From Conexibacter arvalis (GTDB lineage Bacteria; Actinomycetota; Thermoleophilia; Solirubrobacterales; Solirubrobacteraceae): a stretch of DNA of 64,000 nt. The position numbers and the translations under genes are program-made. Location: positions 602,147-666,146 of the forward strand of contig NZ_JACHNU010000002.1 in the NCBI RefSeq assembly GCF_014199525.1, written 5' to 3'. A model generated the notes under the pieces. That model was not told the origin of the DNA and ran no database searches. It saw nothing but the letters and a program-made list of their open reading frames with translations. Numbering within the stretch: position 1 is the stretch's first letter; the number at the start of each line of letters is the position of its first letter. Below, in pieces: positions 1 through 64,000 of this stretch.

Positions 1-777
1 ATCGGCATAACCGAGCCCGACGCCGGCTCCGACGTCGCCGGCATCAAGACGCGCGCCGTCAAGGACGGCGACGAGTGGGTCATCAACGGCTCCAAGACCT
101 ACATCACCAACGGGCACCGCGCCGACTACATCGTGCTGCTGACGAAGACCGGCGATGCCGACGCGGGCTACGACGGCTACACGGTCTTCATCGTCGACAT
201 GGACCTCGCGGGCGTGATCCGCGAGAAGAAGCTCGAGAAGCTCGGCATGCACGCCTCCGACACCGCGCTGCTCGCCTTCCAGGACGTGCGCGTGCCCGAC
301 AGCGCCGTCCTCGGCGAGGTCGGCAAGGGCTTCTACCACATCATGTGGGAGCTGCAGGGCGAGCGGCTGATCGGCGCCGCCGGCTGCGTCGCGGGTGCCC
401 AGTTCGCCTTCGACCGCACGCTCCAGTACGCGAAGGAGCGGACCGCCTTCGGCCGCCAGATCGGCAAGTTCCAGGTGACGCGCCACAAGTTCGCCGAGAT
501 GGCGACGAAGATCGAGTCGGCGCGGCAGATGGTCTACACGACCGCCTGGCGGTTCCAGAACGGCGAGTACCCGGTGCGCGAGATCTCGATGGCGAAGCTT
601 CACGCAGCGCGGATCGCGGTCGAGGTCGCCGACGAGTGCATCCAGATCCACGGCGGCGCCGGCTACATGAAGGAGTACGGGATCGAGCGCGTCTGGCGCG
701 ACATGCGGCTCAACCGCATCGGCGCCGGCACCGACGAGATCATGCTCGACGTCATCGGCCGCTCCTACGGACTGTGA
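1..777 (+). CDS. acyl-CoA dehydrogenase, C-terminal part (5' end outside window)
   Basis: The reading frame is open from base 1, so the N-terminal part of the gene is missing; 258 residues remain. The fragment opens with the family substrate/FAD motif ITEPDAGSD (residues 3-11) and ends with the C-terminal helical domain, including HGGAGY near 217-222 and a glutamate in YGIERVWRD (about residue 229), where medium-chain-type acyl-CoA dehydrogenases carry the catalytic base. The enzyme should oxidise an acyl-CoA to the trans-2-enoyl-CoA and pass electrons to ETF. The next two genes, a cupin and a second acyl-CoA dehydrogenase, follow closely on the same strand and look co-transcribed, which suggests a degradation operon. 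Substrate chain length cannot be told from this fragment. Confidence 0.93.
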   Translation: MGITEPDAGSDVAGIKTRAVKDGDEWVINGSKTYITNGHRADYIVLLTKTGDADAGYDGYTVFIVDMDLAGVIREKKLEKLGMHASDTALLAFQDVRVPDSAVLGEVGKGFYHIMWELQGERLIGAAGCVAGAQFAFDRTLQYAKERTAFGRQIGKFQVTRHKFAEMATKIESARQMVYTTAWRFQNGEYPVREISMAKLHAARIAVEVADECIQIHGGAGYMKEYGIERVWRDMRLNRIGAGTDEIMLDVIGRSYGL

Positions 778-787
778 GGAGCGCGCG

Positions 788-1186
788 ATGAGCGACCAGA
801 TCGTCTCCACCGAGGGCTACTCCGTCGCCAGCCTCGACGCGCTGGGCGAGGGCTGGGGCTTCCGCAAGATCCGCAAGCCGCTCGGCGTCACCGCCTTCGG
901 CATCAACGCGATCGTGCTGCCGCCCGGCTACGACACGAACAACCACTACCACGAGCACCAGGAGGAGACGTACTTCGTCCACCAGGGGCGGATCGCGATC
1001 ACCTTCGGCGACGGCACGACCCACGAGCTCGGCCCCGGCGGCCTCGCGCGGGTCGCGCCGTCGACGGTGCGGCGGCTGCGCAACGTCGGCGACGGCGACG
1101 CGATCTACGTCTGCGTCGGCGGCAAGGACGGCTACGTCGAGCGCGACGGCGTGAAGGTCGCGGACGACGGCAGCGAGACGCGGTGA
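788..1186 (+). CDS. small cupin-domain protein
   Basis: A 132-residue single-domain protein beginning 10 bases after the preceding stop. The metal-binding cupin motif 1 is visible as HYHEHQEETYFVHQGR (around residues 55-70), followed by the second beta half with GPGGLARVAPSTVRRLRN. Proteins of this size are usually stand-alone one-barrel cupins that bind a divalent metal and act as isomerases, dioxygenases or sensors; nothing here fixes the reaction. It sits between two acyl-CoA dehydrogenases, and its stop overlaps the next GTG start by four bases (GTGA), so translational coupling is likely. Function within acyl-CoA metabolism is inferred from context only. Confidence 0.85.
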   Translation: MSDQIVSTEGYSVASLDALGEGWGFRKIRKPLGVTAFGINAIVLPPGYDTNNHYHEHQEETYFVHQGRIAITFGDGTTHELGPGGLARVAPSTVRRLRNVGDGDAIYVCVGGKDGYVERDGVKVADDGSETR

Positions 1187-2385
1187 GCGGGGACCTGCTG
1201 GAGCGCGCCGGCGCCGGCACCGCCGCCGGCCCGCGCCCGCTGCCGCCGCTGACGCCCGCGCACGAGGCGCTGCGGGCGGAGATCCGCGCCTGGGTCGCGT
1301 CCGAGCTGGCGCCGCACGCCGCCGCGTGGGAGGAGGCCCGCTCCTTCCCCGACGCGGCGCTGCGCGACTGCGCGGCACGCGGCTACGTCGGGTTGAAGTT
1401 CCCGGTCGAGCACGGCGGCGCCGGCGACGCGGTCGGCGCCGCCGTCTTCGCCGAGGAGCTGGCGCGCAGCGGCTCCGGCGGCCTCGGCGCCGGCATCGGC
1501 GCCCATGCCGGGATCGCGCTGCCGCCGGTGTGGAAGTTCGGCACGCCCGACCAGCACGAGCGCTACCTGCGCCCCGGGATCCGTGGCGAGCGGATCGCGG
1601 CGCTGGGCATCACCGAGCCCGACACCGGCTCCGACGTCGCGGCGATCCGCACCCGCGCCGAGCGCGTCGAGGGCGGCTTCGTCGTCAACGGCGCGAAGAT
1701 GTTCATCACCAACGGGGTCCGGGCGGACTTCGTCGTGACGGCCGTCAAGACGACCGCGGAGGGCGGCCACCGCGGCATCTCGTTCCTGCTCGTCGACACG
1801 CGCGGGCCCGACGGCGAGCGCGCCGCCGGCGTCGAGGCGCGGCCGATCGAGAAGCTCGGCTGGCATGCCTCCGACACCGCGTTGATCTCCTTCGACGACC
1901 TGTTCGTGCCCGAGGAGAACCTGCTCGGCGAGCTGCACGGCGGCTTCAAGCTGATCATGGTCAACTTCGCCTGGGAGCGGCTGATGATGTCGCTCGGCGC
2001 GCTCGGCGCCGTCGAGCTGGTGCTGGAGCGGACGGTCGCGATGCTGCGCGCGCGGGCCGTCGCCGGGCGCCGGCCGGGCCAGCGCGCCCGCCACCAGGTC
2101 GCCGAGGTCGCGACCACGCTCGCGACCGGCCGGGCGCTGACCTACCACGCGCTGCGGCTCCACCTCGCCGGCGCCGACTGCGTGCGCGAGGTGACGATGG
2201 CGAAGCTCGCCACCCAGCGCGCCGCCTACGAGGCCGCCGACCGCTGCCTCCAGCTCCACTTCGACGCCGGCGAGCACGCCGACCCGCTCGTCGAGTGCGC
2301 CGTCCGCGATCTGCGCCTCGGCCCGATCGGCGGCGGCACCGACGAGGTGATGAAGGAGATCCTTGGCAAGACGATGGGCCTCTAG
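1183..2385 (+). CDS. acyl-CoA dehydrogenase with altered FAD-loop motif
   Basis: A 400-residue acyl-CoA dehydrogenase whose GTG start overlaps the cupin stop. The N-terminal helical domain, the beta-domain motif GITEPDTGSD (142-151) and the C-terminal helical domain are all present. The putative catalytic glutamate is in PLVECAVRD (about residue 371). Where relatives carry a Gly-rich HGGxGY loop, this protein reads HFDAGEHADP, so the local FAD/substrate contact differs from the neighbouring upstream paralogue, which keeps HGGAGY. Length is normal for the family. Activity is likely but the substrate is unknown. The stop shares the tetranucleotide CTAG with the stop of the convergent cytochrome gene. 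Confidence 0.92.
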   Translation: MSGDLLERAGAGTAAGPRPLPPLTPAHEALRAEIRAWVASELAPHAAAWEEARSFPDAALRDCAARGYVGLKFPVEHGGAGDAVGAAVFAEELARSGSGGLGAGIGAHAGIALPPVWKFGTPDQHERYLRPGIRGERIAALGITEPDTGSDVAAIRTRAERVEGGFVVNGAKMFITNGVRADFVVTAVKTTAEGGHRGISFLLVDTRGPDGERAAGVEARPIEKLGWHASDTALISFDDLFVPEENLLGELHGGFKLIMVNFAWERLMMSLGALGAVELVLERTVAMLRARAVAGRRPGQRARHQVAEVATTLATGRALTYHALRLHLAGADCVREVTMAKLATQRAAYEAADRCLQLHFDAGEHADPLVECAVRDLRLGPIGGGTDEVMKEILGKTMGL

Positions 2386-3095
2386 GGATTCCCGAAGGGA
2401 TCTCTGAACGGGCGCCCGCCGGAGACCTTCTCGACGTATCTGGCGAGCGCCTTCACCATCTCCTCGGTTCTCATCTGATCGCGGAACGACGGCATCCACC
2501 AGTAGTAGCCGTTGATCGTCTTCTCGTAGACCAGGTCGTAGCTCGGCCTGACCTCGCCGAAGTCGGTCCCTATCCAGGTCGGTCTGCCGGTCGCCGCTCT
2601 GCCCTCGATCGAGTGGCAGGTTCTGCAGTGCTGCTCGAAGACGCGACGCCCCTGCGCGAGCTGGTCGCGCGGCACCGCGACCTCTCTGACGCGGCTGCCG
2701 GCGCCGGTCAGGACGTATCTGGCGACGGCCTCCCGCTCGTCCGGCGTCAGCTCGGTCGCGAACGACTGCATCCCGTAGCCGCCGTACTCGATCCGATGGT
2801 CGACGTAGGCGCGGCTGGTCAGCTCGACGTCGTCGAAGTTGGGACCGTATTCGCCGGTCGTGCCGGTCGGCGTGCGGCCGTTCATCCCGTGGCAGCTGGC
2901 GCAGTGCTCGGCGAAGACGCGGGCGCCGAGGCTCGCGCTTCTGAGCGTCGCCGGCTCCACTGCGACCGTTCTCGTCACCGTCACCGTCGTCGTGTCGCCC
3001 GACGACCCGCAGCCGGCCGCCACCGCGGCCAGCCCCGCCGCGGCGCACGCGGCCGCCGTCAGGAGCCCGCGGCGCAGCGCGCCCCGAGCCGGCAT
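2382..3095 (-). CDS. diheme cytochrome c lipoprotein
   Basis: An exported c-type cytochrome with two CxxCH heme sites, CASCH and CRTCH, about 92 residues apart, one in each of two similar domains. The N-terminus has basic residues, a hydrophobic stretch and a lipobox ending in Ala-Gly-Cys, so it should be lipid-anchored on the outer face of the membrane. I chose ATG at 3095 because GAGGTGG lies 8 bases upstream; an in-frame GTG at 3107 preceded by a G-run is the alternative and adds four residues. The downstream Met residues in YGMQSF and WWMPSF are plausible distal heme ligands. It likely carries electrons in the periplasm-equivalent space. No oxidase or dehydrogenase partner adjoins it. Confidence 0.9.
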   Translation of the reverse strand: MPARGALRRGLLTAAACAAAGLAAVAAGCGSSGDTTTVTVTRTVAVEPATLRSASLGARVFAEHCASCHGMNGRTPTGTTGEYGPNFDDVELTSRAYVDHRIEYGGYGMQSFATELTPDEREAVARYVLTGAGSRVREVAVPRDQLAQGRRVFEQHCRTCHSIEGRAATGRPTWIGTDFGEVRPSYDLVYEKTINGYYWWMPSFRDQMRTEEMVKALARYVEKVSGGRPFRDPFGNP

Positions 3096-3297
3096 CCGAT
3101 CGTCCACCTCGTTCCCCCTGTTCCCCGTTGTCTCCGCCTTCCGGCCGGCGACCGGCGGGCGGGCGGTCGGACGAATCTAACAGTCTTCCGGTGCGTGCGT
3201 GCGACTTTCCGGCGCACCGCGTCCCACCGGCGCCCGTCGCGGCGGACCGCCCATAGAGTCCGCCGCCCCACCGACCACGGTCATCAAGGAGATGTGC

Positions 3298-4125
3298 ATG
3301 GGAGTTCTCGACGGCAAGGTCGCGATCGTCACCGGCAGCGCGCGCGGGATCGGCCGCGCGACCGCCGAGCTGCTGTCCGAGCAGGGCGCGAAGGTCCTGA
3401 TCAACGACCTCGACGGCGACGTCGCGCAGCAGACCGCGTCGGAGATCGCGGGCGAGACGACCGTCTTCGCCGGGGACCTGACCAAGGGCGACGCCCCCGA
3501 CAGGCTGGTCCAGGCGGCGATCGACGCCTGGGGCAGAATCGACATCATCGTCAACAACGCCGGCTACACGCTCGACGCGCCGGCGCACAAGCTGAGCGAC
3601 GACTGGTGGCAGCGGATGATCGACATCCACGTCACCGTCCCCTTCAGAGTCGTCCGCGCGGCGGCGCCGCACCTGCGCGAGCCGGCCAAGAAGGAGCGCG
3701 AGGAGGGCGTCGAGGTCTTCCGCAAGATCGTCAACGTCTCCTCCACCTCGGGGACGTTCGGCAACGCGGGCCAGGCCAACTACGCCGCCGCCAAGTCGGG
3801 CGTCGTCGGCCTCACGAAGACGCTGGCGAAGGAGTGGGGCCAGTTCAAGATCAACTGCAACGCGGTCGCGTTCGGCTTCATCGACACGCGCCTGACGCAG
3901 TCCAAGGACGACGCCAACAAGATGACGATCGACGGCGAGGAGGTCCAGCTCGGGATCCCCGACCAGCTGCGCGGCATGTCGCAGATGCTGATCCCGCTCG
4001 GGCGCCCGGCGAAGGTCGAGGAGGCCGCCGGCGGCATCTTCTTCCTCTGCTCGCCGTGGTCGAACTACGTCCACGGCCAGACGCTGCACGTGACCGGCGG
4101 GCTGTTCGGCGGGATGACCGGCTGA
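3298..4125 (+). CDS. short-chain dehydrogenase/reductase
   Basis: A 275-residue classical SDR. The Rossmann dinucleotide motif TGSARGIG is at residues 12-19, NNAG at 86-89, and the catalytic set is Ser149 with Tyr162 and Lys166 in NYAAAKSG. The start ATG at 3298 has AAGGAG six bases upstream; an in-frame ATG two codons earlier overlaps that spacing and is less likely. The sequence resembles 3-oxoacyl-ACP/CoA reductases and 3-hydroxyacyl-CoA dehydrogenases of the SDR superfamily, which fits the acyl-CoA dehydrogenases nearby. It is divergent from the cytochrome gene; the roughly 200 bases between the two starts hold no strong motif that I can see. Confidence 0.92.
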   Translation: MGVLDGKVAIVTGSARGIGRATAELLSEQGAKVLINDLDGDVAQQTASEIAGETTVFAGDLTKGDAPDRLVQAAIDAWGRIDIIVNNAGYTLDAPAHKLSDDWWQRMIDIHVTVPFRVVRAAAPHLREPAKKEREEGVEVFRKIVNVSSTSGTFGNAGQANYAAAKSGVVGLTKTLAKEWGQFKINCNAVAFGFIDTRLTQSKDDANKMTIDGEEVQLGIPDQLRGMSQMLIPLGRPAKVEEAAGGIFFLCSPWSNYVHGQTLHVTGGLFGGMTG

Positions 4126-4167
4126 CGCCGGCGCGCCGCGGCCGCTCCGGGCGGCGCGGCGCGGCGC

Positions 4168-5268
4168 TCAGTGCTTCGGCAGGGCCTCGAGCAGCCGCTC
4201 GAGGTCCTGCACGCTGCTCCAGCCGCCGAACGACGCGCGCAGCAGCTCCTCGCCGGGCAGCGAGCGGACGACGACCCCGGCCTCCAGCAGCCGCTCGACG
4301 CGCCGCTCGGCGTCGCGCTCGCGCCAGGTCACGAGCGTCGTGCGGTCGCGCGCCAGCACCTCGCGCCCGCGCTCGCGCAGCAGCGCGGCGGCGAGGTCGG
4401 CGAGGTCGTGGGCCTGCGCGTGGACCCGCTCCCAGCCGGTCTCCTCCAGCAGCTCGAGCGTCGCCGCGGCGTGGACGAGCGAGGCCGGCGGCAGCGCCGG
4501 GGTGTCGTAGGCGCACCCGCCGTCGGCGGGGATCGCGTCGAGGCCGGCGCCGGCGTCGGCGAGGTTGACGTAGCCGGGGCTCGGCGGCGCGAGCCGCTCG
4601 CGGATCGCCGGCGACAGGTAGAGCATCCCCAGCCCGCACGGGCCGCACAGCCACTTCTGGCCCGAGCCGGCGTACATGTCGGCGCCGAGCGCGGCGACGT
4701 CGATCGGCACCGCTCCGACGCCCTGGGCGCCGTCGAGCAGCAGCGGGGGATCGATCTCGCGCAGCGCGGACGGCGCCAGCTGCCCGCTGCGCCACGAGAC
4801 GTGCGAGCAGACGACCAGCCTCGTCCGCGGGCCGACGGCGTCCGCCAGGTCTGCGAAGGGCGCCGTGCGCACCTCCACCCCGCGCCGGCGCTGGGCGGTC
4901 AGCGGGCCGTAGACGCCGGGGTGCTCCTCGTCGCTGGTGAGGATCTCCTCGCCCGGCCTCAGGTCGAGCGCGAGCAGCGCCCGCGCGATCCCGTCGGTCG
5001 TCGACGTCGTCAGCGCGACGTCGGCCGGGGCGGCGCCGAGGCGCGCGGCGTAGAGCGCGCGCAGCCGTTCGCCCTGCTCCCCCATCGCGACGAAGAACGG
5101 CATCCCGCCGCGTCCGTCCTCCTGCTCGCGCTCCAGCTGAGCGCGAGCAGCCTCCGTGGCGCGCGTCGCGACCGGGCCGTTGGTGCCCGCGTTGAGATAG
5201 GCGACGCGCTCGCAGACGGGAAACTGCGCCCGCAGCTCCTCGAGCGGTCCGAGCGCGGAGGTTCCCAT
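4168..5268 (-). CDS. class V aminotransferase (cysteine desulfurase-like fold)
   Basis: A 366-residue PLP-dependent fold-type I enzyme. The pyridine-nitrogen-binding aspartate is in LLLDGAQGVG (Asp179) and the Schiff-base lysine is Lys205 in GSGQKWLCGP. The N-terminus YLNAGTNGPVA is typical of class V members such as isopenicillin-N epimerase-like and selenocysteine-lyase-like proteins. There is no catalytic loop cysteine in a recognisable desulfurase context and no SUF/ISC gene nearby, so a role in Fe-S assembly is not supported. It is convergent with the SDR gene and is followed on the same strand by an upstream inorganic pyrophosphatase gene 20 bases away. Confidence 0.85.
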   Translation of the reverse strand: MGTSALGPLEELRAQFPVCERVAYLNAGTNGPVATRATEAARAQLEREQEDGRGGMPFFVAMGEQGERLRALYAARLGAAPADVALTTSTTDGIARALLALDLRPGEEILTSDEEHPGVYGPLTAQRRRGVEVRTAPFADLADAVGPRTRLVVCSHVSWRSGQLAPSALREIDPPLLLDGAQGVGAVPIDVAALGADMYAGSGQKWLCGPCGLGMLYLSPAIRERLAPPSPGYVNLADAGAGLDAIPADGGCAYDTPALPPASLVHAAATLELLEETGWERVHAQAHDLADLAAALLRERGREVLARDRTTLVTWRERDAERRVERLLEAGVVVRSLPGEELLRASFGGWSSVQDLERLLEALPKH

Positions 5269-5287
5269 CAGATCGGGAGCGACGCTC

Positions 5288-5809
5288 TCAGCCCTTCTGA
5301 AGGGCCTTCGCGCGCGCGTCCTGCTGCTCCTTCCAGCGCGCGTGCGACTCCTCGATCACCTCGACCGCGGCCTCCTTCGGGAACCAGCCGTCGACCTTCA
5401 CGACCTTGCCCTCGGGCGTCTTGTAGATCGAGAAGAAGTGGGAGATCTCGTCGCGCAGCGGCAGCGACAGGTCATCGAGCCCGTTCATCCAGTTCCAGTT
5501 CGGATCGTCGAGCGGCACGCACAGCACCTTGTCGTCGACGCCCTTGTCGTCGCGCATCTTGAACAGCGCGATCGGCTTGACGGGGATCACGCAGCCGGGG
5601 AACGTCGGCTCCGAGACGCAGACCATCGCGTCGAGCGGATCGCCGTCCTCGCCGAGCGTCTCGGGGATGAAGCCGTAGTCGGTCGGATAGACCACGGAGG
5701 AGAAGAGGAAGCGATCGAACTTGATCGCGCCGAGCTCTTCGTCCCACTCGTACTTGTTTCGGCTGCCCTTGGGAATCTCGACCAGGCAGTGGAGCAGATT
5801 CTCGTTCAT
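5288..5809 (-). CDS. ppa: inorganic pyrophosphatase
   Basis: A 173-residue family I soluble pyrophosphatase that hydrolyses PPi to two phosphates and so pulls biosynthetic reactions forward in the cytoplasm. The family signature with its metal-binding aspartates is intact at EDGDPLDAM (Asp55, Asp57, Asp60), and the N-terminal EIPKGSRNKYE and YPTDYGFIPET blocks are typical. Length is standard for the bacterial enzyme. The gene lies upstream of the class V aminotransferase on the same strand with a 19-base gap, which allows co-transcription but probably has no functional meaning. An alternating pyrimidine-purine run sits about 55 bases upstream of the start. Confidence 0.97.
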   Translation of the reverse strand: MNENLLHCLVEIPKGSRNKYEWDEELGAIKFDRFLFSSVVYPTDYGFIPETLGEDGDPLDAMVCVSEPTFPGCVIPVKPIALFKMRDDKGVDDKVLCVPLDDPNWNWMNGLDDLSLPLRDEISHFFSIYKTPEGKVVKVDGWFPKEAAVEVIEESHARWKEQQDARAKALQKG

Positions 5810-5951
5810 TCACCCCTACGATACGGGGCCACGCGCCGGAACGCTGTCAGGACGGACACCGTTCGCGCGCGTGCGCGCGCGTGAGGGACCTTCACCGCGC
5901 CGCCTTCGAGCCTCGGCGCGGGGCCCCGGCGGGCGGTCCGGCGTCGCGCGG

Positions 5952-6533
5952 TCAGGCCGGCGCCGGCAGCTCGCCGAGCGCCAGCCGCGTACCGGAGAAG
6001 TAGTCGCCGGCCGGCGAGGCGAGGTAGGCGACGAGCGCGGCCAGCTCGCCGTCGCCGGTCGCCTCGCCCGGCGTCAGCGCGACCGTGCGAATGCCGTAGC
6101 GCGACCATTCGATCGACAGCGTCCGGGCGATGTTCTCGGCGGCGCCGCGCACGCCGGCGGCGGCCGGGTCCTCGGCGCGCGGCGGCGGCGCGACGAGCAC
6201 CACCTTGCCGGGGTCGCCGGCACCGTCGCCGATCCAGGCGGCGTCGGCGACGGCGCGGACGGTCACCCATGCGCTGTCGAGCGCCGCGCGCAGCCCCTCG
6301 CCGCCGCCCGCGCCGAAGCGCGGCCGCAGGTCGTGGACGAGCACGTCGAGCGCTCCGTGCGCGACGCGGGCGGCGCGCGCGTGCTCGGCCGCGGACTCGT
6401 CGTCGAGCGTGACCGGCAGCGTCGCGGGCGTCGCGCCGAGCGCGGCCAGCTCCGGCCCGAAGGCGCCGCCGCCTCCAAGCGCGACCGTGAGACCGTCGAG
6501 CAGGCCGGGGCGCAGCAGCGTGCGGGGATCCAT
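5952..6533 (-). CDS. degenerate SDR-like protein without catalytic Tyr/Lys
   Basis: A 193-residue alanine-rich protein that keeps the outline of the short-chain dehydrogenase fold: a Gly-rich GGGGAFG near the N-terminus and the C-terminal stretch TLSIEWSRYGIRTVALTPGE, which matches the helix and strand after the active site in SDRs. The YxxxK pair expected just before that helix is missing; the region reads AAGVRGAAEN. It is also shorter than usual (about 250 residues). It may be a non-catalytic or decaying SDR. Its start at 6533 lies 57 bases from the divergent ATG of the metallo-beta-lactamase-fold gene, so the two share a promoter region. Confidence 0.7.
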   Translation of the reverse strand: MDPRTLLRPGLLDGLTVALGGGGAFGPELAALGATPATLPVTLDDESAAEHARAARVAHGALDVLVHDLRPRFGAGGGEGLRAALDSAWVTVRAVADAAWIGDGAGDPGKVVLVAPPPRAEDPAAAGVRGAAENIARTLSIEWSRYGIRTVALTPGEATGDGELAALVAYLASPAGDYFSGTRLALGELPAPA

Positions 6534-6590
6534 CGTCGCGACCCTACCCTGCTCGCCTTTCCGGTGTCGCGGGTAGGCTCGCTGCCGACG

Positions 6591-7496
6591 ATGGACGTCG
6601 CGACCGTGCCCAAGCCGCTGACCCATCCGCTGCCCGGCGGGCAGGAGGGCGCGACCGTGCGCCTCCACCCGCTGCTCTGCGGCGAGATGCTCGCGCCCCA
6701 CGGCTACGTCGAGCGCGGCGACGCCGGGCCGGCGCGGCTGCGCGAGGCGCTCGGCGCGCTCGGCCCGCGCTCTCGCTGGGCGGCGCTCCCGGTCCCCGCC
6801 TTCCTCGTCGAGCACCCGACGGCCGGCGCGCTGCTCGTCGACACCGGCTTCCACCCGAGCGTCGTCGACGGCCAGCGCGCGAACATGGGCCGCGCCGGGG
6901 CGATCCTCTACACGGTCCGCACCAGCCGCGAGCAGCTCGTCGCCGCCCAGCTGGAGCAGCGCGGGATCGCGCCGACCGACGTCCGCACGGTCGTCATGAC
7001 CCATCTGCACATAGACCACGCGAGCGCCGTCTCGGAGTTTCCGGCGGCGACCTTCGTCGTCGACCGGCGCGAGTGGGAGGCCGGCGCGTCGCGCGGCTGG
7101 AGAGCCGGCTACCACCCGCGTCAGTTCGACCACGCCTTCGACTGGCGCGCGCTCGACTACGACGGGCCGGCGATCGACTCGTTCGCGACCTTCGGGCGCA
7201 GCTTCGACCTGTTCGGCGACGGCTCGGTGCGGCTGCTGTCGACGCCCGGCCACACCGCCGGCCACCAGTCGGTGCTGCTGCGCCTGGGCGGGCGCGAGGC
7301 GCTGCTGTGCGGCGACGCCGCCTACACGTGGCGGACGCTGCGCGACGGCGCGCTGCCGGCGCTGACCGACGACGAGCACCGCTTCCGCCGCTCGCTGCGC
7401 GAGATCACCCGCTACCTCGAGCAGACGCCCAGCGCGCTCGCGATCCCCGGCCACGACGCCGAGGCGTGGCCCCGGCTCGAACGGGTCTACGACTGA
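6591..7496 (+). CDS. MBL-fold hydrolase, lactonase-like
   Basis: A 301-residue metallo-beta-lactamase-fold protein. The dinuclear metal motif is THLHIDHAS (His138, His140, Asp142, His143), followed by PGHTAGHQS and a CGDAAYTW block with a late GHD, matching the layout of N-acyl-homoserine-lactone lactonases and related broad lactonases. Quorum quenching is one possibility; a house-keeping lactone or ester hydrolase is equally possible, and no signalling gene is nearby to decide. The ATG is preceded by a weak ribosome-binding site. The gene is followed seven bases later by the end of a convergent acyltransferase gene. Confidence 0.85.
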   Translation: MDVATVPKPLTHPLPGGQEGATVRLHPLLCGEMLAPHGYVERGDAGPARLREALGALGPRSRWAALPVPAFLVEHPTAGALLVDTGFHPSVVDGQRANMGRAGAILYTVRTSREQLVAAQLEQRGIAPTDVRTVVMTHLHIDHASAVSEFPAATFVVDRREWEAGASRGWRAGYHPRQFDHAFDWRALDYDGPAIDSFATFGRSFDLFGDGSVRLLSTPGHTAGHQSVLLRLGGREALLCGDAAYTWRTLRDGALPALTDDEHRFRRSLREITRYLEQTPSALAIPGHDAEAWPRLERVYD

Positions 7497-7503
7497 GGCG
7501 CGC

Positions 7504-8316
7504 TCAGGCGGCGGCGCCGCCGGCCGGCTTGCCCGCGGCGGCCCGCTCGGCCCGCGTCCGCTGCGCGATCCCCTTCGGCCCGAGCTGCTCCAGCTGCGCG
7601 TAGAGCGCCTTGATCTCGGTGAGGATCGCGTCGGCGACCTCCTGCTGCTGCTCGCGCGTCGGTCTCTCGACCCGCTCCCAGCGGATCGGCTCCCCGTAGA
7701 GGACGGTCACCTTCGGGAACTGGAGTCTCTTCCAGTTGCGGACCTTGACCGAGCCGTGGATCGCGATCGGCACGACCGGCGCGCCCGACTGCAGCGCGAT
7801 GCGGCCGATCCCCGGACGGGCCTTGTCGCTGACCCTGCCGGTGCGCGAGCGTCCACCCTCGCAGTACATGACGAGCGCGCCCTCGCGGTCGAGGATCGAG
7901 TGCGAGGTCGTGAAGGCGTCCTCGTCGAACGCCCCGCGGCGGACCGGGAAGACGCCGCCGGGCGAGAAGATCCACTCCATCGGCTTCTTGAACAGCTGCG
8001 ACTTCGCCATGAAGCGGACGCGACGGCGGATGAAGGCGCCGGCGAAGAAATGGTCCATGAACGAGGCGTGGTTGGGAGCCAGGATCACCGCGCCGCGCTT
8101 GGGCACCCGCTCGGAGTGCCAGCCGCGCATGCGGAAGGCGAGCAGCCCCCACGTGACCGTCACGACGCGGGTCGCCTCGTAGACGAAGTTCGGCTCGGTC
8201 GTGCGGGCCCGCTCGTGGAACTTGTCGAAGTAGTCCTTCTCGCGCGAGTCCTTGTAGACCTGCGCCTTCATGCTCGACAGCTTCTCGCCCTCGGGCGGCT
8301 TCACGTCCTCGGCCAT
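7504..8316 (-). CDS. 1-acylglycerol-3-phosphate acyltransferase family protein
   Basis: A 270-residue PlsC-type acyltransferase. The catalytic NHxxxxD motif is NHASFMD (His83, Asp88) and the glycerol-phosphate-binding EGxR motif is EGGRSRTG (Glu153-Arg156). These enzymes transfer an acyl chain from acyl-CoA or acyl-ACP to lysophosphatidate at the inner membrane face. Around residues 52-60 there is only a short hydrophobic stretch, as in many actinobacterial homologues. The C-terminus is an Ala/Gly/Lys-rich tail after residue 250. A paralogue with a different lysolipid acceptor cannot be excluded. Confidence 0.92.
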   Translation of the reverse strand: MAEDVKPPEGEKLSSMKAQVYKDSREKDYFDKFHERARTTEPNFVYEATRVVTVTWGLLAFRMRGWHSERVPKRGAVILAPNHASFMDHFFAGAFIRRRVRFMAKSQLFKKPMEWIFSPGGVFPVRRGAFDEDAFTTSHSILDREGALVMYCEGGRSRTGRVSDKARPGIGRIALQSGAPVVPIAIHGSVKVRNWKRLQFPKVTVLYGEPIRWERVERPTREQQQEVADAILTEIKALYAQLEQLGPKGIAQRTRAERAAAGKPAGGAAA

Positions 8317-8389
8317 GGGCGGGACGATACCGCCGCCCTGGACACGGTGACGCGCCCGGGCCGGCGGGCGCGGGCGCCGTGCGCGGCCG

Positions 8390-9121
8390 CTACCGCCGCG
8401 CGAGGTAGACGGCGACGAAGTCCTTCAGCTGACGGCCGCGGTGGAGGAAGCCCTGCAGCGTCTTGCCGGTCGCGCGATGGGTCAGCGGCAGCTCGACCTC
8501 CTTCACGCGGTAGCCGGCGCGGACGGCGTCGATCGTCATCCCGATCTCCATCCCGAAGCGCGGCGCGAACGGGACGACCGCCGGCAGCAGGTCGGCGCGC
8601 AGCGCCCGCTGGCCCGAGATCGGCGCGATCGTCTCCAGGCCGCAGCGCCGCCTGATCGCCCAGCGCGCGAAGCCGACGGCGAGGCCGAAGCCGCCGCCGA
8701 CCCGCCTCGCGAAGGCGGCGACGGCGAGGTCGGCGTCGCCGCGGCGGACCGTCTCGACCAGCTCGCCGAGCGCGTCGGCGCTGGTCGCGAGGTCGCCGTC
8801 GCAGAGCAGCACGACCGGCGGGTCGGGCTCGCGCGCCAGCGCGAGCAGCCGCTGGGCGCCGAGCGTCGCGGCGCCGCCCTTGCCGACGTTGCGCTCCGAG
8901 CGCGCGACCTCGGCACCGTGCGCGGCGGCGACGGCGGCGGTGCCGTCGGTCGAGCCGTCGTCGGCGACGACGACGCGCGCGCCGGGGAAGGCGGCCCGCA
9001 GCGCCGCCAGCGTCGCCGGCAGGCGGTCGGCCTCGTCGTGGGCGGCGATCAGCACGACCGGCGGCCGCCCGACGGGCGGCGGGGTCGGCTCGGGCGTCTG
9101 GGGGGAAGCGTCGTGCGACAT
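8390..9121 (-). CDS. glycosyltransferase family 2 protein
   Basis: A 243-residue GT-A fold glycosyltransferase. After a short Pro-rich leader comes VVLIAAHDEADRL, then the nucleotide-sugar contact VVADDGSTDG (Asp54/Asp55) and the DxD metal motif CDGD (108-110). The C-terminal part HRATGKTLQGFLHRGRQLKDF resembles the polyprenyl-phosphate mannosyl/glucosyl transferase subgroup, but there are no C-terminal transmembrane segments, so it is probably a soluble or peripheral enzyme. The acceptor is unknown. It shares a divergent promoter region of about 80 bases with the biotin-carrier gene. Confidence 0.88.
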   Translation of the reverse strand: MSHDASPQTPEPTPPPVGRPPVVLIAAHDEADRLPATLAALRAAFPGARVVVADDGSTDGTAAVAAAHGAEVARSERNVGKGGAATLGAQRLLALAREPDPPVVLLCDGDLATSADALGELVETVRRGDADLAVAAFARRVGGGFGLAVGFARWAIRRRCGLETIAPISGQRALRADLLPAVVPFAPRFGMEIGMTIDAVRAGYRVKEVELPLTHRATGKTLQGFLHRGRQLKDFVAVYLARR

Positions 9122-9200
9122 CGGATGCGGCGGCTATTCTGCCGCCCGGCGGTCCGGTCTGCGGCGCCGCACCCCGAGCGCATCTTCTTAGGAGGTCACT

Positions 9201-9413
9201 GTGGCTGACGTCGAGGCCCACATCACCGGCACGGTCTGGAGAGTCGAAGTCGAGGTCGGCGACACGATCGACGAGGGCGACACGGTCGTGATCCTCGAGT
9301 CGATGAAGATGGAGATGCCGGTCGAGGCCGAGGACCCCGGCGTCGTCAAGGAGATCCGCTGCGCCGAGGGCCAGGCCGTCTCCGAGGGCGACACGCTCGT
9401 CGTGCTCGAGTAG
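9201..9413 (+). CDS. stand-alone biotin/lipoyl carrier protein
   Basis: A 70-residue single-domain biotinyl carrier. Lys36 sits in the canonical biotinylation motif ESMKMEM, and the rest is one biotin/lipoyl attachment domain with no N-terminal extension. The GTG start has a strong AGGAGGT five bases upstream. Free carriers of this size occur in Actinobacteria beside acyl-CoA carboxylase or decarboxylase subunits. Here no carboxylase is adjacent; instead its stop overlaps by one base (TAGTG) the start of a crotonase with decarboxylase-like residues. That tight coupling suggests the two products act in the same pathway, possibly malonyl- or methylmalonyl-CoA chemistry. The biotin biosynthesis genes lie 1.6 kb downstream. 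Confidence 0.93.
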   Translation: MADVEAHITGTVWRVEVEVGDTIDEGDTVVILESMKMEMPVEAEDPGVVKEIRCAEGQAVSEGDTLVVLE

Positions 9414-10210
9414 TGGCCGCTGCCGACGAGGCCGCGCCCGACGGCGGTCGCCTGCTCGTCGCCGAGCCGGCTCCCGGCGTCGCGCGGCTGACGATCTCCA
9501 ACCCCGCCAAGCGGGGCGCGCTCGACGCGCCGCTGCTGCGCTCGCTCACGACGACGCTCGCCGAGCTCGACGCGCGCTGCGTGCTGCTGACCGGCGAAGG
9601 GCGCGCCTTCTGCGCCGGCTACGACATCGGCGCGCTCACCACCGAGGGCTACGACGACAGCGACGGCCATCCCTTCCAGGACGCGCTCGCCGCCGTCGCC
9701 GCCTATCCGTACCCCGTCGTCGCCGCGCTCAACGGCTACGCGATCGGCGGCGGGCTGGAGCTGGCGATCACCTGCGACCTGCGGATCGCGGCCGCCGGCG
9801 TCCAGCTCGGGATGCCGCCGGCGAAGCTCGGCGTCGTCTACAACCACGCGGGGATCAACTGCTTCGTCGGCGCGATCGGCACGGCGCGCACCAGCGAGCT
9901 GTTCCTCACCGGCCGCCGGATCGACGCCGAGACCGCCGAGCGGTGGGGCCTGGTCAACGCGGTCGTCGCGGCCGAGGAGCTGCCCGCCGCGGCGCTGGAG
10001 CTGGCACGCGAGATCGCCGCCAACGCGCCGCTGTCGCTGCGCGGCAACAAGGCCGCGATCGGCGCCGTCGCCGCCGCCGGAGGAGCGTTGGCGCCGGACG
10101 TCGCGGCCGCGCTCGACGCCGAGCGCAGGGCGGCGTTCCTGTCGGAGGACCTGCGCGAGGGCCTCGTCGCCTTCGCGGAGAAACGGCCGCCGGCCTGGCG
10201 CGGGCGGTAG
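9413..10210 (+). CDS. crotonase-family protein, methylmalonyl-CoA-decarboxylase-like
   Basis: A 265-residue enoyl-CoA hydratase/isomerase superfamily protein. The oxyanion-hole blocks FCAGYDIG (about 67-73) and IGGGLEL (111-117, with Glu116) are present. The second catalytic glutamate of hydratases, normally in a PExxLG motif, is replaced: this protein has PPAKLGVVYNHAGI (135-148). A tyrosine in the same LGVxYN context is the active-site residue of the methylmalonyl-CoA decarboxylase YgfG/ScpB, and the C-terminal SEDLREGLVAFAEKRPP also resembles that enzyme. The histidine of the YgfG AGHDI motif is Tyr70 here. I infer a decarboxylase or another non-hydratase activity; a plain hydratase seems unlikely. 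Confidence 0.82.
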   Translation: MAAADEAAPDGGRLLVAEPAPGVARLTISNPAKRGALDAPLLRSLTTTLAELDARCVLLTGEGRAFCAGYDIGALTTEGYDDSDGHPFQDALAAVAAYPYPVVAALNGYAIGGGLELAITCDLRIAAAGVQLGMPPAKLGVVYNHAGINCFVGAIGTARTSELFLTGRRIDAETAERWGLVNAVVAAEELPAAALELAREIAANAPLSLRGNKAAIGAVAAAGGALAPDVAAALDAERRAAFLSEDLREGLVAFAEKRPPAWRGR

Positions 10211-10273
10211 GAGGCGCGGCGCGGCGGCGCGGCCGCGCGGCGCGGCTGCGGCTGCTGCGCGGCGCGTGCCCGC

Positions 10274-10840
10274 TCAGAGCAGCTCGCGCAGCACCCGCGC
10301 GGTCAGCTCGCTCGGCGGGGCGTACAGCTCGACCGGCGCGTCGCCGCGCGGCGCGATCGTCACCTTCGTCCCGCGCACCTCGCCAGCGGCGTCGACGTCG
10401 ATCGCGTCGCGATCCCACGACGCCAGCCGCCGGGTCGCGCGCGGCACGGGACCGCCGCCCGGCTTCGCGCGCGTCTGCAGCAGATGGACGGCACGCGGCG
10501 TGACGGCGAGCAGGCATGCCTCGGGAAGGCGCACCTGACCGCGCCGGCCGCGTGCGCGCTGCAGCAGCCCGACCGGCGGGCGCGCGAGCGCGTGGCCGAA
10601 GGCCCGCCAGCCGCGCGGGCGCAGGAACTGCGCCGCCGCGAGCACCTCCTCGCCGAGAAGCTCCCGCGCCGCGTGGTCGTAGCGCTGCGCCAGCGTCGGC
10701 GCCGTCCGAACCTCGATCTCGATCCCGATCACGATCACCCTCTGCCAGATCCCGGTGCGTCGATGCTTGCAAGCGAGATGTGGTGCTGGCAACGGCAGCG
10801 GCTCGCGCTCGGCGCGTCGGCAGACCGGACATTCGTCCAC
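10274..10840 (-). CDS. conserved hypothetical protein, PH-like C-terminal half
   Basis: A predicted 188-residue protein that I cannot assign to a named family. The C-terminal half (about 105-188) has alternating beta-strand character, LLAVTPRAVHLLQTR ... RGTKVTIAPRGDAPVELYAP ... LTARVLRELL, like short pleckstrin-homology-like domains of actinobacterial hypothetical proteins. The N-terminus is uncertain. A GTG at 10840 gives a Cys/His-containing start (ECPVC, HLACKH), but the real start may be an internal GTG near 10740, where the sequence becomes IVIGIEIEVRTAP. It faces away from bioB, and the 195 bases between them hold two palindromes. Confidence 0.55.
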   Translation of the reverse strand: MDECPVCRRAEREPLPLPAPHLACKHRRTGIWQRVIVIGIEIEVRTAPTLAQRYDHAARELLGEEVLAAAQFLRPRGWRAFGHALARPPVGLLQRARGRRGQVRLPEACLLAVTPRAVHLLQTRAKPGGGPVPRATRRLASWDRDAIDVDAAGEVRGTKVTIAPRGDAPVELYAPPSELTARVLRELL

Positions 10841-10880
10841 CCCTCTCCCGAACGGCCGAAAGGCCGTCGCAACGGCGAAA

Positions 10881-10905
10881 TCTCACCCTCAGGTAGACGG
10901 TGAGA
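10881..10905. promoter_or_regulatory. 25-bp palindromic element, copy 1
   Basis: Two 10-base arms, TCTCACCCTC and GACGGTGAGA, pair with a single mismatch around the 5-base centre AGGTA. A second, perfect copy with the same left arm and centre lies at 60453-60477. This copy lies between the divergent starts of the PH-like gene and bioB, where an operator would be expected. The layout (dyad around a short centre) resembles sites of dimeric regulators such as the MerR family; the binding protein is unknown. Confidence 0.5.
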
Positions 10906-10954
10906 GATGACCCGGCCCCGTCGCAGCGGGCCGGCTGCGCGCGAGAGGCCGGAA

Positions 10955-10973
10955 TTCCCGCAACGTGCGGGAA
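10955..10973. promoter_or_regulatory. perfect inverted repeat upstream of bioB
   Basis: The arms TTCCCGCA and TGCGGGAA are perfect complements around the 3-base centre ACG, 63 bases before the bioB start. Position and symmetry suit an operator for a dimeric biotin regulator, but it does not match the known BirA operator consensus and no regulator gene is adjacent. A transcribed hairpin is the alternative. Confidence 0.45.
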
Positions 10974-11035
10974 AAGTGCCGTCCGACGGTGTCCATAACC
11001 TCGTCTCACCCGTCCAGCCCGGAGGTACCGCCGCC

Positions 11036-12267
11036 ATGCCGCCGCTGATCACACGCGAGGAAGCGCACCGCCTCGGCGAGATCGAAGATCGCGCCGAGAT
11101 CGAGGCGCTGGTCGAACGTGCGTGGCGGGCACGCGTCGAGCGCTTCGGCGACGCGACCGACATGTGCTCGCTCGTCAACGCGAAGTCGGGCGGCTGCGCC
11201 GAGGACTGCGGCTTCTGCGCCCAGTCGCGCTACGCGGAGGCCGACACGCCGCTGCACGCGATGATGGAGCCCGAGCAGGTGCTCGAGCACGCGCGCGCCG
11301 CCGAGGCCGCCGGCGCCCACCGCTTCTGCATGGTCACGCAGGGCCAGGGCCTGTCGAGACGCGACTTCGACAAGCTGCTCGAGGGCGTCCGCCTCGTCGC
11401 GCGCGAGACCGGCCTGAAGCGCTGCGCCTCGGTCGGCCACCTCTCCCCCGCGCGCGCCAGAGCGCTGAAGGAGGCCGGCGTCCAGCGCGTCCACCACAAC
11501 GTCGAGACGGCCGCGTCGTACTACCCGGAGGTCTCGACGACCGTCCGCTACGAAGGGCGGCTGCGGACGATCGACGCGCTCCGCGACGCCGGGCTGGAGA
11601 CCTGCGTCGGCGGCATCCTCAACCTCGGCGAGACGCGCGCCCAGCGCGTCGAGATGGCCTTCGAGCTGGCCGCGATCGACCCGACCAGCGTCCCGATCAA
11701 CCTCCTCAACCCCCGCCCCGGCACGAAGTTCGGCGACCGTGACGTCATGGACCCGTGGGAGGCGGTCAAGTGGATCGCGATCTTCCGGCTGATCCTCCCC
11801 GACGCGCTCTTCCGCCTCTGCGGCGGCCGCGTCGAGAACCTCGGCGAGCTGCAGGAGATCGCCGTCAAGGCCGGCCTCAACGGCGTCATGATGGGCAACT
11901 TCCTGACGACGCTCGGCTCGACGCCGGACGAGGACCGCGCGCTGTTCGAGCGGCACGGCCTGAACGTCGCCCGCCAGCCCGACAACGGCAGCAACCCGCG
12001 GCCCGACAACCGCTCGGGGTGGCTCGCGGGCGAGACGCCCGACGTCGTCGGCGACCACCTCGCCGTCGCGACCGCCGACCCCGCCGAGGCGATACGCGCG
12101 CTCGACGTGCGCCTCTGGGACCCGGCGACCCAGCTGCGCTTCCGCCGCAAGGCGAACGTCCCCCCGCGCCCGGACGGCGCCCCCAACCGCGGCCGCGGCC
12201 GCCCCACACGAGAACACGGCGAAGCGATCCCCGCAGGCGCCGACGACGGCCACGGAGGGCCGCAGCG

Positions 12268-12271
<4 letters not shown>
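11036..12271 (+). CDS. bioB: biotin synthase
   Basis: A 411-residue radical-SAM enzyme that inserts sulfur into dethiobiotin. The [4Fe-4S]/SAM cysteine triad is CAEDCGFC (Cys54, Cys58, Cys61), and the blocks NAKSGGC, HHNVETA and NLLNPRPGT are characteristic of BioB. I chose the ATG at 11036, which has GGAGGT ten bases upstream; the frame is open for 43 more codons, but those cover the palindromic promoter region. The last 60 residues or so are Arg/Pro/Gly-rich and exceed the usual ~345-residue length. The stop overlaps the bioF start (ATGA), so the two genes are translationally coupled. Confidence 0.97.
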
Positions 12272-13860
<1,589 letters not shown>

Positions 13861-13927
13861 GAGCAGGCCGCGTGCAGCAGGCGGGTTTCGGCGGCCGACA
13901 CGGCGCGGCCCGGCGGCACGGCGCGGT

Positions 13928-14614
13928 GTGAGCGTGCGCGGCTGCTTCGTCACCGGCACCGACACCGGGGTCGGCAAGACGGTGCTCGCCGCGTCGATCG
14001 CCGCGGCGCTGCGGGCCGGCGGCGAGCGCGTCGCCGCCTTCAAGCCGGTCGTGACCGGCCTCGACGAGCCGGCCGACCGCGACTGGCCGCCCGACCACGT
14101 CCTGCTGGCGGCCGCGGCCGGGTCCGATCCGGCGGCGGTCGCGCCGGTCCGCTTCGGCCCGCCCGTCTCGCCCCACCTCGCCGCCGAGCTTGCCGGCGAA
14201 CCGCTCGACCCGGCCCGCCTGCGCGCCGCCTTCGCCGCCGTCGCGGCGGACGCCGACGTCGTCGTCGCCGAGGGCGTCGGCGGACTGCTCGTCCCGCTGG
14301 CGCGCGATTGGCTGGTCCGCGACTTCGCCCGCGACACCGGACTCCCGCTCGTGATCGCGGCCCGACCGGGGCTCGGCACGATCAACCACACGCTGCTGAC
14401 GCTCGCCGCGGCCCGCGCCGCCGGGCTGACGGTCGCCGGCGTCGTGCTCGGGCCGTGGCCGGAGGCGCCGAGCACGATCGAGGCCGACAACCGCGCGACG
14501 ATCGAGCGGCTCGGCGCGGTCGAGACGGCGACGCTTCCGCGCCTCCGCCGCGGCGACCCCGCGCTGCTCGCCGCCGCCGGCGCTGCGCTCCCGCTCGCGC
14601 GCTGGCTCGGCTGA
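13928..14614 (+). CDS. bioD: dethiobiotin synthetase
   Basis: A 228-residue ATP-dependent enzyme closing the ureido ring of dethiobiotin from 7,8-diaminononanoate and CO2. The P-loop TGTDTGVGKT lies at residues 9-18, KPVVTG follows at about 39-44, and the carboxy-terminal strand VVVAEGVGGLLVP is typical of BioD. A GTG start is used. It is the last gene of the bioBFD run. The pathway's aminotransferase, bioA, is absent here but found 5 kb downstream at 19704. A GNRA-capped hairpin about 80 bases past the stop is a plausible transcript end. Confidence 0.96.
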   Translation: MSVRGCFVTGTDTGVGKTVLAASIAAALRAGGERVAAFKPVVTGLDEPADRDWPPDHVLLAAAAGSDPAAVAPVRFGPPVSPHLAAELAGEPLDPARLRAAFAAVAADADVVVAEGVGGLLVPLARDWLVRDFARDTGLPLVIAARPGLGTINHTLLTLAAARAAGLTVAGVVLGPWPEAPSTIEADNRATIERLGAVETATLPRLRRGDPALLAAAGAALPLARWLG

Positions 14615-14696
14615 GCGCGCTGCCGGCGGCCGACCAGCGTCTTCGTCGCGTGGCGGCTCGGCTGCGCGGACCCGCGCCGAGGGCGTCCGGAAGCAC

Positions 14697-14722
14697 GTGC
14701 GCCCGGCGGGAGCCGGGCGCAC
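14697..14722. terminator. GNRA-capped hairpin after bioD
   Basis: Perfect 11-bp arms GTGCGCCCGGC and GCCGGGCGCAC enclose a GGGA tetraloop, a GNRA type. No U-tract follows. It sits in the roughly 300-base gap between bioD and the ABC ATPase gene, which otherwise holds no recognisable gene, and probably stabilises or ends the biotin transcript. Confidence 0.6.
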
Positions 14723-14872
14723 GGAGCCTGTGAGGAGAGGTCCTGCGGGGGAAGTGGACGGAGCGGGTTCGGCCAGTGGCTTCAGCCCACCCCGTGGCGA
14801 CCATCCAATCCCGTGGTCCTCAGCCGAAGCTCAGCCGTTCCTAAGAGGAACGTAAGCGCGCGGCGGCAGCGG

Positions 14873-14894
14873 CATGTGACGCATGCATCACATG
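14873..14894. promoter_or_regulatory. inverted repeat upstream of ABC ATPase/TetR pair
   Basis: CATGTGA and TCACATG are perfect 7-bp arms separated by 8 bases, 28 bases before the ATPase start. The TetR-family gene overlapping that ATPase gene is the natural candidate binder, since TetR proteins commonly regulate their own operon. The half-sites resemble CRP half-sites, but the spacing (8) differs from the CRP spacing (6). Confidence 0.45.
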
Positions 14895-14922
14895 CTGTTA
14901 CGCCCATGTACCATCGTCGCCG

Positions 14923-15732
14923 ATGACCCCCGCGCTCGACCTCTCGTCCGTCTCGCTCTGGCGCTGGGATCCCGAGCACCAGCGCGAGCGTCATCTGCTG
15001 CGCGACGTCGACTGGACCGTCCGGCCCGGCGAGCACTGGGCGCTGCTCGGCGCCAACGGCGCCGGCAAGACGACGTTGATGAACGTCGCCGGCGCCGTCC
15101 ACCATCCGAGCGCCGGCACCGCCGACGTGCTCGGCAGCCGGCTCGGCCGCGTCGACCTGCGCGAGCTGCGCACGCGGATCGGCCTCGTCGAGGCGAGAGC
15201 GGCCCGCGCCTTCCGCCAGCGGATGACCGCCGAGCAGGTCGTGCTGACCGGCGCCACCGCGTCGATCGCGCTGCGTCGCGACCGCATCGGCGCCGCGGAG
15301 CGCGAGCGGGCGCGCGGGCTGCTGGCGCGGTTCGGGTGCGGCGACAAGACCGACCGCCCCTACGACGAGTGCTCCCAGGGCGAGCGCCAGCGGATCCTGC
15401 TCGCCCGAGCGCTGATGCGGCGACCGGCGCTGCTCCTGCTCGACGAGCCGGCGACCGGCCTCGACCTCCCCGGTCGCGAGGCGCTGCTGGCGGCCGTCGC
15501 GACGATCGCCGCCGAGGAGCCGGCGACCGCAACCGTCACCGTCACCCACCACGTCGAGGAGCTGCCGAGCTCGACGACGCACGCGCTGCTGCTGCGCGAC
15601 GGCGCGGTCGTCGCGGCCGGGCCGGCGCACGAGACGATCGCCTCCGGGCCGCTGTCGGAGTGCTTCGGCACGCCGGTCGTCGTCGACCGCCTCGGCGGAC
15701 GCTGGCTGGCGCGCGCGGAGGCCGCGTGGTGA
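14923..15732 (+). CDS. ABC transporter ATP-binding protein without permease
   Basis: A 269-residue ABC-type ATPase. Walker A is GANGAGKTT (43-51), the signature motif is CSQGERQ (150-156) and Walker B LLLLDEPATGLD (170-181). A His switch is present in VTVTHHVEE. The signature variant and the overall sequence resemble the ModF/YlmA group of ATPases whose transport partner is unclear. No membrane permease or binding protein is adjacent, so a transport role is unproven. It overlaps the TetR gene by four bases (GTGA), suggesting that the regulator controls it. Confidence 0.9.
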   Translation: MTPALDLSSVSLWRWDPEHQRERHLLRDVDWTVRPGEHWALLGANGAGKTTLMNVAGAVHHPSAGTADVLGSRLGRVDLRELRTRIGLVEARAARAFRQRMTAEQVVLTGATASIALRRDRIGAAERERARGLLARFGCGDKTDRPYDECSQGERQRILLARALMRRPALLLLDEPATGLDLPGREALLAAVATIAAEEPATATVTVTHHVEELPSSTTHALLLRDGAVVAAGPAHETIASGPLSECFGTPVVVDRLGGRWLARAEAAW

Positions 15733-16325
15733 GCGCGCGACCGCGCGACGTGACGGCGCCGGGCCTCGCCGACGCCGACGCGCTGCGCCGCGCGCGCGAG
15801 GCGATCGAGCGCGACGGCTGGGAGGCCGCGACGATGGAGCGGCTCGCCGCCGCGCTCGGCGTCTCGCGGATGACCCTCCACCGCCGCGGCATCCGCCGCG
15901 AGGACGTGCTGCGGGCGCTCGGCGCGCTGCTGGAGGACGACTACCGACGCGCGCTGTGGCCCGCGCTGACCGCCGCCGGCAGCGGCGCCGAGCGGCTGGA
16001 GCTGGCGTTGCGCGCCCTCTGCGAGGTGACCGAGGAGAACCTCGCGCTGCTGGCCGCGCTCGACAGCGCCGAGCGCGACGCGATCTTCCACGAGCCGGGC
16101 GAGCGCGCGCTGACCCAGGAGGTCTTCACGGCGCCGCTGCAGGCGCTGCTGCGCGACGGCGCCGCCGACGGCACGCTCGCGCCCGAAGACGTCGAGGAGA
16201 CCGCGACCGTCCTCTTCAACCTGCTGGCGTGGACCTACCGCCACCTGCGCCTCTCGCACCGCTGGCCGCCCGAGCAGGCGACGGCGGCGGTGACGCGGCG
16301 GGCGCTGCGAAGCGTCGCGGCATAG
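15729..16325 (+). CDS. TetR-family transcriptional regulator
   Basis: A 198-residue protein with an N-terminal DNA-binding domain: the recognition region MERLAAALGVSRMTLHRRG (about residues 36-54) matches TetR helices 2-3, with Trp33 and Met37 near the expected positions. The C-terminal all-helical half would bind a ligand. The start is the GTG overlapping the ATPase stop. Autoregulation through the inverted repeat at 14873-14894 is an inference. Residue composition and GC match the neighbours. The inducer is unknown. Confidence 0.85.
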   Translation: MSARPRDVTAPGLADADALRRAREAIERDGWEAATMERLAAALGVSRMTLHRRGIRREDVLRALGALLEDDYRRALWPALTAAGSGAERLELALRALCEVTEENLALLAALDSAERDAIFHEPGERALTQEVFTAPLQALLRDGAADGTLAPEDVEETATVLFNLLAWTYRHLRLSHRWPPEQATAAVTRRALRSVAA

Positions 16326-16365
16326 CCACGCGCCGCCGAGCCCTGGCCCTCTCCGCCGGGTCGGA

Positions 16366-16560
16366 CGCCGCGGCGCGAGCGGACTCAGCGGTGGGAGCGG
16401 CTGGCGCGGCGCGAGCGGACGCCGCGGCGAGAGCGGCCGGCGCGGCGCGAGCGGCCCGGCGGCGGCGGGAGCGGCCGGCACGGCGGCAGCCGGCGGCGCG
16501 CTGCGAGCGGCCGGTGCGGCGGGAACGGGCTGGGCCCGCGGCGCGAGCGGGCGCGTCGGC
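16366..16560. repeat. degenerate GC-only repeat tract
   Basis: The bases between the TetR stop and the acidic secreted protein are made of imperfect repeats of a GCGAGCGGCCGGCGCGG-like unit, almost without A or T. No gene on either strand looks real here. The tract flanks the secreted-protein gene on its 5' side; a different 17-bp repeat lies on the 3' side. Confidence 0.6.
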
Positions 16561-16619
16561 GTCTCGGAGGCTTGTCCAGGAGGCTCAAGCGGCGCGCGCC
16601 CCGCGCCGATCCGCTGGCC

Positions 16620-17384
16620 ATGTCCCGACGCCTGCTGGTCCCCCTGCTGAGCGCGCTGGCGCTCCTGCTCGCCGCGGGCCCCGCGGCGCTCGCCGCGGCC
16701 GCGCCGCCCTCCGCCCCGCTCGCCGCCGCCGCGGTCGACGACGAGACGTGGGTCGACGACGACGCCTGCAGCGACGATCCCGAGGTCGACCTGCCGCCGT
16801 GCGAGGAGAGCTGGGACGACGGCTCCGGCGACGACGCCGAGCTGTGCGACGTCGCGCTCGAGGTGGAGCCCCTGCGCGCATCGGGCGCCAAGGACAGCGA
16901 GGAGTGGAGCGAGGACGACGAGGCGTGGGTCGACGACGAGACGTGGCTCGACGACTGCGAGCCGCTCGCGCCGACCGTCGGCGGCCTCGCCGTGGCGGTC
17001 GCCGGCAGAGGCGCAGCGACGCGCCTGCGCGTCGCCTTCTCGCTCGACCTGCCGGGCGCGGTCGAGCTGACGCTCGCGCGCGTCGAGAGCGGCGTCACGC
17101 GCCGAAGACGCTGCGTCGCCGCTCCCGCCCGCGCGGCCGGCAAGCGCTCCAAGCACGCGCGCAGACGCGCCGCCAAGCGCGCCGGCAGACGCTGCACCCG
17201 CACGGTCGCGCTGCGCGGGGTCGTCGCGGTCGACGGCGTCGAAGGCGCCAACGCCGTCGAGCTGCGTCGCCGCTGGGGCGGTCGCGCGCTCGCCGCCGGC
17301 AGCTACCGCCTGACGGCGACGCCGGTCGACGAGGGCGGCAGGGGCGCCACGGCGGCCTTCGCGCTGCGCGGCCGCGCTCGCTGA
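16620..17384 (+). CDS. secreted acidic repeat protein
   Basis: A 254-residue exported protein of unknown function. A signal peptide is clear: SRRLLVPLLSALALLLAAG followed by Ala-rich residues to about residue 28. The mature N-terminal half is strongly acidic and contains three related Trp-Asp units, DDETWVDDD, DDEAWVDD and DDETWLDD, plus Cys pairs. The C-terminal half is basic (RRRRC, KRSKHARRR) and ends with a domain like that of many secreted Solirubrobacterales proteins (GGRALAAGSYRLTATP). The ATG at 16620 has no good ribosome-binding site; a TTG 48 bases upstream is an alternative start. Repeat tracts flank the gene on both sides. Confidence 0.72.
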   Translation: MSRRLLVPLLSALALLLAAGPAALAAAAPPSAPLAAAAVDDETWVDDDACSDDPEVDLPPCEESWDDGSGDDAELCDVALEVEPLRASGAKDSEEWSEDDEAWVDDETWLDDCEPLAPTVGGLAVAVAGRGAATRLRVAFSLDLPGAVELTLARVESGVTRRRRCVAAPARAAGKRSKHARRRAAKRAGRRCTRTVALRGVVAVDGVEGANAVELRRRWGGRALAAGSYRLTATPVDEGGRGATAAFALRGRAR

Positions 17385-17409
17385 GCGGGCGTTCGCTGAG
17401 CGTCGCTCG

Positions 17410-17511
17410 CTGGGCCGGCGCACTCGCTGGGCCGGCGCATTCGCTGGGCCGGCGCATTCGCTGGGCCCGCGCGTTCGCTGGGCCGGCGCATTCGCTGGGC
17501 CGGCGCAGTCG
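17410..17511 (+). repeat. six tandem 17-bp repeats
   Basis: Six head-to-tail copies of the 17-base unit CTGGGCCGGCGCATTCG run from 17410 to 17511, with one or two substitutions in units 1, 4 and 6; weaker CTGAGCG-type copies flank both sides. There is no spacer variation, so it is a minisatellite, not a CRISPR array. It fills most of the gap between the secreted-protein gene and the PadR gene. Confidence 0.9.
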
Positions 17512-17630
17512 TCGAGCGGCCGCGCTCGCTGAGCGGGCGCGTCGACGCTCTGTCTGGACCGTCCTCTAGCGTTCGGCACGTCGCGATGTGAACAGCCGCC
17601 GGGAGCGGCGGGCCCAGGGGCGGGGGTCGT

Positions 17631-18056
17631 GTGAGGACGACGGTCAACTTGGCGGTGCTCGGTCTCGTGATCGAGCGTCCGAGCTACGGATACGAGCTGA
17701 GCAGGCGGCTCCAGACGCGCTTCGGCGACCTGCTCGCCGTCAGCCGCTCGCACGTCTACGGAGCGCTCGACGCGCTCCAGCGCGGCGGGCTGATCGAGCC
17801 GCTGCCGGCGCCCCCGGCCGCCGAGCCGGTGCGCCAGCCGAAGGTCCACTACCGCGCGACCGCCGCCGGCGAGCGCGCCTTCGCCGCGTGGGTCGTCGAG
17901 GAGCTCGGCGAGCATGCCCGCCGCGCGCGGCTGCTCGGCGCCGTCGCGGAGCTGGGCGGCGGCCGCGACGAGGAAGCTGCCGGCGCGATCGCGGCGCTCG
18001 TCGCCTCCTACGAGCGCGCGTGGGAGCGGTTCGGGCCGGTCGTGAACGGCCGTTGA
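17631..18056 (+). CDS. PadR-family transcriptional regulator
   Basis: A 141-residue regulator with the PadR winged-helix opening NLAVLGLVIERPSYGYEL (6-23) and the wing region VSRSHVYGALDALQRGGLIEP, followed by a short C-terminal dimerisation helix. PadR proteins repress efflux or detoxification genes and release DNA on ligand binding. A GTG start is used. No transporter is adjacent; downstream lies the convergent spermidine-synthase-like gene, so the target is not evident from position. Confidence 0.9.
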   Translation: MRTTVNLAVLGLVIERPSYGYELSRRLQTRFGDLLAVSRSHVYGALDALQRGGLIEPLPAPPAAEPVRQPKVHYRATAAGERAFAAWVVEELGEHARRARLLGAVAELGGGRDEEAAGAIAALVASYERAWERFGPVVNGR

Positions 18057-18138
18057 GCGGCGACGGCGCGGCGACCGCTCCGGCCGCCCGCCTGACACGC
18101 AGCACGCCGCGCGACGCGTCGCCCGCCCGCCCGGCCGC

Positions 18139-19650
18139 TCAGCGCTCGCCGGAGGCGGCGACCTCGACGATCGAGGCGTCGATCAGCCACTCGACCGGCG
18201 CGACGTCGTCGGTGTAGACGCGCCCGCCGCTCAGCCCCGGTTCGATCCGCCCGGCGGTCGCGGCCGCGACCGGGCGCAGCTCGGCGGGCAGGTCGGGGAT
18301 CGCGCGGCGCAGCGTCTCGGCCGAGATCGGCGCGTCGCTCGCCATCGCGACCGTGTTGACCGCCTGGCTCGGGTCGCGCACGACGGTCGTGAAGACGTCG
18401 CGCATCGTCGCCGTCAGCACCTCCTCCAGCGCGTCGGAGGACTCCGGGTGGCCGATGTTGACGAGCACGACCCCGCCCGGGTTGAGCCGCTCCTGCGCGA
18501 GCTCGAAGAACTCGCGCGTGGCGAGGTAGAACGGCACGTACGGCTGGCGGTAGGCGTCGACGAAGATCGCGTCCCATCTGCGGTCGGAGGCGCGCAGGAA
18601 CGGCCGCGCGTCGGCGGTGTGCAGGTGGACGTTCGGCGCGTTCTCCCTGTTGAGGTCGAACAGCGTCCCGGCGATCTCGTTCAGCGCGCCGTCGAGCTCG
18701 ACTCCGTCGACGCGCGTCTGCGGGAAGTAGTGGCCGTACTGGCGCGCGGTCGTGCCGGCGGCGTTGCCGAGGATCAGCACCGATCTCGGCGGCGTCCCGT
18801 CCGGCCGCGCGGCGATCGGCAGCGTCAGGAACTCGTCCCAGTAGTTGCCAGTCAGCATCCTGTGCGGCGAGTAGACCGAGTGGACGGCCTGGCCCTCGTT
18901 CAGCTCCAGGCGGCGGTCGCCGTCGGGCTCCTCGATCACGCGGGCGTACTGGTAGAGCGTCTCCTTCTCCCAGATCACCTTGCCGTTCTCGACCGCCTTG
19001 ACGGTCCCGACCGGCAGCGCCATCAGCAAGGCGATCGCGACCGGCGCGAGCGCCCAGCGGCGGCTGCGCAGCGCCGCGACGCCGACGATCGCGAGCGCGA
19101 TCGCGTAGAGCAGGAAGGTGCGGCGCGTGCCGAGGAAGGGGATCAGCAGCAGCGAGCTGAGGAAGGTGCCGGCGAGCGAGCCGAGCGTCGAGATCGCGTA
19201 CAGGCGGCCGACGACGCTGCCGGCCTCCTCGACGCTGGAGACGGTCAGCTTGACCGTGTACGGCGACACCGTCCCGAGCACGATCATCGGCACCGCCAGC
19301 AGCACCAGCACGGCCAGCAGCGAGCCGACGAAGGCGCCGGCCGAGACGGTGTCGAGCGCGTCGACGGAGACGTGCAGGAACGGGCCGGCGAAGAACGGCA
19401 GCACCGCGAACATCGCCGCCGCGACGAGCAGGATCTGGCCCAGCCGTCTCAGCGACGGGTCGCGGTCGGCCAATCTGCCGCCGAGCCAGTAGCCGACCGA
19501 CAGCGCGACCAGCACGACGCCGATCGTGTTGGCCCAGATCAGCGTCGAGTCGCCGAACCACGGCGCCATCAGCCGCGCGGCGGCGATCTCCCCGCCGAGG
19601 GAGGCGGAGCCGGCGACGAAGGTGAGCGCGTAGATGCGGCGAAGGGGCAC
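18139..19650 (-). CDS. membrane-fused spermidine-synthase-like protein
   Basis: A 503-residue two-part protein. Residues 1 to about 225 hold a series of hydrophobic membrane segments (for example TLIWANTIGVVLVALSVGYW and LLAVLVLLAVPMIVLGTVSP). The C-terminal half is a spermidine/spermine-synthase fold methyltransferase-like domain with VLILGNAAG (SAM-type glycine loop), GVELDGAL and FVDAYRQPY. Proteins of this architecture are usually annotated as fused MFS/spermidine synthase and are not proven to make polyamines. A polyamine link is attractive because amine-catabolism genes lie elsewhere in the window, but that is inference. A GTG start is used; the gene diverges from bioA with 53 bases between starts. 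Confidence 0.88.
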   Translation of the reverse strand: MPLRRIYALTFVAGSASLGGEIAAARLMAPWFGDSTLIWANTIGVVLVALSVGYWLGGRLADRDPSLRRLGQILLVAAAMFAVLPFFAGPFLHVSVDALDTVSAGAFVGSLLAVLVLLAVPMIVLGTVSPYTVKLTVSSVEEAGSVVGRLYAISTLGSLAGTFLSSLLLIPFLGTRRTFLLYAIALAIVGVAALRSRRWALAPVAIALLMALPVGTVKAVENGKVIWEKETLYQYARVIEEPDGDRRLELNEGQAVHSVYSPHRMLTGNYWDEFLTLPIAARPDGTPPRSVLILGNAAGTTARQYGHYFPQTRVDGVELDGALNEIAGTLFDLNRENAPNVHLHTADARPFLRASDRRWDAIFVDAYRQPYVPFYLATREFFELAQERLNPGGVVLVNIGHPESSDALEEVLTATMRDVFTTVVRDPSQAVNTVAMASDAPISAETLRRAIPDLPAELRPVAAATAGRIEPGLSGGRVYTDDVAPVEWLIDASIVEVAASGER

Positions 19651-19703
19651 GCTGGCCGGAAGCGTAGATGGTCCCGTCCGCGGACGTCCGTAGCGTCCGC
19701 GCC

Positions 19704-21047
19704 ATGGAGACCGCAGAGCTGGCCGCGCTCGACCGCGAGGTGCTGTGGCATCCCTTCACGCAGCAGCTCGGCTGGAGCGAGGAGGCGGCGCCGATCATCG
19801 CCCGCGCCGAGGGCGCGACGCTCTTCGACACCGACGGCAACGCCTACATCGACGGCGTCTCGTCGCTGTGGTGCAACGTCCACGGCCACCGCCATCCCGC
19901 GATCGACGCCGCGATCCGGGCGCAGCTCGACCGCGTCGCGCACACGACGATGCTCGGCCTCTCCCACCCGCCGGCGATCGAGCTGGCGCGGCGGCTGCGC
20001 GACCTGGCGCCGGCGGGGCTGACGCGCGTCTTCTACTCCGACAGCGGCTCGACGGCCGTCGAGATCGCGGTGAAGATGGCGTTCCAGTGGTGGGCGCAGC
20101 GGGGCGAGCCGGCGCGCACGCGCTTCGTCTGCCTCGAGAACGCGTACCACGGCGACACGCTCGGCTCGGTCTCGGTCGGCGGGATCGACCTCTTCCACTC
20201 CCGCTACCGGCCGCTGCTGTTCGACGCGCTCCGGGTCGCGGCCGGCGACGCCGAGGCGCTCGAGCGGACGCTGGCGCGGCACGGCGCCGAGGTCGCCGCC
20301 GTGATCGTCGAGCCGCTCGTGCAGGGCGCGGCCGGGATGCTGCTGCAGCCGCCGGGCTACCTGCGCGCCGTGCGGGAGCTGTGCGACCGCCACGGCGTGC
20401 TGCTGATCTGCGACGAGGTCGCGACCGGCTTCGGGCGCACCGGCCGCATGTTCGCGTGCGAGCACGAGCAGGTCTCGCCCGACCTGATGTGCGTCGCGAA
20501 GGGGCTGACCGGCGGCTACCTGCCGCTTGCAGCGACGCTCGCGACCGAGGCGATCCACGACGGCTTCCTCGGTGCCCACGCCGACTACCGCACCTTCTTC
20601 CACGGCCACACCTACACCGGCAACCCGCTCGCGTGCGCCGCCGCGCTGGCGACGCTCGAGCTGTTCGACTCCGAGCGCACGCTCGAGATGCTGCAGCCGA
20701 AGATCGTTCTGCTGGAGCGGGAGCTGGCGGCGCGCGTGGCGCCGCTGGAGGCGGTCGCCGAGATCCGCCAGCGCGGCTTCATGGTCGGGATCGAGCTGGC
20801 CGGCTTCGACCCCGCGCTGCGGACCGGCCACCGGGTGACGCTGGCCGCCCGCCGACGCGGCGCGATCGTCCGCCCGCTCGGCGACGTCGTCGTGCTGATG
20901 CCGCCGCTGTCGATCGCGCCGGAGCAGCTGCGACGGCTCGTCGAGATCACGGCGGGCGCGATCGCGCAGGCGACCGCGGGCGCGACCGCGGACGGCGGCG
21001 CGGGAAGCCGGGGCGGGAGCGCCGGTCGTCCGGCGCCCGTCGCCTAG
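19704..21047 (+). CDS. bioA: adenosylmethionine-8-amino-7-oxononanoate aminotransferase
   Basis: A 447-residue class III PLP aminotransferase that uses SAM as amino donor to make 7,8-diaminononanoate. BioA-specific features are the N-terminal WHPFTQ, the SLWCNVHGHRHP block and YSDSGSTAVEIAVKMA. The Schiff-base lysine is Lys266 in CVAKGLTGGYLP, and the EVATGFGRTG motif is present. It supplies the biotin step missing from the bioBFD cluster 5 kb upstream. The C-terminus is followed almost at once (1-base gap) by the stop of the convergent rubredoxin gene. Confidence 0.96.
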   Translation: METAELAALDREVLWHPFTQQLGWSEEAAPIIARAEGATLFDTDGNAYIDGVSSLWCNVHGHRHPAIDAAIRAQLDRVAHTTMLGLSHPPAIELARRLRDLAPAGLTRVFYSDSGSTAVEIAVKMAFQWWAQRGEPARTRFVCLENAYHGDTLGSVSVGGIDLFHSRYRPLLFDALRVAAGDAEALERTLARHGAEVAAVIVEPLVQGAAGMLLQPPGYLRAVRELCDRHGVLLICDEVATGFGRTGRMFACEHEQVSPDLMCVAKGLTGGYLPLAATLATEAIHDGFLGAHADYRTFFHGHTYTGNPLACAAALATLELFDSERTLEMLQPKIVLLERELAARVAPLEAVAEIRQRGFMVGIELAGFDPALRTGHRVTLAARRRGAIVRPLGDVVVLMPPLSIAPEQLRRLVEITAGAIAQATAGATADGGAGSRGGSAGRPAPVA

Positions 21048-21048
21048 A

Positions 21049-21231
21049 TCAGTCCTCGTACGGGACGAAGTCGCGCTTGCGAGCGCCGCAGACGGGACAG
21101 AACCAGGTCTCCGGGATGTCCTCGAAGGCGGTGCCTGCCGGGATCCCGCCGTCCGGGTCGCCGTCCTCCGGGTCGTAGATGAAGCCGCAGGACTCGCAGA
21201 TCCACTTCTGGGAGGTCTGAGTTGTGCTCAT
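21049..21231 (-). CDS. rubredoxin
   Basis: A 60-residue protein with the two iron-binding knuckles ICESCGF (Cys12, Cys15) and FCPVCGA (Cys45, Cys48) that hold a single Fe(Cys)4 centre. The internal DPEDGDPDGGIPAGTAFEDIPETW matches rubredoxins throughout. It is a small cytoplasmic electron carrier, often serving alkane hydroxylases or oxygen-defence enzymes; no such partner is adjacent. Confidence 0.97.
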   Translation of the reverse strand: MSTTQTSQKWICESCGFIYDPEDGDPDGGIPAGTAFEDIPETWFCPVCGARKRDFVPYED

Positions 21232-21284
21232 GCCGACACGGTACCGCGCACGTTGGGGGCGGACATCTAGGTAGGGTGCGCCGC

Positions 21285-21950
21285 ATGGAACGCCACCCCG
21301 GACTCGGCCCCGGCGAGGAGGTCAACCCCGGCCCGACGGTCGCGCCGCGCGTCGCGGCGTCGGCGATCGTCGTCCGCGACGGCGACGGCGGGCTGGAGGT
21401 GCTGCTCGTCCAGCGCACGCAGAGCGCCCGCTTCATGGCCGGCGTCTGGGTCTTCCCCGGCGGCTCGGTCGACCCGGCCGACTACGCCAGCGACGATCCC
21501 GAGGGGCTCCACTTCGCGCTGCGCGCCGCCGCCGTGCGCGAGGTCGCCGAGGAGGCCGGGATCCGCCTCGACGGCGCCGACCAGCTCGTCCCGTTCTCGC
21601 GCTGGATCACGCCGGCCCACCTGATGACCCGCTTCGACACGTGGTTCTTCGTCGCGCCGGCGCCGTGGCGCGCCGAGGCGAGAGTCGACGGCGAGGAGTG
21701 CGTCGACTTCCGCTGGACGACGCCGGCCGCCGCGCTCGCCGAGCACGCCGCCGGCGGGCTGCCGCTCGTCTTCCCGACGATCAAGCACCTCGAGCAGCTG
21801 CGCGCCTTCGGCTCGGTCGACGCGCTGGTCGCGCACAGCCTCGAGAGCGAGGTCCACCCGATCGAGCCGCGGATCGTGATGGTGAGAGACGAGCCGCACG
21901 TGCTGCTGCCGGGCGATCCCGGCTACGAGAGCGCGGGGCGCACGGCCTGA
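21285..21950 (+). CDS. NUDIX hydrolase
   Basis: A 221-residue NUDIX protein. The box is recognisable as FPGGSVDPADY ... AAVREVAEEAGI, with an insertion between the glycine and the REVAEEAG part, as in the NUDT7/19-like CoA-diphosphatase-type members, and a downstream WITP motif. It hydrolyses a nucleoside-diphosphate derivative; CoA or NAD-type substrates are plausible but unproven. I chose the ATG at 21285; an upstream in-frame ATG at 21222 overlaps the rubredoxin promoter region. The next gene begins four bases after the stop. Confidence 0.87.
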   Translation: MERHPGLGPGEEVNPGPTVAPRVAASAIVVRDGDGGLEVLLVQRTQSARFMAGVWVFPGGSVDPADYASDDPEGLHFALRAAAVREVAEEAGIRLDGADQLVPFSRWITPAHLMTRFDTWFFVAPAPWRAEARVDGEECVDFRWTTPAAALAEHAAGGLPLVFPTIKHLEQLRAFGSVDALVAHSLESEVHPIEPRIVMVRDEPHVLLPGDPGYESAGRTA

Positions 21951-21954
21951 TCCG

Positions 21955-22977
21955 ATGGCCGGCGCGGGGCTCACGGTCGCCGTCACCGGCCCCACGGGAG
22001 ACGTCGGGCGCGCCCTCATGCGGGCGCTCGAGCGCAGCCGCGACGTGAGGCGCGTGAAGGCGCTCGGCCGCCGCCAGATCGATCCGGCCGCCGAAGGCTG
22101 GCGCAAGACCGACTACCTGCGCGGCGACGTGCTCGACCGCGACGCGGTCGCCGAGCTGGTCGACGGCGCCGACGTCGTCGTCCACCTCGCCTTCGCGATC
22201 ATGGGCGCGCCGGGCGAGCGCGGGCGCGAGGTCAACCTGACCGGCTCGCGCAACGTCTTCTCGGCCGCGGTGCGCGCCGGTGCCAGACGGCTCGTCTACA
22301 CCTCGTCGGTCGCCGCATACGGCTTCCACGACGACAACCCGCCGCTGCTGAGAGAGGATTTGCGCCCGCGCGGGACCGACGCGCACGCCTACTCGAAGGC
22401 GAAGGCCGAGGTCGAGCGGCTGCTGGCCGAGACGACCGTCGGCAGCGCGACCGAGGTCTACGTCTTCCGGCCGTGCATCGTCGCCGGGCCCGACGCGCTG
22501 ATGCTGATCGGCAACATCCCCTACGTCCAGCTCGGCGACCGCATGCCGTCGGCGGTCTGGCGGCTGCTCGACGCCGTGCCGGTGCTCAAGCCGGTGATCC
22601 CCGACAACGGCATCTCGTTCCAGCTGGTCCACCACGACGACGTCGCGAGCGCGCTGCGCGCCGCGGTGCTCGGCAGGGGCGGAGGCGGCGTCTACAACCT
22701 CGCCGCGCACGGCACGCTGACGATGCGCGACCTCGCCGACGACCTCGGCTGGTACTCGATCCCGGTGCCGGAGCTGGCCGTCGACGTCGCCGCCGAGATG
22801 GCGACGCGGCTGCCGTTCGTGCCCGAGGACGCGCAGTGGCTCAACGCGCTGCGCGTGCCGATGCTGATGGACGTCTCGAAGGCCGAGCGCGAGCTGAGAT
22901 GGCGGCCGAGACACGGTGTGCGCGAGACCTTGCGGGCGACGATCGCCGAGGCGCGCGCCGCGCAGCTGCTGCGCTAG
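21955..22977 (+). CDS. NAD-dependent epimerase/dehydratase family protein
   Basis: A 340-residue extended SDR. The N-terminal dinucleotide motif is a TGPTGDVG variant (11-18), a YTSSVAAYG strand follows, and the catalytic pair is Tyr146/Lys150 in HAYSKAKAE. Proteins of this kind act on nucleotide sugars, steroids or dihydroflavonol-like substrates; this one lacks clear signs of a sugar-nucleotide site. It starts four bases after the NUDIX stop and is followed within 11 bases by an aldo/keto reductase, so the three probably form one transcript. Confidence 0.87.
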   Translation: MAGAGLTVAVTGPTGDVGRALMRALERSRDVRRVKALGRRQIDPAAEGWRKTDYLRGDVLDRDAVAELVDGADVVVHLAFAIMGAPGERGREVNLTGSRNVFSAAVRAGARRLVYTSSVAAYGFHDDNPPLLREDLRPRGTDAHAYSKAKAEVERLLAETTVGSATEVYVFRPCIVAGPDALMLIGNIPYVQLGDRMPSAVWRLLDAVPVLKPVIPDNGISFQLVHHDDVASALRAAVLGRGGGGVYNLAAHGTLTMRDLADDLGWYSIPVPELAVDVAAEMATRLPFVPEDAQWLNALRVPMLMDVSKAERELRWRPRHGVRETLRATIAEARAAQLLR

Positions 22978-22987
22978 CGTCTTCCCC

Positions 22988-24136
22988 ATGCCCCACCCCA
23001 CCCGGACCGCGATCGGCACCTGGAGCGGCGGCCGCTTCATGCACTTCGGCGAGCCGCTCGACGACGAGCGCCTGCTGGCGCTACTGCGGCCCGACCCGAT
23101 CTCGTCCGGCGCCGGGATCCACACCGTGCTGACCGCGGACGCCTACGGCGCCGGCGACGCCGACCGCCTGCTCGGCCGGGCGCTGACTGGGCTCAGACGC
23201 GACGACTACGTGCTCGTCGGCGCCGTCGGCCACGACTTCTACGACGGCGAGCGCGAGGGCGCGAAGGGCTTCCCCCGCTTCACCGACCCGCGCCTGCGGC
23301 GCGAGGACGACTACGCCGGCTACCTGCGGCGCGCGACCGAGGCGTCGCTGGAGCGCTGCGGCGTCGACCGCTTCGACCTGCTGCTGCTGCACAACCCCGA
23401 CCAGACCGGATATCGAAGCGAGGCGGTCTGGGACGGGATGGCCGCGCTGCGCGACGCCGGCCTGACCGACCTGATCGGCGTCGCCCCCGGCCCTGCCAAC
23501 GGCTTCACGCTCGACCTGATCGACTGCTTCGAGCGCTACGGCGACCGCATCGACTGGGCGATGGTGATCCTCAACCCGCTTGAGCCGTGGCCCGGCGAGC
23601 TGGTCCTGCCGGCGGCGGAGAGACACGGCGTCAGAGTGCTCACGCGCGTCGTCGACTACGGCGGCCTCTTCGGCGGCGACCTGACCGACCCCGGCACGCT
23701 CGGCGAGCGCGACCACCGCAAGTTCCGCCCGGCCGGCTGGGTCGAGCGGGGCCTGGAGCGGATCGCGCGGATGGAGGCGATCGCCGCCCGCCACGACCTG
23801 ACGCCGCTCCAGCTCGCCTGCCAGTGGAACCTCGCCCACGGCCCGGTCGAGTCGGTCGTGCCGACGCTCGTGCAGGAGGCCGGCTCCGACGCCAAGCCGG
23901 TCGAGGCCAAGCGCGCCGAGCTGGCGGCGCTGCCGCCCGAGAACCGCCTCACCGATGGCGAGGTCGAGGAGATCCGGGCGATCGGCGACAACGCCGGCTC
24001 GATGGCGCTGAAGGGCGCGGCCGTCGACCACGCCGGCCCGGCCCTCCCCGACCGCTGGGAGATCGACGCCCCCCTCTCCCAGCTCGCCGCGCGCTGGTCG
24101 ATCGACCCCGCGCGCGACCTCGCCAAGAGCGCGTGA
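22988..24136 (+). CDS. aldo/keto reductase family protein
   Basis: A 382-residue protein with the (beta/alpha)8 aldo/keto-reductase layout: the Asp and Tyr of the tetrad are in TADAYGAGDADRLLG (about residues 49-63), the active-site His in LLLLHNPDQ, and the C-terminal NADPH-binding part follows. It uses NADPH to reduce a carbonyl, or the reverse. The C-terminus is somewhat longer than the ~320-residue norm. It contains a CTA leucine codon near 23079, which is rare in this DNA and of interest because of the UAG-anticodon tRNA described below. It is third in the NUDIX-epimerase-reductase run. Confidence 0.87.
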   Translation: MPHPTRTAIGTWSGGRFMHFGEPLDDERLLALLRPDPISSGAGIHTVLTADAYGAGDADRLLGRALTGLRRDDYVLVGAVGHDFYDGEREGAKGFPRFTDPRLRREDDYAGYLRRATEASLERCGVDRFDLLLLHNPDQTGYRSEAVWDGMAALRDAGLTDLIGVAPGPANGFTLDLIDCFERYGDRIDWAMVILNPLEPWPGELVLPAAERHGVRVLTRVVDYGGLFGGDLTDPGTLGERDHRKFRPAGWVERGLERIARMEAIAARHDLTPLQLACQWNLAHGPVESVVPTLVQEAGSDAKPVEAKRAELAALPPENRLTDGEVEEIRAIGDNAGSMALKGAAVDHAGPALPDRWEIDAPLSQLAARWSIDPARDLAKSA

Positions 24137-24139
24137 ACG

Positions 24140-24160
24140 GTTGCGGCACGCCGCCGCAAC
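24140..24160. promoter_or_regulatory. short inverted repeat after the reductase gene
   Basis: GTTGCGG and CCGCAAC form perfect 7-bp arms around CACGCCG, four bases after the reductase stop and 17 bases before the next start. It may be a transcript-end hairpin or an operator of the secreted-protein gene; nothing decides between them. Confidence 0.4.
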
Positions 24161-24176
24161 GACCACACTGACGTGC

Positions 24177-25205
24177 ATGCGCCAGATTCCTGCCTTCGCC
24201 GTCGCGCTCACCGCGGCCGTCGCGACGTCGCTCGCCGCCGCGCCCGCCGCCCCCGCGAGCGAGCCTCTCCCCGAGGTCGGCTGCTGGGCCGGCGCGCCGA
24301 GCGGCGTGCCCTCGCTCGGCCCCGGCTACGACGCAGGCCTGCAGGTCGTCAGCGTGATCGGCTCCCGCGACGGCATCCGCGAGGGCGTCGCCTCCGAGAG
24401 ACGCCTCGCGGCGCTGCTCGGCGACCAGTTCGCCGGCGTCTGGGTGGCGCCCTGGCATGACGGCTGGCGCGTCGGCCTCGCGCCCGGCCCGCTCGACCCC
24501 GACGCGGCGAGAGCCGCGATCGCCGCGCAGCTGCTGTCGCAGGCGCCGGCGCCGCTGGCCGCGGCCGCGGCGGCGGCGCTGCGCGTCGTCCCGCAGCCCT
24601 TCTCCCACGCCGCGCTGGAGGCGACGCGCGACCAGGTCGCCGCGCTGCTGACGGCGCCCGGCGCGCCGCACGCGGGCGGGTTCGGCGTCGGCTGCGACGA
24701 GCACGACGGCGCGATCCGCGTGCTCGTGTGGCTGTGGGACGAGAGCAGCGCGGCCGACGAGGCGGCGATCCGCGCGCTGGTCGCGCCGTTCGGCGAGCAT
24801 GTCGCGATCGTGCGCAGGGCCGGCGGCAGCCCGCGCCCGGCGCCCGCGACGGTCCTGGCGCCGACGGGCGCGGCGACGAGCCCGACGGCCCCGCCCGTCG
24901 CCGTCGTGGGCCGGCGCGCGATCCGCACCGGCGCGACCGTGCGCGTGCGGATCGCCTGCCCCCGCACGGCCGGCTCCGCCTGCGCCGGCGCGCTCGCGCT
25001 GCGCTGGCGGCCGCGCGGCGCGACGCGGCCGCGCATGCTCGGCAGACGCGCCGTCGCGCGGCTCGCGCCCGGTGTCGAGCGGACGGTCGCGCTTCGGCTC
25101 CGCACCCGCGCGCGCCGCGCCCTCGCTGCGCGCCCAGCGGCGCTGGAGGCGGTCGTGACCGGCGCCGGGACGACGCCGCGGATCGTGCGTCTGCGCCTGC
25201 GCTGA
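24177..25205 (+). CDS. secreted hypothetical protein
   Basis: A 342-residue exported protein without a recognised family. The signal peptide is IPAFAVALTAAVATSLAAA with a likely cut after an Ala-rich stretch near residue 25. The middle part has a GCWAG motif and paired cysteines; the last 110 residues are an Arg/Ala-rich beta-type domain (VRVRIACPRTAGSACAGALALRW, TVALRLRTRARRAL) of the kind found at the C-terminus of many secreted Thermoleophilia proteins. An ATG 36 bases upstream is in frame but overlaps the hairpin. Function unknown. Confidence 0.68.
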   Translation: MRQIPAFAVALTAAVATSLAAAPAAPASEPLPEVGCWAGAPSGVPSLGPGYDAGLQVVSVIGSRDGIREGVASERRLAALLGDQFAGVWVAPWHDGWRVGLAPGPLDPDAARAAIAAQLLSQAPAPLAAAAAAALRVVPQPFSHAALEATRDQVAALLTAPGAPHAGGFGVGCDEHDGAIRVLVWLWDESSAADEAAIRALVAPFGEHVAIVRRAGGSPRPAPATVLAPTGAATSPTAPPVAVVGRRAIRTGATVRVRIACPRTAGSACAGALALRWRPRGATRPRMLGRRAVARLAPGVERTVALRLRTRARRALAARPAALEAVVTGAGTTPRIVRLRLR

Positions 25206-25263
25206 GCGCGCAGCGCGGTGCCGAGCAGGCGCCCCGCTCCAAGCGCCGGCGCGGCGTGCGATC

Positions 25264-27204
25264 CTACAGCGCCCCGCCCTCGCCCTCGATCACGTGCATG
25301 ATCGCGTTGATGAGGGCGAGGTGGGTGAACGCCTGGGGGTAGTTGCCGAGCTGGCGGCCGCTGTGGGGGTCGAGCTCCTCGGCGTAGAGCTTCAGCGGCG
25401 AGGCGTTGGCGAGCAGTCTCTCCAGCAGCGCCTTCGCGCGACGGTGCTCGCCGATCTCCTCCAGCGCCGCGACCAGCCAGAAGGAGCAGATCAGGAACGA
25501 GCCCTCCTCGCCGTGGAGCCCGTCGTCGGTCTCCTCGGTTCTGTAGCGCAGCACGAAGCCGTGGACGGTCAGCTCCTTCGCGATCGCGCGCACGGTCGCG
25601 CGGACGCGCTCGTCGTCGGGCGGCAGGAAGCGCACGAGCGGGATCAGCAGGACCGAGGCGTCGAGCGCGTCGGTCTCGTAGTGCTGGCGGAAGATGCCGT
25701 CGCGGACGCCGTGCTCGAGGATGTCGGCCTTGATCTGGTCGGCGATCGCCTGCCACTCGGCCGCCAGGCCCGGCTCGCCGTGGATCTCGGCCAGCCGCGC
25801 GCCGCGGTCGAGCGCGACCCAGCACATCAGCTTCGAGGAGACGTAGTGGCGCGGGGCGCCGCGCGCCTCCCAGATCCCCTGGTCGGGCCGGTCCCAGACG
25901 TCGATCGCGCAGCGGACCTGCGCCTCCAGCACCGGCCACAGCCGCTGCGGCAGGTGGCCGCGCGCCTTCGTGTGCAGGTAGACCGAGTCGAGCACCGCGC
26001 CGAAGACGTCGTTCTGCCTCTGGTCGAAGGCGCCGTTGCCGATCCGCACCGGCCGCGCGCCCTCGTAGCCGGTGAGGTGGTCGAGCGTCGACTCGGTCAG
26101 CTCCTTCTCGCCGCCGATGCCGTACATGATCTGCAGCGAGCCGTCCTCGTTGCGCGGCACGTCGGCGACGAACTGCATGAAGTCGTCGGCCTCCCAGTCG
26201 AGGCCGAGCGCGTGCAGGCCCCACAGCGTGAAGGTCGCGTCGCGCATCCACGTGTAGCGGTAGTCCCAGTTGCGCTCGCCGCCGGGCGATTCCGGCAGCG
26301 AGGTCGTCAGCGCCGCGACCAGCGCGCCGGTCGGCGCGTAGGTCAGACCCTTCAGCACCAGCGCCGAGCGCTGCAGGTGGACCCGCCACGGGTGGTCGGG
26401 GAAGTGGCCGTCGTCGAGCCAGTCGCGCCAGAAGTGCGAGGTGCGCGCGAGCATCGCGCTCGCCTGCTCCGCCGTGCTCGGGCCGTGCAGGTCGTGCGCC
26501 CACGACAGCGCGACGTACCGCGTCTCGCCCTCCTGCAGCGTGTGACGGGCGCGGGCGCGGTTGCCCTCGATGCCGATCCGCAGGTCGCTCATCAGCCGCA
26601 GCGAGCCGGTGTGGTGGTGGGCGTCGACGGCGTCGTAGCCGTCGCCGACGACCGTCCACTCGGCCGGCTCGCGCGCGTAGTCGAACATCGGCTCGCAGAT
26701 CATCTCGATCTGCACGCTGCCCTGGATGCACTCGATCGTCCGCACGAGCACGTGCTCGGCGTCCTCGTCGGTCGGCGGCCGCGTACGGGTGCCGTCGATG
26801 CCGTTGTGCTCGCCCCACGGGCCGATCGCGAGCGCGTCGCGCACGACGACCCAGCCCGACTGCGTCATCCACGTCGTCTCGACGATCATCGTCCCGGGCT
26901 CGTACCGCCGGGCGCCGGGGACGGTCGTCCCGTAGGGCCCGAGCCGGAAGCCGCCGGCGCCGCGGTCGAGCAGGCAGCCGAAGACGCTCGGGGCGTCGAA
27001 GCGCGGCGCGCACAGCCACTCGATCGTCCCGTCGGGCGCGATCAGCGCGCCGGTGTGGCAGTCGGAGATGAAGGCGTAGTCGCCGATCGGCGGGAACGGC
27101 GAGCTGGCCGGCTCGCGGCGCCGCCGGGCGTTCGCGCGCGGGCGCCTTCTCGGCGGCGTGCGCTGGCCGGTGCGCGCTCTCCTCGCGGGTGCCGTCTCGC
27201 TCAT
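25264..27204 (-). CDS. glycoside hydrolase family 15 protein (glucoamylase/trehalase type)
   Basis: A 646-residue GH15 protein with an Arg-rich N-terminal 35 residues, then the N-terminal beta domain (PPIGDYAFISDCHTGALI, WLCAPRFDAPSVF) and the (alpha/alpha)6 catalytic domain with the family block NWDYRYTWMRDATFTL (about 300-315) and YPQAFTHLALINA near the end. Actinobacterial relatives are often trehalases acting on trehalose, others glucoamylases; the sequence alone does not decide. There is no signal peptide, so it is probably cytoplasmic, which favours trehalose or storage-glucan turnover. Confidence 0.93.
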   Translation of the reverse strand: MSETAPARRARTGQRTPPRRRPRANARRRREPASSPFPPIGDYAFISDCHTGALIAPDGTIEWLCAPRFDAPSVFGCLLDRGAGGFRLGPYGTTVPGARRYEPGTMIVETTWMTQSGWVVVRDALAIGPWGEHNGIDGTRTRPPTDEDAEHVLVRTIECIQGSVQIEMICEPMFDYAREPAEWTVVGDGYDAVDAHHHTGSLRLMSDLRIGIEGNRARARHTLQEGETRYVALSWAHDLHGPSTAEQASAMLARTSHFWRDWLDDGHFPDHPWRVHLQRSALVLKGLTYAPTGALVAALTTSLPESPGGERNWDYRYTWMRDATFTLWGLHALGLDWEADDFMQFVADVPRNEDGSLQIMYGIGGEKELTESTLDHLTGYEGARPVRIGNGAFDQRQNDVFGAVLDSVYLHTKARGHLPQRLWPVLEAQVRCAIDVWDRPDQGIWEARGAPRHYVSSKLMCWVALDRGARLAEIHGEPGLAAEWQAIADQIKADILEHGVRDGIFRQHYETDALDASVLLIPLVRFLPPDDERVRATVRAIAKELTVHGFVLRYRTEETDDGLHGEEGSFLICSFWLVAALEEIGEHRRAKALLERLLANASPLKLYAEELDPHSGRQLGNYPQAFTHLALINAIMHVIEGEGGAL

Positions 27205-27277
27205 CCGGTCGCTCCTCTCCGCCGCTCTCCGCCTGCCGTCACCTGCATGCTTGCACGCGCGGGAGCCGGCGAGGGAC

Positions 27278-28021
27278 TCAGACGCTGTTCCAGAAGTCGA
27301 GGCCGAGGCTGTCGAGCAGGTTCTGCGCCTCGGCGTTGAGGCGGAAGAACTCGCCGGTCCAGATCAGGATCCCCATCGCGATCAGCACGACCCCGCCGGT
27401 CCCGATGACGAGCCCGTAGTGGCGCTTCACGAGCGCGAAGGCGGTCGTCATCCGCCCGAACGCGATCGAGGTCAGCAGGAACGGGATCGCCAGCCCGGCC
27501 GAGTAGAAGGCGAGCAGCAGCGCCCCGCGGCCGGCCGAGTCCGACAGCGCCGCGGCGCTGAGGATCGCGCCGAGCGTCGGCCCGATGCACGGCGTCCACG
27601 CGATCGCGAAGGCGGCGCCGGCGATCAGCGGGCCGCCCCTGCCCGCGCGCGCGATCAGCCCGCCGACGTGGAACTCGCGGTTGAGCTTCGTGACGAACGG
27701 CGCGGCGACGAAGAAGATCCCCATCGCGACGATGACGGCGGCCGAGACCTTCTCGAGCGTGTCGCGATTTCTCTGCAGCGTCGACCCGACCGCCGTCGCC
27801 CCGAGGCCGAGCACGATGAAGATCGTCGAGAAGCTGAGCACGAACAGCAGGCTCGGGCCCAGCACCTGGCGGATCCCCTCCCGCCCCCTCACCTCGCCCG
27901 GGGCGACGCCGGCGACCGCCGAGATGTAGCCCGGCACGAGCGGCAGCACGCACGGCGAGAGGAACGAGACGAGGCCGGCGGCGAGCGCGAGCGGGATGCC
28001 GACTCCGGAGGCGGGGTCCAT
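27278..28021 (-). CDS. ccdA: cytochrome c biogenesis protein CcdA family
   Basis: A 247-residue integral membrane protein with six hydrophobic segments. The redox-active cysteines that pass electrons across the membrane are Cys24 in [13 protein letters not shown] and Cys145 in [11 protein letters not shown], both with their flanking prolines. CcdA carries reducing power from cytoplasmic thioredoxin to outward-facing thiol partners for heme attachment. It fits the two c-type cytochrome lipoproteins in this window, although no ResA/ResB/Ccs genes are adjacent. It diverges from an aldehyde dehydrogenase gene. Confidence 0.94.
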
Positions 28022-28170
28022 GGTGTCCAGAGGGTACCGACGGGGTATCGCTGCGGACGTGCGGACCGTGCACCGCGGCGGCGCACCGAGGCCTCCGCGA
28101 CTGTCCGCCGCGCCCCGCCGAGGCGGTGGTACGTTCCGACCGGAGAACAGACACGGAGAGGGAGCAGACG

Positions 28171-29610
28171 ATGGCGACCGCGGTTCGCACGCTTCGCAAC
28201 TTCATCGACGGCCAGCCCGCCGACGCGGCCGACGGCCGCACGGAGCCGGTCCTCAACCCCGCCACCGGTCAGCAGATCGCCGACGCGCCGCTGTCGAGCG
28301 CCGCGGACGTCGACCGCGCCGTCGCGGCCGCGCGCCGCGCCTTCCCCGGTTGGCGCGACACGATCCCCGGCGAGCGCTCGCTGGCGCTGCTGCGGCTCGC
28401 CGACGCCGTCGAGGCGCGCGCCGACGAGTTCGCCGAGCTGGAGGCGGTCAACGCCGGCAAGCCGATCGAGGCGGTCAAGAGCGACGAGATCCCCGTCTTC
28501 TGCGACAACATCCGCTTCTTCGCGGGCGCCGCGCGGATCCTCGAGGGCAAGTCGGCCGGCGAGTACATGGAGGGGTACACGTCGATGATCCGGCGCGAGC
28601 CGGTCGGCGTGATCGGCCAGATAGCGCCGTGGAACTACCCGCTGATGATGGCCGGCTGGAAGATCGGCCCGGCGCTGGCGGCCGGCAACACGCTCGTGCT
28701 CAAGCCCGCGGAGACGACGCCGGTCACCTCCGTGCTGCTCGCGGAGGTCGCCGCCGAGTTCCTGCCGCCCGGCGTCTTCAACGTGATCTGCGGTCACGGC
28801 GACCCGGCCGGGCAGGCGCTCGTCACCCACGCCGACGTCGACATGGTCTCGCTGACCGGCTCGGTCGCGACCGGCAAGTGGATCGCGAAGGCGGCCGCCG
28901 ACTCGCTCAAGCGCGTCCACCTCGAGCTCGGCGGGAAGGCGCCGGTCGTCGTCTTCGACGACGCCGACATGGGCGCCGTCGCGGAGGCGATCGCCGGCGC
29001 CGGCTACTACAACGCCGGCCAGGACTGCACGGCCGCGACGCGGGTGCTGGTCGGGGCCAAGCACTACGACGACGTCGTCGCCGGCATCGCCGAGCAGGCG
29101 CGCGGGCTCGTGCTCGGCGACACGCTCTCGGCCGACACGACGCTCGGCCCGGTCAACTCCCAGCGCCAGCGCGAGCGGGTCGCGGGCTTCCTCGAGCGCA
29201 AGCCCAGCCACGCCGAGGTCGTCACCGGCGGCAGGGCACCCGACCTGCCCGGCTTCTTCTACGAGCCGACGGTCGTCGCCAACCTCCAGCAGCAGGACGA
29301 GATGATCCAGCGGGAGATCTTCGGCCCGGTCGTCACGATCCAGCGCTTCAGCGACGAGGAGGAGGCGATCGCGTGGGCCAACGGCACCCCGTACGGCCTC
29401 GCCTCCTCGGTCTGGACGCGCGACGTCGGCCGCGCGCTGCGGATGTCGAAGGCGCTCGACTTCGGCTGCGTCTGGATCAACGACCACATTCCGCTGGTCT
29501 CGGAGATGCCGCACGGCGGCTTCAAGCAGTCGGGCTACGGCAAGGACCTGAGCCAGTACGGCTTCGACGACTACACGCGCGTCAAGCACGTGATGGCGAA
29601 CATCCAATAG
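28171..29610 (+). CDS. aldehyde dehydrogenase (betaine-/aminobutyraldehyde-type)
   Basis: A 479-residue NAD(P)-dependent aldehyde dehydrogenase. The catalytic cysteine is Cys286 in GQDCTAATR, the general-base glutamate is in [10 protein letters not shown], and the NAD-binding SLTGSVATG motif is present. The strings [20 protein letters not shown] and [20 protein letters not shown] are typical of aminobutyraldehyde/betaine-aldehyde dehydrogenases such as PuuC/PatD. The ATG is preceded by a purine-rich GGAGAGGGAG. A paralogue with the same signature lies at 56382, there in an operon with an aminotransferase. A GC hairpin follows the stop. Confidence 0.93.
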
Positions 29611-29634
29611 GCGCGGACGCCCCGCCACCAGGAC

Positions 29635-29661
29635 GATCCCCCGGCCGGCCGCCGGGGGATC
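29635..29661. terminator. GC hairpin after aldehyde dehydrogenase
   Basis: Perfect 10-bp arms GATCCCCCGG and CCGGGGGATC enclose a 7-base loop, 24 bases past the stop. There is no U-tract. It probably forms the 3' end of the aldehyde dehydrogenase mRNA. Confidence 0.65.
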
Positions 29662-29756
29662 GCGCTCACGGGGCGCACGCAATTCGGGCGCGTCGGCGCT
29701 CACCGAGCTGTCACAAGAACGCTGCTGCGGCTAGTTAACGATTGATGAGAAGCGCC

Positions 29757-29863
29757 GGGGACCGTCCGTGAAATCCAGTACGGTCCCCACCTACCAACCC
29801 GGTCGACGGGGCTTGCGAGCAACTTTGCGACGCAAGCCCCGTTGAACGGGTAGGAGCGACCCG
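29757..29863 (+). promoter_or_regulatory. structured 5' leader of the sigma-factor gene
   Basis: Two hairpins precede the GTG start. The first pairs GGGGACCGT (29757-29765) with ACGGTCCCC (29780-29788). The second pairs ACGGGGCTTGCG (29806-29817) with CGCAAGCCCCGT (29831-29842), 12 bp perfect, extended by ACCCG (29797-29801) with CGGGT (29847-29851). The same CGGGT can instead pair with ACCCG at 29859-29863, placing the AGGAG ribosome-binding site in a 7-base loop. The two pairings exclude each other, as in a translational switch. The region just upstream (29710-29750) is AT-richer and is the likely promoter. The ligand or trigger, if any, is unknown. Confidence 0.6.
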
Positions 29864-31453
29864 GTGGAAGCCTCTTCGATTCCAGCCACGGCAGGCCTCA
29901 CGCGACAGAAGCCGCGAGCCGCCGTCGGCCCCCTCTTGCGCCTGCGCTCCGACGAGCAGCTCGTGAAGCTGTTCCGCCAGGGCAACGAGGAGGCCTTCCG
30001 CGCGATCCACGATCGCTACCGCGCCCGCCTCTTCGCGTACACGCGCCAGATGCTGGCCGGCTCCAGGCAGGACGCCGAGGACGCGCTCCAGGACGTCTTC
30101 GTGCGCGCCTACGGGGCGCTGCGCGCCAACGATCGCGAGGTCTCGCTGCGCGCCTGGCTCTACCGCGTCGCGCACAACCGCTGCATCGACGAGCTGCGCC
30201 GGCCGGCGCCCCCGCCGCCGGAGGTCTTCGAGCAGATCCGCCCGCCGGCGAACGACCCGATCGCCGAGACCGAGCAGAAGGAGTCGCTGCGGCGGCTGGT
30301 CGAGGACGTAAGGCGCCTCCCCGAGCAGCAGCGCTCGGCGCTGCTGATGCGCGAGATCGTCGGCATGTCGTACGTCGACCTCGCCGCCGCGCTCGACGTG
30401 ACCGTCCCGGCCGTCAAGTCGCTGCTGGTGCGGGCGCGGATGGGGCTGGCACAGGCCGCCGAGGCGCGCGACACCGCCTGCGTCCAGATCCGCGAGCAGA
30501 TCGCCGACGCCCACGACCGCGGCGTCCGCGCCAGCGGGCTGGTCCGGCGCCATCTGCACGACTGCGCCGGCTGCCGCGCCTACCGCAGAGAGCTGAAGTC
30601 GATGCGCGAGCGCTTCGCCGCGCTGACCCCCGCGACGATCGGGCCGCTGGCGCTGATCGCGAAGCTGCTCGGGATCGGCGGCGGCGGCGTCGCCGCGGGC
30701 GGCACCGCCGCGGCCGGCGGCGGCGCCGGAGCGGCCGCGGGCGGCGCCGCGGCGGTCGGCGGCGCGGCCGCGGTCGGCAGCGGCGTGACGGCCGGGCACG
30801 TCGCGGCGGTCGTCGCGGCGGCGGTCGTCGCCGGCGGCGGCGCCGTCGAGGTCAAGCGCAGCCTGAGCCCGCAGCAGCCGCCGCGCGAGGCGGCCGTCGT
30901 GCGCGTCGAGAGAGCCCCCAGACCGCAGCCCGTGCTCGCGGCGACGATCGCCGCCCCGAAGGCGCTCCCCCTCGCCCCGGCCGCGCCGGCGCCGGCCGCC
31001 GCGAGAGCGGCGGCGAGACCGCGCCGCGAGGCCGCCGTGCAGAGAGCGGCGAGAGGCCGCGCCGGGCGCGCCGTCCCCGTCGCCGTCGCACCGCCTACGC
31101 AGGGGCCGCCGACGACCGTGCCGATGGAGCGGCCGGCCGCCGGTAACGGCGGCGCGGCCGCGCCGGTCGACGCCTCGCTCGACGATCCGGTCACCGCCCC
31201 CGTGACCGAGCCGACGACGACCGAGCCGACGACCGGCGGCACGACGACCACCCCGACGACCGGCGGCACCGGCAGCGGCACCGCCCCGTCGACCGCGGCT
31301 CCCGGCCCGACGACCGGCACCGCCAGCGGCCCGGCGACGCCACCGAGCGGGACGACCGCGCCTCCGACCGGCTCCCCCGCTCCGCCCGCCTCGCCGGCGA
31401 CGACCGGCGGCGCCGGCACCGCTCCCAGCAACACCACCCCGCCTCCGCGCTGA
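29864..31453 (+). CDS. ECF sigma factor with zinc-finger and membrane-type C-terminal extension
   Basis: A 529-residue protein whose first 200 residues are a sigma-70 family ECF factor: region 2 at about 40-110 (NEEAFRAIHDRYRARLF, DALQDVFVRAYGAL) and region 4 at about 145-195 (LPEQQRSALLMREIVGMSY). A zinc-finger anti-sigma-type motif H-x3-C-x2-C follows (His230, Cys234, Cys237). Next come a Gly/Ala-rich hydrophobic stretch ending around 309-328 that could cross the membrane, a basic Pro/Ala linker, and a Thr/Pro/Gly-rich tail of 130 residues. So sigma factor and anti-sigma-like parts are in one chain, perhaps membrane-tethered. The GTG start has TAGGAG seven bases upstream, inside the folded leader. 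Confidence 0.88.
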   Translation: MEASSIPATAGLTRQKPRAAVGPLLRLRSDEQLVKLFRQGNEEAFRAIHDRYRARLFAYTRQMLAGSRQDAEDALQDVFVRAYGALRANDREVSLRAWLYRVAHNRCIDELRRPAPPPPEVFEQIRPPANDPIAETEQKESLRRLVEDVRRLPEQQRSALLMREIVGMSYVDLAAALDVTVPAVKSLLVRARMGLAQAAEARDTACVQIREQIADAHDRGVRASGLVRRHLHDCAGCRAYRRELKSMRERFAALTPATIGPLALIAKLLGIGGGGVAAGGTAAAGGGAGAAAGGAAAVGGAAAVGSGVTAGHVAAVVAAAVVAGGGAVEVKRSLSPQQPPREAAVVRVERAPRPQPVLAATIAAPKALPLAPAAPAPAAARAAARPRREAAVQRAARGRAGRAVPVAVAPPTQGPPTTVPMERPAAGNGGAAAPVDASLDDPVTAPVTEPTTTEPTTGGTTTTPTTGGTGSGTAPSTAAPGPTTGTASGPATPPSGTTAPPTGSPAPPASPATTGGAGTAPSNTTPPPR

Positions 31454-31610
31454 CGCGCGCGAGCGCGTCGCCTCCGTGGTGGCGAGGGCGCGAACGGATG
31501 GGTGCGCGATCGGTCGCGCCGCGGCGATCTGGCGAGTTCGCCGCTGACGCCGCGGTGAGCGCCGGCGCGCCTGCGAGCGCCGCCCGGCCGCTGCGATAGC
31601 GTGCGGGCCG

Positions 31611-32690
31611 ATGGACCCGCTGCTGCCTCCGCTCGACCACGAGGAGCTGTACGTCCGACGCGGCCCGCGCTCGGGCCTGCCGACGATCGTCGCGGTCCAT
31701 TCGACGGTGCTCGGGCCGGCGCTCGGCGGCTGTCGCATGTGGTCCTACGACGACCCGACGCTCGCCGCGCGCGACGCGCTGCGCCTCTCGCGTGCGATGA
31801 CCTACAAGGCGGCCTGCGCCGACCAGCCGCTCGGCGGCGGCAAGGGCGTGATCGCGCTGCCGCCCGGCGTGCGGCCGACCGGCAGGCTGCGCCGCGACGC
31901 GCTGCTCGACTTCGGCGAGACGGTCGAGCAGCTCGGCGGCCGCTACGTGACCGCCGAGGACGTCGGCGTCGGCAGCCGCGACATGCCGGTGATCGCGGAG
32001 ACGACGCGGTCGGTCACGGGCCTGGCGACCAGCCGCGGCGGCTCGGGCGACCCGAGCCCGTTCACGGCGCTCGGGATCGAGGCGGCGATCCGCACGACCT
32101 GCGCCGAGCTGTTCGGCACCGGCTCCCTGGAGGGCCGCACGATCGCCGTGATCGGACTCGGCAACGTCGGCTCGCGGCTGGCGAGACGGCTTGCGAGAGC
32201 CGGCGCGAGGCTGCTGCTCGCCGACGTCGAGCCGTCGAAGCGAGCGCTCGCCGAGCGGCTCGGCGCGAGCTGGACGACGCCGGGCCGGGCGCTGACGGCC
32301 CGCGTCGACCTGCTCGCCCCCTGCGCCCTCGGCGGGATCCTCGACGAGACGACCGTCCCGCGGCTGCGCTGCCGCGGGATCGCGGGCGCGGCCAACAACC
32401 AGCTCGCCAACGACGCCGTCGCGGCGCTGCTGGCGGCGCGCGGGATCCTGTGGGCGCCCGACTTCGTCATCAACGCCGGGGGGATCGTGAACATCGCGGT
32501 CGAGTTCGAGCCGGGCGGCTACGACGCCGCGATCGCGCGCAGACGGGTGCGCGCGATCGGCGGCACGCTCGCGGAGATCTTCGCCGCCGCGCGGGAGCGG
32601 CGGATCACGCCGCTGGCCGCCGCCGTCGAGCGCGGCGAGCTGCGGCTCGCCGCCGCCCAGGCCGGGCGCGCCGCGGTGGCGAGGGGTTGA
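31611..32690 (+). CDS. Leu/Val/Glu-type amino acid dehydrogenase
   Basis: A 359-residue member of the Glu/Leu/Phe/Val dehydrogenase family, which deaminates amino acids to 2-oxo acids with NAD. The catalytic lysine region is intact: MTYKAA (Lys66) and PLGGGKGVI (Lys78). The aspartate is in TAEDVGVG, and the Rossmann motif is AVIGLGNVGS. Its short length and DVGVG/SPFTALG pattern match leucine/valine dehydrogenases better than the ~450-residue glutamate dehydrogenases. The 155 bases upstream hold no motif that I can name. Its stop codon overlaps the -35 element of the ArsR promoter. Confidence 0.92.
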   Translation: MDPLLPPLDHEELYVRRGPRSGLPTIVAVHSTVLGPALGGCRMWSYDDPTLAARDALRLSRAMTYKAACADQPLGGGKGVIALPPGVRPTGRLRRDALLDFGETVEQLGGRYVTAEDVGVGSRDMPVIAETTRSVTGLATSRGGSGDPSPFTALGIEAAIRTTCAELFGTGSLEGRTIAVIGLGNVGSRLARRLARAGARLLLADVEPSKRALAERLGASWTTPGRALTARVDLLAPCALGGILDETTVPRLRCRGIAGAANNQLANDAVAALLAARGILWAPDFVINAGGIVNIAVEFEPGGYDAAIARRRVRAIGGTLAEIFAAARERRITPLAAAVERGELRLAAAQAGRAAVARG

Positions 32691-32718
32691 CAGGAAGCTT
32701 CGTAAGTATAGGCTTACG
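32687..32718 (+). promoter_or_regulatory. promoter with overlapping operator palindrome for arsR-type gene
   Basis: A consensus -35 TTGACA (32687-32692) is followed after 16 bases by the -10-like TAGGCT (32709-32714). The palindrome CGTAAG-TATAGG-CTTACG (32701-32718) covers the spacer and -10. The ArsR-family start lies at 32726, so the transcript has almost no leader. This is the arrangement expected for an autorepressor. Confidence 0.7.
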
Positions 32719-32725
32719 GTAAGCA

Positions 32726-33043
32726 ATGACGAACACAGCAGCAGCGCTCGCGGCGCTCGGCGACCCGACGCGCAAGACGATCTTCGAGCGGCTCGTCGAC
32801 GGGCCGCTGGCGGTCGGCGAGCTGGCCGGTGACCTGCCGGTCAGCCGTCCCGCCGTCTCCCAGCACCTGAGAGTCCTCAAGCAGGCCGGCCTCGTCGTCG
32901 ACCGCCGCGAGGGCACCCGGCGCCTCTACCAGGTCGACCCGCAGGCGCTCGCCGACCTGCGGGCGTACTTCGACGCCTTCTGGGACCAGTCGCTCGCCGC
33001 CTTCCGCGCCGCTGCGGAATCCAAGGAGCAGACCGATGGCTGA
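32726..33043 (+). CDS. ArsR-family transcriptional regulator
   Basis: A 105-residue winged-helix repressor: ALGDPTRKTIFERLVDG begins the HTH domain and the recognition helix is PVSRPAVSQHLRVLKQAGLV. No Cys cluster for metal sensing is present, so it belongs to the non-metal ArsR type that regulates SRPBCC proteins. The downstream SRPBCC gene overlaps by eight bases, a classic pairing. The palindrome over its promoter suggests autorepression. The small molecule sensed is unknown. Confidence 0.93.
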   Translation: MTNTAAALAALGDPTRKTIFERLVDGPLAVGELAGDLPVSRPAVSQHLRVLKQAGLVVDRREGTRRLYQVDPQALADLRAYFDAFWDQSLAAFRAAAESKEQTDG

Positions 33044-33533
33044 CCAGCAGAGCGCAGATCTCGTCGTGCGACAGAGCATCGTCGTCGCGGCGCCGCAGGA
33101 GCGGGCGTTCGCCGTCTTCACGCAGCGGATCGAGACCTGGTGGCCGATCGCCGAGCGCTACATCGGCTCCGAGCAGCCGGTCACCGCCGTGATCGAAGGG
33201 CATGTCGGCGGCCGCTGGTTCGAGCGCGCCGCCGACGGCAGCGAATGCCCGTGGGGCAGAGTGCTCGCCTGGGAGCCGCCCGCCCGCGTCGTGCTGTCGT
33301 GGGAGGTCTCGGCCGACTGGCAGCCCGACCCCGAGACGGCGAGCACGATCGAGGTCAGCTTCGAGCCGGCCGGCGACGGGCGCACGCGCGTCGCGCTCGA
33401 GCATCGCGGCCTCGAGGTCTACGGCGAGCGGGCGCAGGAGATGCGCGACATGTTCGGCGGCGCCGACGCCTGGGCCGACCTGCTCGCGCGCTTCTCGGCG
33501 ACGGTGGCCGACGCGGCGCAGACAGCGAGCTGA
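33036..33533 (+). CDS. SRPBCC (AHSA1-type) domain protein
   Basis: A 165-residue START/SRPBCC-fold protein of the Aha1-C-terminal-like type. The opening VRQSIVVAAPQERAFAVFTQ and WWPIAERYIGSE, then GGRWFERAADGSECPWGRVL and PARVVLSWEV, are hallmarks of the family. Such proteins bind hydrophobic ligands in a deep cavity; some act on or sense xenobiotics with an ArsR partner. The ATG lies inside the end of the ArsR gene, so co-translation is certain if the upstream gene is transcribed. Confidence 0.93.
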   Translation: MADQQSADLVVRQSIVVAAPQERAFAVFTQRIETWWPIAERYIGSEQPVTAVIEGHVGGRWFERAADGSECPWGRVLAWEPPARVVLSWEVSADWQPDPETASTIEVSFEPAGDGRTRVALEHRGLEVYGERAQEMRDMFGGADAWADLLARFSATVADAAQTAS

Positions 33534-33643
33534 CGCTCCCCATGCGCGCGCTCGCCGGCATCCCGGCGGCGAGCGCGCCGCCACGCTGACGCCTCCCCGC
33601 CGCGGGCCGGCCGCGATCGGATACGGTCGGGCGGGGAGCGGAC

Positions 33644-34888
33644 GTGGACGAGCTGCGTGGTGCGGAGGGGAGCTGGGACGCCGGCGCCGAGGCGGCCGGT
33701 GGCGACGCGCTGCCCTGGCAGGCGCTCGGGCCGGAGGTCGCGGCGAAGCTGCTGCCGGCCGTCGAGACGGTCGTCGAGGACGTGCTCGCGACCGTCGTCG
33801 AGCGCGACGTCCCGCGCGAGTGGGTCGTCGGCCGCCCGAACGCCCGCCACGGGATCGAGCACGGCCTCCGCGGCCTGCTGCAGCTGGTCGCGGCCGGGCC
33901 GCAGGGGCCGCTGCCCGACCGCGGCCTCTACGTCGGCTTCGGCCGCGGCCAGGTCCGCGCCGGCCGCTCGCTCGGCGCGCTGCTGGCCGCGTATCACCAC
34001 GCCGCACGCGCCGCATGGCGCGCGCTGGCGCGGACCGGCAGCGGCGCCGGGCTGCCGAGCGAGACGCTCGGCGCGCTCGCCGACGCGATCCTCGCCTACC
34101 TCGCCGAGATCTCGGCCGCGTCGGCCGAGGGCTTCGCGTTCGAGCAGGCCGCGCGCGGCGAGGGCGACGGCGAGGGCGAGCGGCGGCGGGCGCTCGTCGC
34201 CGCGCTGGTGCGCGCGCCGGCGCCGCCGGCCGCGGAGCTGCGCGCGCTCGCCGCGGCCGCCGGCTGGCGCCCCGGGCCGCGCGTCGCGGCGCTCGCCTTC
34301 CGCGCCGAGGAGATCGAGCGCGCCGCGGCGCGCCTGCCCGCCGACGCGCCATGCGCGCGCGTCGACGGCGTCGGCTACGCGATCGTCCCCGACGCCGACG
34401 GGCCGGCGCGCCGGGCGCAGCTGCGCGCCCACCTGCGCGACGTCGCCGCCGGCCTCGGCCCGGCCGTGGCGCTCGCAGACGCGGCCGAGTCGGCGCGCTG
34501 GGCGCGGCTGGCGCTGGCGCTCGCCGACGGCACGGCGCTCGTCGTCGCCGACGAGCGCCGTGTCGACCTGCTGCTGGCGGCAGCCCCGCTGCTGTCCGCC
34601 GGCCTCGCCGAGGAGGCGCTGGCGCCGCTGGCGGCGCTGCCGTCGGCGACGCGCGAGCGGCTGCTGGCGACCCTGCGCAGCTGGCTCGCCAATCACGGCT
34701 CGGTCGTCGCGACGGCCGCCGACCTGCACGTCCACGCGCAGACGGTCCGCTACCGCGTCGGCCAGCTGCGGGCGCTGCTCGGCGAGCGGTTCGATGCGGC
34801 GGAGGGCCGGCTCGAGCTCGAGCTGGCCCTCCGCGCCCGCAGCCTCGGCGCCGCCGCCGGGCGGCGGCGCGCCGCGGAGCCGATCTAG
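33644..34888 (+). CDS. PucR/CdaR-type helix-turn-helix regulator
   Basis: A 414-residue regulator with the PucR-type C-terminal DNA-binding domain TLRSWLANHGSVVATAADLHVHAQTVRYR (shown in part; about residues 343-372), which includes the typical HxxTVRYRVGQLRALLG. The N-terminal 180 residues are helical and contain the GYVxFGRGQ-like stretch, as in the RsbR-like sensor part of many actinobacterial PucR proteins. The ligand is unknown. A GTG start is used. Its stop shares CTAG with the convergent lipase stop. Confidence 0.86.
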   Translation: MDELRGAEGSWDAGAEAAGGDALPWQALGPEVAAKLLPAVETVVEDVLATVVERDVPREWVVGRPNARHGIEHGLRGLLQLVAAGPQGPLPDRGLYVGFGRGQVRAGRSLGALLAAYHHAARAAWRALARTGSGAGLPSETLGALADAILAYLAEISAASAEGFAFEQAARGEGDGEGERRRALVAALVRAPAPPAAELRALAAAAGWRPGPRVAALAFRAEEIERAAARLPADAPCARVDGVGYAIVPDADGPARRAQLRAHLRDVAAGLGPAVALADAAESARWARLALALADGTALVVADERRVDLLLAAAPLLSAGLAEEALAPLAALPSATRERLLATLRSWLANHGSVVATAADLHVHAQTVRYRVGQLRALLGERFDAAEGRLELELALRARSLGAAAGRRRAAEPI

Positions 34889-35664
34889 CCGATCACGCTC
34901 CGCACCAGCGGCGTGTAGCCGCTGCTGTGGCCGTTTCTGTTCGGGTGGAAGCTCTCCCCGATCGAGAAGATGTTCAGGCCGTTGATCCAGGCGCTGCCGG
35001 AGCAGATCGCGTGGCCGCTGAACGACGAGATCGCGCTGACGTATCTGAACCCGTACGCCGCGGCGCGCGCGGAGATCGTCGCGTCGAGCAGGTCGGCGAC
35101 GGCGTTCAGCTCGGTCCGCTCGCTCGCGCTGATCCCGGTCGTGCCGGCGCAGCTGGAGGAGCTGAACAGGCGCGGGTAGCCGAGCACCGCGACCGTCGCG
35201 CTCGGCGCCTGTCTCTGGATCGCCGCGTAGACGGTGTTGAGCTTGCCCGGCAGCGTGCCTCTGATGTACGCCTCGGCGTCGTCGATCGCGCCCGAGCAGC
35301 CTATGGTCACGCAGGCGGTGACGACGTCCGCGAAGCCGGCGTCGTTGCCGCCGATCGTGATCGAGACGAGCGCCGTCGACGACGTCACCGACGAGATCTG
35401 GTTGGCCATCACGTCGTCGGTCGTCGCGCCCGAGCAGGCGACGAAGACGAGGTCGGTGTTCGGCCGCTGTCTGGAGGCCAGGTACGGATAGGCGGACGTG
35501 CCGCGCTGGCAGCCCGAGTTGAGCGTGTACGAGCCGGTGCCGGTGCCCGACGAGTACGAGTCGCCGAGGGCGACGTAGCGGTCGGCGGCGGCGGCCGTGC
35601 CGGCGCCTCCGAAGACGGCGAGCGCGCACGCGACCGGTGCGATCCCGCGCATGACCTTGCGCAT
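34885..35664 (-). CDS. secreted SGNH/GDSL lipase/esterase
   Basis: A 259-residue exported hydrolase. The signal peptide (RGIAPVACALAVFGGAGTAAAA) is followed directly by block I, YVALGDSYSSG, with nucleophile Ser36. Block III is IGGNDAGF and the catalytic His lies in SIGESFHPNRNGH near the C-terminus. Six cysteines in the mature part could make three disulfides, as in Streptomyces extracellular GDSL lipases. The ATG at 35664 has AGGAGGGG nine bases upstream and was preferred over in-frame upstream codons. It overlaps the PucR-type gene tail to tail by four bases. Confidence 0.93.
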   Translation of the reverse strand: MRKVMRGIAPVACALAVFGGAGTAAAADRYVALGDSYSSGTGTGSYTLNSGCQRGTSAYPYLASRQRPNTDLVFVACSGATTDDVMANQISSVTSSTALVSITIGGNDAGFADVVTACVTIGCSGAIDDAEAYIRGTLPGKLNTVYAAIQRQAPSATVAVLGYPRLFSSSSCAGTTGISASERTELNAVADLLDATISARAAAYGFRYVSAISSFSGHAICSGSAWINGLNIFSIGESFHPNRNGHSSGYTPLVRSVIG

Positions 35665-35794
35665 CGATTCTCCCCTCCTGCTGTGGTGTCGGCCGCCCGC
35701 GCGGTGCGCCCCTCGCGCAAGACCGTAACGGGCGGCCGTCGCTCCCGTCTGCTCAATACTCCACAAAAGGGAGGTCAGGCGGTGTGCGTTCTGC

Positions 35795-36586
35795 TCAAGG
35801 GCGGCCGACGCGGCCGAGCGGAAGCGGCCACGCGGGGCGCTCGACGCCGTCGGGCAGCCGCCCCTCGTCGTCGAGCTTGTCGAGGTGGGCGGCGAGCGTG
35901 ACCGTCGCCGCCGCGCGCAGCTGCGGGGGCGCGTCGGCCCATGCCCGCGCGAGCAGCTCGTCGACGGTCCGGGCGCCGTCGTCGAGCGCCTCGAGCACGA
36001 GCCGCTCCCGCTCGAGGCGGTGGCTGACGTACTCGGCCAGCTTCGCCTTGGGGTCGGTCACGAGCGGCCCGTGGCCGGGGGCGATCGCCGCCGGCCGGCG
36101 CGCGCGCAGCCGCTCCAGGCTCGTCAGGTAGGCGGCGAGCGCGCCCGGCGCGGGGATCAGCAGCGAGCTGCCGCGGCCGAGCACGATGTCGCCGCTGAAG
36201 ACGATCGGCCCGAGCGCGAAGGCGAGGTGGTCTGGGGCATGGCCGGGCGTCGCGATCGCCGTCAGCGGCCCGGCGGCGTCGCCGTCGCCGAGCAGCAGGT
36301 CGGCGGCGTGCGCGGCGGCGACCGCGGCCGGGCCGGTCCGCTCCAGCAGCCCGCCGACCCCCTCGGCGTGGTCGGGATGGTCGTGCGTCAGGGCGATGCC
36401 GCCGAGCCCGCCGCGCGCCTCGAGCTCGGCCGCGAGCGCGTCGAGATGGGCGGCCAGCGCCGGGCCGGGATCGACGACCCACGCCGGATCGCGCCCGACG
36501 ATCCACGAGTTGGTCCCCTCCAGCGTGAACGGCCCGGGGTTGTCGGCGCGGATCACGGCGACGTCGTGGGCCGTGAGCAGTTCCAC
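35795..36586 (-). CDS. MBL-fold hydrolase, LACTB2-like
   Basis: A 263-residue metallo-beta-lactamase-fold protein with THDHPDH (His68, His70, Asp72, His73), an ATPGHAPDH block and a C-terminal winged-helix-like part (RTVDELLARAWAD). This domain pair is typical of LACTB2/beta-lactamase-like endoribonucleases, so RNA or another phosphodiester may be the substrate. The GTG start has GGGAG about nine bases upstream. It begins 11 bases after the stop of the sugar-dehydrogenase gene on the same strand and is probably its operon partner. Confidence 0.85.
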   Translation of the reverse strand: MELLTAHDVAVIRADNPGPFTLEGTNSWIVGRDPAWVVDPGPALAAHLDALAAELEARGGLGGIALTHDHPDHAEGVGGLLERTGPAAVAAAHAADLLLGDGDAAGPLTAIATPGHAPDHLAFALGPIVFSGDIVLGRGSSLLIPAPGALAAYLTSLERLRARRPAAIAPGHGPLVTDPKAKLAEYVSHRLERERLVLEALDDGARTVDELLARAWADAPPQLRAAATVTLAAHLDKLDDEGRLPDGVERPAWPLPLGRVGRP

Positions 36587-36597
36587 CGCCAGCTCCC

Positions 36598-37851
36598 TCA
36601 GCGGGGGTCGAGCCGGTAGACCGGGCCCTGCTGCGAGACCACGTAGACGCGACCGGCGAGGTCCTCGCCAAACGAGGTGACCGACGGCACCCGCAGCCCG
36701 AGCGCCCGTCGGTCGCGCGCTCTCGGCAGCCGCAGTCTCGCGCTCAGCAGCCGGCCGGCGCAGAAGTCGGCGTAGATATAGCGGCCCCGCAGCGCCGGGA
36801 GCCGCCGATCGCGCACGACGTAGCCGCCGGTGATCGAGCAGTTGCCGCCGGCATGCGAGTACTCGAGCACCGGCCGGACGTGGTCGCGGACGGTCAGGCC
36901 GTCGTCGGAGCGCACGGTCCCCTCCCACGCGCGCCAGCCGAAGTTGGCGCCGGCGCCGGTCCCGCGGCGCAGGAAGTCGACCTCCTCGCGCGCCTCCTGG
37001 CCGACGTCGGCGATCGCGACGTCGCCCGTGCGGCGGTCGAACGAGAAGCGCCACGGGTTGCGCAGGCCCCACCAGTAGATCTCCGGCTTCGCGCCGGCCC
37101 GTCCGACGAACGGATTGTCGGCGGGGATGCCGTACGGTCTGCCGCCGCTCGGCAGCGGGTCGATCCGCAGGACCTTGCCGAGCCAGGTCCCAAGGTTCTG
37201 GGCGTTGCCGATGCGGCCGTGCTGGTCGAAGGCGCCGCCGCCGTCGCCGAAACCGATGTAGAGATGTCCGTCCGGGCCGAACGTCACCAGGCCGCCGTTG
37301 TGGTTGGACTCCGGCTGGGCTTGGAACAGCAGCTGGCGGGCGCTGCCGCGGTCGGCTCGATCGGGGCTCGAGCCGCGTCTGAACTCGACGATCCGCGTGT
37401 CGCCGTCGCGGTCGGTGTAGTCGACGTAGAAGCGGCCGCTGCTGGCGTAGTCGGGCGCGAAGGCGACCGACAGCAGCCCCTGCTCGCCGCCCGACCGCAC
37501 GCGGTCGGAGATGTCGAGGAAGGGCGTGCGGACCGTCCTGCCGTTGCGCACGACGCGGATCCGTCCCTCCTGCTCGACGACGAACAGTCGGCTGCGGTCG
37601 CCGGGCGCCTGCGTCACGTGCACCGGCGCGTCGAAGCGGCCGATGCGCGTCAGCTTGTGGCCGCGGCGCTGCGCCGGCGCCGCCTGCGGGCCGCTCGCCG
37701 TGCGGCCTCCCGCGCCGTCGCCCTCGAGCGTCGCCGGGCCGGTTCTCGTCTGCACCGCGGGCGTGTCGCCGCAGGCGGCGAGCGCGACGCCGAGCGCCAG
37801 GAGGCTCGCCAGGAACGTGGTTGGCGCGCGGCGGTGCACGTACCCGAGCAT
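36598..37851 (-). CDS. PQQ-dependent sugar dehydrogenase-like lipoprotein
   Basis: A 417-residue six-bladed propeller of the soluble glucose/sorbosone dehydrogenase family. The lipobox LALGVALAACGD gives a lipid-anchored Cys27. Blocks typical of the family are GEQGLLSVAFAPDY, NHNGGLVTFGPDGHLYIGFGDGG, LGKVLRIDP and YWWGLRNPWRFSFD, the last containing the substrate-side Arg. These proteins oxidise aldoses outside the cell with PQQ and calcium, although many homologues have no proven activity. No PQQ biosynthesis gene is in the window. Confidence 0.92.
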   Translation of the reverse strand: MLGYVHRRAPTTFLASLLALGVALAACGDTPAVQTRTGPATLEGDGAGGRTASGPQAAPAQRRGHKLTRIGRFDAPVHVTQAPGDRSRLFVVEQEGRIRVVRNGRTVRTPFLDISDRVRSGGEQGLLSVAFAPDYASSGRFYVDYTDRDGDTRIVEFRRGSSPDRADRGSARQLLFQAQPESNHNGGLVTFGPDGHLYIGFGDGGGAFDQHGRIGNAQNLGTWLGKVLRIDPLPSGGRPYGIPADNPFVGRAGAKPEIYWWGLRNPWRFSFDRRTGDVAIADVGQEAREEVDFLRRGTGAGANFGWRAWEGTVRSDDGLTVRDHVRPVLEYSHAGGNCSITGGYVVRDRRLPALRGRYIYADFCAGRLLSARLRLPRARDRRALGLRVPSVTSFGEDLAGRVYVVSQQGPVYRLDPR

Positions 37852-37938
37852 TGCAGATCGGCCGGCTCCCGCCGACCACAGGGATGAGGTGCCGCGTCGC
37901 GGCGGCGCCTCCGTCCCCGTCGAAGAAGGATTCCCTCA

Positions 37939-39288
37939 ATGGCCATCGCCCCGCCCACGTCCGCCCTCGGGACCGCGTCGACCACGACCGGCGCGCCGCT
38001 GGAGGTCGGCGACGACCGCTGGAACGACCTGCTCGCCTTCTGCGGGCTCAACGACGCGGATCTCGCGCTGCTGGCCGACGCGGCGCCGGGGAGCGAGCTG
38101 GTCGAGGGGCTGCCCGACCTCTTCTACTCGCACGTGCTGGCCAAGCCGGAGCTGCGCGGGATCATCGAGCGCCACTCGACCGTCGAGCGCCTCGCGCAGA
38201 CGATGAAGCGCTACTTCCGCTCGGTCTTCAGCGGCGAGTTCGGGGCGCAGCGGCTCGGCGACGTCGTGCGCATCGGCGCCGTCCACGACCACATCGACCT
38301 GCCGATCGGCGCCTTCATCGGGGCGATACTGCAGCTCGACCGCGTCGCGATCCCGGCGATCGTCGAGCGCTACGCCGACGACCCGGTGCGTATGACGCAG
38401 GCGCTGCTCGCCTACCGCAAGGTCTCGACCGCCGACGTCGCGATCGTGACCCAGACCTTCATCGACGCGCGCGACCGCACCGTCGAGCTGGTCGAGCAGC
38501 TGGAGGCGCAGACCCGCCGCGTCGCCGAGGAGCAGCGCGAGGTGACGACGGTCTCGCAGTCGCTCGCCGCGGCCGCGCAGCAGTCGTACGCCTCGGCGAC
38601 CGAGCTGAGCCGCACCTCGACGGGGATCGCCGAGCGCGCGACCGGCGCCAACGAGCTGATGTCCCAGAGCGTCGAGCTGGCGCGCGGCGGCGCCGACGTG
38701 ACGACGGGGACCGACCGCGCCGTCGCCGACATGCGCGACGGCGTCGAGCAGATCTCCGAGCAGCTCGCCGCGCTGAGCGACCAGACGCGCGAGATCTCGA
38801 CGATCGTCACCGGCATCCGCGAGATCGCCGACCAGACCAACCTGCTCGCGCTCAACGCGGCGATCGAGGCGGCCCGCGCCGGCGAGCACGGCCGCGGCTT
38901 CGCCGTCGTCGCCGAGGAGGTCCGCCGCCTCGCCGACCGCACGCGCGAGGCGCTGCAGGACATCACGCAGCTCAACGCCAACTCGCTGGCGGCGATCGAG
39001 GCGGTCGGCGGCGCCGTCGAGACGACCGGCGACCAGGTCTCCTCGGTCGAGCGCCACGCCGGCGACGCGCGCGAGAGCTTCAACGCGATCAACGACGCGA
39101 TCGGCACGACCGCCGGCTCGCTCGGCGAGATCGTCGAGGGCGTCGGCGACGTCTCCCGCTCGGCCGACGAGCTGACCGGCGTCTCCCAGCAGGTCGCCTC
39201 GATGGCCGAGCGCCTCGGCACGCTCGGCGAGTCGCTCGCCGCCTCGCTCGACGACGCCCGCGCGCTGATCGAGGACGCGCGGCGGTAG
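37939..39288 (+). CDS. globin-coupled methyl-accepting chemotaxis transducer
   Basis: A 449-residue soluble receptor. The N-terminal 190 residues form a globin-sensor domain with the proximal heme histidine in [14 protein letters not shown] (His116). A coiled-coil linker leads to the MCP signalling domain, whose hairpin tip [20 protein letters not shown] is about residues 297-316. There is no transmembrane segment, so this is a HemAT-like cytoplasmic oxygen/NO/CO sensor that would control CheA. No che, fla or pil gene occurs nearby. A chain of short repeats follows the stop. Confidence 0.93.
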
Positions 39289-39313
39289 CGCCGCACGTGC
39301 AGGAAAAGCGGCC

Positions 39314-39418
39314 CGCCAGGCGCGGCGGGCGGGCCTGGTCTGACGGGCCGCGCGCGGGAGATCGATAGCGCGCCAGGCGGGGCGGGTGGGCCTGATCCCG
39401 ACGGGCCGCGCGCGGGAG
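39314..39418. repeat. imperfect tandem duplication with hairpins
   Basis: Two about 47-base copies beginning CGCCAGGCG and ending GACGGGCCGCGCGCGGGAG lie at 39314-39360 and 39371-39418. Each contains CCAGGC...GCCTG arms able to form a hairpin. They fill the 196-base gap between the chemoreceptor gene and the convergent synthetase gene and may act as a double transcript end. Confidence 0.65.
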
Positions 39419-39484
39419 CGCTGAAGATCCGCGCGCGGCGAGGTCCCCCGACCCGCCGCGCGCGCCGCCTCCCTGGTGGAGGCC

Positions 39485-41671
39485 CTACGACTCAGGCCAC
39501 GGCGCGAGCGCGACCAGCCCCTCCTGGCCGGCGGCCGCCCACAGCTCCTCGGCGACGTGCGGCGCCAGCGGCGCCAGGCACTGGACCGCGGTCAGCAGCG
39601 CGCCCTGGAGCGCCGCCGTGTCGCTCGGCGCCAGCTCGCCCTGCTGTCTGATCACGCGCTGCTCGAAGTCTCTGATCCGCTCGACGAGCGTCATCACGTT
39701 GCGGGCGGCGCGATGGGTCTCCAGTCCCTCCATGTTCTCGGTGATCCGCCGCAGCGCGACCGAGCGCCAGTTCTCCAGCCGCCCGCGCAGCTTCACCGCC
39801 CCTTCGGCGGGATCGGGCTCGGGGACGACGCCGACGCCCTCGATCCGCGGCAGCGCGTAGCCCCAGAAGCCGACCAGCCAGCGGCGGCAGTACTGCAGCG
39901 CCTGGTCAGTCCACGTCAGCACGTTGGTCGGCGCGGCGGCGTAGAGGACGGCGAGCCGGACAGTGTCGGCGCCGACGCGCTGGAGCAGCTCGTCGGGGTC
40001 GACGACGTTGCCGAGGTGCTTGCTCATCTTGCGGCCGTCGAGGTGGACCATCTCGTGCATCAGCACGCGCTCGTGCGGCTCGCCGTGCTCGAGGTGCGGC
40101 AGCACGCCGACGTCGCGCAGGACCTTCGCCGTCATCCGCTGGTCGAACATCGAGCCGCCGCCGTCGGCGCCCCAGATCACCTGGTGGACCGGCAGCCAGC
40201 GCTCCATCTCGCTGTGGGAGAACATCTCGCTCGCGCGCTCGCCGGCCGGCGCGGAGAAGGGGAACCACTGCCACAGCCCGTCGACGTGGCAGTCGAGCGT
40301 GTCGGTCTCGCGCCGCGCGGCGCCGCCGCAGCTCGGACAGGTCGTCTGGACGAAGTCGTCGCGCTGGGCGAGGACGTTGCCCTCGCCGGTCGGGCGCAGG
40401 TCGTCGGGCAGCCGCACCGGCAGCTGCTCCTCGGGGACCGGCACCGTGCCGCAGGCGTCGCAGTGGACGAGCGGGATCGGCGCGCCCCAGGCCCGCTGGC
40501 GCGAGATCGGGAAGTCGCGCGCCTTGTAGCGGGCCGCCTCGCGCACCCGCGGCGGCCCGGGCGGCAGCTTCCACGCGAACAGCGCCGCGCCCTTCGACGG
40601 CAGCCGTCTCGCGATCGCCGCGTCGGTGCGGTCGACCGCCGGGACGCCGAGCACCGCGGTGCGGCCGAAGCGGGCGTCGACCGCCGGCGTGACGACGACC
40701 GGCAGCGGGTCTCTGTAGCCGGCGATGCCGAGCGTGCGGCCGCTGTCGACGATCGGGACGTTGTCGGCGCCGCGCTCGTCGCGGGCGATCCCGCCGCTGC
40801 GGATGCGCGCGACCTGGGCGCGGACGTCGTCGTCGAGGATCCACGCGTCGATCTCCGGGTGGCTCGGCGAGATCGCGACGAACTCGGCCTGCTCGACGGC
40901 GTCGGCGTGCGGGGTGAAGACGGTCAGCTGGGTGCCGTCGAGCGTCGCGCCGTCGAGCTCGACGCCGTCGACGCGGCCGAGCATCGTCCGCTGCGCGCCG
41001 ACGGCCGCCGGGTTCCAGCCGCCGAGCCGCTCCATCCCTCTCTCGTTCTCCTCCAGGTACCGGCTGACGCCGAGGTACCACTGGGAGCGCTCGACGAGGC
41101 GGGTCGGCTCGTGGCAGCGCCAGCAGGCGCCCTCCTCGACCTGGAGGCTGGCGAGCACCGTCTTGCAGTTGTCGCACCAGTCGACCTGGCCCTCGGCGTG
41201 GTAGACGAGGCCCTCTCTCTGCAGCAGCAGGAACAGCCACTGGGTCCACTTGTACAGCTCGGGCTCGCTCGTGACCCACTCGCGCTCCCAGTCGAACGAG
41301 TAGCCGAGCCGGTCGAACTGCTCGCGCATCCGCGCGCGGCACTGCTGAACCCATTCGTTCGGCGTCAGCTCGTTGCGGATCGCGCCGATCTCGGTCGGCA
41401 GCCCGAAGGCGTCGAAGCCGATCGAGAACAGCACCGACCGCCCGCGCGTGCGCAGGAAGCGGGCGTACGCGTCGCTTATCGAGTAGCTGCGGATGTGGCC
41501 CATGTGGGCGCTGCCCGAGGTGAAGGGGCAGGCCGCGAAGATGTAGGCGGGCCGCTCGCCCTCGCGCGGGGCGGGCGTGGCGAAGGCGCCGGCCTCGCGC
41601 CATGCCTCCTGCCAGCGGGCTTCGATCGCTGCCGGGGCGTAGTCCGGCGTGACGCTTTGTGAGGCCATCAT
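39485..41671 (-). CDS. divergent leucyl-tRNA synthetase paralogue lacking the C-terminal domain
   Basis: A 728-residue class I synthetase of leucyl type. HMGH (56-59) replaces HIGH and KMSKH (548-552) replaces KMSKS. FDAFGLPTE, the zinc-type CDNCK...CWRCHEP and CDACGT...CPSCGG pairs and the anticodon-binding helices follow LeuRS order. Differences are notable. The editing motif TTRPDT is TPHADA; the leucine-pocket region TFVDSSWY is CHVDGLWQW; and the chain stops soon after PHVAEELW, without the C-terminal domain that normally reaches the tRNA-Leu elbow and long variable arm. Start is ATG 41671 or 41668, behind a G-run. It lies 198 bases downstream of an interrupted tRNA on the same strand. 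Probably not the house-keeping LeuRS. Confidence 0.88.
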   Translation of the reverse strand: MMASQSVTPDYAPAAIEARWQEAWREAGAFATPAPREGERPAYIFAACPFTSGSAHMGHIRSYSISDAYARFLRTRGRSVLFSIGFDAFGLPTEIGAIRNELTPNEWVQQCRARMREQFDRLGYSFDWEREWVTSEPELYKWTQWLFLLLQREGLVYHAEGQVDWCDNCKTVLASLQVEEGACWRCHEPTRLVERSQWYLGVSRYLEENERGMERLGGWNPAAVGAQRTMLGRVDGVELDGATLDGTQLTVFTPHADAVEQAEFVAISPSHPEIDAWILDDDVRAQVARIRSGGIARDERGADNVPIVDSGRTLGIAGYRDPLPVVVTPAVDARFGRTAVLGVPAVDRTDAAIARRLPSKGAALFAWKLPPGPPRVREAARYKARDFPISRQRAWGAPIPLVHCDACGTVPVPEEQLPVRLPDDLRPTGEGNVLAQRDDFVQTTCPSCGGAARRETDTLDCHVDGLWQWFPFSAPAGERASEMFSHSEMERWLPVHQVIWGADGGGSMFDQRMTAKVLRDVGVLPHLEHGEPHERVLMHEMVHLDGRKMSKHLGNVVDPDELLQRVGADTVRLAVLYAAAPTNVLTWTDQALQYCRRWLVGFWGYALPRIEGVGVVPEPDPAEGAVKLRGRLENWRSVALRRITENMEGLETHRAARNVMTLVERIRDFEQRVIRQQGELAPSDTAALQGALLTAVQCLAPLAPHVAEELWAAAGQEGLVALAPWPES

Positions 41672-41869
41672 CCCCCCAGTTCGGCCTGGCGTGGAACTGT
41701 TCAACGCGGCGTCGCGACGCGCCCCATGCGCGTTCGCGCTCGACCGTGAGCTCTCGAGTCGACGAAGAGGTCTGCGCGCATCAACGACCGATGCACGATC
41801 TTCGGCTTCATTACGATCGTTGTTCGGATTCACGAATTACGTCAATCCGCTGCTGCACCACATCTCCAA

Positions 41870-42086
<217 letters not shown>

Positions 42087-42131
42087 TCGCAACGACTGAG
42101 CCGCACCGCGTCCCCCGGGCAGCTCGAAGCG

Positions 42132-42161
42132 AGTATATGCAGGCCGTTCCGCCGAAGTCAA
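42132..42161 (-). promoter_or_regulatory. strong sigma-70-type promoter for the interrupted tRNA
   Basis: On the minus strand, -35 TTGACT (42161-42156) and -10 TATACT (42137-42132) are separated by 18 bases, with a predicted start near 42125, about 39 bases before the tRNA 5' end. It is among the best -35/-10 matches I found in the window, as expected for a stable RNA. The surrounding 41.7-42.35 kb is visibly less GC-rich than the rest. Confidence 0.72.
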
Positions 42162-42335
42162 TTAGAGCGTTGTTTCTGCGCAGACACGGCGAAAACGCCA
42201 CCGTTTTCGATCCGTCTTGCAACGTTCCTGAGCGGTCTGTAGGCTGGCCGAAGCCGCTGTCGAGGAGGGGGTTCCGGGCGGCTCTCCCATCCGTGGTGCA
42301 CGCACGCCTTCGGCGCTGTCGAGGTGCAATTAACC

Positions 42336-43427
42336 ATGTCATCATTCATTTCCGCCGGTGCCGGGGCCGACGCTCCCCAGCGCCCACGCGCCACCGTTCG
42401 CGTCTTCGAGCTGCACGGGCCCGGCTCGGTGCTGGCCACCCGCCGCGCGCTGCCGCACGCCGGGACGCTGCTGCGGGTCGAGACGACCGGCGTCTGCGGC
42501 ACCGACCATCACATCTGGGCCGGCGCGATCGAGGTCCCCGTCCCGCTGCTGCTCGGGCACGAGGTGATCGGCCGCGTCGAGCGCCTCCCCGCCGACCACG
42601 GGCTGGTCGCCGCGGCACAGCTGGCCGCGGGCGATCGCGTGCTGATCGCGCCCGGGGTCCCGTGCGGCGCGTGCGCGGGCTGCACCGGCGGCGACCGCTG
42701 CCTCGACCGCCCCTGCTACGGCCTGACGATGACCGGCGACGGGCTGACCGGCGGCTTCTCGCCGTACATGGAGCTGCTGCCGGGCACCCGCCTCTTCCAC
42801 ATCCCCGAGCGGGCGCCGGCCGAGCGGCTCGTCTTCGCCGAGCCGATGGCCTGCGTGCTGAGCGCGCTGAGAAAGGCCTTCGGCGAGCGGTTCGCGCCCA
42901 AGGGCGCCGGCGGGCTCGTGCTCGGCTTCGGCGTGATCGGCCTCTGCTCGGCCGTCGCGCTCGCCGCCGCCGGCGCGATCCCGACCGTGGTCGAGTTCGA
43001 CGCCAGACGGCGCGCGCTCGCCGCCGCGCTCGGCTTCGCCACGCTCGCCACCTCCGAGGAGGCGGCGGCCGTCGCCTCCTCGCGCGACGGCTTCGACCTC
43101 GTCGTCGACGCCGCCGGCACGCCGGCCGCCTTCGCCGGCGCGCTGCGGCTGCTCGGCTGGGGCGGGACCCTGGTCGAGCTCGGCAACTTCGCCGACCTCG
43201 GCGAGGTCGCGATCAAGCCGAGCGACATCTGCCTGCGCGATCTGCGAATCGTCGGCAGCGGCGAGACCTTCTACGACGACTTCCCGGCGGCGATCCGCCT
43301 GGTCGTCGAGACGCCGGTCGAGATCGAGCACGCGATCACCGACGTCCACCGCTTCGACGCACTCGAGGATCCCAGCGAGCTGTTCACCGCTCGCGCGGCC
43401 GGAAAGGCGATGGTCTCCTTCACATGA
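42336..43427 (+). CDS. zinc-dependent medium-chain dehydrogenase
   Basis: A 363-residue MDR-type alcohol/polyol dehydrogenase. The catalytic zinc ligands are Cys54 (GVCGTDHH) and Glu76 with His75 (LLGHEVIGR), and the structural zinc cluster is the four-Cys run in CGACAGCTGGDRCLDRPC. The Rossmann part is LVLGFGVIGLCSAVALAAAG. The best overall resemblance is to threonine/sorbitol dehydrogenase-type enzymes; the substrate is unknown. ATG 42336 was chosen; GTG four codons upstream is possible. Its stop overlaps the aldolase start by four bases. It runs divergently from the tRNA/LeuRS-like unit. Confidence 0.9.
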   Translation: MSSFISAGAGADAPQRPRATVRVFELHGPGSVLATRRALPHAGTLLRVETTGVCGTDHHIWAGAIEVPVPLLLGHEVIGRVERLPADHGLVAAAQLAAGDRVLIAPGVPCGACAGCTGGDRCLDRPCYGLTMTGDGLTGGFSPYMELLPGTRLFHIPERAPAERLVFAEPMACVLSALRKAFGERFAPKGAGGLVLGFGVIGLCSAVALAAAGAIPTVVEFDARRRALAAALGFATLATSEEAAAVASSRDGFDLVVDAAGTPAAFAGALRLLGWGGTLVELGNFADLGEVAIKPSDICLRDLRIVGSGETFYDDFPAAIRLVVETPVEIEHAITDVHRFDALEDPSELFTARAAGKAMVSFT

Positions 43428-44347
43428 GCCCCAGCACCGCGTTCGGCAACGGCGACGGGCCCACGCGGCCGGAAGGCGCGCAGGTCCTGCTGCTGACGCC
43501 GTTCACCGACGACGGCGAGGTCGACGAGCGCTCGCTCGCCTCGCTGGTCGACTACGTGATCGACGGCGGCATAGACGGCATCGTCGGCCTCGGCACGACC
43601 GGCGAGTTCTTCACGCTGTCGGTCGACGAGCAGGCGCAGCTGATGACGACGCTGGCGAAGGTCGTCGCCGGGCGCGTGCCGATCACCTACGGCGTCGGCA
43701 ACAGCGCCACCAGCGTCTCGATCGCGCTCGCCAGGCACGCGCAGGCGCTCGGCGCCGAGTGCGTGATGCTCCAGCCGCCGTACTACTTCGACCACACCGC
43801 CGCCTCGACCGAGGCCCACTTCACCGCCGTCGCGGCCGCGGTCGAGCTGCCGGTGATGGCCTACGACGGCGGCGCCGGGATCGAGCTGAGCGTCGAGCGG
43901 GTCCGCCGCATCAGCGAGCAGGCGCCGAACGTGCGCTACGTGAAGATGTCGATCGTCGACCCCGCGAAGGTGCTCGCGATGCGCGAGGGGGCGCCGGCGG
44001 TCGAGGTGCTCGTCGGCGACGAGAACATGCTGCTGATGGGGCTGCGCCACGGCGCGATCGGCAGCACCGTCGGCTGGAGCAACGTCGACCCGAGCGCGAT
44101 CGCGCGCGTCCACCGCAGCTTCGAGGACGGCGAGCTCGACGCCGCCCGCACCGTCCTGCTGCGCGAGGTCGTCCCGGCGGTCTCGCCGTGCATCACCGCC
44201 AAGAACGGCTGGATCCGCAGCTACAAGGAGATCCTCGCCGCAAAGGGCGTGATCGCCTCGCCCGCGACGCGGCTGCCGCTGACCCCGCTGGACCCCGTCC
44301 GCAGAGAAGAGGTGCTGGCCGCGATGCAGGAGCTGAAGCTGCTGTGA
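43424..44347 (+). CDS. DapA-family (dihydrodipicolinate synthase/N-acetylneuraminate lyase type) aldolase
   Basis: A 307-residue class I aldolase. The Schiff-base lysine is Lys174 in VRYVKMS, the carboxylate-binding GTTGEFFTLS is at 58-67, and Tyr147 lies in VMAYDGG, where DapA has a YNxP motif. It therefore condenses or cleaves pyruvate-type substrates, but the changed YNxP motif and the operon (dehydrogenase, aldolase, phosphatase) argue against lysine synthesis and for a 2-oxo-sugar-acid or similar route. It overlaps both neighbours by four bases. Confidence 0.9.
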   Translation: MSPSTAFGNGDGPTRPEGAQVLLLTPFTDDGEVDERSLASLVDYVIDGGIDGIVGLGTTGEFFTLSVDEQAQLMTTLAKVVAGRVPITYGVGNSATSVSIALARHAQALGAECVMLQPPYYFDHTAASTEAHFTAVAAAVELPVMAYDGGAGIELSVERVRRISEQAPNVRYVKMSIVDPAKVLAMREGAPAVEVLVGDENMLLMGLRHGAIGSTVGWSNVDPSAIARVHRSFEDGELDAARTVLLREVVPAVSPCITAKNGWIRSYKEILAAKGVIASPATRLPLTPLDPVRREEVLAAMQELKLL

Positions 44348-44985
44348 GGGACGGCCGCTGCAGACTGGCTCTATTCGACCTCGACGGCGTCCTGGTCGAC
44401 TCGCGGGCCGCAATGGAAGAGGCGTGGGAGGCGGTCCAGCGGGACCTCGGCGTGACGGTGCCGTTCGCCGCCTACTTCCGCGAGATCGGCCGGCCGTTCG
44501 CCGACATCATGGAGCGGCTGGGGCTGGAGCGGCAGCGCGAGGAGATCGAGCGGGTCTACTTCGCCACCGCGCTGCGCACCGCGCCGCGCGTGCCGGCATT
44601 CCCCGGCGTCGGGGCGGCGCTCGCGCGGCTGGCGGTCGCCGGCGTCAAGCTCGGCGTCGTCACCTCGAAGGCGCGGCCGCAGACCTACTGGGCGCTGTCG
44701 CAGTTCGACGTGCCGTTCGAGACCGTCCAGACGCCGGAGGACCGCCATCCCGGCAAGCCGTCGCCGTGGCCGCTGCTGATCGCCGCCAGCGAGGCGCGCA
44801 CCGACGTCGCCGACGCCGTCTTCATAGGCGACATGGACGTCGACTGCGCCGCCGCGCGGCATGCCGGGATGCGCTTCATGCACGCGGCCTGGGGCTACGG
44901 CCGCAGGCCCGACGGCTGCGCCCAGCTGCGCTCGACCGCCGAGATCGGCGAGCTCGTGCGGATGCCGCTGCGCGACGCCGCCTGA
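44344..44985 (+). CDS. HAD-family phosphatase
   Basis: A 213-residue haloacid-dehalogenase-type hydrolase. The nucleophile motif is LFDLDGVLVDS (Asp12, Asp14), motif II is VVTSKAR, and motif III/IV is KPSPWPLL...FIGDMDVD. The layout matches phosphoglycolate phosphatase/beta-phosphoglucomutase relatives. The GTG start overlaps the aldolase stop. Together the three genes suggest oxidation of a hydroxy compound, aldol chemistry with pyruvate, and removal of a phosphate; the actual compound is unknown. A strong hairpin follows. Confidence 0.9.
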   Translation: MRDGRCRLALFDLDGVLVDSRAAMEEAWEAVQRDLGVTVPFAAYFREIGRPFADIMERLGLERQREEIERVYFATALRTAPRVPAFPGVGAALARLAVAGVKLGVVTSKARPQTYWALSQFDVPFETVQTPEDRHPGKPSPWPLLIAASEARTDVADAVFIGDMDVDCAAARHAGMRFMHAAWGYGRRPDGCAQLRSTAEIGELVRMPLRDAA

Positions 44986-45008
44986 CGGGGGCCCGCCGCG
45001 GCATGAGG

Positions 45009-45043
45009 TGCGAGTCTTGGTCGCTGAGCGACCAGAACTCGCA
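45009..45043. terminator. 35-bp two-tier hairpin between convergent genes
   Basis: TGCGAGT pairs with ACTCGCA and, after an internal CT/GA mismatch, TGGTCGC pairs with GCGACCA around the loop TGA. It lies 23 bases after the HAD phosphatase stop and 14 bases before the end of the convergent GTPase gene, so it can serve both strands. No clear U-tract. Confidence 0.75.
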
Positions 45044-45057
45044 TGTCATCGCGGTGG

Positions 45058-46341
45058 TCAGGCCGTCGCAACCTCCTCGCGGTACCAGTCGGGCCAGGGG
45101 TCGGGCAGGCGGCGCCAGGCGTCGGCGCCCTGCGACAGCTCGGCGTCGGTCAGCAGGCAGGCGTCGAGCCGCTCGGTCAGCGCGCGCTCGTCGAGGCCCG
45201 TGCCGATGAAGACCAGCTCCTGGCGGCGATCGCCCCATCTCCCCCGCGCGACCTGCGCGTCGATCTGCGCGAACGCCTCGGGCTCCTGCGGCCATGCCTC
45301 GCGCGGGACCGCGGCCCACCACGCGCCGGCCGGGCCGACGTGGGCGATGCCGCCGGCGATCGACCATTCGGCCGCCACCGCCGGCCGCGACGCCAGCCAC
45401 AGGAAGCCCTTCGAGCGGACGACCTCGGGCAGGCCCTCGTCGAGGAGCGCCCACAGCCGTTGCGGATGGAACGGCCGCTCGCGGCGATAGGCGAACGACG
45501 CGAAGCCGTACTCGTCGGCCTCCGAGGCCTCCTCGCCGCGCAGCACGGCCAGCCAGCCCGGCGCCTCCGCGGCCCGTTCGAAGTCGAAGGCGCCGGTGTC
45601 CAGCAGCGCGCGCGGGTCGACGCGGCCGCGCTCGGCGCGGATCAGCCTGGCGACCGGGTTGAGCCGCCGCAGCAGCGCCTCCAGCTCCGGCAGCTGCTCG
45701 GGCGCGAGCAGGTCGGTCTTGTTGACGACGATCACGTCGGCGAACTCGACCTGGTCGACGAGCAGGTCGGCGACGGTGCGCTCGTCCCCCTCCCCCAGCG
45801 ACTCGCCCCGCTCGGCGATCGCGTCGACCGAGCCGAGGTCGCGCAGGAACGCCCCGGCGTCGACGACCGTCGCCATCGTGTCGAGGCGCGCGAGGTCGCC
45901 GAGGCTGCGCCCCTCCTCGTCGGCGAAGGTGAAGGTCTCGGCGACGTTGAGCGGCTCCGAGATGCCGGTCGACTCGATCACGAGCTGGTCGAACGCCCCC
46001 TCGCGCGCCAGCCGCGCGACCTCGACCAGCAGGTCCTCGCGCAGCGTGCAGCAGATGCAGCCGTTGGTCAGCTCGACGAGCCGCTCCTCGACGCGGGTCA
46101 GCGCGCCGGCGCCGCCGCGCACGAGCTGCGCGTCGACGTTGATCTCGCTCATGTCGTTGACGATCACCGCGATCCGCAGGCCGTCGCGGTTGGCGAGCAG
46201 GTGGTTGAGCAGCGTCGTCTTGCCGGCGCCGAGGAAGCCGGAGAGGACGGTGACGGGCAGGCGGCCGTCGGCGGAGGCCGCGGCCGGCGCGGCGCCGGGC
46301 GGCGCGGCGGCGGATGGGTCGGAGGCGCGGGAATCGGTCAT
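45058..46341 (-). CDS. CobW/COG0523 (G3E) GTPase, zinc chaperone type
   Basis: A 427-residue G3E GTPase. Walker A is [12 protein letters not shown], the metal-binding CxCC motif is NGCICCTL, and the base-specificity motif is NKTD in [10 protein letters not shown]. The C-terminal CobW_C domain is present ([16 protein letters not shown]...[11 protein letters not shown]). COG0523 GTPases deliver zinc to client proteins under zinc limitation. Divergence from a ZnuA-type gene through a short region holding a Zur-like box supports zinc over cobalt. The 30-residue Ala/Pro-rich N-terminus is probably disordered. Confidence 0.93.
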
Positions 46342-46368
46342 GGTTGAGGATCCTAAACCAAATGGGAC

Positions 46369-46389
46369 TGAATCTCATTCTTATCATTC
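46369..46389. promoter_or_regulatory. Zur/Fur-like AT-rich box between divergent zinc genes
   Basis: In an otherwise GC-saturated region, TGAATCTCATTCTTATCATT and the following C form an AT-rich, partly symmetric stretch that, read on the minus strand (AATGATAAGAATGAGATTC), resembles the actinobacterial Zur box pattern TGATAATNATTATCA. It lies 27 bases before the GTPase start and 15 bases before the ZnuA start, so one bound repressor could control both. Confidence 0.6.
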
Positions 46390-46404
46390 GCTATCGTTGC
46401 GGTC

Positions 46405-47595
46405 ATGCCGATCTCCAGCCGCCCCCGCGCCCTGCTCGCCGCCGGACTGTCGACCGCCGTCATCGCCCTCGCCGGCTGCGGCTCCGACGACGGCGGCGGC
46501 GTCACGACCGGCACGGGCGGCTCCGACGCCGGCTCGGTCGACGTCGTCGCGACGACGACGGTGCTCGGCGACATCGCGCGCGCGGTCGGCGGCGACGCCG
46601 TCCGGGTCGACCAGCTGCTGCAGCCCAACAGCGATCCGCACGACTACGAGCCGCGCCCCGGCGACGTCGTCGCGACCTCGAAGGCGGCCCTGGTGCTGGC
46701 CAGCGGCGACGGCCTCGACGACTGGATCGAGGAGGTCGTCGCGCAGTCGGCCGGCGACCCGACGGTGCTCGACCTCGCGAGCGAGCTGCCGGTGCGGCGC
46801 GACAGCGACGACGACGACCACGACCACGCAGACGACGACCACGCCGGCGAGGAGGCGCACGCCGAGGACGGGCACGGCCACGACCATGCCGACGACGCGC
46901 ACGCCGGCGAGGACGACCATGGACACGACCACGCCGGCGAGGAGGCGCACGCCGAGGACGAGCACGGGCACGCCGGCGAGGCGCATGCCGACGAGGAGAG
47001 CCATGCCGATGACGACGGCCACGACCACGGCCCGACCGACCCGCACTGGTGGCACGACCCGACCAACGTCGAGGCCGCGGCGAACGCCGTCCGCGACGCG
47101 CTGACCGCGGCCAACCCGGGCGGCAGAGCGGTCTACGCCGCCAACGCCGCCGCCTACGTCAGCAAGGTCCGCGCGCTCGACGCCGGCATCAGAAGATGCC
47201 TCGCCGCCGTCCCGGAGAGACAGCGCAAGCTCGTCACCGACCACGACGCGCTCGGCTACTTCGCCGACCGCTACGACGTCGAGGTCGTCGGCGCCGTGAT
47301 CCCGTCGCTGTCGACGCAGGCGCAGCCCTCGGCCGGCGACGTCGCCGAGCTGGCGCGCGTGATCAGACGCGAGGGCGTCAGAGCGGTCTTCCCCGAGTCG
47401 GGCTCGAGCCGCAAGCTGCCGGAGGCGCTCGCGAAGGAGACCGGCGTCACCGCCGCCTACCACCTCTACGGCGACGCGCTCGGCCCTGAGGGCTCCGGCG
47501 CCGACACCTACCTTGGGATGGAGGCGGCCAACGCCGACGCGATGGTGCGCGGCTTCACCGGCGGCGAGCGCGGCTGCGAGATCGCCGGCCTCTGA
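46405..47595 (+). CDS. znuA: zinc ABC transporter substrate-binding lipoprotein with His/Asp-rich loop
   Basis: A 396-residue cluster A-I metal-binding protein. The lipobox VIALAGCGSDD gives Cys25. The ligand region SDPHDYEPRPGD contains the first His, and HWWHDP, TDHDALGYFADRYD and the C-terminal segment supply the others. Between them lies an insert of about 75 residues (roughly 137-212) with repeated HDHADDDHAGEEAHAED-like units, far longer than the His loop of most ZnuA proteins; it should collect or buffer zinc. No znuB/znuC permease or ATPase genes are present in the window, so the transporter must be encoded elsewhere. Confidence 0.93.
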   Translation: MPISSRPRALLAAGLSTAVIALAGCGSDDGGGVTTGTGGSDAGSVDVVATTTVLGDIARAVGGDAVRVDQLLQPNSDPHDYEPRPGDVVATSKAALVLASGDGLDDWIEEVVAQSAGDPTVLDLASELPVRRDSDDDDHDHADDDHAGEEAHAEDGHGHDHADDAHAGEDDHGHDHAGEEAHAEDEHGHAGEAHADEESHADDDGHDHGPTDPHWWHDPTNVEAAANAVRDALTAANPGGRAVYAANAAAYVSKVRALDAGIRRCLAAVPERQRKLVTDHDALGYFADRYDVEVVGAVIPSLSTQAQPSAGDVAELARVIRREGVRAVFPESGSSRKLPEALAKETGVTAAYHLYGDALGPEGSGADTYLGMEAANADAMVRGFTGGERGCEIAGL

Positions 47596-47618
47596 CGGCG
47601 GCGGCTAGGATCGAGTGC

Positions 47619-47819
47619 ATGTGCATGCAGTGCATGGCCGGGGCGATGACCGCGACCGCCGGCGCCGCCGGCATCCGCGCCTGGCTCGCGACGCGCGCCT
47701 TCGGCTGGCTGACGCCGCGGCGGATGAAGGCGATCACGATCGGCCTCGTCGCCGTCGCGCTGCTCGCCTCGACGATCCTGATCGGCGGCTCGGGCTCGGG
47801 CTCGACGCCGGCCGGCTGA
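47619..47819 (+). CDS. small membrane protein with MCMQCMAG start
   Basis: A 66-residue protein beginning MCMQCMAGAM, a CxxC pair with interleaved Met that could bind a metal, followed by an Ala/Gly-rich amphipathic part and one clear transmembrane helix (ITIGLVAVALLASTILIGG) with a short Gly/Ser tail. It starts 23 bases after the znuA stop and is probably in the same transcript. I know of similar unnamed short proteins in related Actinobacteria. A link to zinc handling is inferred only from position and the Cys/Met motif. Confidence 0.7.
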   Translation: MCMQCMAGAMTATAGAAGIRAWLATRAFGWLTPRRMKAITIGLVAVALLASTILIGGSGSGSTPAG

Positions 47820-47820
47820 G

Positions 47821-47855
47821 CTGAGCCGCCGCCCGTCTCGCCGCGCGGCGCTCAG
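47821..47855. terminator. bulged hairpin between convergent genes
   Basis: CTGAGCCGCCGC (47821-47832) pairs with GCGGCGCTCAG (47845-47855) with one bulged base. It begins two bases after the small membrane gene's stop and covers the stop of the convergent phosphatase gene. It probably ends both transcripts. Confidence 0.6.
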
Positions 47856-48652
47856 CGCTCCAGCAGCCGCTCGCGCAGCCGCGCCTGCACGTCGGCGCCG
47901 AGGCCGAGGCCGTCGGCGAACCAGCCCTCGATGGTGCCGTGCACCGCGCGCAGGTGGTCGACGCCGGCGCGCAGGTAGCCGGGCTGGACGCCGAGGATCG
48001 GGCGCAGCGCGTCCGGGTCGCCGCCGCCGGCGGCGAAGGCGTCGATCAGCGGTCTGAAGGCGCGCAGCGCAAGCTCGTCGCTGAGCATGAAGTCGTCGAG
48101 GATCGCCTCGTCGGGCACGCCGAGCAGCATCAGCAGCGACGCCGACGCCCAGCCGGTGCGGTCCTTGCCCGCGGTGCAGTGGTAGAGGAGCGGGCCGGCA
48201 TCGTCGCCGGCGTCGGCGATCGAGCGGAACAGGAGCGCGTACGCCTCGCGCGCGCTCGGGAGCGTGACGAACTCGCGGTAGGTCTGCTCGAACAATCTCT
48301 GCACGACCCCGTCGCGAACGGCCCGCTCGACGTCGGCCGGCGAGCGGATCAATCTCGGCAGCTGCGCCGGGACGGCGTGGTCGTGGTCGCCGAGCACGTT
48401 CGCGACGAGCAGCCCGACGCCGTCGGGGAGGCGGTCGGGACCGGCGGTGCGCTCGGCGGTCGTGCGCAGGTCGACGACCGTCGCGACGCCGAGCGCGGCG
48501 AACCGCTCCAGCGCGCCGTCGTCGAGCCGGTCGAGCTGGCCGGAGCGGTAGAGCAGCCCGGTGCGGACGCGGCCGCCGTCGACGGTCTCCAGCCCACCGG
48601 CGTCGCGCAGGTTGGGCACGGCGGCGAGCGGCGGGGCGGGACGGGTCGGCAC
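47852..48652 (-). CDS. tyrosine-type protein/phosphoinositide phosphatase
   Basis: A 266-residue phosphatase with the CX5R active-site loop HCTAGKDRTG (Cys159, Arg165), preceded by the typical NLRDAGG opening and VDLRTTAER. The lysine-aspartate in the loop is characteristic of the LipA/MptpB-like bacterial group, which can remove phosphate from phospho-Tyr and phosphoinositides. There is no signal peptide, so it is probably cytoplasmic. The GTG start at 48652 has no strong ribosome-binding site. It is followed by a hairpin shared with the convergent gene. Confidence 0.9.
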   Translation of the reverse strand: MPTRPAPPLAAVPNLRDAGGLETVDGGRVRTGLLYRSGQLDRLDDGALERFAALGVATVVDLRTTAERTAGPDRLPDGVGLLVANVLGDHDHAVPAQLPRLIRSPADVERAVRDGVVQRLFEQTYREFVTLPSAREAYALLFRSIADAGDDAGPLLYHCTAGKDRTGWASASLLMLLGVPDEAILDDFMLSDELALRAFRPLIDAFAAGGGDPDALRPILGVQPGYLRAGVDHLRAVHGTIEGWFADGLGLGADVQARLRERLLER

Positions 48653-48714
48653 GCGCCGGAGATTAGCTCGGCGCGTGCCCGACCGGCGCCGCGGCACGGC
48701 CGGCGGCGCCGCGC

Positions 48715-50103
48715 TCAGTGGGCGTGGTCGTGGCCGCCCTCCGGCAGCGCGCTCGCGGGGATGCGCGCGACGACGGCGGCCGCGAGGCCGGTCGTGATCG
48801 GGACGGAGACGAGCAGCGCCATCGAGCCGACGAGCGTCGCGACGATCGGCTCGGAGAGGTCCTGGAGGTTGAGCGCGTCGGCGGTCGGGACGCCGCCCGA
48901 CTGCAGCACGAGCAGCAGCGGCAGCGTCGCGCCGGCGTAGGCGAGCATCAGCGTGTGGGTCGTCGCGACGAGGTGGTCGCGGCCGACCGCGTAGCCCTCG
49001 CGGTAGAGGCGGCGGGCGCCGAGGCGCGGGTTGGCGCGCCGCACCGCCATCACCGCCGAGGCCTGCGTCACGGCCATGTCGGCGAGCACGCCGAGGCAGC
49101 CGAGCACGAGCCCGGCGAGCACGATCCCCTGCAGCGAGACCTCCCCCGCCGACTGCGTCAGCGCGCTCGCCAGCTCGCCCGAGCGGCCGTCGAGCTTGGC
49201 GGTGTGGATCGCGAGCGCGCCGACGGCGGTCGCCAGCGACAGCGTGATCGCGATCCCGACAGCCGCCGCCGCGCTCTGGGCGGTGAGGCCGTAGGTGAGC
49301 GCGACCGTCACGAACATCACCGCCAGCGCGCCGACGAGCGCGACCAGCAGCGCCGGTCTGCCGTCGAGGATCGCCGGCACGACGAAGCGGACGACCAGCG
49401 CGAGGCTGAGGACGAAGCCGGCGATCGCGAGCAGACCGCGCCAGCGCGCCATCGCGATCACCATCGCGCCGAAGGCGACCGCGAGCCACAGCAGCGTGCC
49501 GCGCCGCTCGACGCCGGCGAAGACGTACGGCGCCGCGCCCTCCGGCGCCTGCGCCCCCTTGGGCAGGCCCTCCGGCACGGCGACCGGCTGCACGCGCACG
49601 GCGTCGCCGACGTCGAGATCCGGGACGAGCTCGGAGGGGCCGAGGTCGAGTCGCACGCGCGGCCCCTCGTCGACCGCGACGACCGCCGAGCGACAGCTCT
49701 GCTCGGCCGGTCCGGGACAGCGCCCCTCGATCACGCGCACGACCTCGGCGCCGACGGTCGCGCCGCTGCCGCTCGCGACGCCGGCCGGCGCCTCCCGCTC
49801 GCCCGGCCACAGCAGCACGAGGCCGACGACCGTCGCGACCGCCAGCAGCGCGACGGCGGCGACCAGCAGCCGCCCGGCACCGGTCCGCGCGAAGGCCACA
49901 TGGGCGCGCCAGCCGGCGGGGTCGTGGCGGTCGTGGCGCGCGTGGCCGTGCACGGCGCCCTGCGCGTGGTGCTCGCCGGGCGCGCGGTCGCCGTGGGCCC
50001 GATGCTCGCCGAGCGGACGCTCGCCGGACCCGCCGCGGTCGGCGGGCGGGGCAGCGGGGTCGTCGTCGCCGTCGCGGCGCGGGCGCTCGGGGGCGAAGCT
50101 CAT
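48715..50103 (-). CDS. YibE/F-family membrane protein
   Basis: A 462-residue integral membrane protein. A His/Asp/Arg-rich cytoplasmic N-terminus of about 70 residues leads to a first transmembrane segment (LLVAAVALLAVATVVGLVLLW), an outside beta-type domain with two cysteines, and then seven or so further membrane helices with the family blocks LAYAGATLPLLLVLQSG and VLADMAVTQASAV. The C-terminal GGHDHAH could bind a metal. YibE/F proteins have no assigned function. It lies upstream of the phosphatase on the same strand with a 62-base gap. Confidence 0.9.
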   Translation of the reverse strand: MSFAPERPRRDGDDDPAAPPADRGGSGERPLGEHRAHGDRAPGEHHAQGAVHGHARHDRHDPAGWRAHVAFARTGAGRLLVAAVALLAVATVVGLVLLWPGEREAPAGVASGSGATVGAEVVRVIEGRCPGPAEQSCRSAVVAVDEGPRVRLDLGPSELVPDLDVGDAVRVQPVAVPEGLPKGAQAPEGAAPYVFAGVERRGTLLWLAVAFGAMVIAMARWRGLLAIAGFVLSLALVVRFVVPAILDGRPALLVALVGALAVMFVTVALTYGLTAQSAAAAVGIAITLSLATAVGALAIHTAKLDGRSGELASALTQSAGEVSLQGIVLAGLVLGCLGVLADMAVTQASAVMAVRRANPRLGARRLYREGYAVGRDHLVATTHTLMLAYAGATLPLLLVLQSGGVPTADALNLQDLSEPIVATLVGSMALLVSVPITTGLAAAVVARIPASALPEGGHDHAH

Positions 50104-50153
50104 CGCGAGGGAGTTCGCGGCCTGCCGCCGGCCTCCTGTGCAAGCCTCCCCAG

Positions 50154-50975
50154 ATGGCCGGACCCCGTCAGCCGTTCGCGCTCCTGCTCGCCTTCCTCGC
50201 CGTCGCGCTCGGCCTCGCGAGCGTCGTCGCGATCCACCTGCGCGCCGAGGCGCTCGACCGCCGCACCTTCGCCGACAACGCGCTCGAGGCGCTCGACCGC
50301 GAGCCGGTCCGGGCGCTCGTCACCGACGAGATCTCCGACCGCCTGCTCTCCGCCGCGCCGGTCGACGTGATCCCGCGCCAGACGGTCGAGACGGCCGTCG
50401 GCGAGGTCGTCGCGACGCGCGCCTTCCGCCGCTCCTTCCGCCGCAGCGCCGTCGAGGCCAACCGCGTCCTCTTCGACGGGACCGCCGACGCCGCCTCGCT
50501 GCGGCTGGAGTCGGTCACCGCCGCGCTCGCCGGCGTCGACCCGCGGCTGGCGCGGCTCGTGCCGGCCGGCGCCTCGCTGCAGCTGCTGACGCTGCGGCGC
50601 GACAGCCTCGGCGTCGGCACCGTGCGCGTCGCCGACGGGATCGAGACGACCGCGCGGGTCGCGCCGTGGCTGGCACTCGCCGCGCTCGCGGCCGCGCTGC
50701 TCGTCGCCGTCGACCGCCGCCGGCTGCTGCGCGCGGCCGGCGTGCTCGTCGTCCTCGGCGGCGTCGCCCTGCTCGTCGCGCTGCCGGTGACGCGCTCGAC
50801 GGTCGAGGGGCGGGTCGACGCGAGCGCGGCCGTCGATCCGACCACCGCGCGCGCCGCGGCCGGCGAGGTCTTCGACGTCTACGCCGACGGCCTGCGGGTG
50901 ATCGGGATCGTCGCGATCGGCGGCGGGCTCGCGCTCGCGGCCGCCGCGACGATCCTTGGCGGCCGTCGCACCTGA
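50154..50975 (+). CDS. membrane protein of unknown function
   Basis: A 273-residue protein with an N-terminal membrane segment (FALLLAFLAVALGLASVVAIHL), a soluble 120-residue part starting EALDRRTFADNALEALD, and three C-terminal membrane segments (WLALAALAAALLVAV, AAGVLVVLGGVALLVAL, IVAIGGGLALAAAATIL). This four-segment arrangement with an extracellular loop is common among unnamed actinobacterial membrane proteins. I do not recognise the family. It diverges from the YibE/F gene with 50 bases between starts and is followed by a 450-base gene-free stretch. Confidence 0.75.
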   Translation: MAGPRQPFALLLAFLAVALGLASVVAIHLRAEALDRRTFADNALEALDREPVRALVTDEISDRLLSAAPVDVIPRQTVETAVGEVVATRAFRRSFRRSAVEANRVLFDGTADAASLRLESVTAALAGVDPRLARLVPAGASLQLLTLRRDSLGVGTVRVADGIETTARVAPWLALAALAAALLVAVDRRRLLRAAGVLVVLGGVALLVALPVTRSTVEGRVDASAAVDPTTARAAAGEVFDVYADGLRVIGIVAIGGGLALAAAATILGGRRT

Positions 50976-51109
50976 CCGCCAACCGACCGTCTCAGACAGG
51001 TGCCGGCGCATGCCGCCGGTGCGGCGCGCCGACGCGCGAGCGCGCGAGGTGCGGTCGACGACGCACCGCGCTCCGCGGCCGGCCGCCTCTCCAGTCGACC
51101 GGCCGCGGA

Positions 51110-51291
51110 GCTTCCTGTATGACCAACGTCACACAAGGAGGGGGTGCGACTCCGCATGATGTGACTACGCGATCGACCCCCAGCCGGGATACGCGGCCCG
51201 GCCAAGAGCTTCCTCACCGATCGCAGCACCACCACATAGACACATCTCTCCTCCCGAGACACGGCTCGCCCAAGGCGGGCCGTTTCTCTTT
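51110..51291 (+). ncRNA. candidate structured RNA ending in an intrinsic terminator
   Basis: The 450-base gap between 50975 and 51426 holds no convincing gene but three ordered hairpins: GGGGGT/ACCCCC (51140-51145 with 51176-51181), GCCGGG/CCCGGC (51183-51188 with 51197-51202), and CGGCTCGCC-CAA-GGCGGGCCG (51262-51282, one G-U), followed by TTTCTCTTT. The last is the clearest U-tract terminator that I found in the window. A TATGAC-like -10 lies near 51119. The RNA could be a stand-alone sRNA or a leader that ends early upstream of the SDR gene 134 bases further on. I could not match it to SRP RNA, 6S RNA, tmRNA or a known riboswitch by eye. Confidence 0.5.
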
Positions 51292-51425
51292 GGATTGCGG
51301 CAGAGTAGCGCGTCGCGCCGCGAGGCGTCCGCTCCCCTCGCGAGCCCCGCCCCGACCTGGCGCGCGCACCGCCGTCGCCGCCTCTCGCAGCGGGCGCACG
51401 GGCCCGCGTCGTACCCTCACAGACG

Positions 51426-52946
51426 ATGCTCGAGCAGGAAGACCGCGAAGAGCGCGCGCAGGCGGGCGCGCACGACGACGGCGCGACGGCGGCGACGCCC
51501 GCCGCCGACGGGATCGATCCCGAGCGCCTGGCGATCGCGCTGGCGGTGCTGGCCGAGGCCGACGAGCTGCCGCTCGAGCATCCCGACGCGCTCGCGATCC
51601 AGCGCGCGACGGCGAGAATCTACAAGACGGTCAAACGCCGCCGGAAGAGCGAGAAGCGGCGCGCGATCGTCGAGCACGACGAGGCCGTCACCGCCGCGAC
51701 CGCGACCGGCGCGCCCGGCCGCATCGATGACGAGACCGCCGGCCTGCCCCTCACGACGACCACGAGCGGCGCGATCGCCGGCCACCTGATCGAGCCGCGC
51801 GCCTGCTACGTCTGCAAGCAGCGCTACCGGCAGGTCGACGCCTGGTACCACCAGCTCTGTCCCGACTGCGCGGCCTTCAACCACGCCCGCCGCGAGGCCC
51901 GCACCGACCTCAGCGGCCGCCGCGCGCTGCTGACGGGCGGCCGCGCGAAGATCGGCATGTACATCGCGCTGCGGCTGCTGCGCGACGGTGCCCACACGAC
52001 GATCACGACCCGCTTCCCCAACGACGCCGTCCGCCGCTTCAAGGCGATGGAGGACAGCGGCGACTGGCTCCACCGGCTGAGAATCGTCGGGATCGACCTG
52101 CGCGACCCGGCGCAGGTGATCGCGCTCGCCGACGCCGTCGCCGCCGAGGGCCCGCTCGACATCCTCATCAACAACGCCGCGCAGACGGTCCGCCGCTCGC
52201 CGGAGGCGTACGCGCCGCTGGTCGCGGCAGAGCAGGCGCCGCTGCCGGGCGGCGAGCTGCCGGAGCTCGTCAGCTTCGGCCAGGTCGCCGCCGCGCGGCC
52301 GACGTCCCTGCCGCCGGCCGAGCTGGCGAGCGGCGACCACTGGGCGCCGACGCCGCACGCGCTGAGCGCGCTGGCGCTCGACGGCACGTCGGTCTCGCGC
52401 GAGCGGATCGCCGCCGGGGAGGCGATCGACGCCGGCGGCCTCCTGCCCGACGTCCACGTCGCCGACAACAGCTGGAGCCAGGTCGTCGACGAGGTCGACC
52501 CGACCGAGCTGCTCGAGGTCCAGCTCTGCAACATGACGGCGCCGTTCATCCTCGTCAGCCGCCTGCGCGCGGCGCTCGCCGCCTCGCCGGCCCGCCGCAA
52601 GCACGTCGTCAACGTCTCGGCGATGGAGGGCCAGTTCAGCCGCGGCTACAAGGGCCCGGGCCATCCCCACACGAACATGGCGAAGGCGGCGCTCAACATG
52701 CTGACGCGCACGAGCGCGCAGGAGCTGCTGGAGCGCGACGGGATCCTGATGACCGCCGTCGACACCGGCTGGATCACCGACGAGCGGCCCCACCCGCAGA
52801 AGATGCGGCTCGCCGACGCCGGCTTCCACGCCCCGCTCGACCTCGTCGACGGCGCCGCGCGCGTCTACGACCCGATCGTGCGCGGCGAGGCCGGCGAGGA
52901 CGTCCACGGCGTCTTCCTGAAGGACTACAGAGCGTCGCCCTGGTGA
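51426..52946 (+). CDS. zinc-ribbon SDR with replaced catalytic tyrosine
   Basis: A 506-residue protein. An acidic and helical N-terminal 120 residues lead to a treble-clef-like zinc ribbon, ACYVCKQRY...LCPDCAAFN (Cys127, Cys130, Cys145, Cys148), and then an SDR domain with LLTGGRAKIGMYIAL and ILINNAAQT. In the active site the usual YxxxK is TNMAK within HPHTNMAKAAL, so Thr occupies the Tyr position while Lys is kept; the preceding serine is in NVSAMEGQFSRGY. This combination defines a small family also seen in other organisms, with unknown chemistry. It is preceded by the candidate structured RNA. Confidence 0.88.
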   Translation: MLEQEDREERAQAGAHDDGATAATPAADGIDPERLAIALAVLAEADELPLEHPDALAIQRATARIYKTVKRRRKSEKRRAIVEHDEAVTAATATGAPGRIDDETAGLPLTTTTSGAIAGHLIEPRACYVCKQRYRQVDAWYHQLCPDCAAFNHARREARTDLSGRRALLTGGRAKIGMYIALRLLRDGAHTTITTRFPNDAVRRFKAMEDSGDWLHRLRIVGIDLRDPAQVIALADAVAAEGPLDILINNAAQTVRRSPEAYAPLVAAEQAPLPGGELPELVSFGQVAAARPTSLPPAELASGDHWAPTPHALSALALDGTSVSRERIAAGEAIDAGGLLPDVHVADNSWSQVVDEVDPTELLEVQLCNMTAPFILVSRLRAALAASPARRKHVVNVSAMEGQFSRGYKGPGHPHTNMAKAALNMLTRTSAQELLERDGILMTAVDTGWITDERPHPQKMRLADAGFHAPLDLVDGAARVYDPIVRGEAGEDVHGVFLKDYRASPW

Positions 52947-52962
52947 GCGGCGGCGCCGGCGC

Positions 52963-54366
52963 TCAGCGGGCGACGGCGGCGCCGGACTCGACGAGCGCGG
53001 CGTGGTCGCGCTCGTTCTGGTCGGCGTACGCCTCCGCGAAGCGCGCCAGCGCGCGGTCGAAGACGTCGCCGGAGCCAAGGTAGGCGGCGATCCGGCGCGT
53101 GTCGGCCGAGCGGGCGTGGGCGCGGGCGAGCGTCGCGCCGCACAGCTGGCCGTAGGCGGCCAGCGCCGTCGGCGCCATCTCGTCGAGGTCGGCCGACATC
53201 TTCCAGTCCCACAGCTGGCGGACGTAGAAGTCGCGCTTCTCGCCCGCGGGGTCGGTGACCGTCAGCCACCCGAGCAGCACGTCGCTGGCCGCCTGCATCA
53301 GCCACTGGCCCTCGACGACGCGGCGGCCGCCGTGGCGGTAGCGGCCGGCGCCCGCGTACGGCGCCAGCACCGACGGGCCGGCCTCCTTCGCCTGCAGGAA
53401 CAGCGGGTCGTCGTCGCGCTCGCCGAGCAGCAGGACGATCCAGCAGCGCGTGCCGACGCTCCCGACGCCGACGACCTTGCGCGCCGCGTGGACGTAGCGG
53501 TAGCGCGACAGGAGGTTGGCGGTCGCGCCGGCGACGCTGTCGCGGTAGCTGGCGAGCAGCCCGCGCATCCCGGCCTCGACGTCGGGTGCGGCGCCGCCGG
53601 CCGCGGTCTCCTCGATCGGCACGAGCAGCGGCGGGTCGGAGACGATCCGGACGCTGCCGTCGACCGTCTCGGTCAGCTTCTCGAAGGCGCGCAGGCTGGT
53701 CTTGCCGTGGGCCTTCGCGAGATTGCGCTCGTAGCGGTCGCGCTCGTCGCGGCTGGCGCGCGCCCGCCATCTCTGCACCGTCCCCTCGAGGTCGACGCGC
53801 ACCGACCACAGGTCGAGCAGCCGCATGCCGGAGAAGCGGCGCAGCGCCTCGCGGTACGCGCGCGCGGTCGCCGTCGTGGCGCGCTCGCGCTGCCCGTCGT
53901 CGAAGCCGCGGTCGCGGCCGGCGATCGCGACGCTCGCGACCAGCCGCTTGACGTCCCACTCCCACGGGCCGGGCGCCGTCTCGTCGAAGTCGTTGACGTC
54001 GAAGACGAGCGTGCGGTCGGGCGCGGCGAAGCCCCCGAAGTTGGCGAGGTGGGCGTCGCCGCACAGCTGGACGCGCGGGCCGGTGACCGGCGTCGCGGCG
54101 AGGTCGGCCGCCATCACGTTCGCGGCGCCGCGAAAGAAGGCGAACGGCGAGGCCGCCATCCGCTCCCGCCGCAGCGGCACCAGCTCGGCGAGCCGCGTCG
54201 CCTCCTGCCGCTCCAGCAGCCGCAGCGGGTCCGGCCGGTCGGCGGCCGGCTCCCAGTCGCCGTGCGCGCTGCGCGGCAGCGCCTTGCGCAGCGCCCGTCC
54301 GTCCGCGTCGGGACCGGCGCCGTCGCGTGCGCCCTGCACCGTCCCGTCTCCGCCGTGCCGGCTCAT
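52963..54366 (-). CDS. DUF2252 family protein
   Basis: A 467-residue protein with the DUF2252 hallmarks LCGDAHLANFGGF and VFDVNDFDE, a kinase/phosphotransferase-like arrangement in which GDxHxxNF and DFDE resemble the catalytic and metal-binding loops of aminoglycoside-phosphotransferase-fold enzymes. Further blocks are WDVKRLVAS and FYVRQLWDWK. Substrate unknown. It is convergent with the SDR gene (16-base gap) and diverges from a small membrane-protein gene; the 126 bases between those starts hold no clear motif. Confidence 0.9.
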   Translation of the reverse strand: MSRHGGDGTVQGARDGAGPDADGRALRKALPRSAHGDWEPAADRPDPLRLLERQEATRLAELVPLRRERMAASPFAFFRGAANVMAADLAATPVTGPRVQLCGDAHLANFGGFAAPDRTLVFDVNDFDETAPGPWEWDVKRLVASVAIAGRDRGFDDGQRERATTATARAYREALRRFSGMRLLDLWSVRVDLEGTVQRWRARASRDERDRYERNLAKAHGKTSLRAFEKLTETVDGSVRIVSDPPLLVPIEETAAGGAAPDVEAGMRGLLASYRDSVAGATANLLSRYRYVHAARKVVGVGSVGTRCWIVLLLGERDDDPLFLQAKEAGPSVLAPYAGAGRYRHGGRRVVEGQWLMQAASDVLLGWLTVTDPAGEKRDFYVRQLWDWKMSADLDEMAPTALAAYGQLCGATLARAHARSADTRRIAAYLGSGDVFDRALARFAEAYADQNERDHAALVESGAAVAR

Positions 54367-54492
54367 CGTGCCCCCACCTTCTCACGTCGCGCCGCTCCCG
54401 TCAGCGCCTTCCATACCGGATTGAGACCGGCCGCGGTTGGCAAGCGCGGCCCTGTCTGGGACCGTGGTCGGACCCGAGCGACTGGAGGACCG

Positions 54493-54927
54493 ATGGGTGT
54501 CCATGCTTCCGGCGGCGGCGTATCCGCCAGCTCCGACGTCACGTCCCGCGCGCATCCCAGCGGCTGGGTCGTCTTCGCCGGGACGATGCTGGCGATCGTC
54601 GCGACGCTGAACATCATCTACGGCATTGCGGCGATCAGCGATTCCAGCTTCTTCGTCAACGATGCCCAGTACGTGATCAGCGGTCTCAACACGTGGGGCT
54701 GGGTGGCGCTGATCATCGGCTGCGTGCAGATGCTGTGCGCCTTCGGCGTGTGGGCGCAGAACACGGCGGCCGTGTGGGCCGGCATCGCCTTCGCGGGGCT
54801 GAACGCGATCGCGCAGCTGCTGATGCTGCCCGCGTACCCGTTCCTGTCGCTGGCGCTGTTCGGCGTCGACATGCTCGTGATCTACGGGCTGGCCGTCCAC
54901 GGCACGCGGCAGCAGCAGCTGGCCTGA
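54493..54927 (+). CDS. four-helix membrane protein (DUF7144-like)
   Basis: A 144-residue protein with a polar 20-residue N-terminus and four hydrophobic segments: WVVFAGTMLAIVATLNIIYG, TWGWVALIIGCVQMLCAFGVW, AAVWAGIAFAGLNAIAQLL and SLALFGVDMLVIYGLAV. This resembles a common actinobacterial family of small four-helix membrane proteins annotated with a DUF name; the function is unknown. The ATG at 54493 has GGAGG five bases upstream. A GNRA-capped hairpin follows the stop. Confidence 0.82.
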   Translation: MGVHASGGGVSASSDVTSRAHPSGWVVFAGTMLAIVATLNIIYGIAAISDSSFFVNDAQYVISGLNTWGWVALIIGCVQMLCAFGVWAQNTAAVWAGIAFAGLNAIAQLLMLPAYPFLSLALFGVDMLVIYGLAVHGTRQQQLA

Positions 54928-54954
54928 GCTGGATCGCCCGTTCGCTGAGGGTCA

Positions 54955-54980
54955 GGCGGCCGCGCGGAAGCGCGGCCGCC
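54955..54980. terminator. GNRA-capped 11-bp hairpin between convergent genes
   Basis: GGCGGCCGCGC and GCGCGGCCGCC are perfect 11-bp arms closed by a GGAA tetraloop (GNRA type). It lies between the small membrane gene and the end of the aminotransferase gene and can work on both strands. There is no U-tract; compare the similar hairpin at 14697-14722. Confidence 0.7.
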
Positions 54981-54986
54981 GGGGCC

Positions 54987-56378
54987 TCAGTGCCCGACCC
55001 GCTTGCCGGCCTCGGTCAGCACCTCGCCGAGGATCGCGGCGATCTCGTCGAACTGCTGCTGCTCGGCGACCAGCGGCGGCGAGATCTGCACGACCGGCTC
55101 GCCGCGGTCGTCGGCGCGGCAGATCAGGCCGGCGTCGAAGAGGCGCTCGGAGAGGAAGCCGCGCAGCAGGTCCTCGGACTCCGCGTCGCTGAAGAAGGCG
55201 TTGGTCTCCTTGTCCTTCACCAGCTCGACGGCGAAGAAGTAGCCGGTGCCGCGCAGGTCGCCGACGATCGGCAGGTCGAGCAGCGGCGCGAGCGTCTCGC
55301 GGAACCGCTCCTCGCTGGCGCGGACCTTCTGCGGCAGCTGCTCGCGCTCCATGATCTCGATGTTCTTCAGCGCGATCGCCGACTGGACCGGGTGGCCGCC
55401 GAAGGTGATGCCGTGCAGGTAGGTGGCGTCGCCCTCCAGGAACGGCGCGGCGACCTTGTCGGATGCGATCACGGCGCCGATCGACGCGTACGCCGAGGAG
55501 AGGCCCTTGGCGCTGGTGATCAGGTCGGGCCGGATGTCGTAGCGGTTGGAGGCGAACCAGTCGCCGATGCGGCCGAAGCCGGTGATCACCTCGTCGGCGA
55601 CGAGCAGGACGCCGTGCTCGTCGCAGAGCTCGCGCACGCCCTTGAAGTAGCCCTCCGGCGGGGTGAAGGCGCCGCCGGAGTTCTGCACCGGCTCCATGAT
55701 CACCATCGCGACCGTCTCCGGCCCCTCGGCGAGGATCGTCTGCTCCAGCTCGTCGAGCAGGAACTGCGTGAACTGCGCCTCGGTCTCCTCCGCCGGGCGG
55801 CGGAAGCGGTTGGTGTTGCGCAGCCGCGCGACCTGCGGGACGAGCGGCTCGAACGGGTTGCGGATCGGGCTGACGCCGGTGATCGAGAGGGCGCCGAGCG
55901 TCGAGCCGTGGTAGGCGACGTCGCGCGAGATCGCCTTCCAGCGGCGCTCGCCGTTGGCGGTGTGCCACTGGCGCGCGAGCTTCCACGCCGACTCGACCGC
56001 CTCCGAGCCGCCGGAGGTGAAGAAGACGCGGTTGAGGTCGCCGGGCGCCAGCTCGGCGACCTTCGCCGCCAGCTCGATCGAGCGCGGGTGGGCGTAGGAC
56101 CAGTTGGTGTAGTAGGGCAGCTCGCGCATCTGCGCGGCGGCCGCCTCGCCGATCTCCTCGCCGTGGGAGTAGCCGATCTGGACGGCGAAGAGGCCGGCCA
56201 GGCCGTCGAGGTAGCGCTTGCCGTCGGCGTCGTAGAGGTAGGAGCCCTCGCCGCGCGCGATGATCGGCACCGGCGCGTCGGCGTACGCGCTCATGCGCGT
56301 GAAGTGCATCCAAAGGTGGTCTCTGGCGGCCTGCTGCAGGTCGAGGCCGGGGACGGTGGTGGGATTCGTGGCAGTCAT
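54987..56378 (-). CDS. class III aminotransferase (omega-amine/putrescine type)
   Basis: A 463-residue PLP aminotransferase of class III. The pyridoxal lysine is in SAKGLSSAYASIG, the cofactor aspartate in LLVADEVITGFGRIG, and FFTSGGSEAVESAWK is the phosphate-binding cup. The N-terminus LWMHFTRMSAYADAPVPII is typical of omega-amino-acid:pyruvate and diamine aminotransferases. It starts three bases after the stop of the aldehyde dehydrogenase gene, so the pair should convert an amine such as putrescine to an amino acid by transamination and oxidation. The substrate is inferred from this pairing. Confidence 0.93.
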   Translation of the reverse strand: MTATNPTTVPGLDLQQAARDHLWMHFTRMSAYADAPVPIIARGEGSYLYDADGKRYLDGLAGLFAVQIGYSHGEEIGEAAAAQMRELPYYTNWSYAHPRSIELAAKVAELAPGDLNRVFFTSGGSEAVESAWKLARQWHTANGERRWKAISRDVAYHGSTLGALSITGVSPIRNPFEPLVPQVARLRNTNRFRRPAEETEAQFTQFLLDELEQTILAEGPETVAMVIMEPVQNSGGAFTPPEGYFKGVRELCDEHGVLLVADEVITGFGRIGDWFASNRYDIRPDLITSAKGLSSAYASIGAVIASDKVAAPFLEGDATYLHGITFGGHPVQSAIALKNIEIMEREQLPQKVRASEERFRETLAPLLDLPIVGDLRGTGYFFAVELVKDKETNAFFSDAESEDLLRGFLSERLFDAGLICRADDRGEPVVQISPPLVAEQQQFDEIAAILGEVLTEAGKRVGH

Positions 56379-56381
56379 CGC

Positions 56382-57842
56382 TCAGTGTCCGATCCGGATC
56401 GCGACATGCTTGATCTGCGTGTACTCCTCCATGGAGTAGATCGACATGTCCTTGCCGTAGCCCGACTCCTTGAAGCCGCCGTGCGGCATCTCCGAGGTGA
56501 TCGGGACGAGGTGGTCGTTGACCCAGACGCAGCCGAACTCGAGGCGCCGCGACGCGTCCATCGCGCGGCCGACGCTCTCGGTGAAGACGGAGGCGGCGAG
56601 GCCGTAGCGCGAGTCGTTGGCCCACTCCAGCGCCTGCTCGTAGTCGTCGGCGCGCTGGACGGTGACGACCGGGCCGAAGACCTCGTTCTGGATGATCTCG
56701 GAGTCCTGCGCGGCGCCGGTGACGATCGTCGGGACGACGAACGAGCCGCCGGCCGGGCCGACGTCGCTGCCGCCGCCAGTCGCGATCTCGGCCCCGGCGG
56801 AGGTCGCGCGGTCGAGGAAGCCGAGCACGCGCTCCTGCTGCTTGGCCGAGATGACCGGGCCCATCTCGATCTCGTCGCCGTCGGCGGGGTCGCCGACCTT
56901 CAGCGACTCGACGGCGGGGACGAGCTTCTCCAGCAGCGCGTCGTAGACCTTCTTCGTCGCGATCACGCGCGTGCCGGCGGTGCAGTCCTGGCCGGAGTTG
57001 GCGTAGCCGGCGACGCGGATCGCCGCGGCGGTCAGGTCGAGGTCGGCGTCGTCGAGCACGACGACCGGCGCCTTGCCGCCCAGCTCGAGGTGGACGCGCG
57101 TGAGGTTGTCGGCGGCGGCGCGCGCGATCGTCTTGCCGGTGCGGACGTCGCCTGTCAGCGAGACGAGGCCGATCGCCCGGTGCGTCGACAGCGGCGCGCC
57201 GACGCCCGGGCCGTCGCCGGTGACGACGTTCAGCACGCCGGCCGGGATCACGTCGGCGGCCAGCTCGGCGAAGCGCAGCAGCGACAGCGGCGTGCCCTCG
57301 GCCGGCTTGAGGATCTGCACGTTGCCGGCCGACAGCGCCGGGCCCATCTTCCACGCTGCCATGTTGAGCGGGTAGTTCCACGGCGCGATGCCGGCGACGA
57401 TGCCGATCGGCTCGCGGCGGATCATCGACGTGTAGCCCTTCATGTACTCGCCGGCCGACTTGCCCTCGAGATTGCGGGCGGCGCCGGCGTAGAAGCGCAG
57501 CAGGTCGGCCGAGGCGCTCACCTCGTCCTTGGCCATCTGCAGCGGCTTGCCGGTGTTGGCCGACTCCAGCGCGCCGAGCTCGTCGGTCGCGGCGTCCATC
57601 ACGTCGGCCATCGCCAGCAGCACGGTCGCGCGCTCGCCGGGGGTCGCGTCGAGCCACTCGCGCTTGGCCGCCTTGGCGGCCTCGACCGCGCGCTCGACGT
57701 CGGCGGCGGTGCCCTCGGGCACGGTCGCGATCACGGCGCCGGTCGCGGGGTTGCGGATCTCGCGCGTCCCACCCTCGACGGCGTCGACCTGGCGGCCGCC
57801 GACGAAGTTGCGGAACGTGGTGCTCGGTGCGATGGAAGCCAC
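56382..57842 (-). CDS. aminobutyraldehyde-type aldehyde dehydrogenase
   Basis: A 486-residue NAD-dependent aldehyde dehydrogenase. Catalytic cysteine in GQDCTAGTR, glutamate in [10 protein letters not shown], and VSLTGDVRTGK for NAD. The end FKESGYGKDMSIYSMEEYTQIKHV is distinctive of gamma-aminobutyraldehyde dehydrogenases. GTG at 57842 was chosen because GAGAGG lies six bases upstream; an ATG at 57863 adds seven residues but has no ribosome-binding site. First gene of the two-gene amine operon, divergent from an Lrp-type regulator. The paralogue at 28171 shares its EGKSAGEYM and YTSMIRREP blocks. Confidence 0.92.
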   Translation of the reverse strand: MASIAPSTTFRNFVGGRQVDAVEGGTREIRNPATGAVIATVPEGTAADVERAVEAAKAAKREWLDATPGERATVLLAMADVMDAATDELGALESANTGKPLQMAKDEVSASADLLRFYAGAARNLEGKSAGEYMKGYTSMIRREPIGIVAGIAPWNYPLNMAAWKMGPALSAGNVQILKPAEGTPLSLLRFAELAADVIPAGVLNVVTGDGPGVGAPLSTHRAIGLVSLTGDVRTGKTIARAAADNLTRVHLELGGKAPVVVLDDADLDLTAAAIRVAGYANSGQDCTAGTRVIATKKVYDALLEKLVPAVESLKVGDPADGDEIEMGPVISAKQQERVLGFLDRATSAGAEIATGGGSDVGPAGGSFVVPTIVTGAAQDSEIIQNEVFGPVVTVQRADDYEQALEWANDSRYGLAASVFTESVGRAMDASRRLEFGCVWVNDHLVPITSEMPHGGFKESGYGKDMSIYSMEEYTQIKHVAIRIGH

Positions 57843-57870
57843 GTGAAGCCTCTCGTCCTTCATTGCGGTT

Positions 57871-57952
57871 TGCGTACCCACACCCACCATACACTGAGGA
57901 ATACGCACTTGCCAGCGAACTTCACTGCGCATGAGATCAACCGACGTCGGTT
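57871..57952. promoter_or_regulatory. operator region between amine operon and Lrp-type gene
   Basis: Two symmetric elements lie in the 127 bases between the divergent starts: TGCGTA (57871-57876) with TACGCA (57902-57907), 6-bp arms 25 bases apart, and the perfect 14-bp palindrome AACCGACGTCGGTT (57939-57952), 18 bases before the regulator ATG. Lrp/AsnC proteins often bind several sites beside their own gene, so these are natural candidates for control of both transcripts. Confidence 0.5.
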
Positions 57953-57969
57953 CGGATAGCATCGCCGGA

Positions 57970-58455
57970 ATGGCCGACCGGAAACGCGGGATCGCGGGCA
58001 GCGCGACGCTCGACGACCTCGACCGCGCGCTCGTCGCCGCGCTGCAGGCCGACGGCCGCGAGTCGTTCCGCAACATCGCGCGGCGGCTGAACGTCGCGGA
58101 GGGGACGATCCGCAACCGCTACGAGCGGCTCTCCGACGCCGGCGTGCTCGACGTCGTCGGCGTCACCAACCCGCTCGCGCTCGGCTTCGACGCGATGGCG
58201 ATGGTCGGCGTCAAGACGAGCGGCCGGCCGCAGCAGGTCGCCGAGGCGCTCTCCGGGATGGAGGAGGTCAGCTACGTCGTGATCGTCGCCGGGCAGTTCG
58301 ACCTGCTGGTCGAGGTCGTCTGCACCGACCACGCCCACCTGCTGGAGATGACCGAGCGGCTGCGCGCCCTCGACGGGATCGTCACGACCGACACCTTCGT
58401 CTACCTCAAGCTCGCCAGACAGAGCTTCGAGCACGGCCAGCTTCCGCGCCGCTGA
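57970..58455 (+). CDS. Lrp/AsnC-family transcriptional regulator
   Basis: A 161-residue regulator: the N-terminal HTH (LDDLDRALVAALQADGRESFRN and VAEGTIRNRYERLSDAGVL) and the C-terminal RAM ligand domain (VGVKTSGRPQQVAEALSG, YVVIVAGQFDLLVEVVCTD). It probably senses an amino acid or amine and controls the divergent aldehyde dehydrogenase/aminotransferase operon. I start it at ATG 57970; thirteen further in-frame codons upstream lie over the palindrome. A 49-bp palindrome follows 28 bases after the stop. Confidence 0.92.
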   Translation: MADRKRGIAGSATLDDLDRALVAALQADGRESFRNIARRLNVAEGTIRNRYERLSDAGVLDVVGVTNPLALGFDAMAMVGVKTSGRPQQVAEALSGMEEVSYVVIVAGQFDLLVEVVCTDHAHLLEMTERLRALDGIVTTDTFVYLKLARQSFEHGQLPRR

Positions 58456-58483
58456 GGCTGAGCGGCGCGCGGCGCGCGGACGC

Positions 58484-58532
58484 GAGCTGCGTCGATCTGC
58501 CTACCGCTGCGGTAGGCAGATCGACGCAGCTC
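58484..58532. repeat. 49-bp perfect palindrome
   Basis: The arms 58484-58507 and 58509-58532 (24 bases each, beginning GAGCTGCGTCGATCTGCC) are exact reverse complements around a single T; the next bases out add one more pair and a G-T. It lies between the Lrp stop and the antiporter start. Possible roles are a very stable transcript end, a cruciform or a protein site. It has no U-tract. Confidence 0.85.
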
Positions 58533-58557
58533 GTGCGCCGACGAATACCCTCCTTTG

Positions 58558-60444
58558 GTGGCGATCGACGGCAACGGCGGACAGACGACCCCCAGGCGGC
58601 GCCAGCTGCTCGCCCAGCTCGCCGCGCCGCTGCGCTCGTTCATCGCGACCGAGGCCGGCAGCGCCGGGCTGCTGCTCGCCGCCACGATCGTCGCGCTGCT
58701 GTGGGCCAACTCGCCCGCCTCCGACTCCTACGAGTCGTTCTGGCACACCGAGCTGGCGATCCGGCTCGGCGACTGGAACCTCGACCTCGACCTGCGCCAC
58801 TGGCTCGACGAGGGGCTGATGGCGCTGTTCTTCTTCGTGATCGGGCTCGAGGTGCGGCGCGAGTGGTCGCTCGGCGAGCTGCGCGACCGCAGCCGCGTCG
58901 TCGTCCCGGTGATCGCCGGCGTCGGCGGCATGGTCGTGCCGGTGCTCCTCTACCTGCTGGTCTCGCCGTCGGAGGCGAACCACGGCTGGGGGATCGTGAT
59001 CGCGACCGACACGGCGTTCATGCTCGGCGCGATGGCGATCGTCGGGCCGGCCTGCCCGACGCAGCTGCGCGTCTTCCTGCTGACCCTGTCGATCGTCGAC
59101 GACATCGTCGCGATCAGCGTGATCGGGATCGTCTACTCCTCCGCGCTCGACGCGATCGCGCTGATCGTCGCGATCGCCTGCCTGGCGGGGATCGCGACGC
59201 TGTCGCAGCTGCGCGTCTGGCGCGGCTCGGCGTACGCGCTGCTCGGTGCCGGGCTGTGGCTGGCGACGCTGATCGCCGGGCTGCACCCGACGATCGCCGG
59301 CATGGCCGCCGGCCTGCTCGTCGCCGCCTACGCGCCGACCAGAGCGCAGGTCGACGAGGCCGCCTCCAGAGCGCACGCCTTCCGCCAGTCGCCGCTCGCC
59401 AGCGTCGCGCGCGACGCGACCCGCAGCGTCGAGCGGGCGCTCTCGCCCAACGAGCGCATGCAGGAGCTGCTGCACCCGTGGACCAGCTACGTGATCGTGC
59501 CGCTGTTCGCGCTCGCCAACGCCGGCGTCGACCTGCGCGGCGGCGCGCTCGGCGACGCGCTCGGCTCGCCGCTGACGTGGGCGATCGTCGCCGGCCTCGT
59601 CGGCGGCAAGACGATCGGCATCGCGCTCGGCGCGCTCGGCGCCGTGCGGGCGCGGCTGGGGAAGCTGCCGGAGGGGGTCGGCGAGGGGCAGGTCGTCGGC
59701 GGCGCGGCGCTGTCGGGGATCGGCTTCACCGTCTCGCTGCTGATCGCCGGGCTCGCCTTCGAGGACTCGACGTTCGTCGAGGAGGCGAAGATCGGCGTCC
59801 TGCTCGCGGCGGCGCTCGCGGTCGTGACCGGCTGGGTCGCCTTCCGGCTCGCCGCGGTCCTGCGCGGCGAGGTCTCCGCTGGCCTGCCGACCGTGCTCGA
59901 CCCGCCGGTCGACCCCGAGCGCGACCACATCCGGGGGCCGCTCGACGCGCCGCTGACGCTGGTCGAGTTCGCCGACTTCGAGTGCCCCTTCTGCGGCCGC
60001 GCGACCGGGATGGTGAGGGAGCTGCGCAGACGGTTCGGCGACGACCTGCGCTACGTCGTGCGGCATCTGCCGCTGGTCGACGTCCACCCCCATGCCGAGC
60101 TGGCCGCGCAGGCGATGGAGGAGGCCGGCGAGCAGGGCAGATTCTGGGAGATGCACGACAAGCTCTTCGACCACCAGGACGAGCTCGAGTTCGAGGACCT
60201 GCTCGGCTACGCCGGCAGGCTCGAGATCGACGTCGAGGAGCTGGCGCGGGCGCTGCAGGACGGCCGCCACGCCGCCCGCGTGCGCACCGACGTCGCGAGC
60301 GCGGAGGCGAGCGGCGTCCGCGGAACGCCGACCTTCTTCGTCAACGGCAGACGCCACGTCGGCCCCTACGACGCCGAGACGCTCGCGCGCGAGCTGCTCG
60401 AGACGGCGCCGCGGCGGGCCGGAGCCGAGCCCGCGGCGACATAA
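58558..60444 (+). CDS. nhaA: NhaA Na+/H+ antiporter fused to a DsbA-like thioredoxin domain
   Basis: A 628-residue fusion. Residues about 25-425 are an NhaA antiporter with some 11 membrane helices, including the essential paired aspartates in [11 protein letters not shown] and [10 protein letters not shown]. From about 460 a soluble DsbA-like domain follows: [17 protein letters not shown] with CPFC at 476-479, [11 protein letters not shown] and [15 protein letters not shown], whose cis-proline motif precedes Thr-Phe. The thiol domain may protect or regulate the antiporter or act on other proteins. The GTG at 58558 lacks a ribosome-binding site; TTG at 58555 is next to it. A palindromic repeat follows the stop. 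Confidence 0.93.
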
Positions 60445-60452
60445 CGGCGGAC

Positions 60453-60477
60453 TCTCACCCTCAGGTCGAGGGTGAGA
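60453..60477. repeat. 25-bp palindromic element, copy 2
   Basis: TCTCACCCTC and GAGGGTGAGA are perfect 10-bp arms around AGGTC. The left arm and most of the centre are identical to the element at 10881-10905. Here it lies between two convergent gene ends (9 bases after the NhaA stop), where a hairpin terminator is the simpler reading than an operator. Confidence 0.6.
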
Positions 60478-60509
60478 CGCCACGGCGGGAGTGCCGGTGT
60501 GGCGGGCGA

Positions 60510-61181
60510 TCAGGCGCTGAGCGGCAGCGCGGCCGCGCCGTCCGGCCCCTCCCCCGCCCACCAGCCCGCAATCGCCTCGTCGAGAACGCTGCCGAGCGCC
60601 GCCGCCTCGGCCCGCGGCGGCACGACCGTCACGCGCGCGCCGATCGCGGCCAGCTCTGCGCGCGTCCGCGCGACCGCCGCCTCCTCCTGGAAGCCCGGCA
60701 GGACCAGCACGGGCAGCCCGCCGGCGTCGCACGCCGGACGCTCCCACCCGGGGACGACGGGCAGGGCGGCGTCGAGCGCGACGACGCCGGCGAGCAGCTC
60801 GGGGACGATCGCGGCCAGCGCAAGCGCCAGCTCGCCGCCCTGGCCGTGGCCGATCAGCAGCGGCGCGCCCCACTGCTCGCGCGCGCCGGTCGTCAGCTGC
60901 TCCACCGCGTAGAGCGCGTCGCCGAAGCTCGCCGGCTCGGTCTCGCCGTCGATCGATCTGACGAACCAGCGTCTGCCGACGTGCGCGCGGCTGAGGTAGA
61001 GGAACCGCAGCGGCTCCGGGACGACCAGCGCGCGCGCCGGCGCGGCCACGCGCGCCAGCGCGGTCAGCCGCTCGACGTCGGTGCCGGTGCCCTGGAGCAC
61101 GATCGCGGGAGCGGCGGGATCGCTCCCGCCGCCCGGCTCGACGAGCCCGTAGATCAGGCCGGCCCGGTCGAGCGCCTCCAC
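60510..61181 (-). CDS. alpha/beta-hydrolase-like protein lacking the nucleophile serine
   Basis: A 223-residue alpha/beta-hydrolase fold protein: AIVLQGTGTD (first strand and oxyanion turn), the nucleophile elbow region LLIGHGQGGELALALAAI, and LPVLVLPGFQEE. The elbow should read GxSxG, but here it is GHGQG, with Gly at the serine position, so classical ester hydrolysis is unlikely. It may be a non-catalytic or differently working member. The GTG start lies four bases after the flavoprotein stop, so it is co-transcribed with it. Confidence 0.75.
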   Translation of the reverse strand: MEALDRAGLIYGLVEPGGGSDPAAPAIVLQGTGTDVERLTALARVAAPARALVVPEPLRFLYLSRAHVGRRWFVRSIDGETEPASFGDALYAVEQLTTGAREQWGAPLLIGHGQGGELALALAAIVPELLAGVVALDAALPVVPGWERPACDAGGLPVLVLPGFQEEAAVARTRAELAAIGARVTVVPPRAEAAALGSVLDEAIAGWWAGEGPDGAAALPLSA

Positions 61182-61185
61182 CCCG

Positions 61186-62970
61186 CTACACCTCCTTGAC
61201 CGGCTCGCTGCTCGCGTTCTCGCCGGCGGTGAAGCCGAGCGCGACGCCGGGGCCGAGCGTGCCGCCAGCCGACCAGTACGCCTGGCCGGCGAGCGAGGCG
61301 ACGCAGTTGCCGGCGCCGTAGAGGCCCTTGATCGGCTGGCCGGAGACGTGCAGGACGCGGCCGTTGGTGTCGACGACCGGGCCGCCGTTGGTGTCGAGCG
61401 TGCCGCCGCCGATGAGGATGCAGTGGTACGGGCCCGAGCCGGCGAACGGGTACATCGACGGGTTCTTGTCGTTGCCTCTGCGGCGGGGGCCGCCCCACGA
61501 GACCTGGATCGGCGTCGAGCCGCGGCCGAACTCGGGATCGCGGCCGTCGCGGGCGTAGGAGTTGAATCTCTCGATCGTGCGCGAGAGGTTGTCGGCGAAG
61601 CCGTCGGCGAGGCGCACGCTCGGGCCGATCGCGCCGTTGACGGCGACTCTGCCGCGCAGCTTGTCGAGCCGCTTCTGGATGTTCGAGGCCAGCTCGCCGA
61701 TCGTCTGGCCGGAGATCACGAACGGCGATCTTCTGCCGGGCACCGGTATCGGCATCCCGTACGCCTGCATCGGGTCGTTGGCGACGACGTCGTCGTAGAC
61801 GAAGAACTGGACGAGGTTCGGGTATTCGCCGCGCGTCGTGTCCCAGACGAAGTGGCTCTGCGTGTGCTCGTTGTACGGGGTCTTCTCGCTCGCGACGCGG
61901 ACGCCGTAGCGGTTGACCATCACCATCGCGTCGCCCGGCGGGATCCACAGGTCGTCGACGACCGAGGAGTTGGCGAGCGCCTGCTCCAGCACGTGCTGGA
62001 CGAAGAAGCCGTTGCGCATGTTGCCGAGCCGCGCGCCGAGCTGGCTGGCCATGTCGATGAAGTCGCCGGTGTTGGTCGGCACGGCGCAGCCGCCGAAGAT
62101 CGGCCCGCGCAGGTAGTTCATCACCTTCGAGCGGTCCTGCGTGAAGCCGCCGGTGCCGAAGACGACGGCGCGCTTGGCGCGGTAGAGGCGCTCGCCCTCG
62201 GGCGTCTGCGCCTGGACGCCGACGACCTCGCCCTTCGAGTTCGTCGCGATCTGGACGACGTGCTGGCTGGTGAGGACTCTCACGCCCTGTCTGCGCGCGT
62301 AGGTCGCGAGACCGGTCATGAGGCTGCCGCCACCGCCGCCCTCGGAGCCGACCGGGTGGAGCGTGCGGCCGTACGGCGCTCTGTTCTCCGGCAGGTGGGC
62401 GTGGTACTCGGGATGGGTCCAGTCGATCCCGTCGGTCGCGTTCTGCGTCGGCAGCAGCGCCGCGATCTCCGATCTGATCACGCCGCCTCTCTCGAGCCGC
62501 TCGAACACCTGCGGCGCGAGGTCGTAGAAGCTGCTGAGCGCCTCGTGGCTGAATCTGTCGAGGCCGCTGTAGGGCGCCTGCGGGTCGTAGACCGACGGGA
62601 AGGCGAGCCGCGCCATCAGCTTGACGGCCCATTCCTTCGGATCTCTGACGCCGTGCTCGCGCCGCATCACGTGGTTGTTGGGGACCCAGTAGGCGCCGCC
62701 GGAGCGGGCGGTCGTGCCGCCGATCGCGGCCGCCTTCTCGAGCAGGAGCACTCTCGTGCCGCCCTGCGCGGCGCCGACCGCCGCGGCGAATGCCGCGCCG
62801 CCGCCGCCGACCACGATCACGTCGGCCTCGGCGTCGAAGGAGCGCCCGGCGGCGCGGGCGACGCGCGGGGCGCCGGCCAGCGCCGCGCCTCCGGCGACCG
62901 CGCCGGCCGCCGCCAGCAGCGAGCGTCGCGAGACCTTCGAGTCCTGCGGCATCGTCGAGTCTGCGGCCAT
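61186..62970 (-). CDS. Tat-exported FAD-dependent oxidoreductase (KstD/fumarate reductase type)
   Basis: A 594-residue flavoprotein. A twin-arginine signal is clear: SRRSLLAAAGAVAGGAALAG (Arg15-Arg16), which fits export of a folded, FAD-loaded protein. The ADP-binding VIVVGGGGAAFAAAVGA follows at about 51-67, then EKAAAIGGTTARSGG. The C-terminus has GLYGAGNCVASLAGQAYWSAGGTLGPGVALG (quoted in parts), typical of 3-ketosteroid-delta-1-dehydrogenase/fumarate reductase flavoproteins. The ATG at 62970 has GGAGGAG six bases upstream. It diverges from a cytochrome c lipoprotein gene, its likely electron partner. Confidence 0.9.
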   Translation of the reverse strand: MAADSTMPQDSKVSRRSLLAAAGAVAGGAALAGAPRVARAAGRSFDAEADVIVVGGGGAAFAAAVGAAQGGTRVLLLEKAAAIGGTTARSGGAYWVPNNHVMRREHGVRDPKEWAVKLMARLAFPSVYDPQAPYSGLDRFSHEALSSFYDLAPQVFERLERGGVIRSEIAALLPTQNATDGIDWTHPEYHAHLPENRAPYGRTLHPVGSEGGGGGSLMTGLATYARRQGVRVLTSQHVVQIATNSKGEVVGVQAQTPEGERLYRAKRAVVFGTGGFTQDRSKVMNYLRGPIFGGCAVPTNTGDFIDMASQLGARLGNMRNGFFVQHVLEQALANSSVVDDLWIPPGDAMVMVNRYGVRVASEKTPYNEHTQSHFVWDTTRGEYPNLVQFFVYDDVVANDPMQAYGMPIPVPGRRSPFVISGQTIGELASNIQKRLDKLRGRVAVNGAIGPSVRLADGFADNLSRTIERFNSYARDGRDPEFGRGSTPIQVSWGGPRRRGNDKNPSMYPFAGSGPYHCILIGGGTLDTNGGPVVDTNGRVLHVSGQPIKGLYGAGNCVASLAGQAYWSAGGTLGPGVALGFTAGENASSEPVKEV

Positions 62971-63094
62971 CTTTCTCCTCCAACTACACAAATTTATCTA
63001 CCTCTACTGGGGCGACTATCGCATATTTTGCGTCACTCGTGTACGGTCTCGGTGCGCCTCTGCCGCGTGCCCCGTCGACCTGGAGAGCCCTGCC

Positions 63095-63661
63095 ATGCCG
63101 TCTCGTGTTGTCCGCCTTCTCGCCATCGCCTGCGCCTGCCTCGGCCTGACCTTCGGGCTCGCCGCCTGCGGCGGGAACGACGACGACAAGGGGATCGAGC
63201 TGACCGAGCTGCCGGCCAACCCGCAGAACGGCAGCTCGCCCGGCAGACCGGACACCGGCAGACTCGGCAACGCCGCCGGCAGCTCCGGCGGAGCCGCCGC
63301 CGACACGGGCGGCGACGAGGCCGCGAGCGACGGCGGCGAGGCGGGCGGCGACGTCGCCGCGAGCGACGGCGGCGACGAGGCCGACGGCGGTGCCGAGGAG
63401 GCGGCCGGCGGCAGCGGCGGCGGCTCGACCCCGGCCGGCAAGGAGATCTTCACGCAGAGCTGCGCCGGCTGCCACACGCTCGCGGACGCCGGCGCGACCG
63501 GCTCGGTCGGCCCCAACCTCGACGAGACGAGACTCGACGAGGCCGGCATCGCCGCGATGGTCAGAAGCGGCGGCGGCGGGATGCCGTCGTTCGGCGGCAC
63601 GCTCCAGCCGGAGCAGATCGACGAGGTCGCCGCCTACATCGCCGCCGCCAAGGGCTCCTGA
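63095..63661 (+). CDS. monoheme cytochrome c lipoprotein
   Basis: A 188-residue exported cytochrome. Lipobox LTFGLAACGG gives Cys25; a Gly/Asp/Glu/Ala-rich linker of about 85 residues follows (TGGDEAASDGGEAGGD-like), then a compact cytochrome c domain with CAGCH (Cys123, Cys126, His127) and the methionine ligand in GGGMPSFGG. The linker would let the heme domain reach from the membrane. It is divergent from the Tat flavoprotein, 124 bases between starts, which suggests that the two exchange electrons outside the cytoplasmic membrane. Confidence 0.92.
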   Translation: MPSRVVRLLAIACACLGLTFGLAACGGNDDDKGIELTELPANPQNGSSPGRPDTGRLGNAAGSSGGAAADTGGDEAASDGGEAGGDVAASDGGDEADGGAEEAAGGSGGGSTPAGKEIFTQSCAGCHTLADAGATGSVGPNLDETRLDEAGIAAMVRSGGGGMPSFGGTLQPEQIDEVAAYIAAAKGS

Positions 63662-63742
63662 CCGCTCCCGGGACGGCCAGCGTCGCGCCGGTCGTCCCAT
63701 CCCACTAGATTGTCGCGTCGCGGGTCGCGGAGGCCCGCAGCG

Positions 63743-64000
63743 ATGACCGACGACGACCTTCCCGACCCACCGCTCGGACCCCGGCTGCGCGACCTGCGCA
63801 GAGCGCGTGGCCTCTCGATCAAGGAGGCCGCCGCCAGGGCCGGCATCTCCGCGTCGTTCCTGTCGCTGGTCGAGCGCGGGCAGAGCGACCTGGCGATGAA
63901 CCGGCTGCTGCGCCTGCTGCAGATCTACGACGCGTCGGTCGTCGAGCTCGTCTCGCCCTCCCAGCCGCGCTCGGCGGTCGTCCGCCGTGGCGAGGAGGTG
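63743..64000 (+). CDS. XRE-family regulator, N-terminal part (3' end outside window)
   Basis: The first 86 codons are present and open to the window edge. The helix-turn-helix GPRLRDLRRARGLSIKEAAA and AGISASFLSLVERGQSDLAMNRLLRL is a clear XRE/lambda-repressor domain. The continuation SQPRSAVVRRGEE suggests the usual XRE-cupin architecture, with a C-terminal cupin sensor lying beyond the window. Target and ligand unknown. Confidence 0.9.
   Translation, partial: MTDDDLPDPPLGPRLRDLRRARGLSIKEAAARAGISASFLSLVERGQSDLAMNRLLRLLQIYDASVVELVSPSQPRSAVVRRGEEV

What the first reader, a model, noticed from the sequence alone, without database searches (positions are those of the whole stretch)
29757..29866. 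Switch-like leader RNA in front of a sigma-factor gene
Two strong hairpins precede the start, and CGGGT (29847-29851) can pair either with ACCCG at 29797-29801, extending the big hairpin, or with ACCCG at 29859-29863, looping out the ribosome-binding site. Mutually exclusive pairings over a start site are the signature of a translational riboswitch, thermosensor or protein-bound leader. The 13-nt loop AGCAACTTTGCGA could be a recognition site.
Basis: partly seen in the sequence, partly recalled or inferred. Interest (0 to 1): 0.72.

Follow-up and report, generated by a model that had tools for sequence, protein, structure and literature searches.

The report
Self-promoter inside a leader hairpin
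The supposed riboswitch in front of this soil-bacterium sigma-factor gene is mostly its own ECF-type promoter: the 'recognition loop' is the promoter's -35 box, and only the hairpin folded around it in four close relatives is unusual.

Summary
The two hairpins are real (z about -7) at the stated coordinates. The gene (29864-31453) encodes an ECF sigma factor fused to an HxxxCxxC anti-sigma-like motif, in a Conexibacter-like genome. In 51 of 70 orthologue loci the shared upstream element is AAC-N17-GTT just before the start (0 of 70 at N12-16 or N19-22; shuffle mean 0.5): an ECF-type promoter (P2). Its -35 lies in the 'recognition loop', its -10 in the hairpin's 3' arm, so P2 transcripts should start near 29850, without the leader. 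A strict form of the motif occurs once in each of 26 of 146 family genomes, 25 times in front of this gene, which suggests autoregulation. The rival ACCCG pairing at 29859-29863 is broken in all three relatives that keep the hairpin and costs 6-7 kcal/mol: no conserved switch. The hairpins occur in four Conexibacter genomes only; there, all varying pairs of the big hairpin stay paired, five of six through G-U, which fits a sense RNA from an upstream promoter (P1, 29709-29738). Its role is unknown; predicted ribosome-site occlusion is weak. No TSS data. Verdict: a probable autoregulatory sigma promoter with an unusual clade-specific hairpin around it.

The parts
29864..31453 (+). ECF sigma factor gene, GTG start, 529 aa: sigma region 2 (50-113), region 4 (149-192), H-x3-C-x2-C at residue 230, hydrophobic stretch about 304-330, Pro/Thr/Ala-rich tail
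29853..29856 (+). GGAG, presumed ribosome-binding site
   Evidence: sequence; invariant in the four relatives
29821..29826 (+). P2 -35 element AACTTT (core AAC 29821-29823; context GCAACTTTG) inside the H2 loop
29840..29843 (+). P2 -10 core CGTT (GTT 29841-29843), 17 nt after AAC, in the 3' arm of H2
29791..29856 (+). Hairpin H2 (29791-29821 with 29826-29856), spans P2 and the ribosome-binding site
29757..29788 (+). Hairpin H1 (29757-29765 with 29780-29788)
29709..29738 (+). Putative distal promoter P1: TGTCACA (29709-29715) - N17 - AGTTAA; two boxes invariant in four genomes with a variable, constant-length spacer between
   Evidence: resemblance to ECF41 promoters
29859..29863 (+).

Best explanation
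The region is a two-promoter control region of an ECF sigma-factor gene, not a riboswitch. P2 (AAC-N17-GTT, 29821-29843) is the gene's own ECF-type promoter, conserved across the family; most likely the encoded sigma factor drives it in positive feedback. Transcripts from P2 should start near 29850, just before GGAG, and carry no leader. In a small Conexibacter clade a distal promoter (P1) and two hairpins lie upstream; only P1 transcripts would carry them, with the P2 sequence folded into hairpin H2. Shown by sequence comparison: the P2 motif, its place and spacing; conservation of H1 and H2 in four genomes; non-conservation of the alternative pairing. Inferred: that P1 and P2 are active, which sigma uses each, the start sites, and the role of H2 (most likely a modest damping or processing of P1 transcripts).
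For: AAC-N17-GTT 20-90 nt upstream of the start in 51 of 70 orthologue loci, 5 more at N18, 0 at N12-16 and N19-22; shuffles mean 0.5, maximum 3. A matrix from 45 sites outside the six same-genus loci ranks the window's P2 first of 127,926 positions scanned on both strands of the window (16.0 bits, next 10.5) and finds sites above 8 bits in 60 of 70 loci against a shuffle mean of 0.9, maximum 3 (the 45 training sites are among the 70 loci). The strict pattern AACTT-N15-GTTASAGT: 26 matches in 146 genomes, one each in 26 genomes, against 4 for the reversed control; 25 of the 26 lie just upstream of this gene's orthologues (one search read). The hairpin is not needed for P2: 47 of the 51 loci have the motif without the hairpin. 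ECF52 factor SCO4117 is reported with two promoters and proposed positive autoregulation (passages of PMC5826349).
Against: No TSS or expression data. The clade's -10 has diverged (CGTTGAAC, not CGTTAgAGT), so the window's P2 scores 16.0 bits against a training median of 29.8. 14 of 70 loci lack the exact AAC-N17/18-GTT. The strict pattern has no match in the window's own genome or in the other six genomes of its genus. That this sigma reads P2 is inferred; another sigma could. P1 fits neither the sigma-70 scan (0 found) nor the ECF41 -10 consensus exactly.
Confidence: 0.76

Rival explanations
1. Riboswitch, thermosensor or protein-bound leader: two exclusive pairings of CGGGT toggle access to the ribosome-binding site.
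For: The pairings exist in the window sequence; H2 is strong and conserved with pair-preserving changes in four genomes.
Against: Alternative pairing broken in 3 of 3 relatives and 6-7 kcal/mol worse; loop is a -35 box; hairpin found in only 4 of 70 orthologue loci; no Rfam match at gathering score.
Confidence: 0.06
2. Promoter choice decides translation: P1 transcripts fold H2 over GGAG and are translated poorly; P2 transcripts start past the hairpin and are translated.
For: GGAG is paired in H2 in the window's minimum-energy fold and its pairs are invariant in four genomes; P1 boxes are invariant at fixed spacing; in G029 the gene upstream is not the aldehyde dehydrogenase, yet P1, H1 and H2 are kept.
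Against: Predicted cost of opening GGAG is only 3.5-4.1 kcal/mol for P1 RNAs against 2.5-3.3 for P2 RNAs, so a strong block is not predicted; the GGAG-pairing columns never vary and so give no covariation evidence.
Confidence: 0.25
3. H2 acts as an RNA processing or attenuation site on P1 transcripts (for example double-strand cleavage or termination), not on the ribosome.
For: Long, nearly perfect stem kept better on the sense strand (model scores 88-100 bits on + against 24-46 on -).
Against: No terminator-like site with a T run was found; nothing here tests cleavage.
Confidence: 0.25
4. H2 is a DNA-level dyad (operator or cruciform) over P2.
For: It covers P2 from -35 to -10.
Against: Five of six varying pairs in H2 change on one side only and stay paired as G-U, which a DNA dyad does not reward; arms of about 30 nt are long for an operator (general knowledge); no second copy in the genome.
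Confidence: 0.12

Closest known systems
ECF52 sigma factor SCO4117 of Streptomyces coelicolor (PMC5826349, abstract and passages read)
   Same: ECF sigma fused to a zinc-finger domain, transmembrane region and Pro-rich tail; two promoters, one with its own putative motif; positive autoregulation proposed.
   Different: Motif CSGYN-17bp-SRHA differs from AAC-N17-GTT; no carbohydrate-binding domain found here by Pfam; no leader hairpin appears in the passages read.
ECF48 / ECF52 / ECF53 groups with fused anti-sigma-like C-terminus (PMC8999054, passages read)
   Same: Actinobacterial, C-terminal ZAS-type zinc finger and transmembrane helix; regulation by proteolysis expected.
   Different: Group membership of this protein was not tested; no NCBIfam equivalog reached its cut-off among the 25 shown.
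ECF41 promoters TGTCACA-n16-CGTC (PMC3426412, abstract and passages read)
   Same: P1 has exact TGTCACA, with AGTT 17 nt after it, within the reported 16 +/- 1 spacing; the seven genus genomes carry 22 exact TGTCACA-N16/17-CGTC sites against 1 reversed control.
   Different: P1 -10 reads AGTT, not CGTC or TGTT; no ECF41 factor was shown to read it.

Membership tests
Autoregulatory ECF-type promoter | AAC-type -35 and GTT/GTC-type -10 at fixed spacing just upstream of the sigma gene, conserved in orthologues | tested here: met
Autoregulatory ECF-type promoter | Transcription starts there and depends on the encoded sigma | not testable with these tools
   no expression data
Translational riboswitch / thermosensor | Conserved mutually exclusive pairings | tested here: not met
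Translational riboswitch / thermosensor | Match to a known RNA family | tested here: not met
   no match here at gathering score; only chance-level hits
Translational riboswitch / thermosensor | Ligand or temperature response | not testable with these tools
   needs probing
Structured cis-regulatory leader RNA (general) | Pair-preserving sequence change across relatives | tested here: met
   142 of 143 cells paired against 41-47% when slid; only four related sequences
ECF52 sigma factors | Zinc-finger (ZAS) motif after sigma region 4 | tested here: met
   H-x3-C-x2-C in 30 of 30 proteins of which at least 250 aa were held
ECF52 sigma factors | C-terminal carbohydrate-binding domain | tested here: not met
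   no such Pfam match
ECF41-type promoter (P1) | TGTCACA -35 | tested here: met
ECF41-type promoter (P1) | CGTC/TGTT -10 at 16 +/- 1 | tested here: inconclusive
   AGTT at N17

The most novel reading that the evidence does not exclude
Choice of promoter, not a change of fold, is the switch: a second sigma (perhaps ECF41-like) makes a long P1 mRNA in which the gene's own self-promoter is folded into a hairpin that pairs the ribosome-binding site or is cleaved, while the sigma's own P2 makes a nearly leaderless mRNA that escapes. The same bases would be selected both as DNA promoter and as RNA hairpin.
Probability: 0.2. Interest if true: 0.6.

Novelty: new variant of a known kind. Interest (0 to 1): 0.33.

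Why it matters
It turns a false riboswitch lead into a testable promoter assignment for a sigma factor with orthologues in about half of the 146 family genomes examined (71 strong rows), with a consensus whose strict form lies almost only in front of the gene itself. It is also a caution: a promoter inside an inverted repeat can look like a recognition loop. The clade-specific hairpin, apparently under sense-strand pairing constraint around a promoter, is a small open question.

Tried and rejected
Rfam at gathering score over the window gave only a tRNA-family match elsewhere; at permissive E-value only chance-level microRNA and sRNA models matched. A further copy of the leader was sought: none in the own genome (the second match is the hairpin's other strand), and full-length matches only in four of 146 family genomes (its many other matches, best E 0.004, are short and were not followed). 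A homologous hairpin in L007 (same-genus G028) looked similar by fold, but the covariance model does not find it and its leader is not exceptional (z -1.4); not claimed. A sigma-70 reading of P1 was not supported by the scan. A search for further P2 targets in the own genome with GCAACTT-N14/15-CGTTR found only P2 itself, against 1 for the reversed control; CAACTT-N15-GTTASAGT found none. Paper searches showed no description of this leader in their listings; only three papers were opened, in passages.

Rows and limits: one search lists 71 strong orthologue rows (E 1e-68 or better); 70 loci were analysed (G087 was not fetched; G060 contributes two rows). Some are near-identical pairs (G132/G133, G134/G135), so counts are not independent. 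In L145 the start was not found correctly; it was kept as a miss. The 30 proteins are those with at least 250 aa held; the other 40 loci were not counted. Alignment A2 compared unequal stretches and was used only for orientation.

Full report
WHAT IS THERE. The sequence and coordinates of the finding are right. The RNA of 29740-29880 folds with z -7.0. H1 pairs 29757-29765 with 29780-29788; H2 pairs 29791-29821 with 29826-29856. The gene at 29864-31453 has sigma regions 2 and 4, an H-x3-C-x2-C motif at residue 230, a hydrophobic stretch near 304-330 and a Pro/Thr/Ala-rich tail. The motif is present in 30 of 30 orthologue proteins long enough to check. That the single-contig genome G031 is C. 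woesei is recalled from its size.

THE CONSERVED ELEMENT IS A PROMOTER. 145 of 146 family genomes have some match to the sigma protein, and 71 rows form a clear orthologue group (E 1e-68 or better). Of these, 70 were read. AAC-N17-GTT lies 20-90 nt before the start in 51 of 70, AAC-N18-GTT in 5, and no other spacing from 12 to 22 occurs; composition shuffles give a mean of 0.5 and a maximum of 3 for N17. The majority consensus of the 51 is GCG.AACTTCC ... CCGTTA.AGT, the form of an ECF promoter (recalled general knowledge; compare the ECF promoters). A matrix built without the six same-genus loci puts the window's site first of 127,926 positions. The strict pattern AACTT-N15-GTTASAGT occurs once in each of 26 of 146 genomes (reversed control 4), and 25 of those 26 sites lie directly before this gene (one search read); G125 is the exception. 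The simplest reading is that the sigma factor reads its own promoter.

WHY THIS UNDOES THE SWITCH READING. The loop 29818-29830 contains the -35 (AAC 29821-29823), and the -10 core (GTT 29841-29843) is in the 3' arm. Transcription from P2 would begin at about 29850 (inferred from the usual distance), leaving some 14 nt of leader and no hairpin. The second ACCCG (29859-29863), needed for the exclusive pairing, is not kept: 5 of 18 readable cells are unpaired, each of the three relatives breaks it, and sliding it by one column pairs as well. Forcing it costs 6.3-7.3 kcal/mol in leader-length RNAs, but only 0.4 in an RNA that starts at 29847.

WHAT REMAINS UNUSUAL. The whole leader is found in four genomes of 146 (G000, G031, G030, G029). 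A covariance model of H2 finds the same four of 70 orthologue loci strongly and, in 146 genomes, those four plus three weak matches that were not followed. In these four, 142 of 143 cells of H1+H2 form standard pairs, against 41-47% when the partners are slid; three pairs change on both sides. In H2 all 107 readable cells are paired; six pairs vary, five by one-sided changes that stay paired as G-U and one on both sides. Sense-strand model scores are 88-100 bits, antisense 24-46. This favours selection on a sense RNA rather than a DNA dyad, though four related sequences are few: in the shuffle control 9 of 500 reach the observed pairing, and 165 of 500 reach the number of pairs with a double change. 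Such an RNA needs a start upstream of H1. A block of two invariant boxes, GCTGTCACAA and GCGGCTAGTTAA, separated by ten variable positions of constant length, fits; the pattern TGTCACA-N15/19-TAGTTAA is found once in each of the same four of seven genus genomes. In G029 the gene upstream is not the aldehyde dehydrogenase (my reading of the sequence is the reversed start of a ccdA-like gene), yet the block is kept. TGTCACA is the reported ECF41 -35 (passages of PMC3426412). The seven genus genomes have 22 exact TGTCACA-N16/17-CGTC sites against 1 control, one of them upstream of an ECF41-like sigma in this genome; P1's AGTT at N17 is an imperfect match.

HOW IT LIKELY WORKS. P2 gives positive feedback once active sigma is present; the fused zinc-finger/membrane part presumably holds the sigma inactive, as expected for ECF48/52/53 (passages of PMC8999054). 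P1 would supply first transcripts. Whether H2 lowers their translation is doubtful on energy alone: opening GGAG costs 3.5-4.1 kcal/mol in P1 RNAs and 2.5-3.3 in P2 RNAs. Processing or attenuation is an equally open option. Apart from these energies, this paragraph is inference.

AGAINST. The clade's P2 -10 has drifted from the family consensus (16.0 bits against a training median of 29.8). If P2 were dead here, P1 would be the only promoter and the structured leader would matter more; I hold this possible but less likely, because the -35 and the -10 core are invariant in the four genomes. But some invariance is also expected from the hairpin, so it cannot by itself separate the two; that AAC-N17-GTT also stands in the two same-genus loci without the hairpin, L007 and L013, is better evidence that the core is kept as a promoter.

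Noticed in passing
29635-29662: Near-perfect G+C-rich palindrome GATCCCCCGGCC...GGGGGATC after the aldehyde dehydrogenase stop (29610), perhaps its terminator; no T run.
   Followed up: no
41878-41928, minus strand: Partial tRNA family match (Rfam 32.1 bits); not checked with a tRNA finder.
   Followed up: no
L166 (G000:C3:100877-101776) and upstream site G000:C3:102047-102073: ECF41-like sigma with SnoaL-like domain and an exact TGTCACA-N16-CGTC site upstream.
   Followed up: partly
L039: Record titled Bifidobacterium breve MAG carries a 73% identical solirubrobacterial sigma gene; contig length and position equal those of G141, so the name is probably wrong.
   Followed up: no
L216 (G042:C180:14230-14300): Weak match to the H2 model outside the sigma loci studied (E 3.6e-5 for one genome); context not read.
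   Followed up: no
G125:C124:16004-16031 (L237): The only strict P2-type site of 26 that is not in front of an orthologue listed; downstream gene not read.
   Followed up: no
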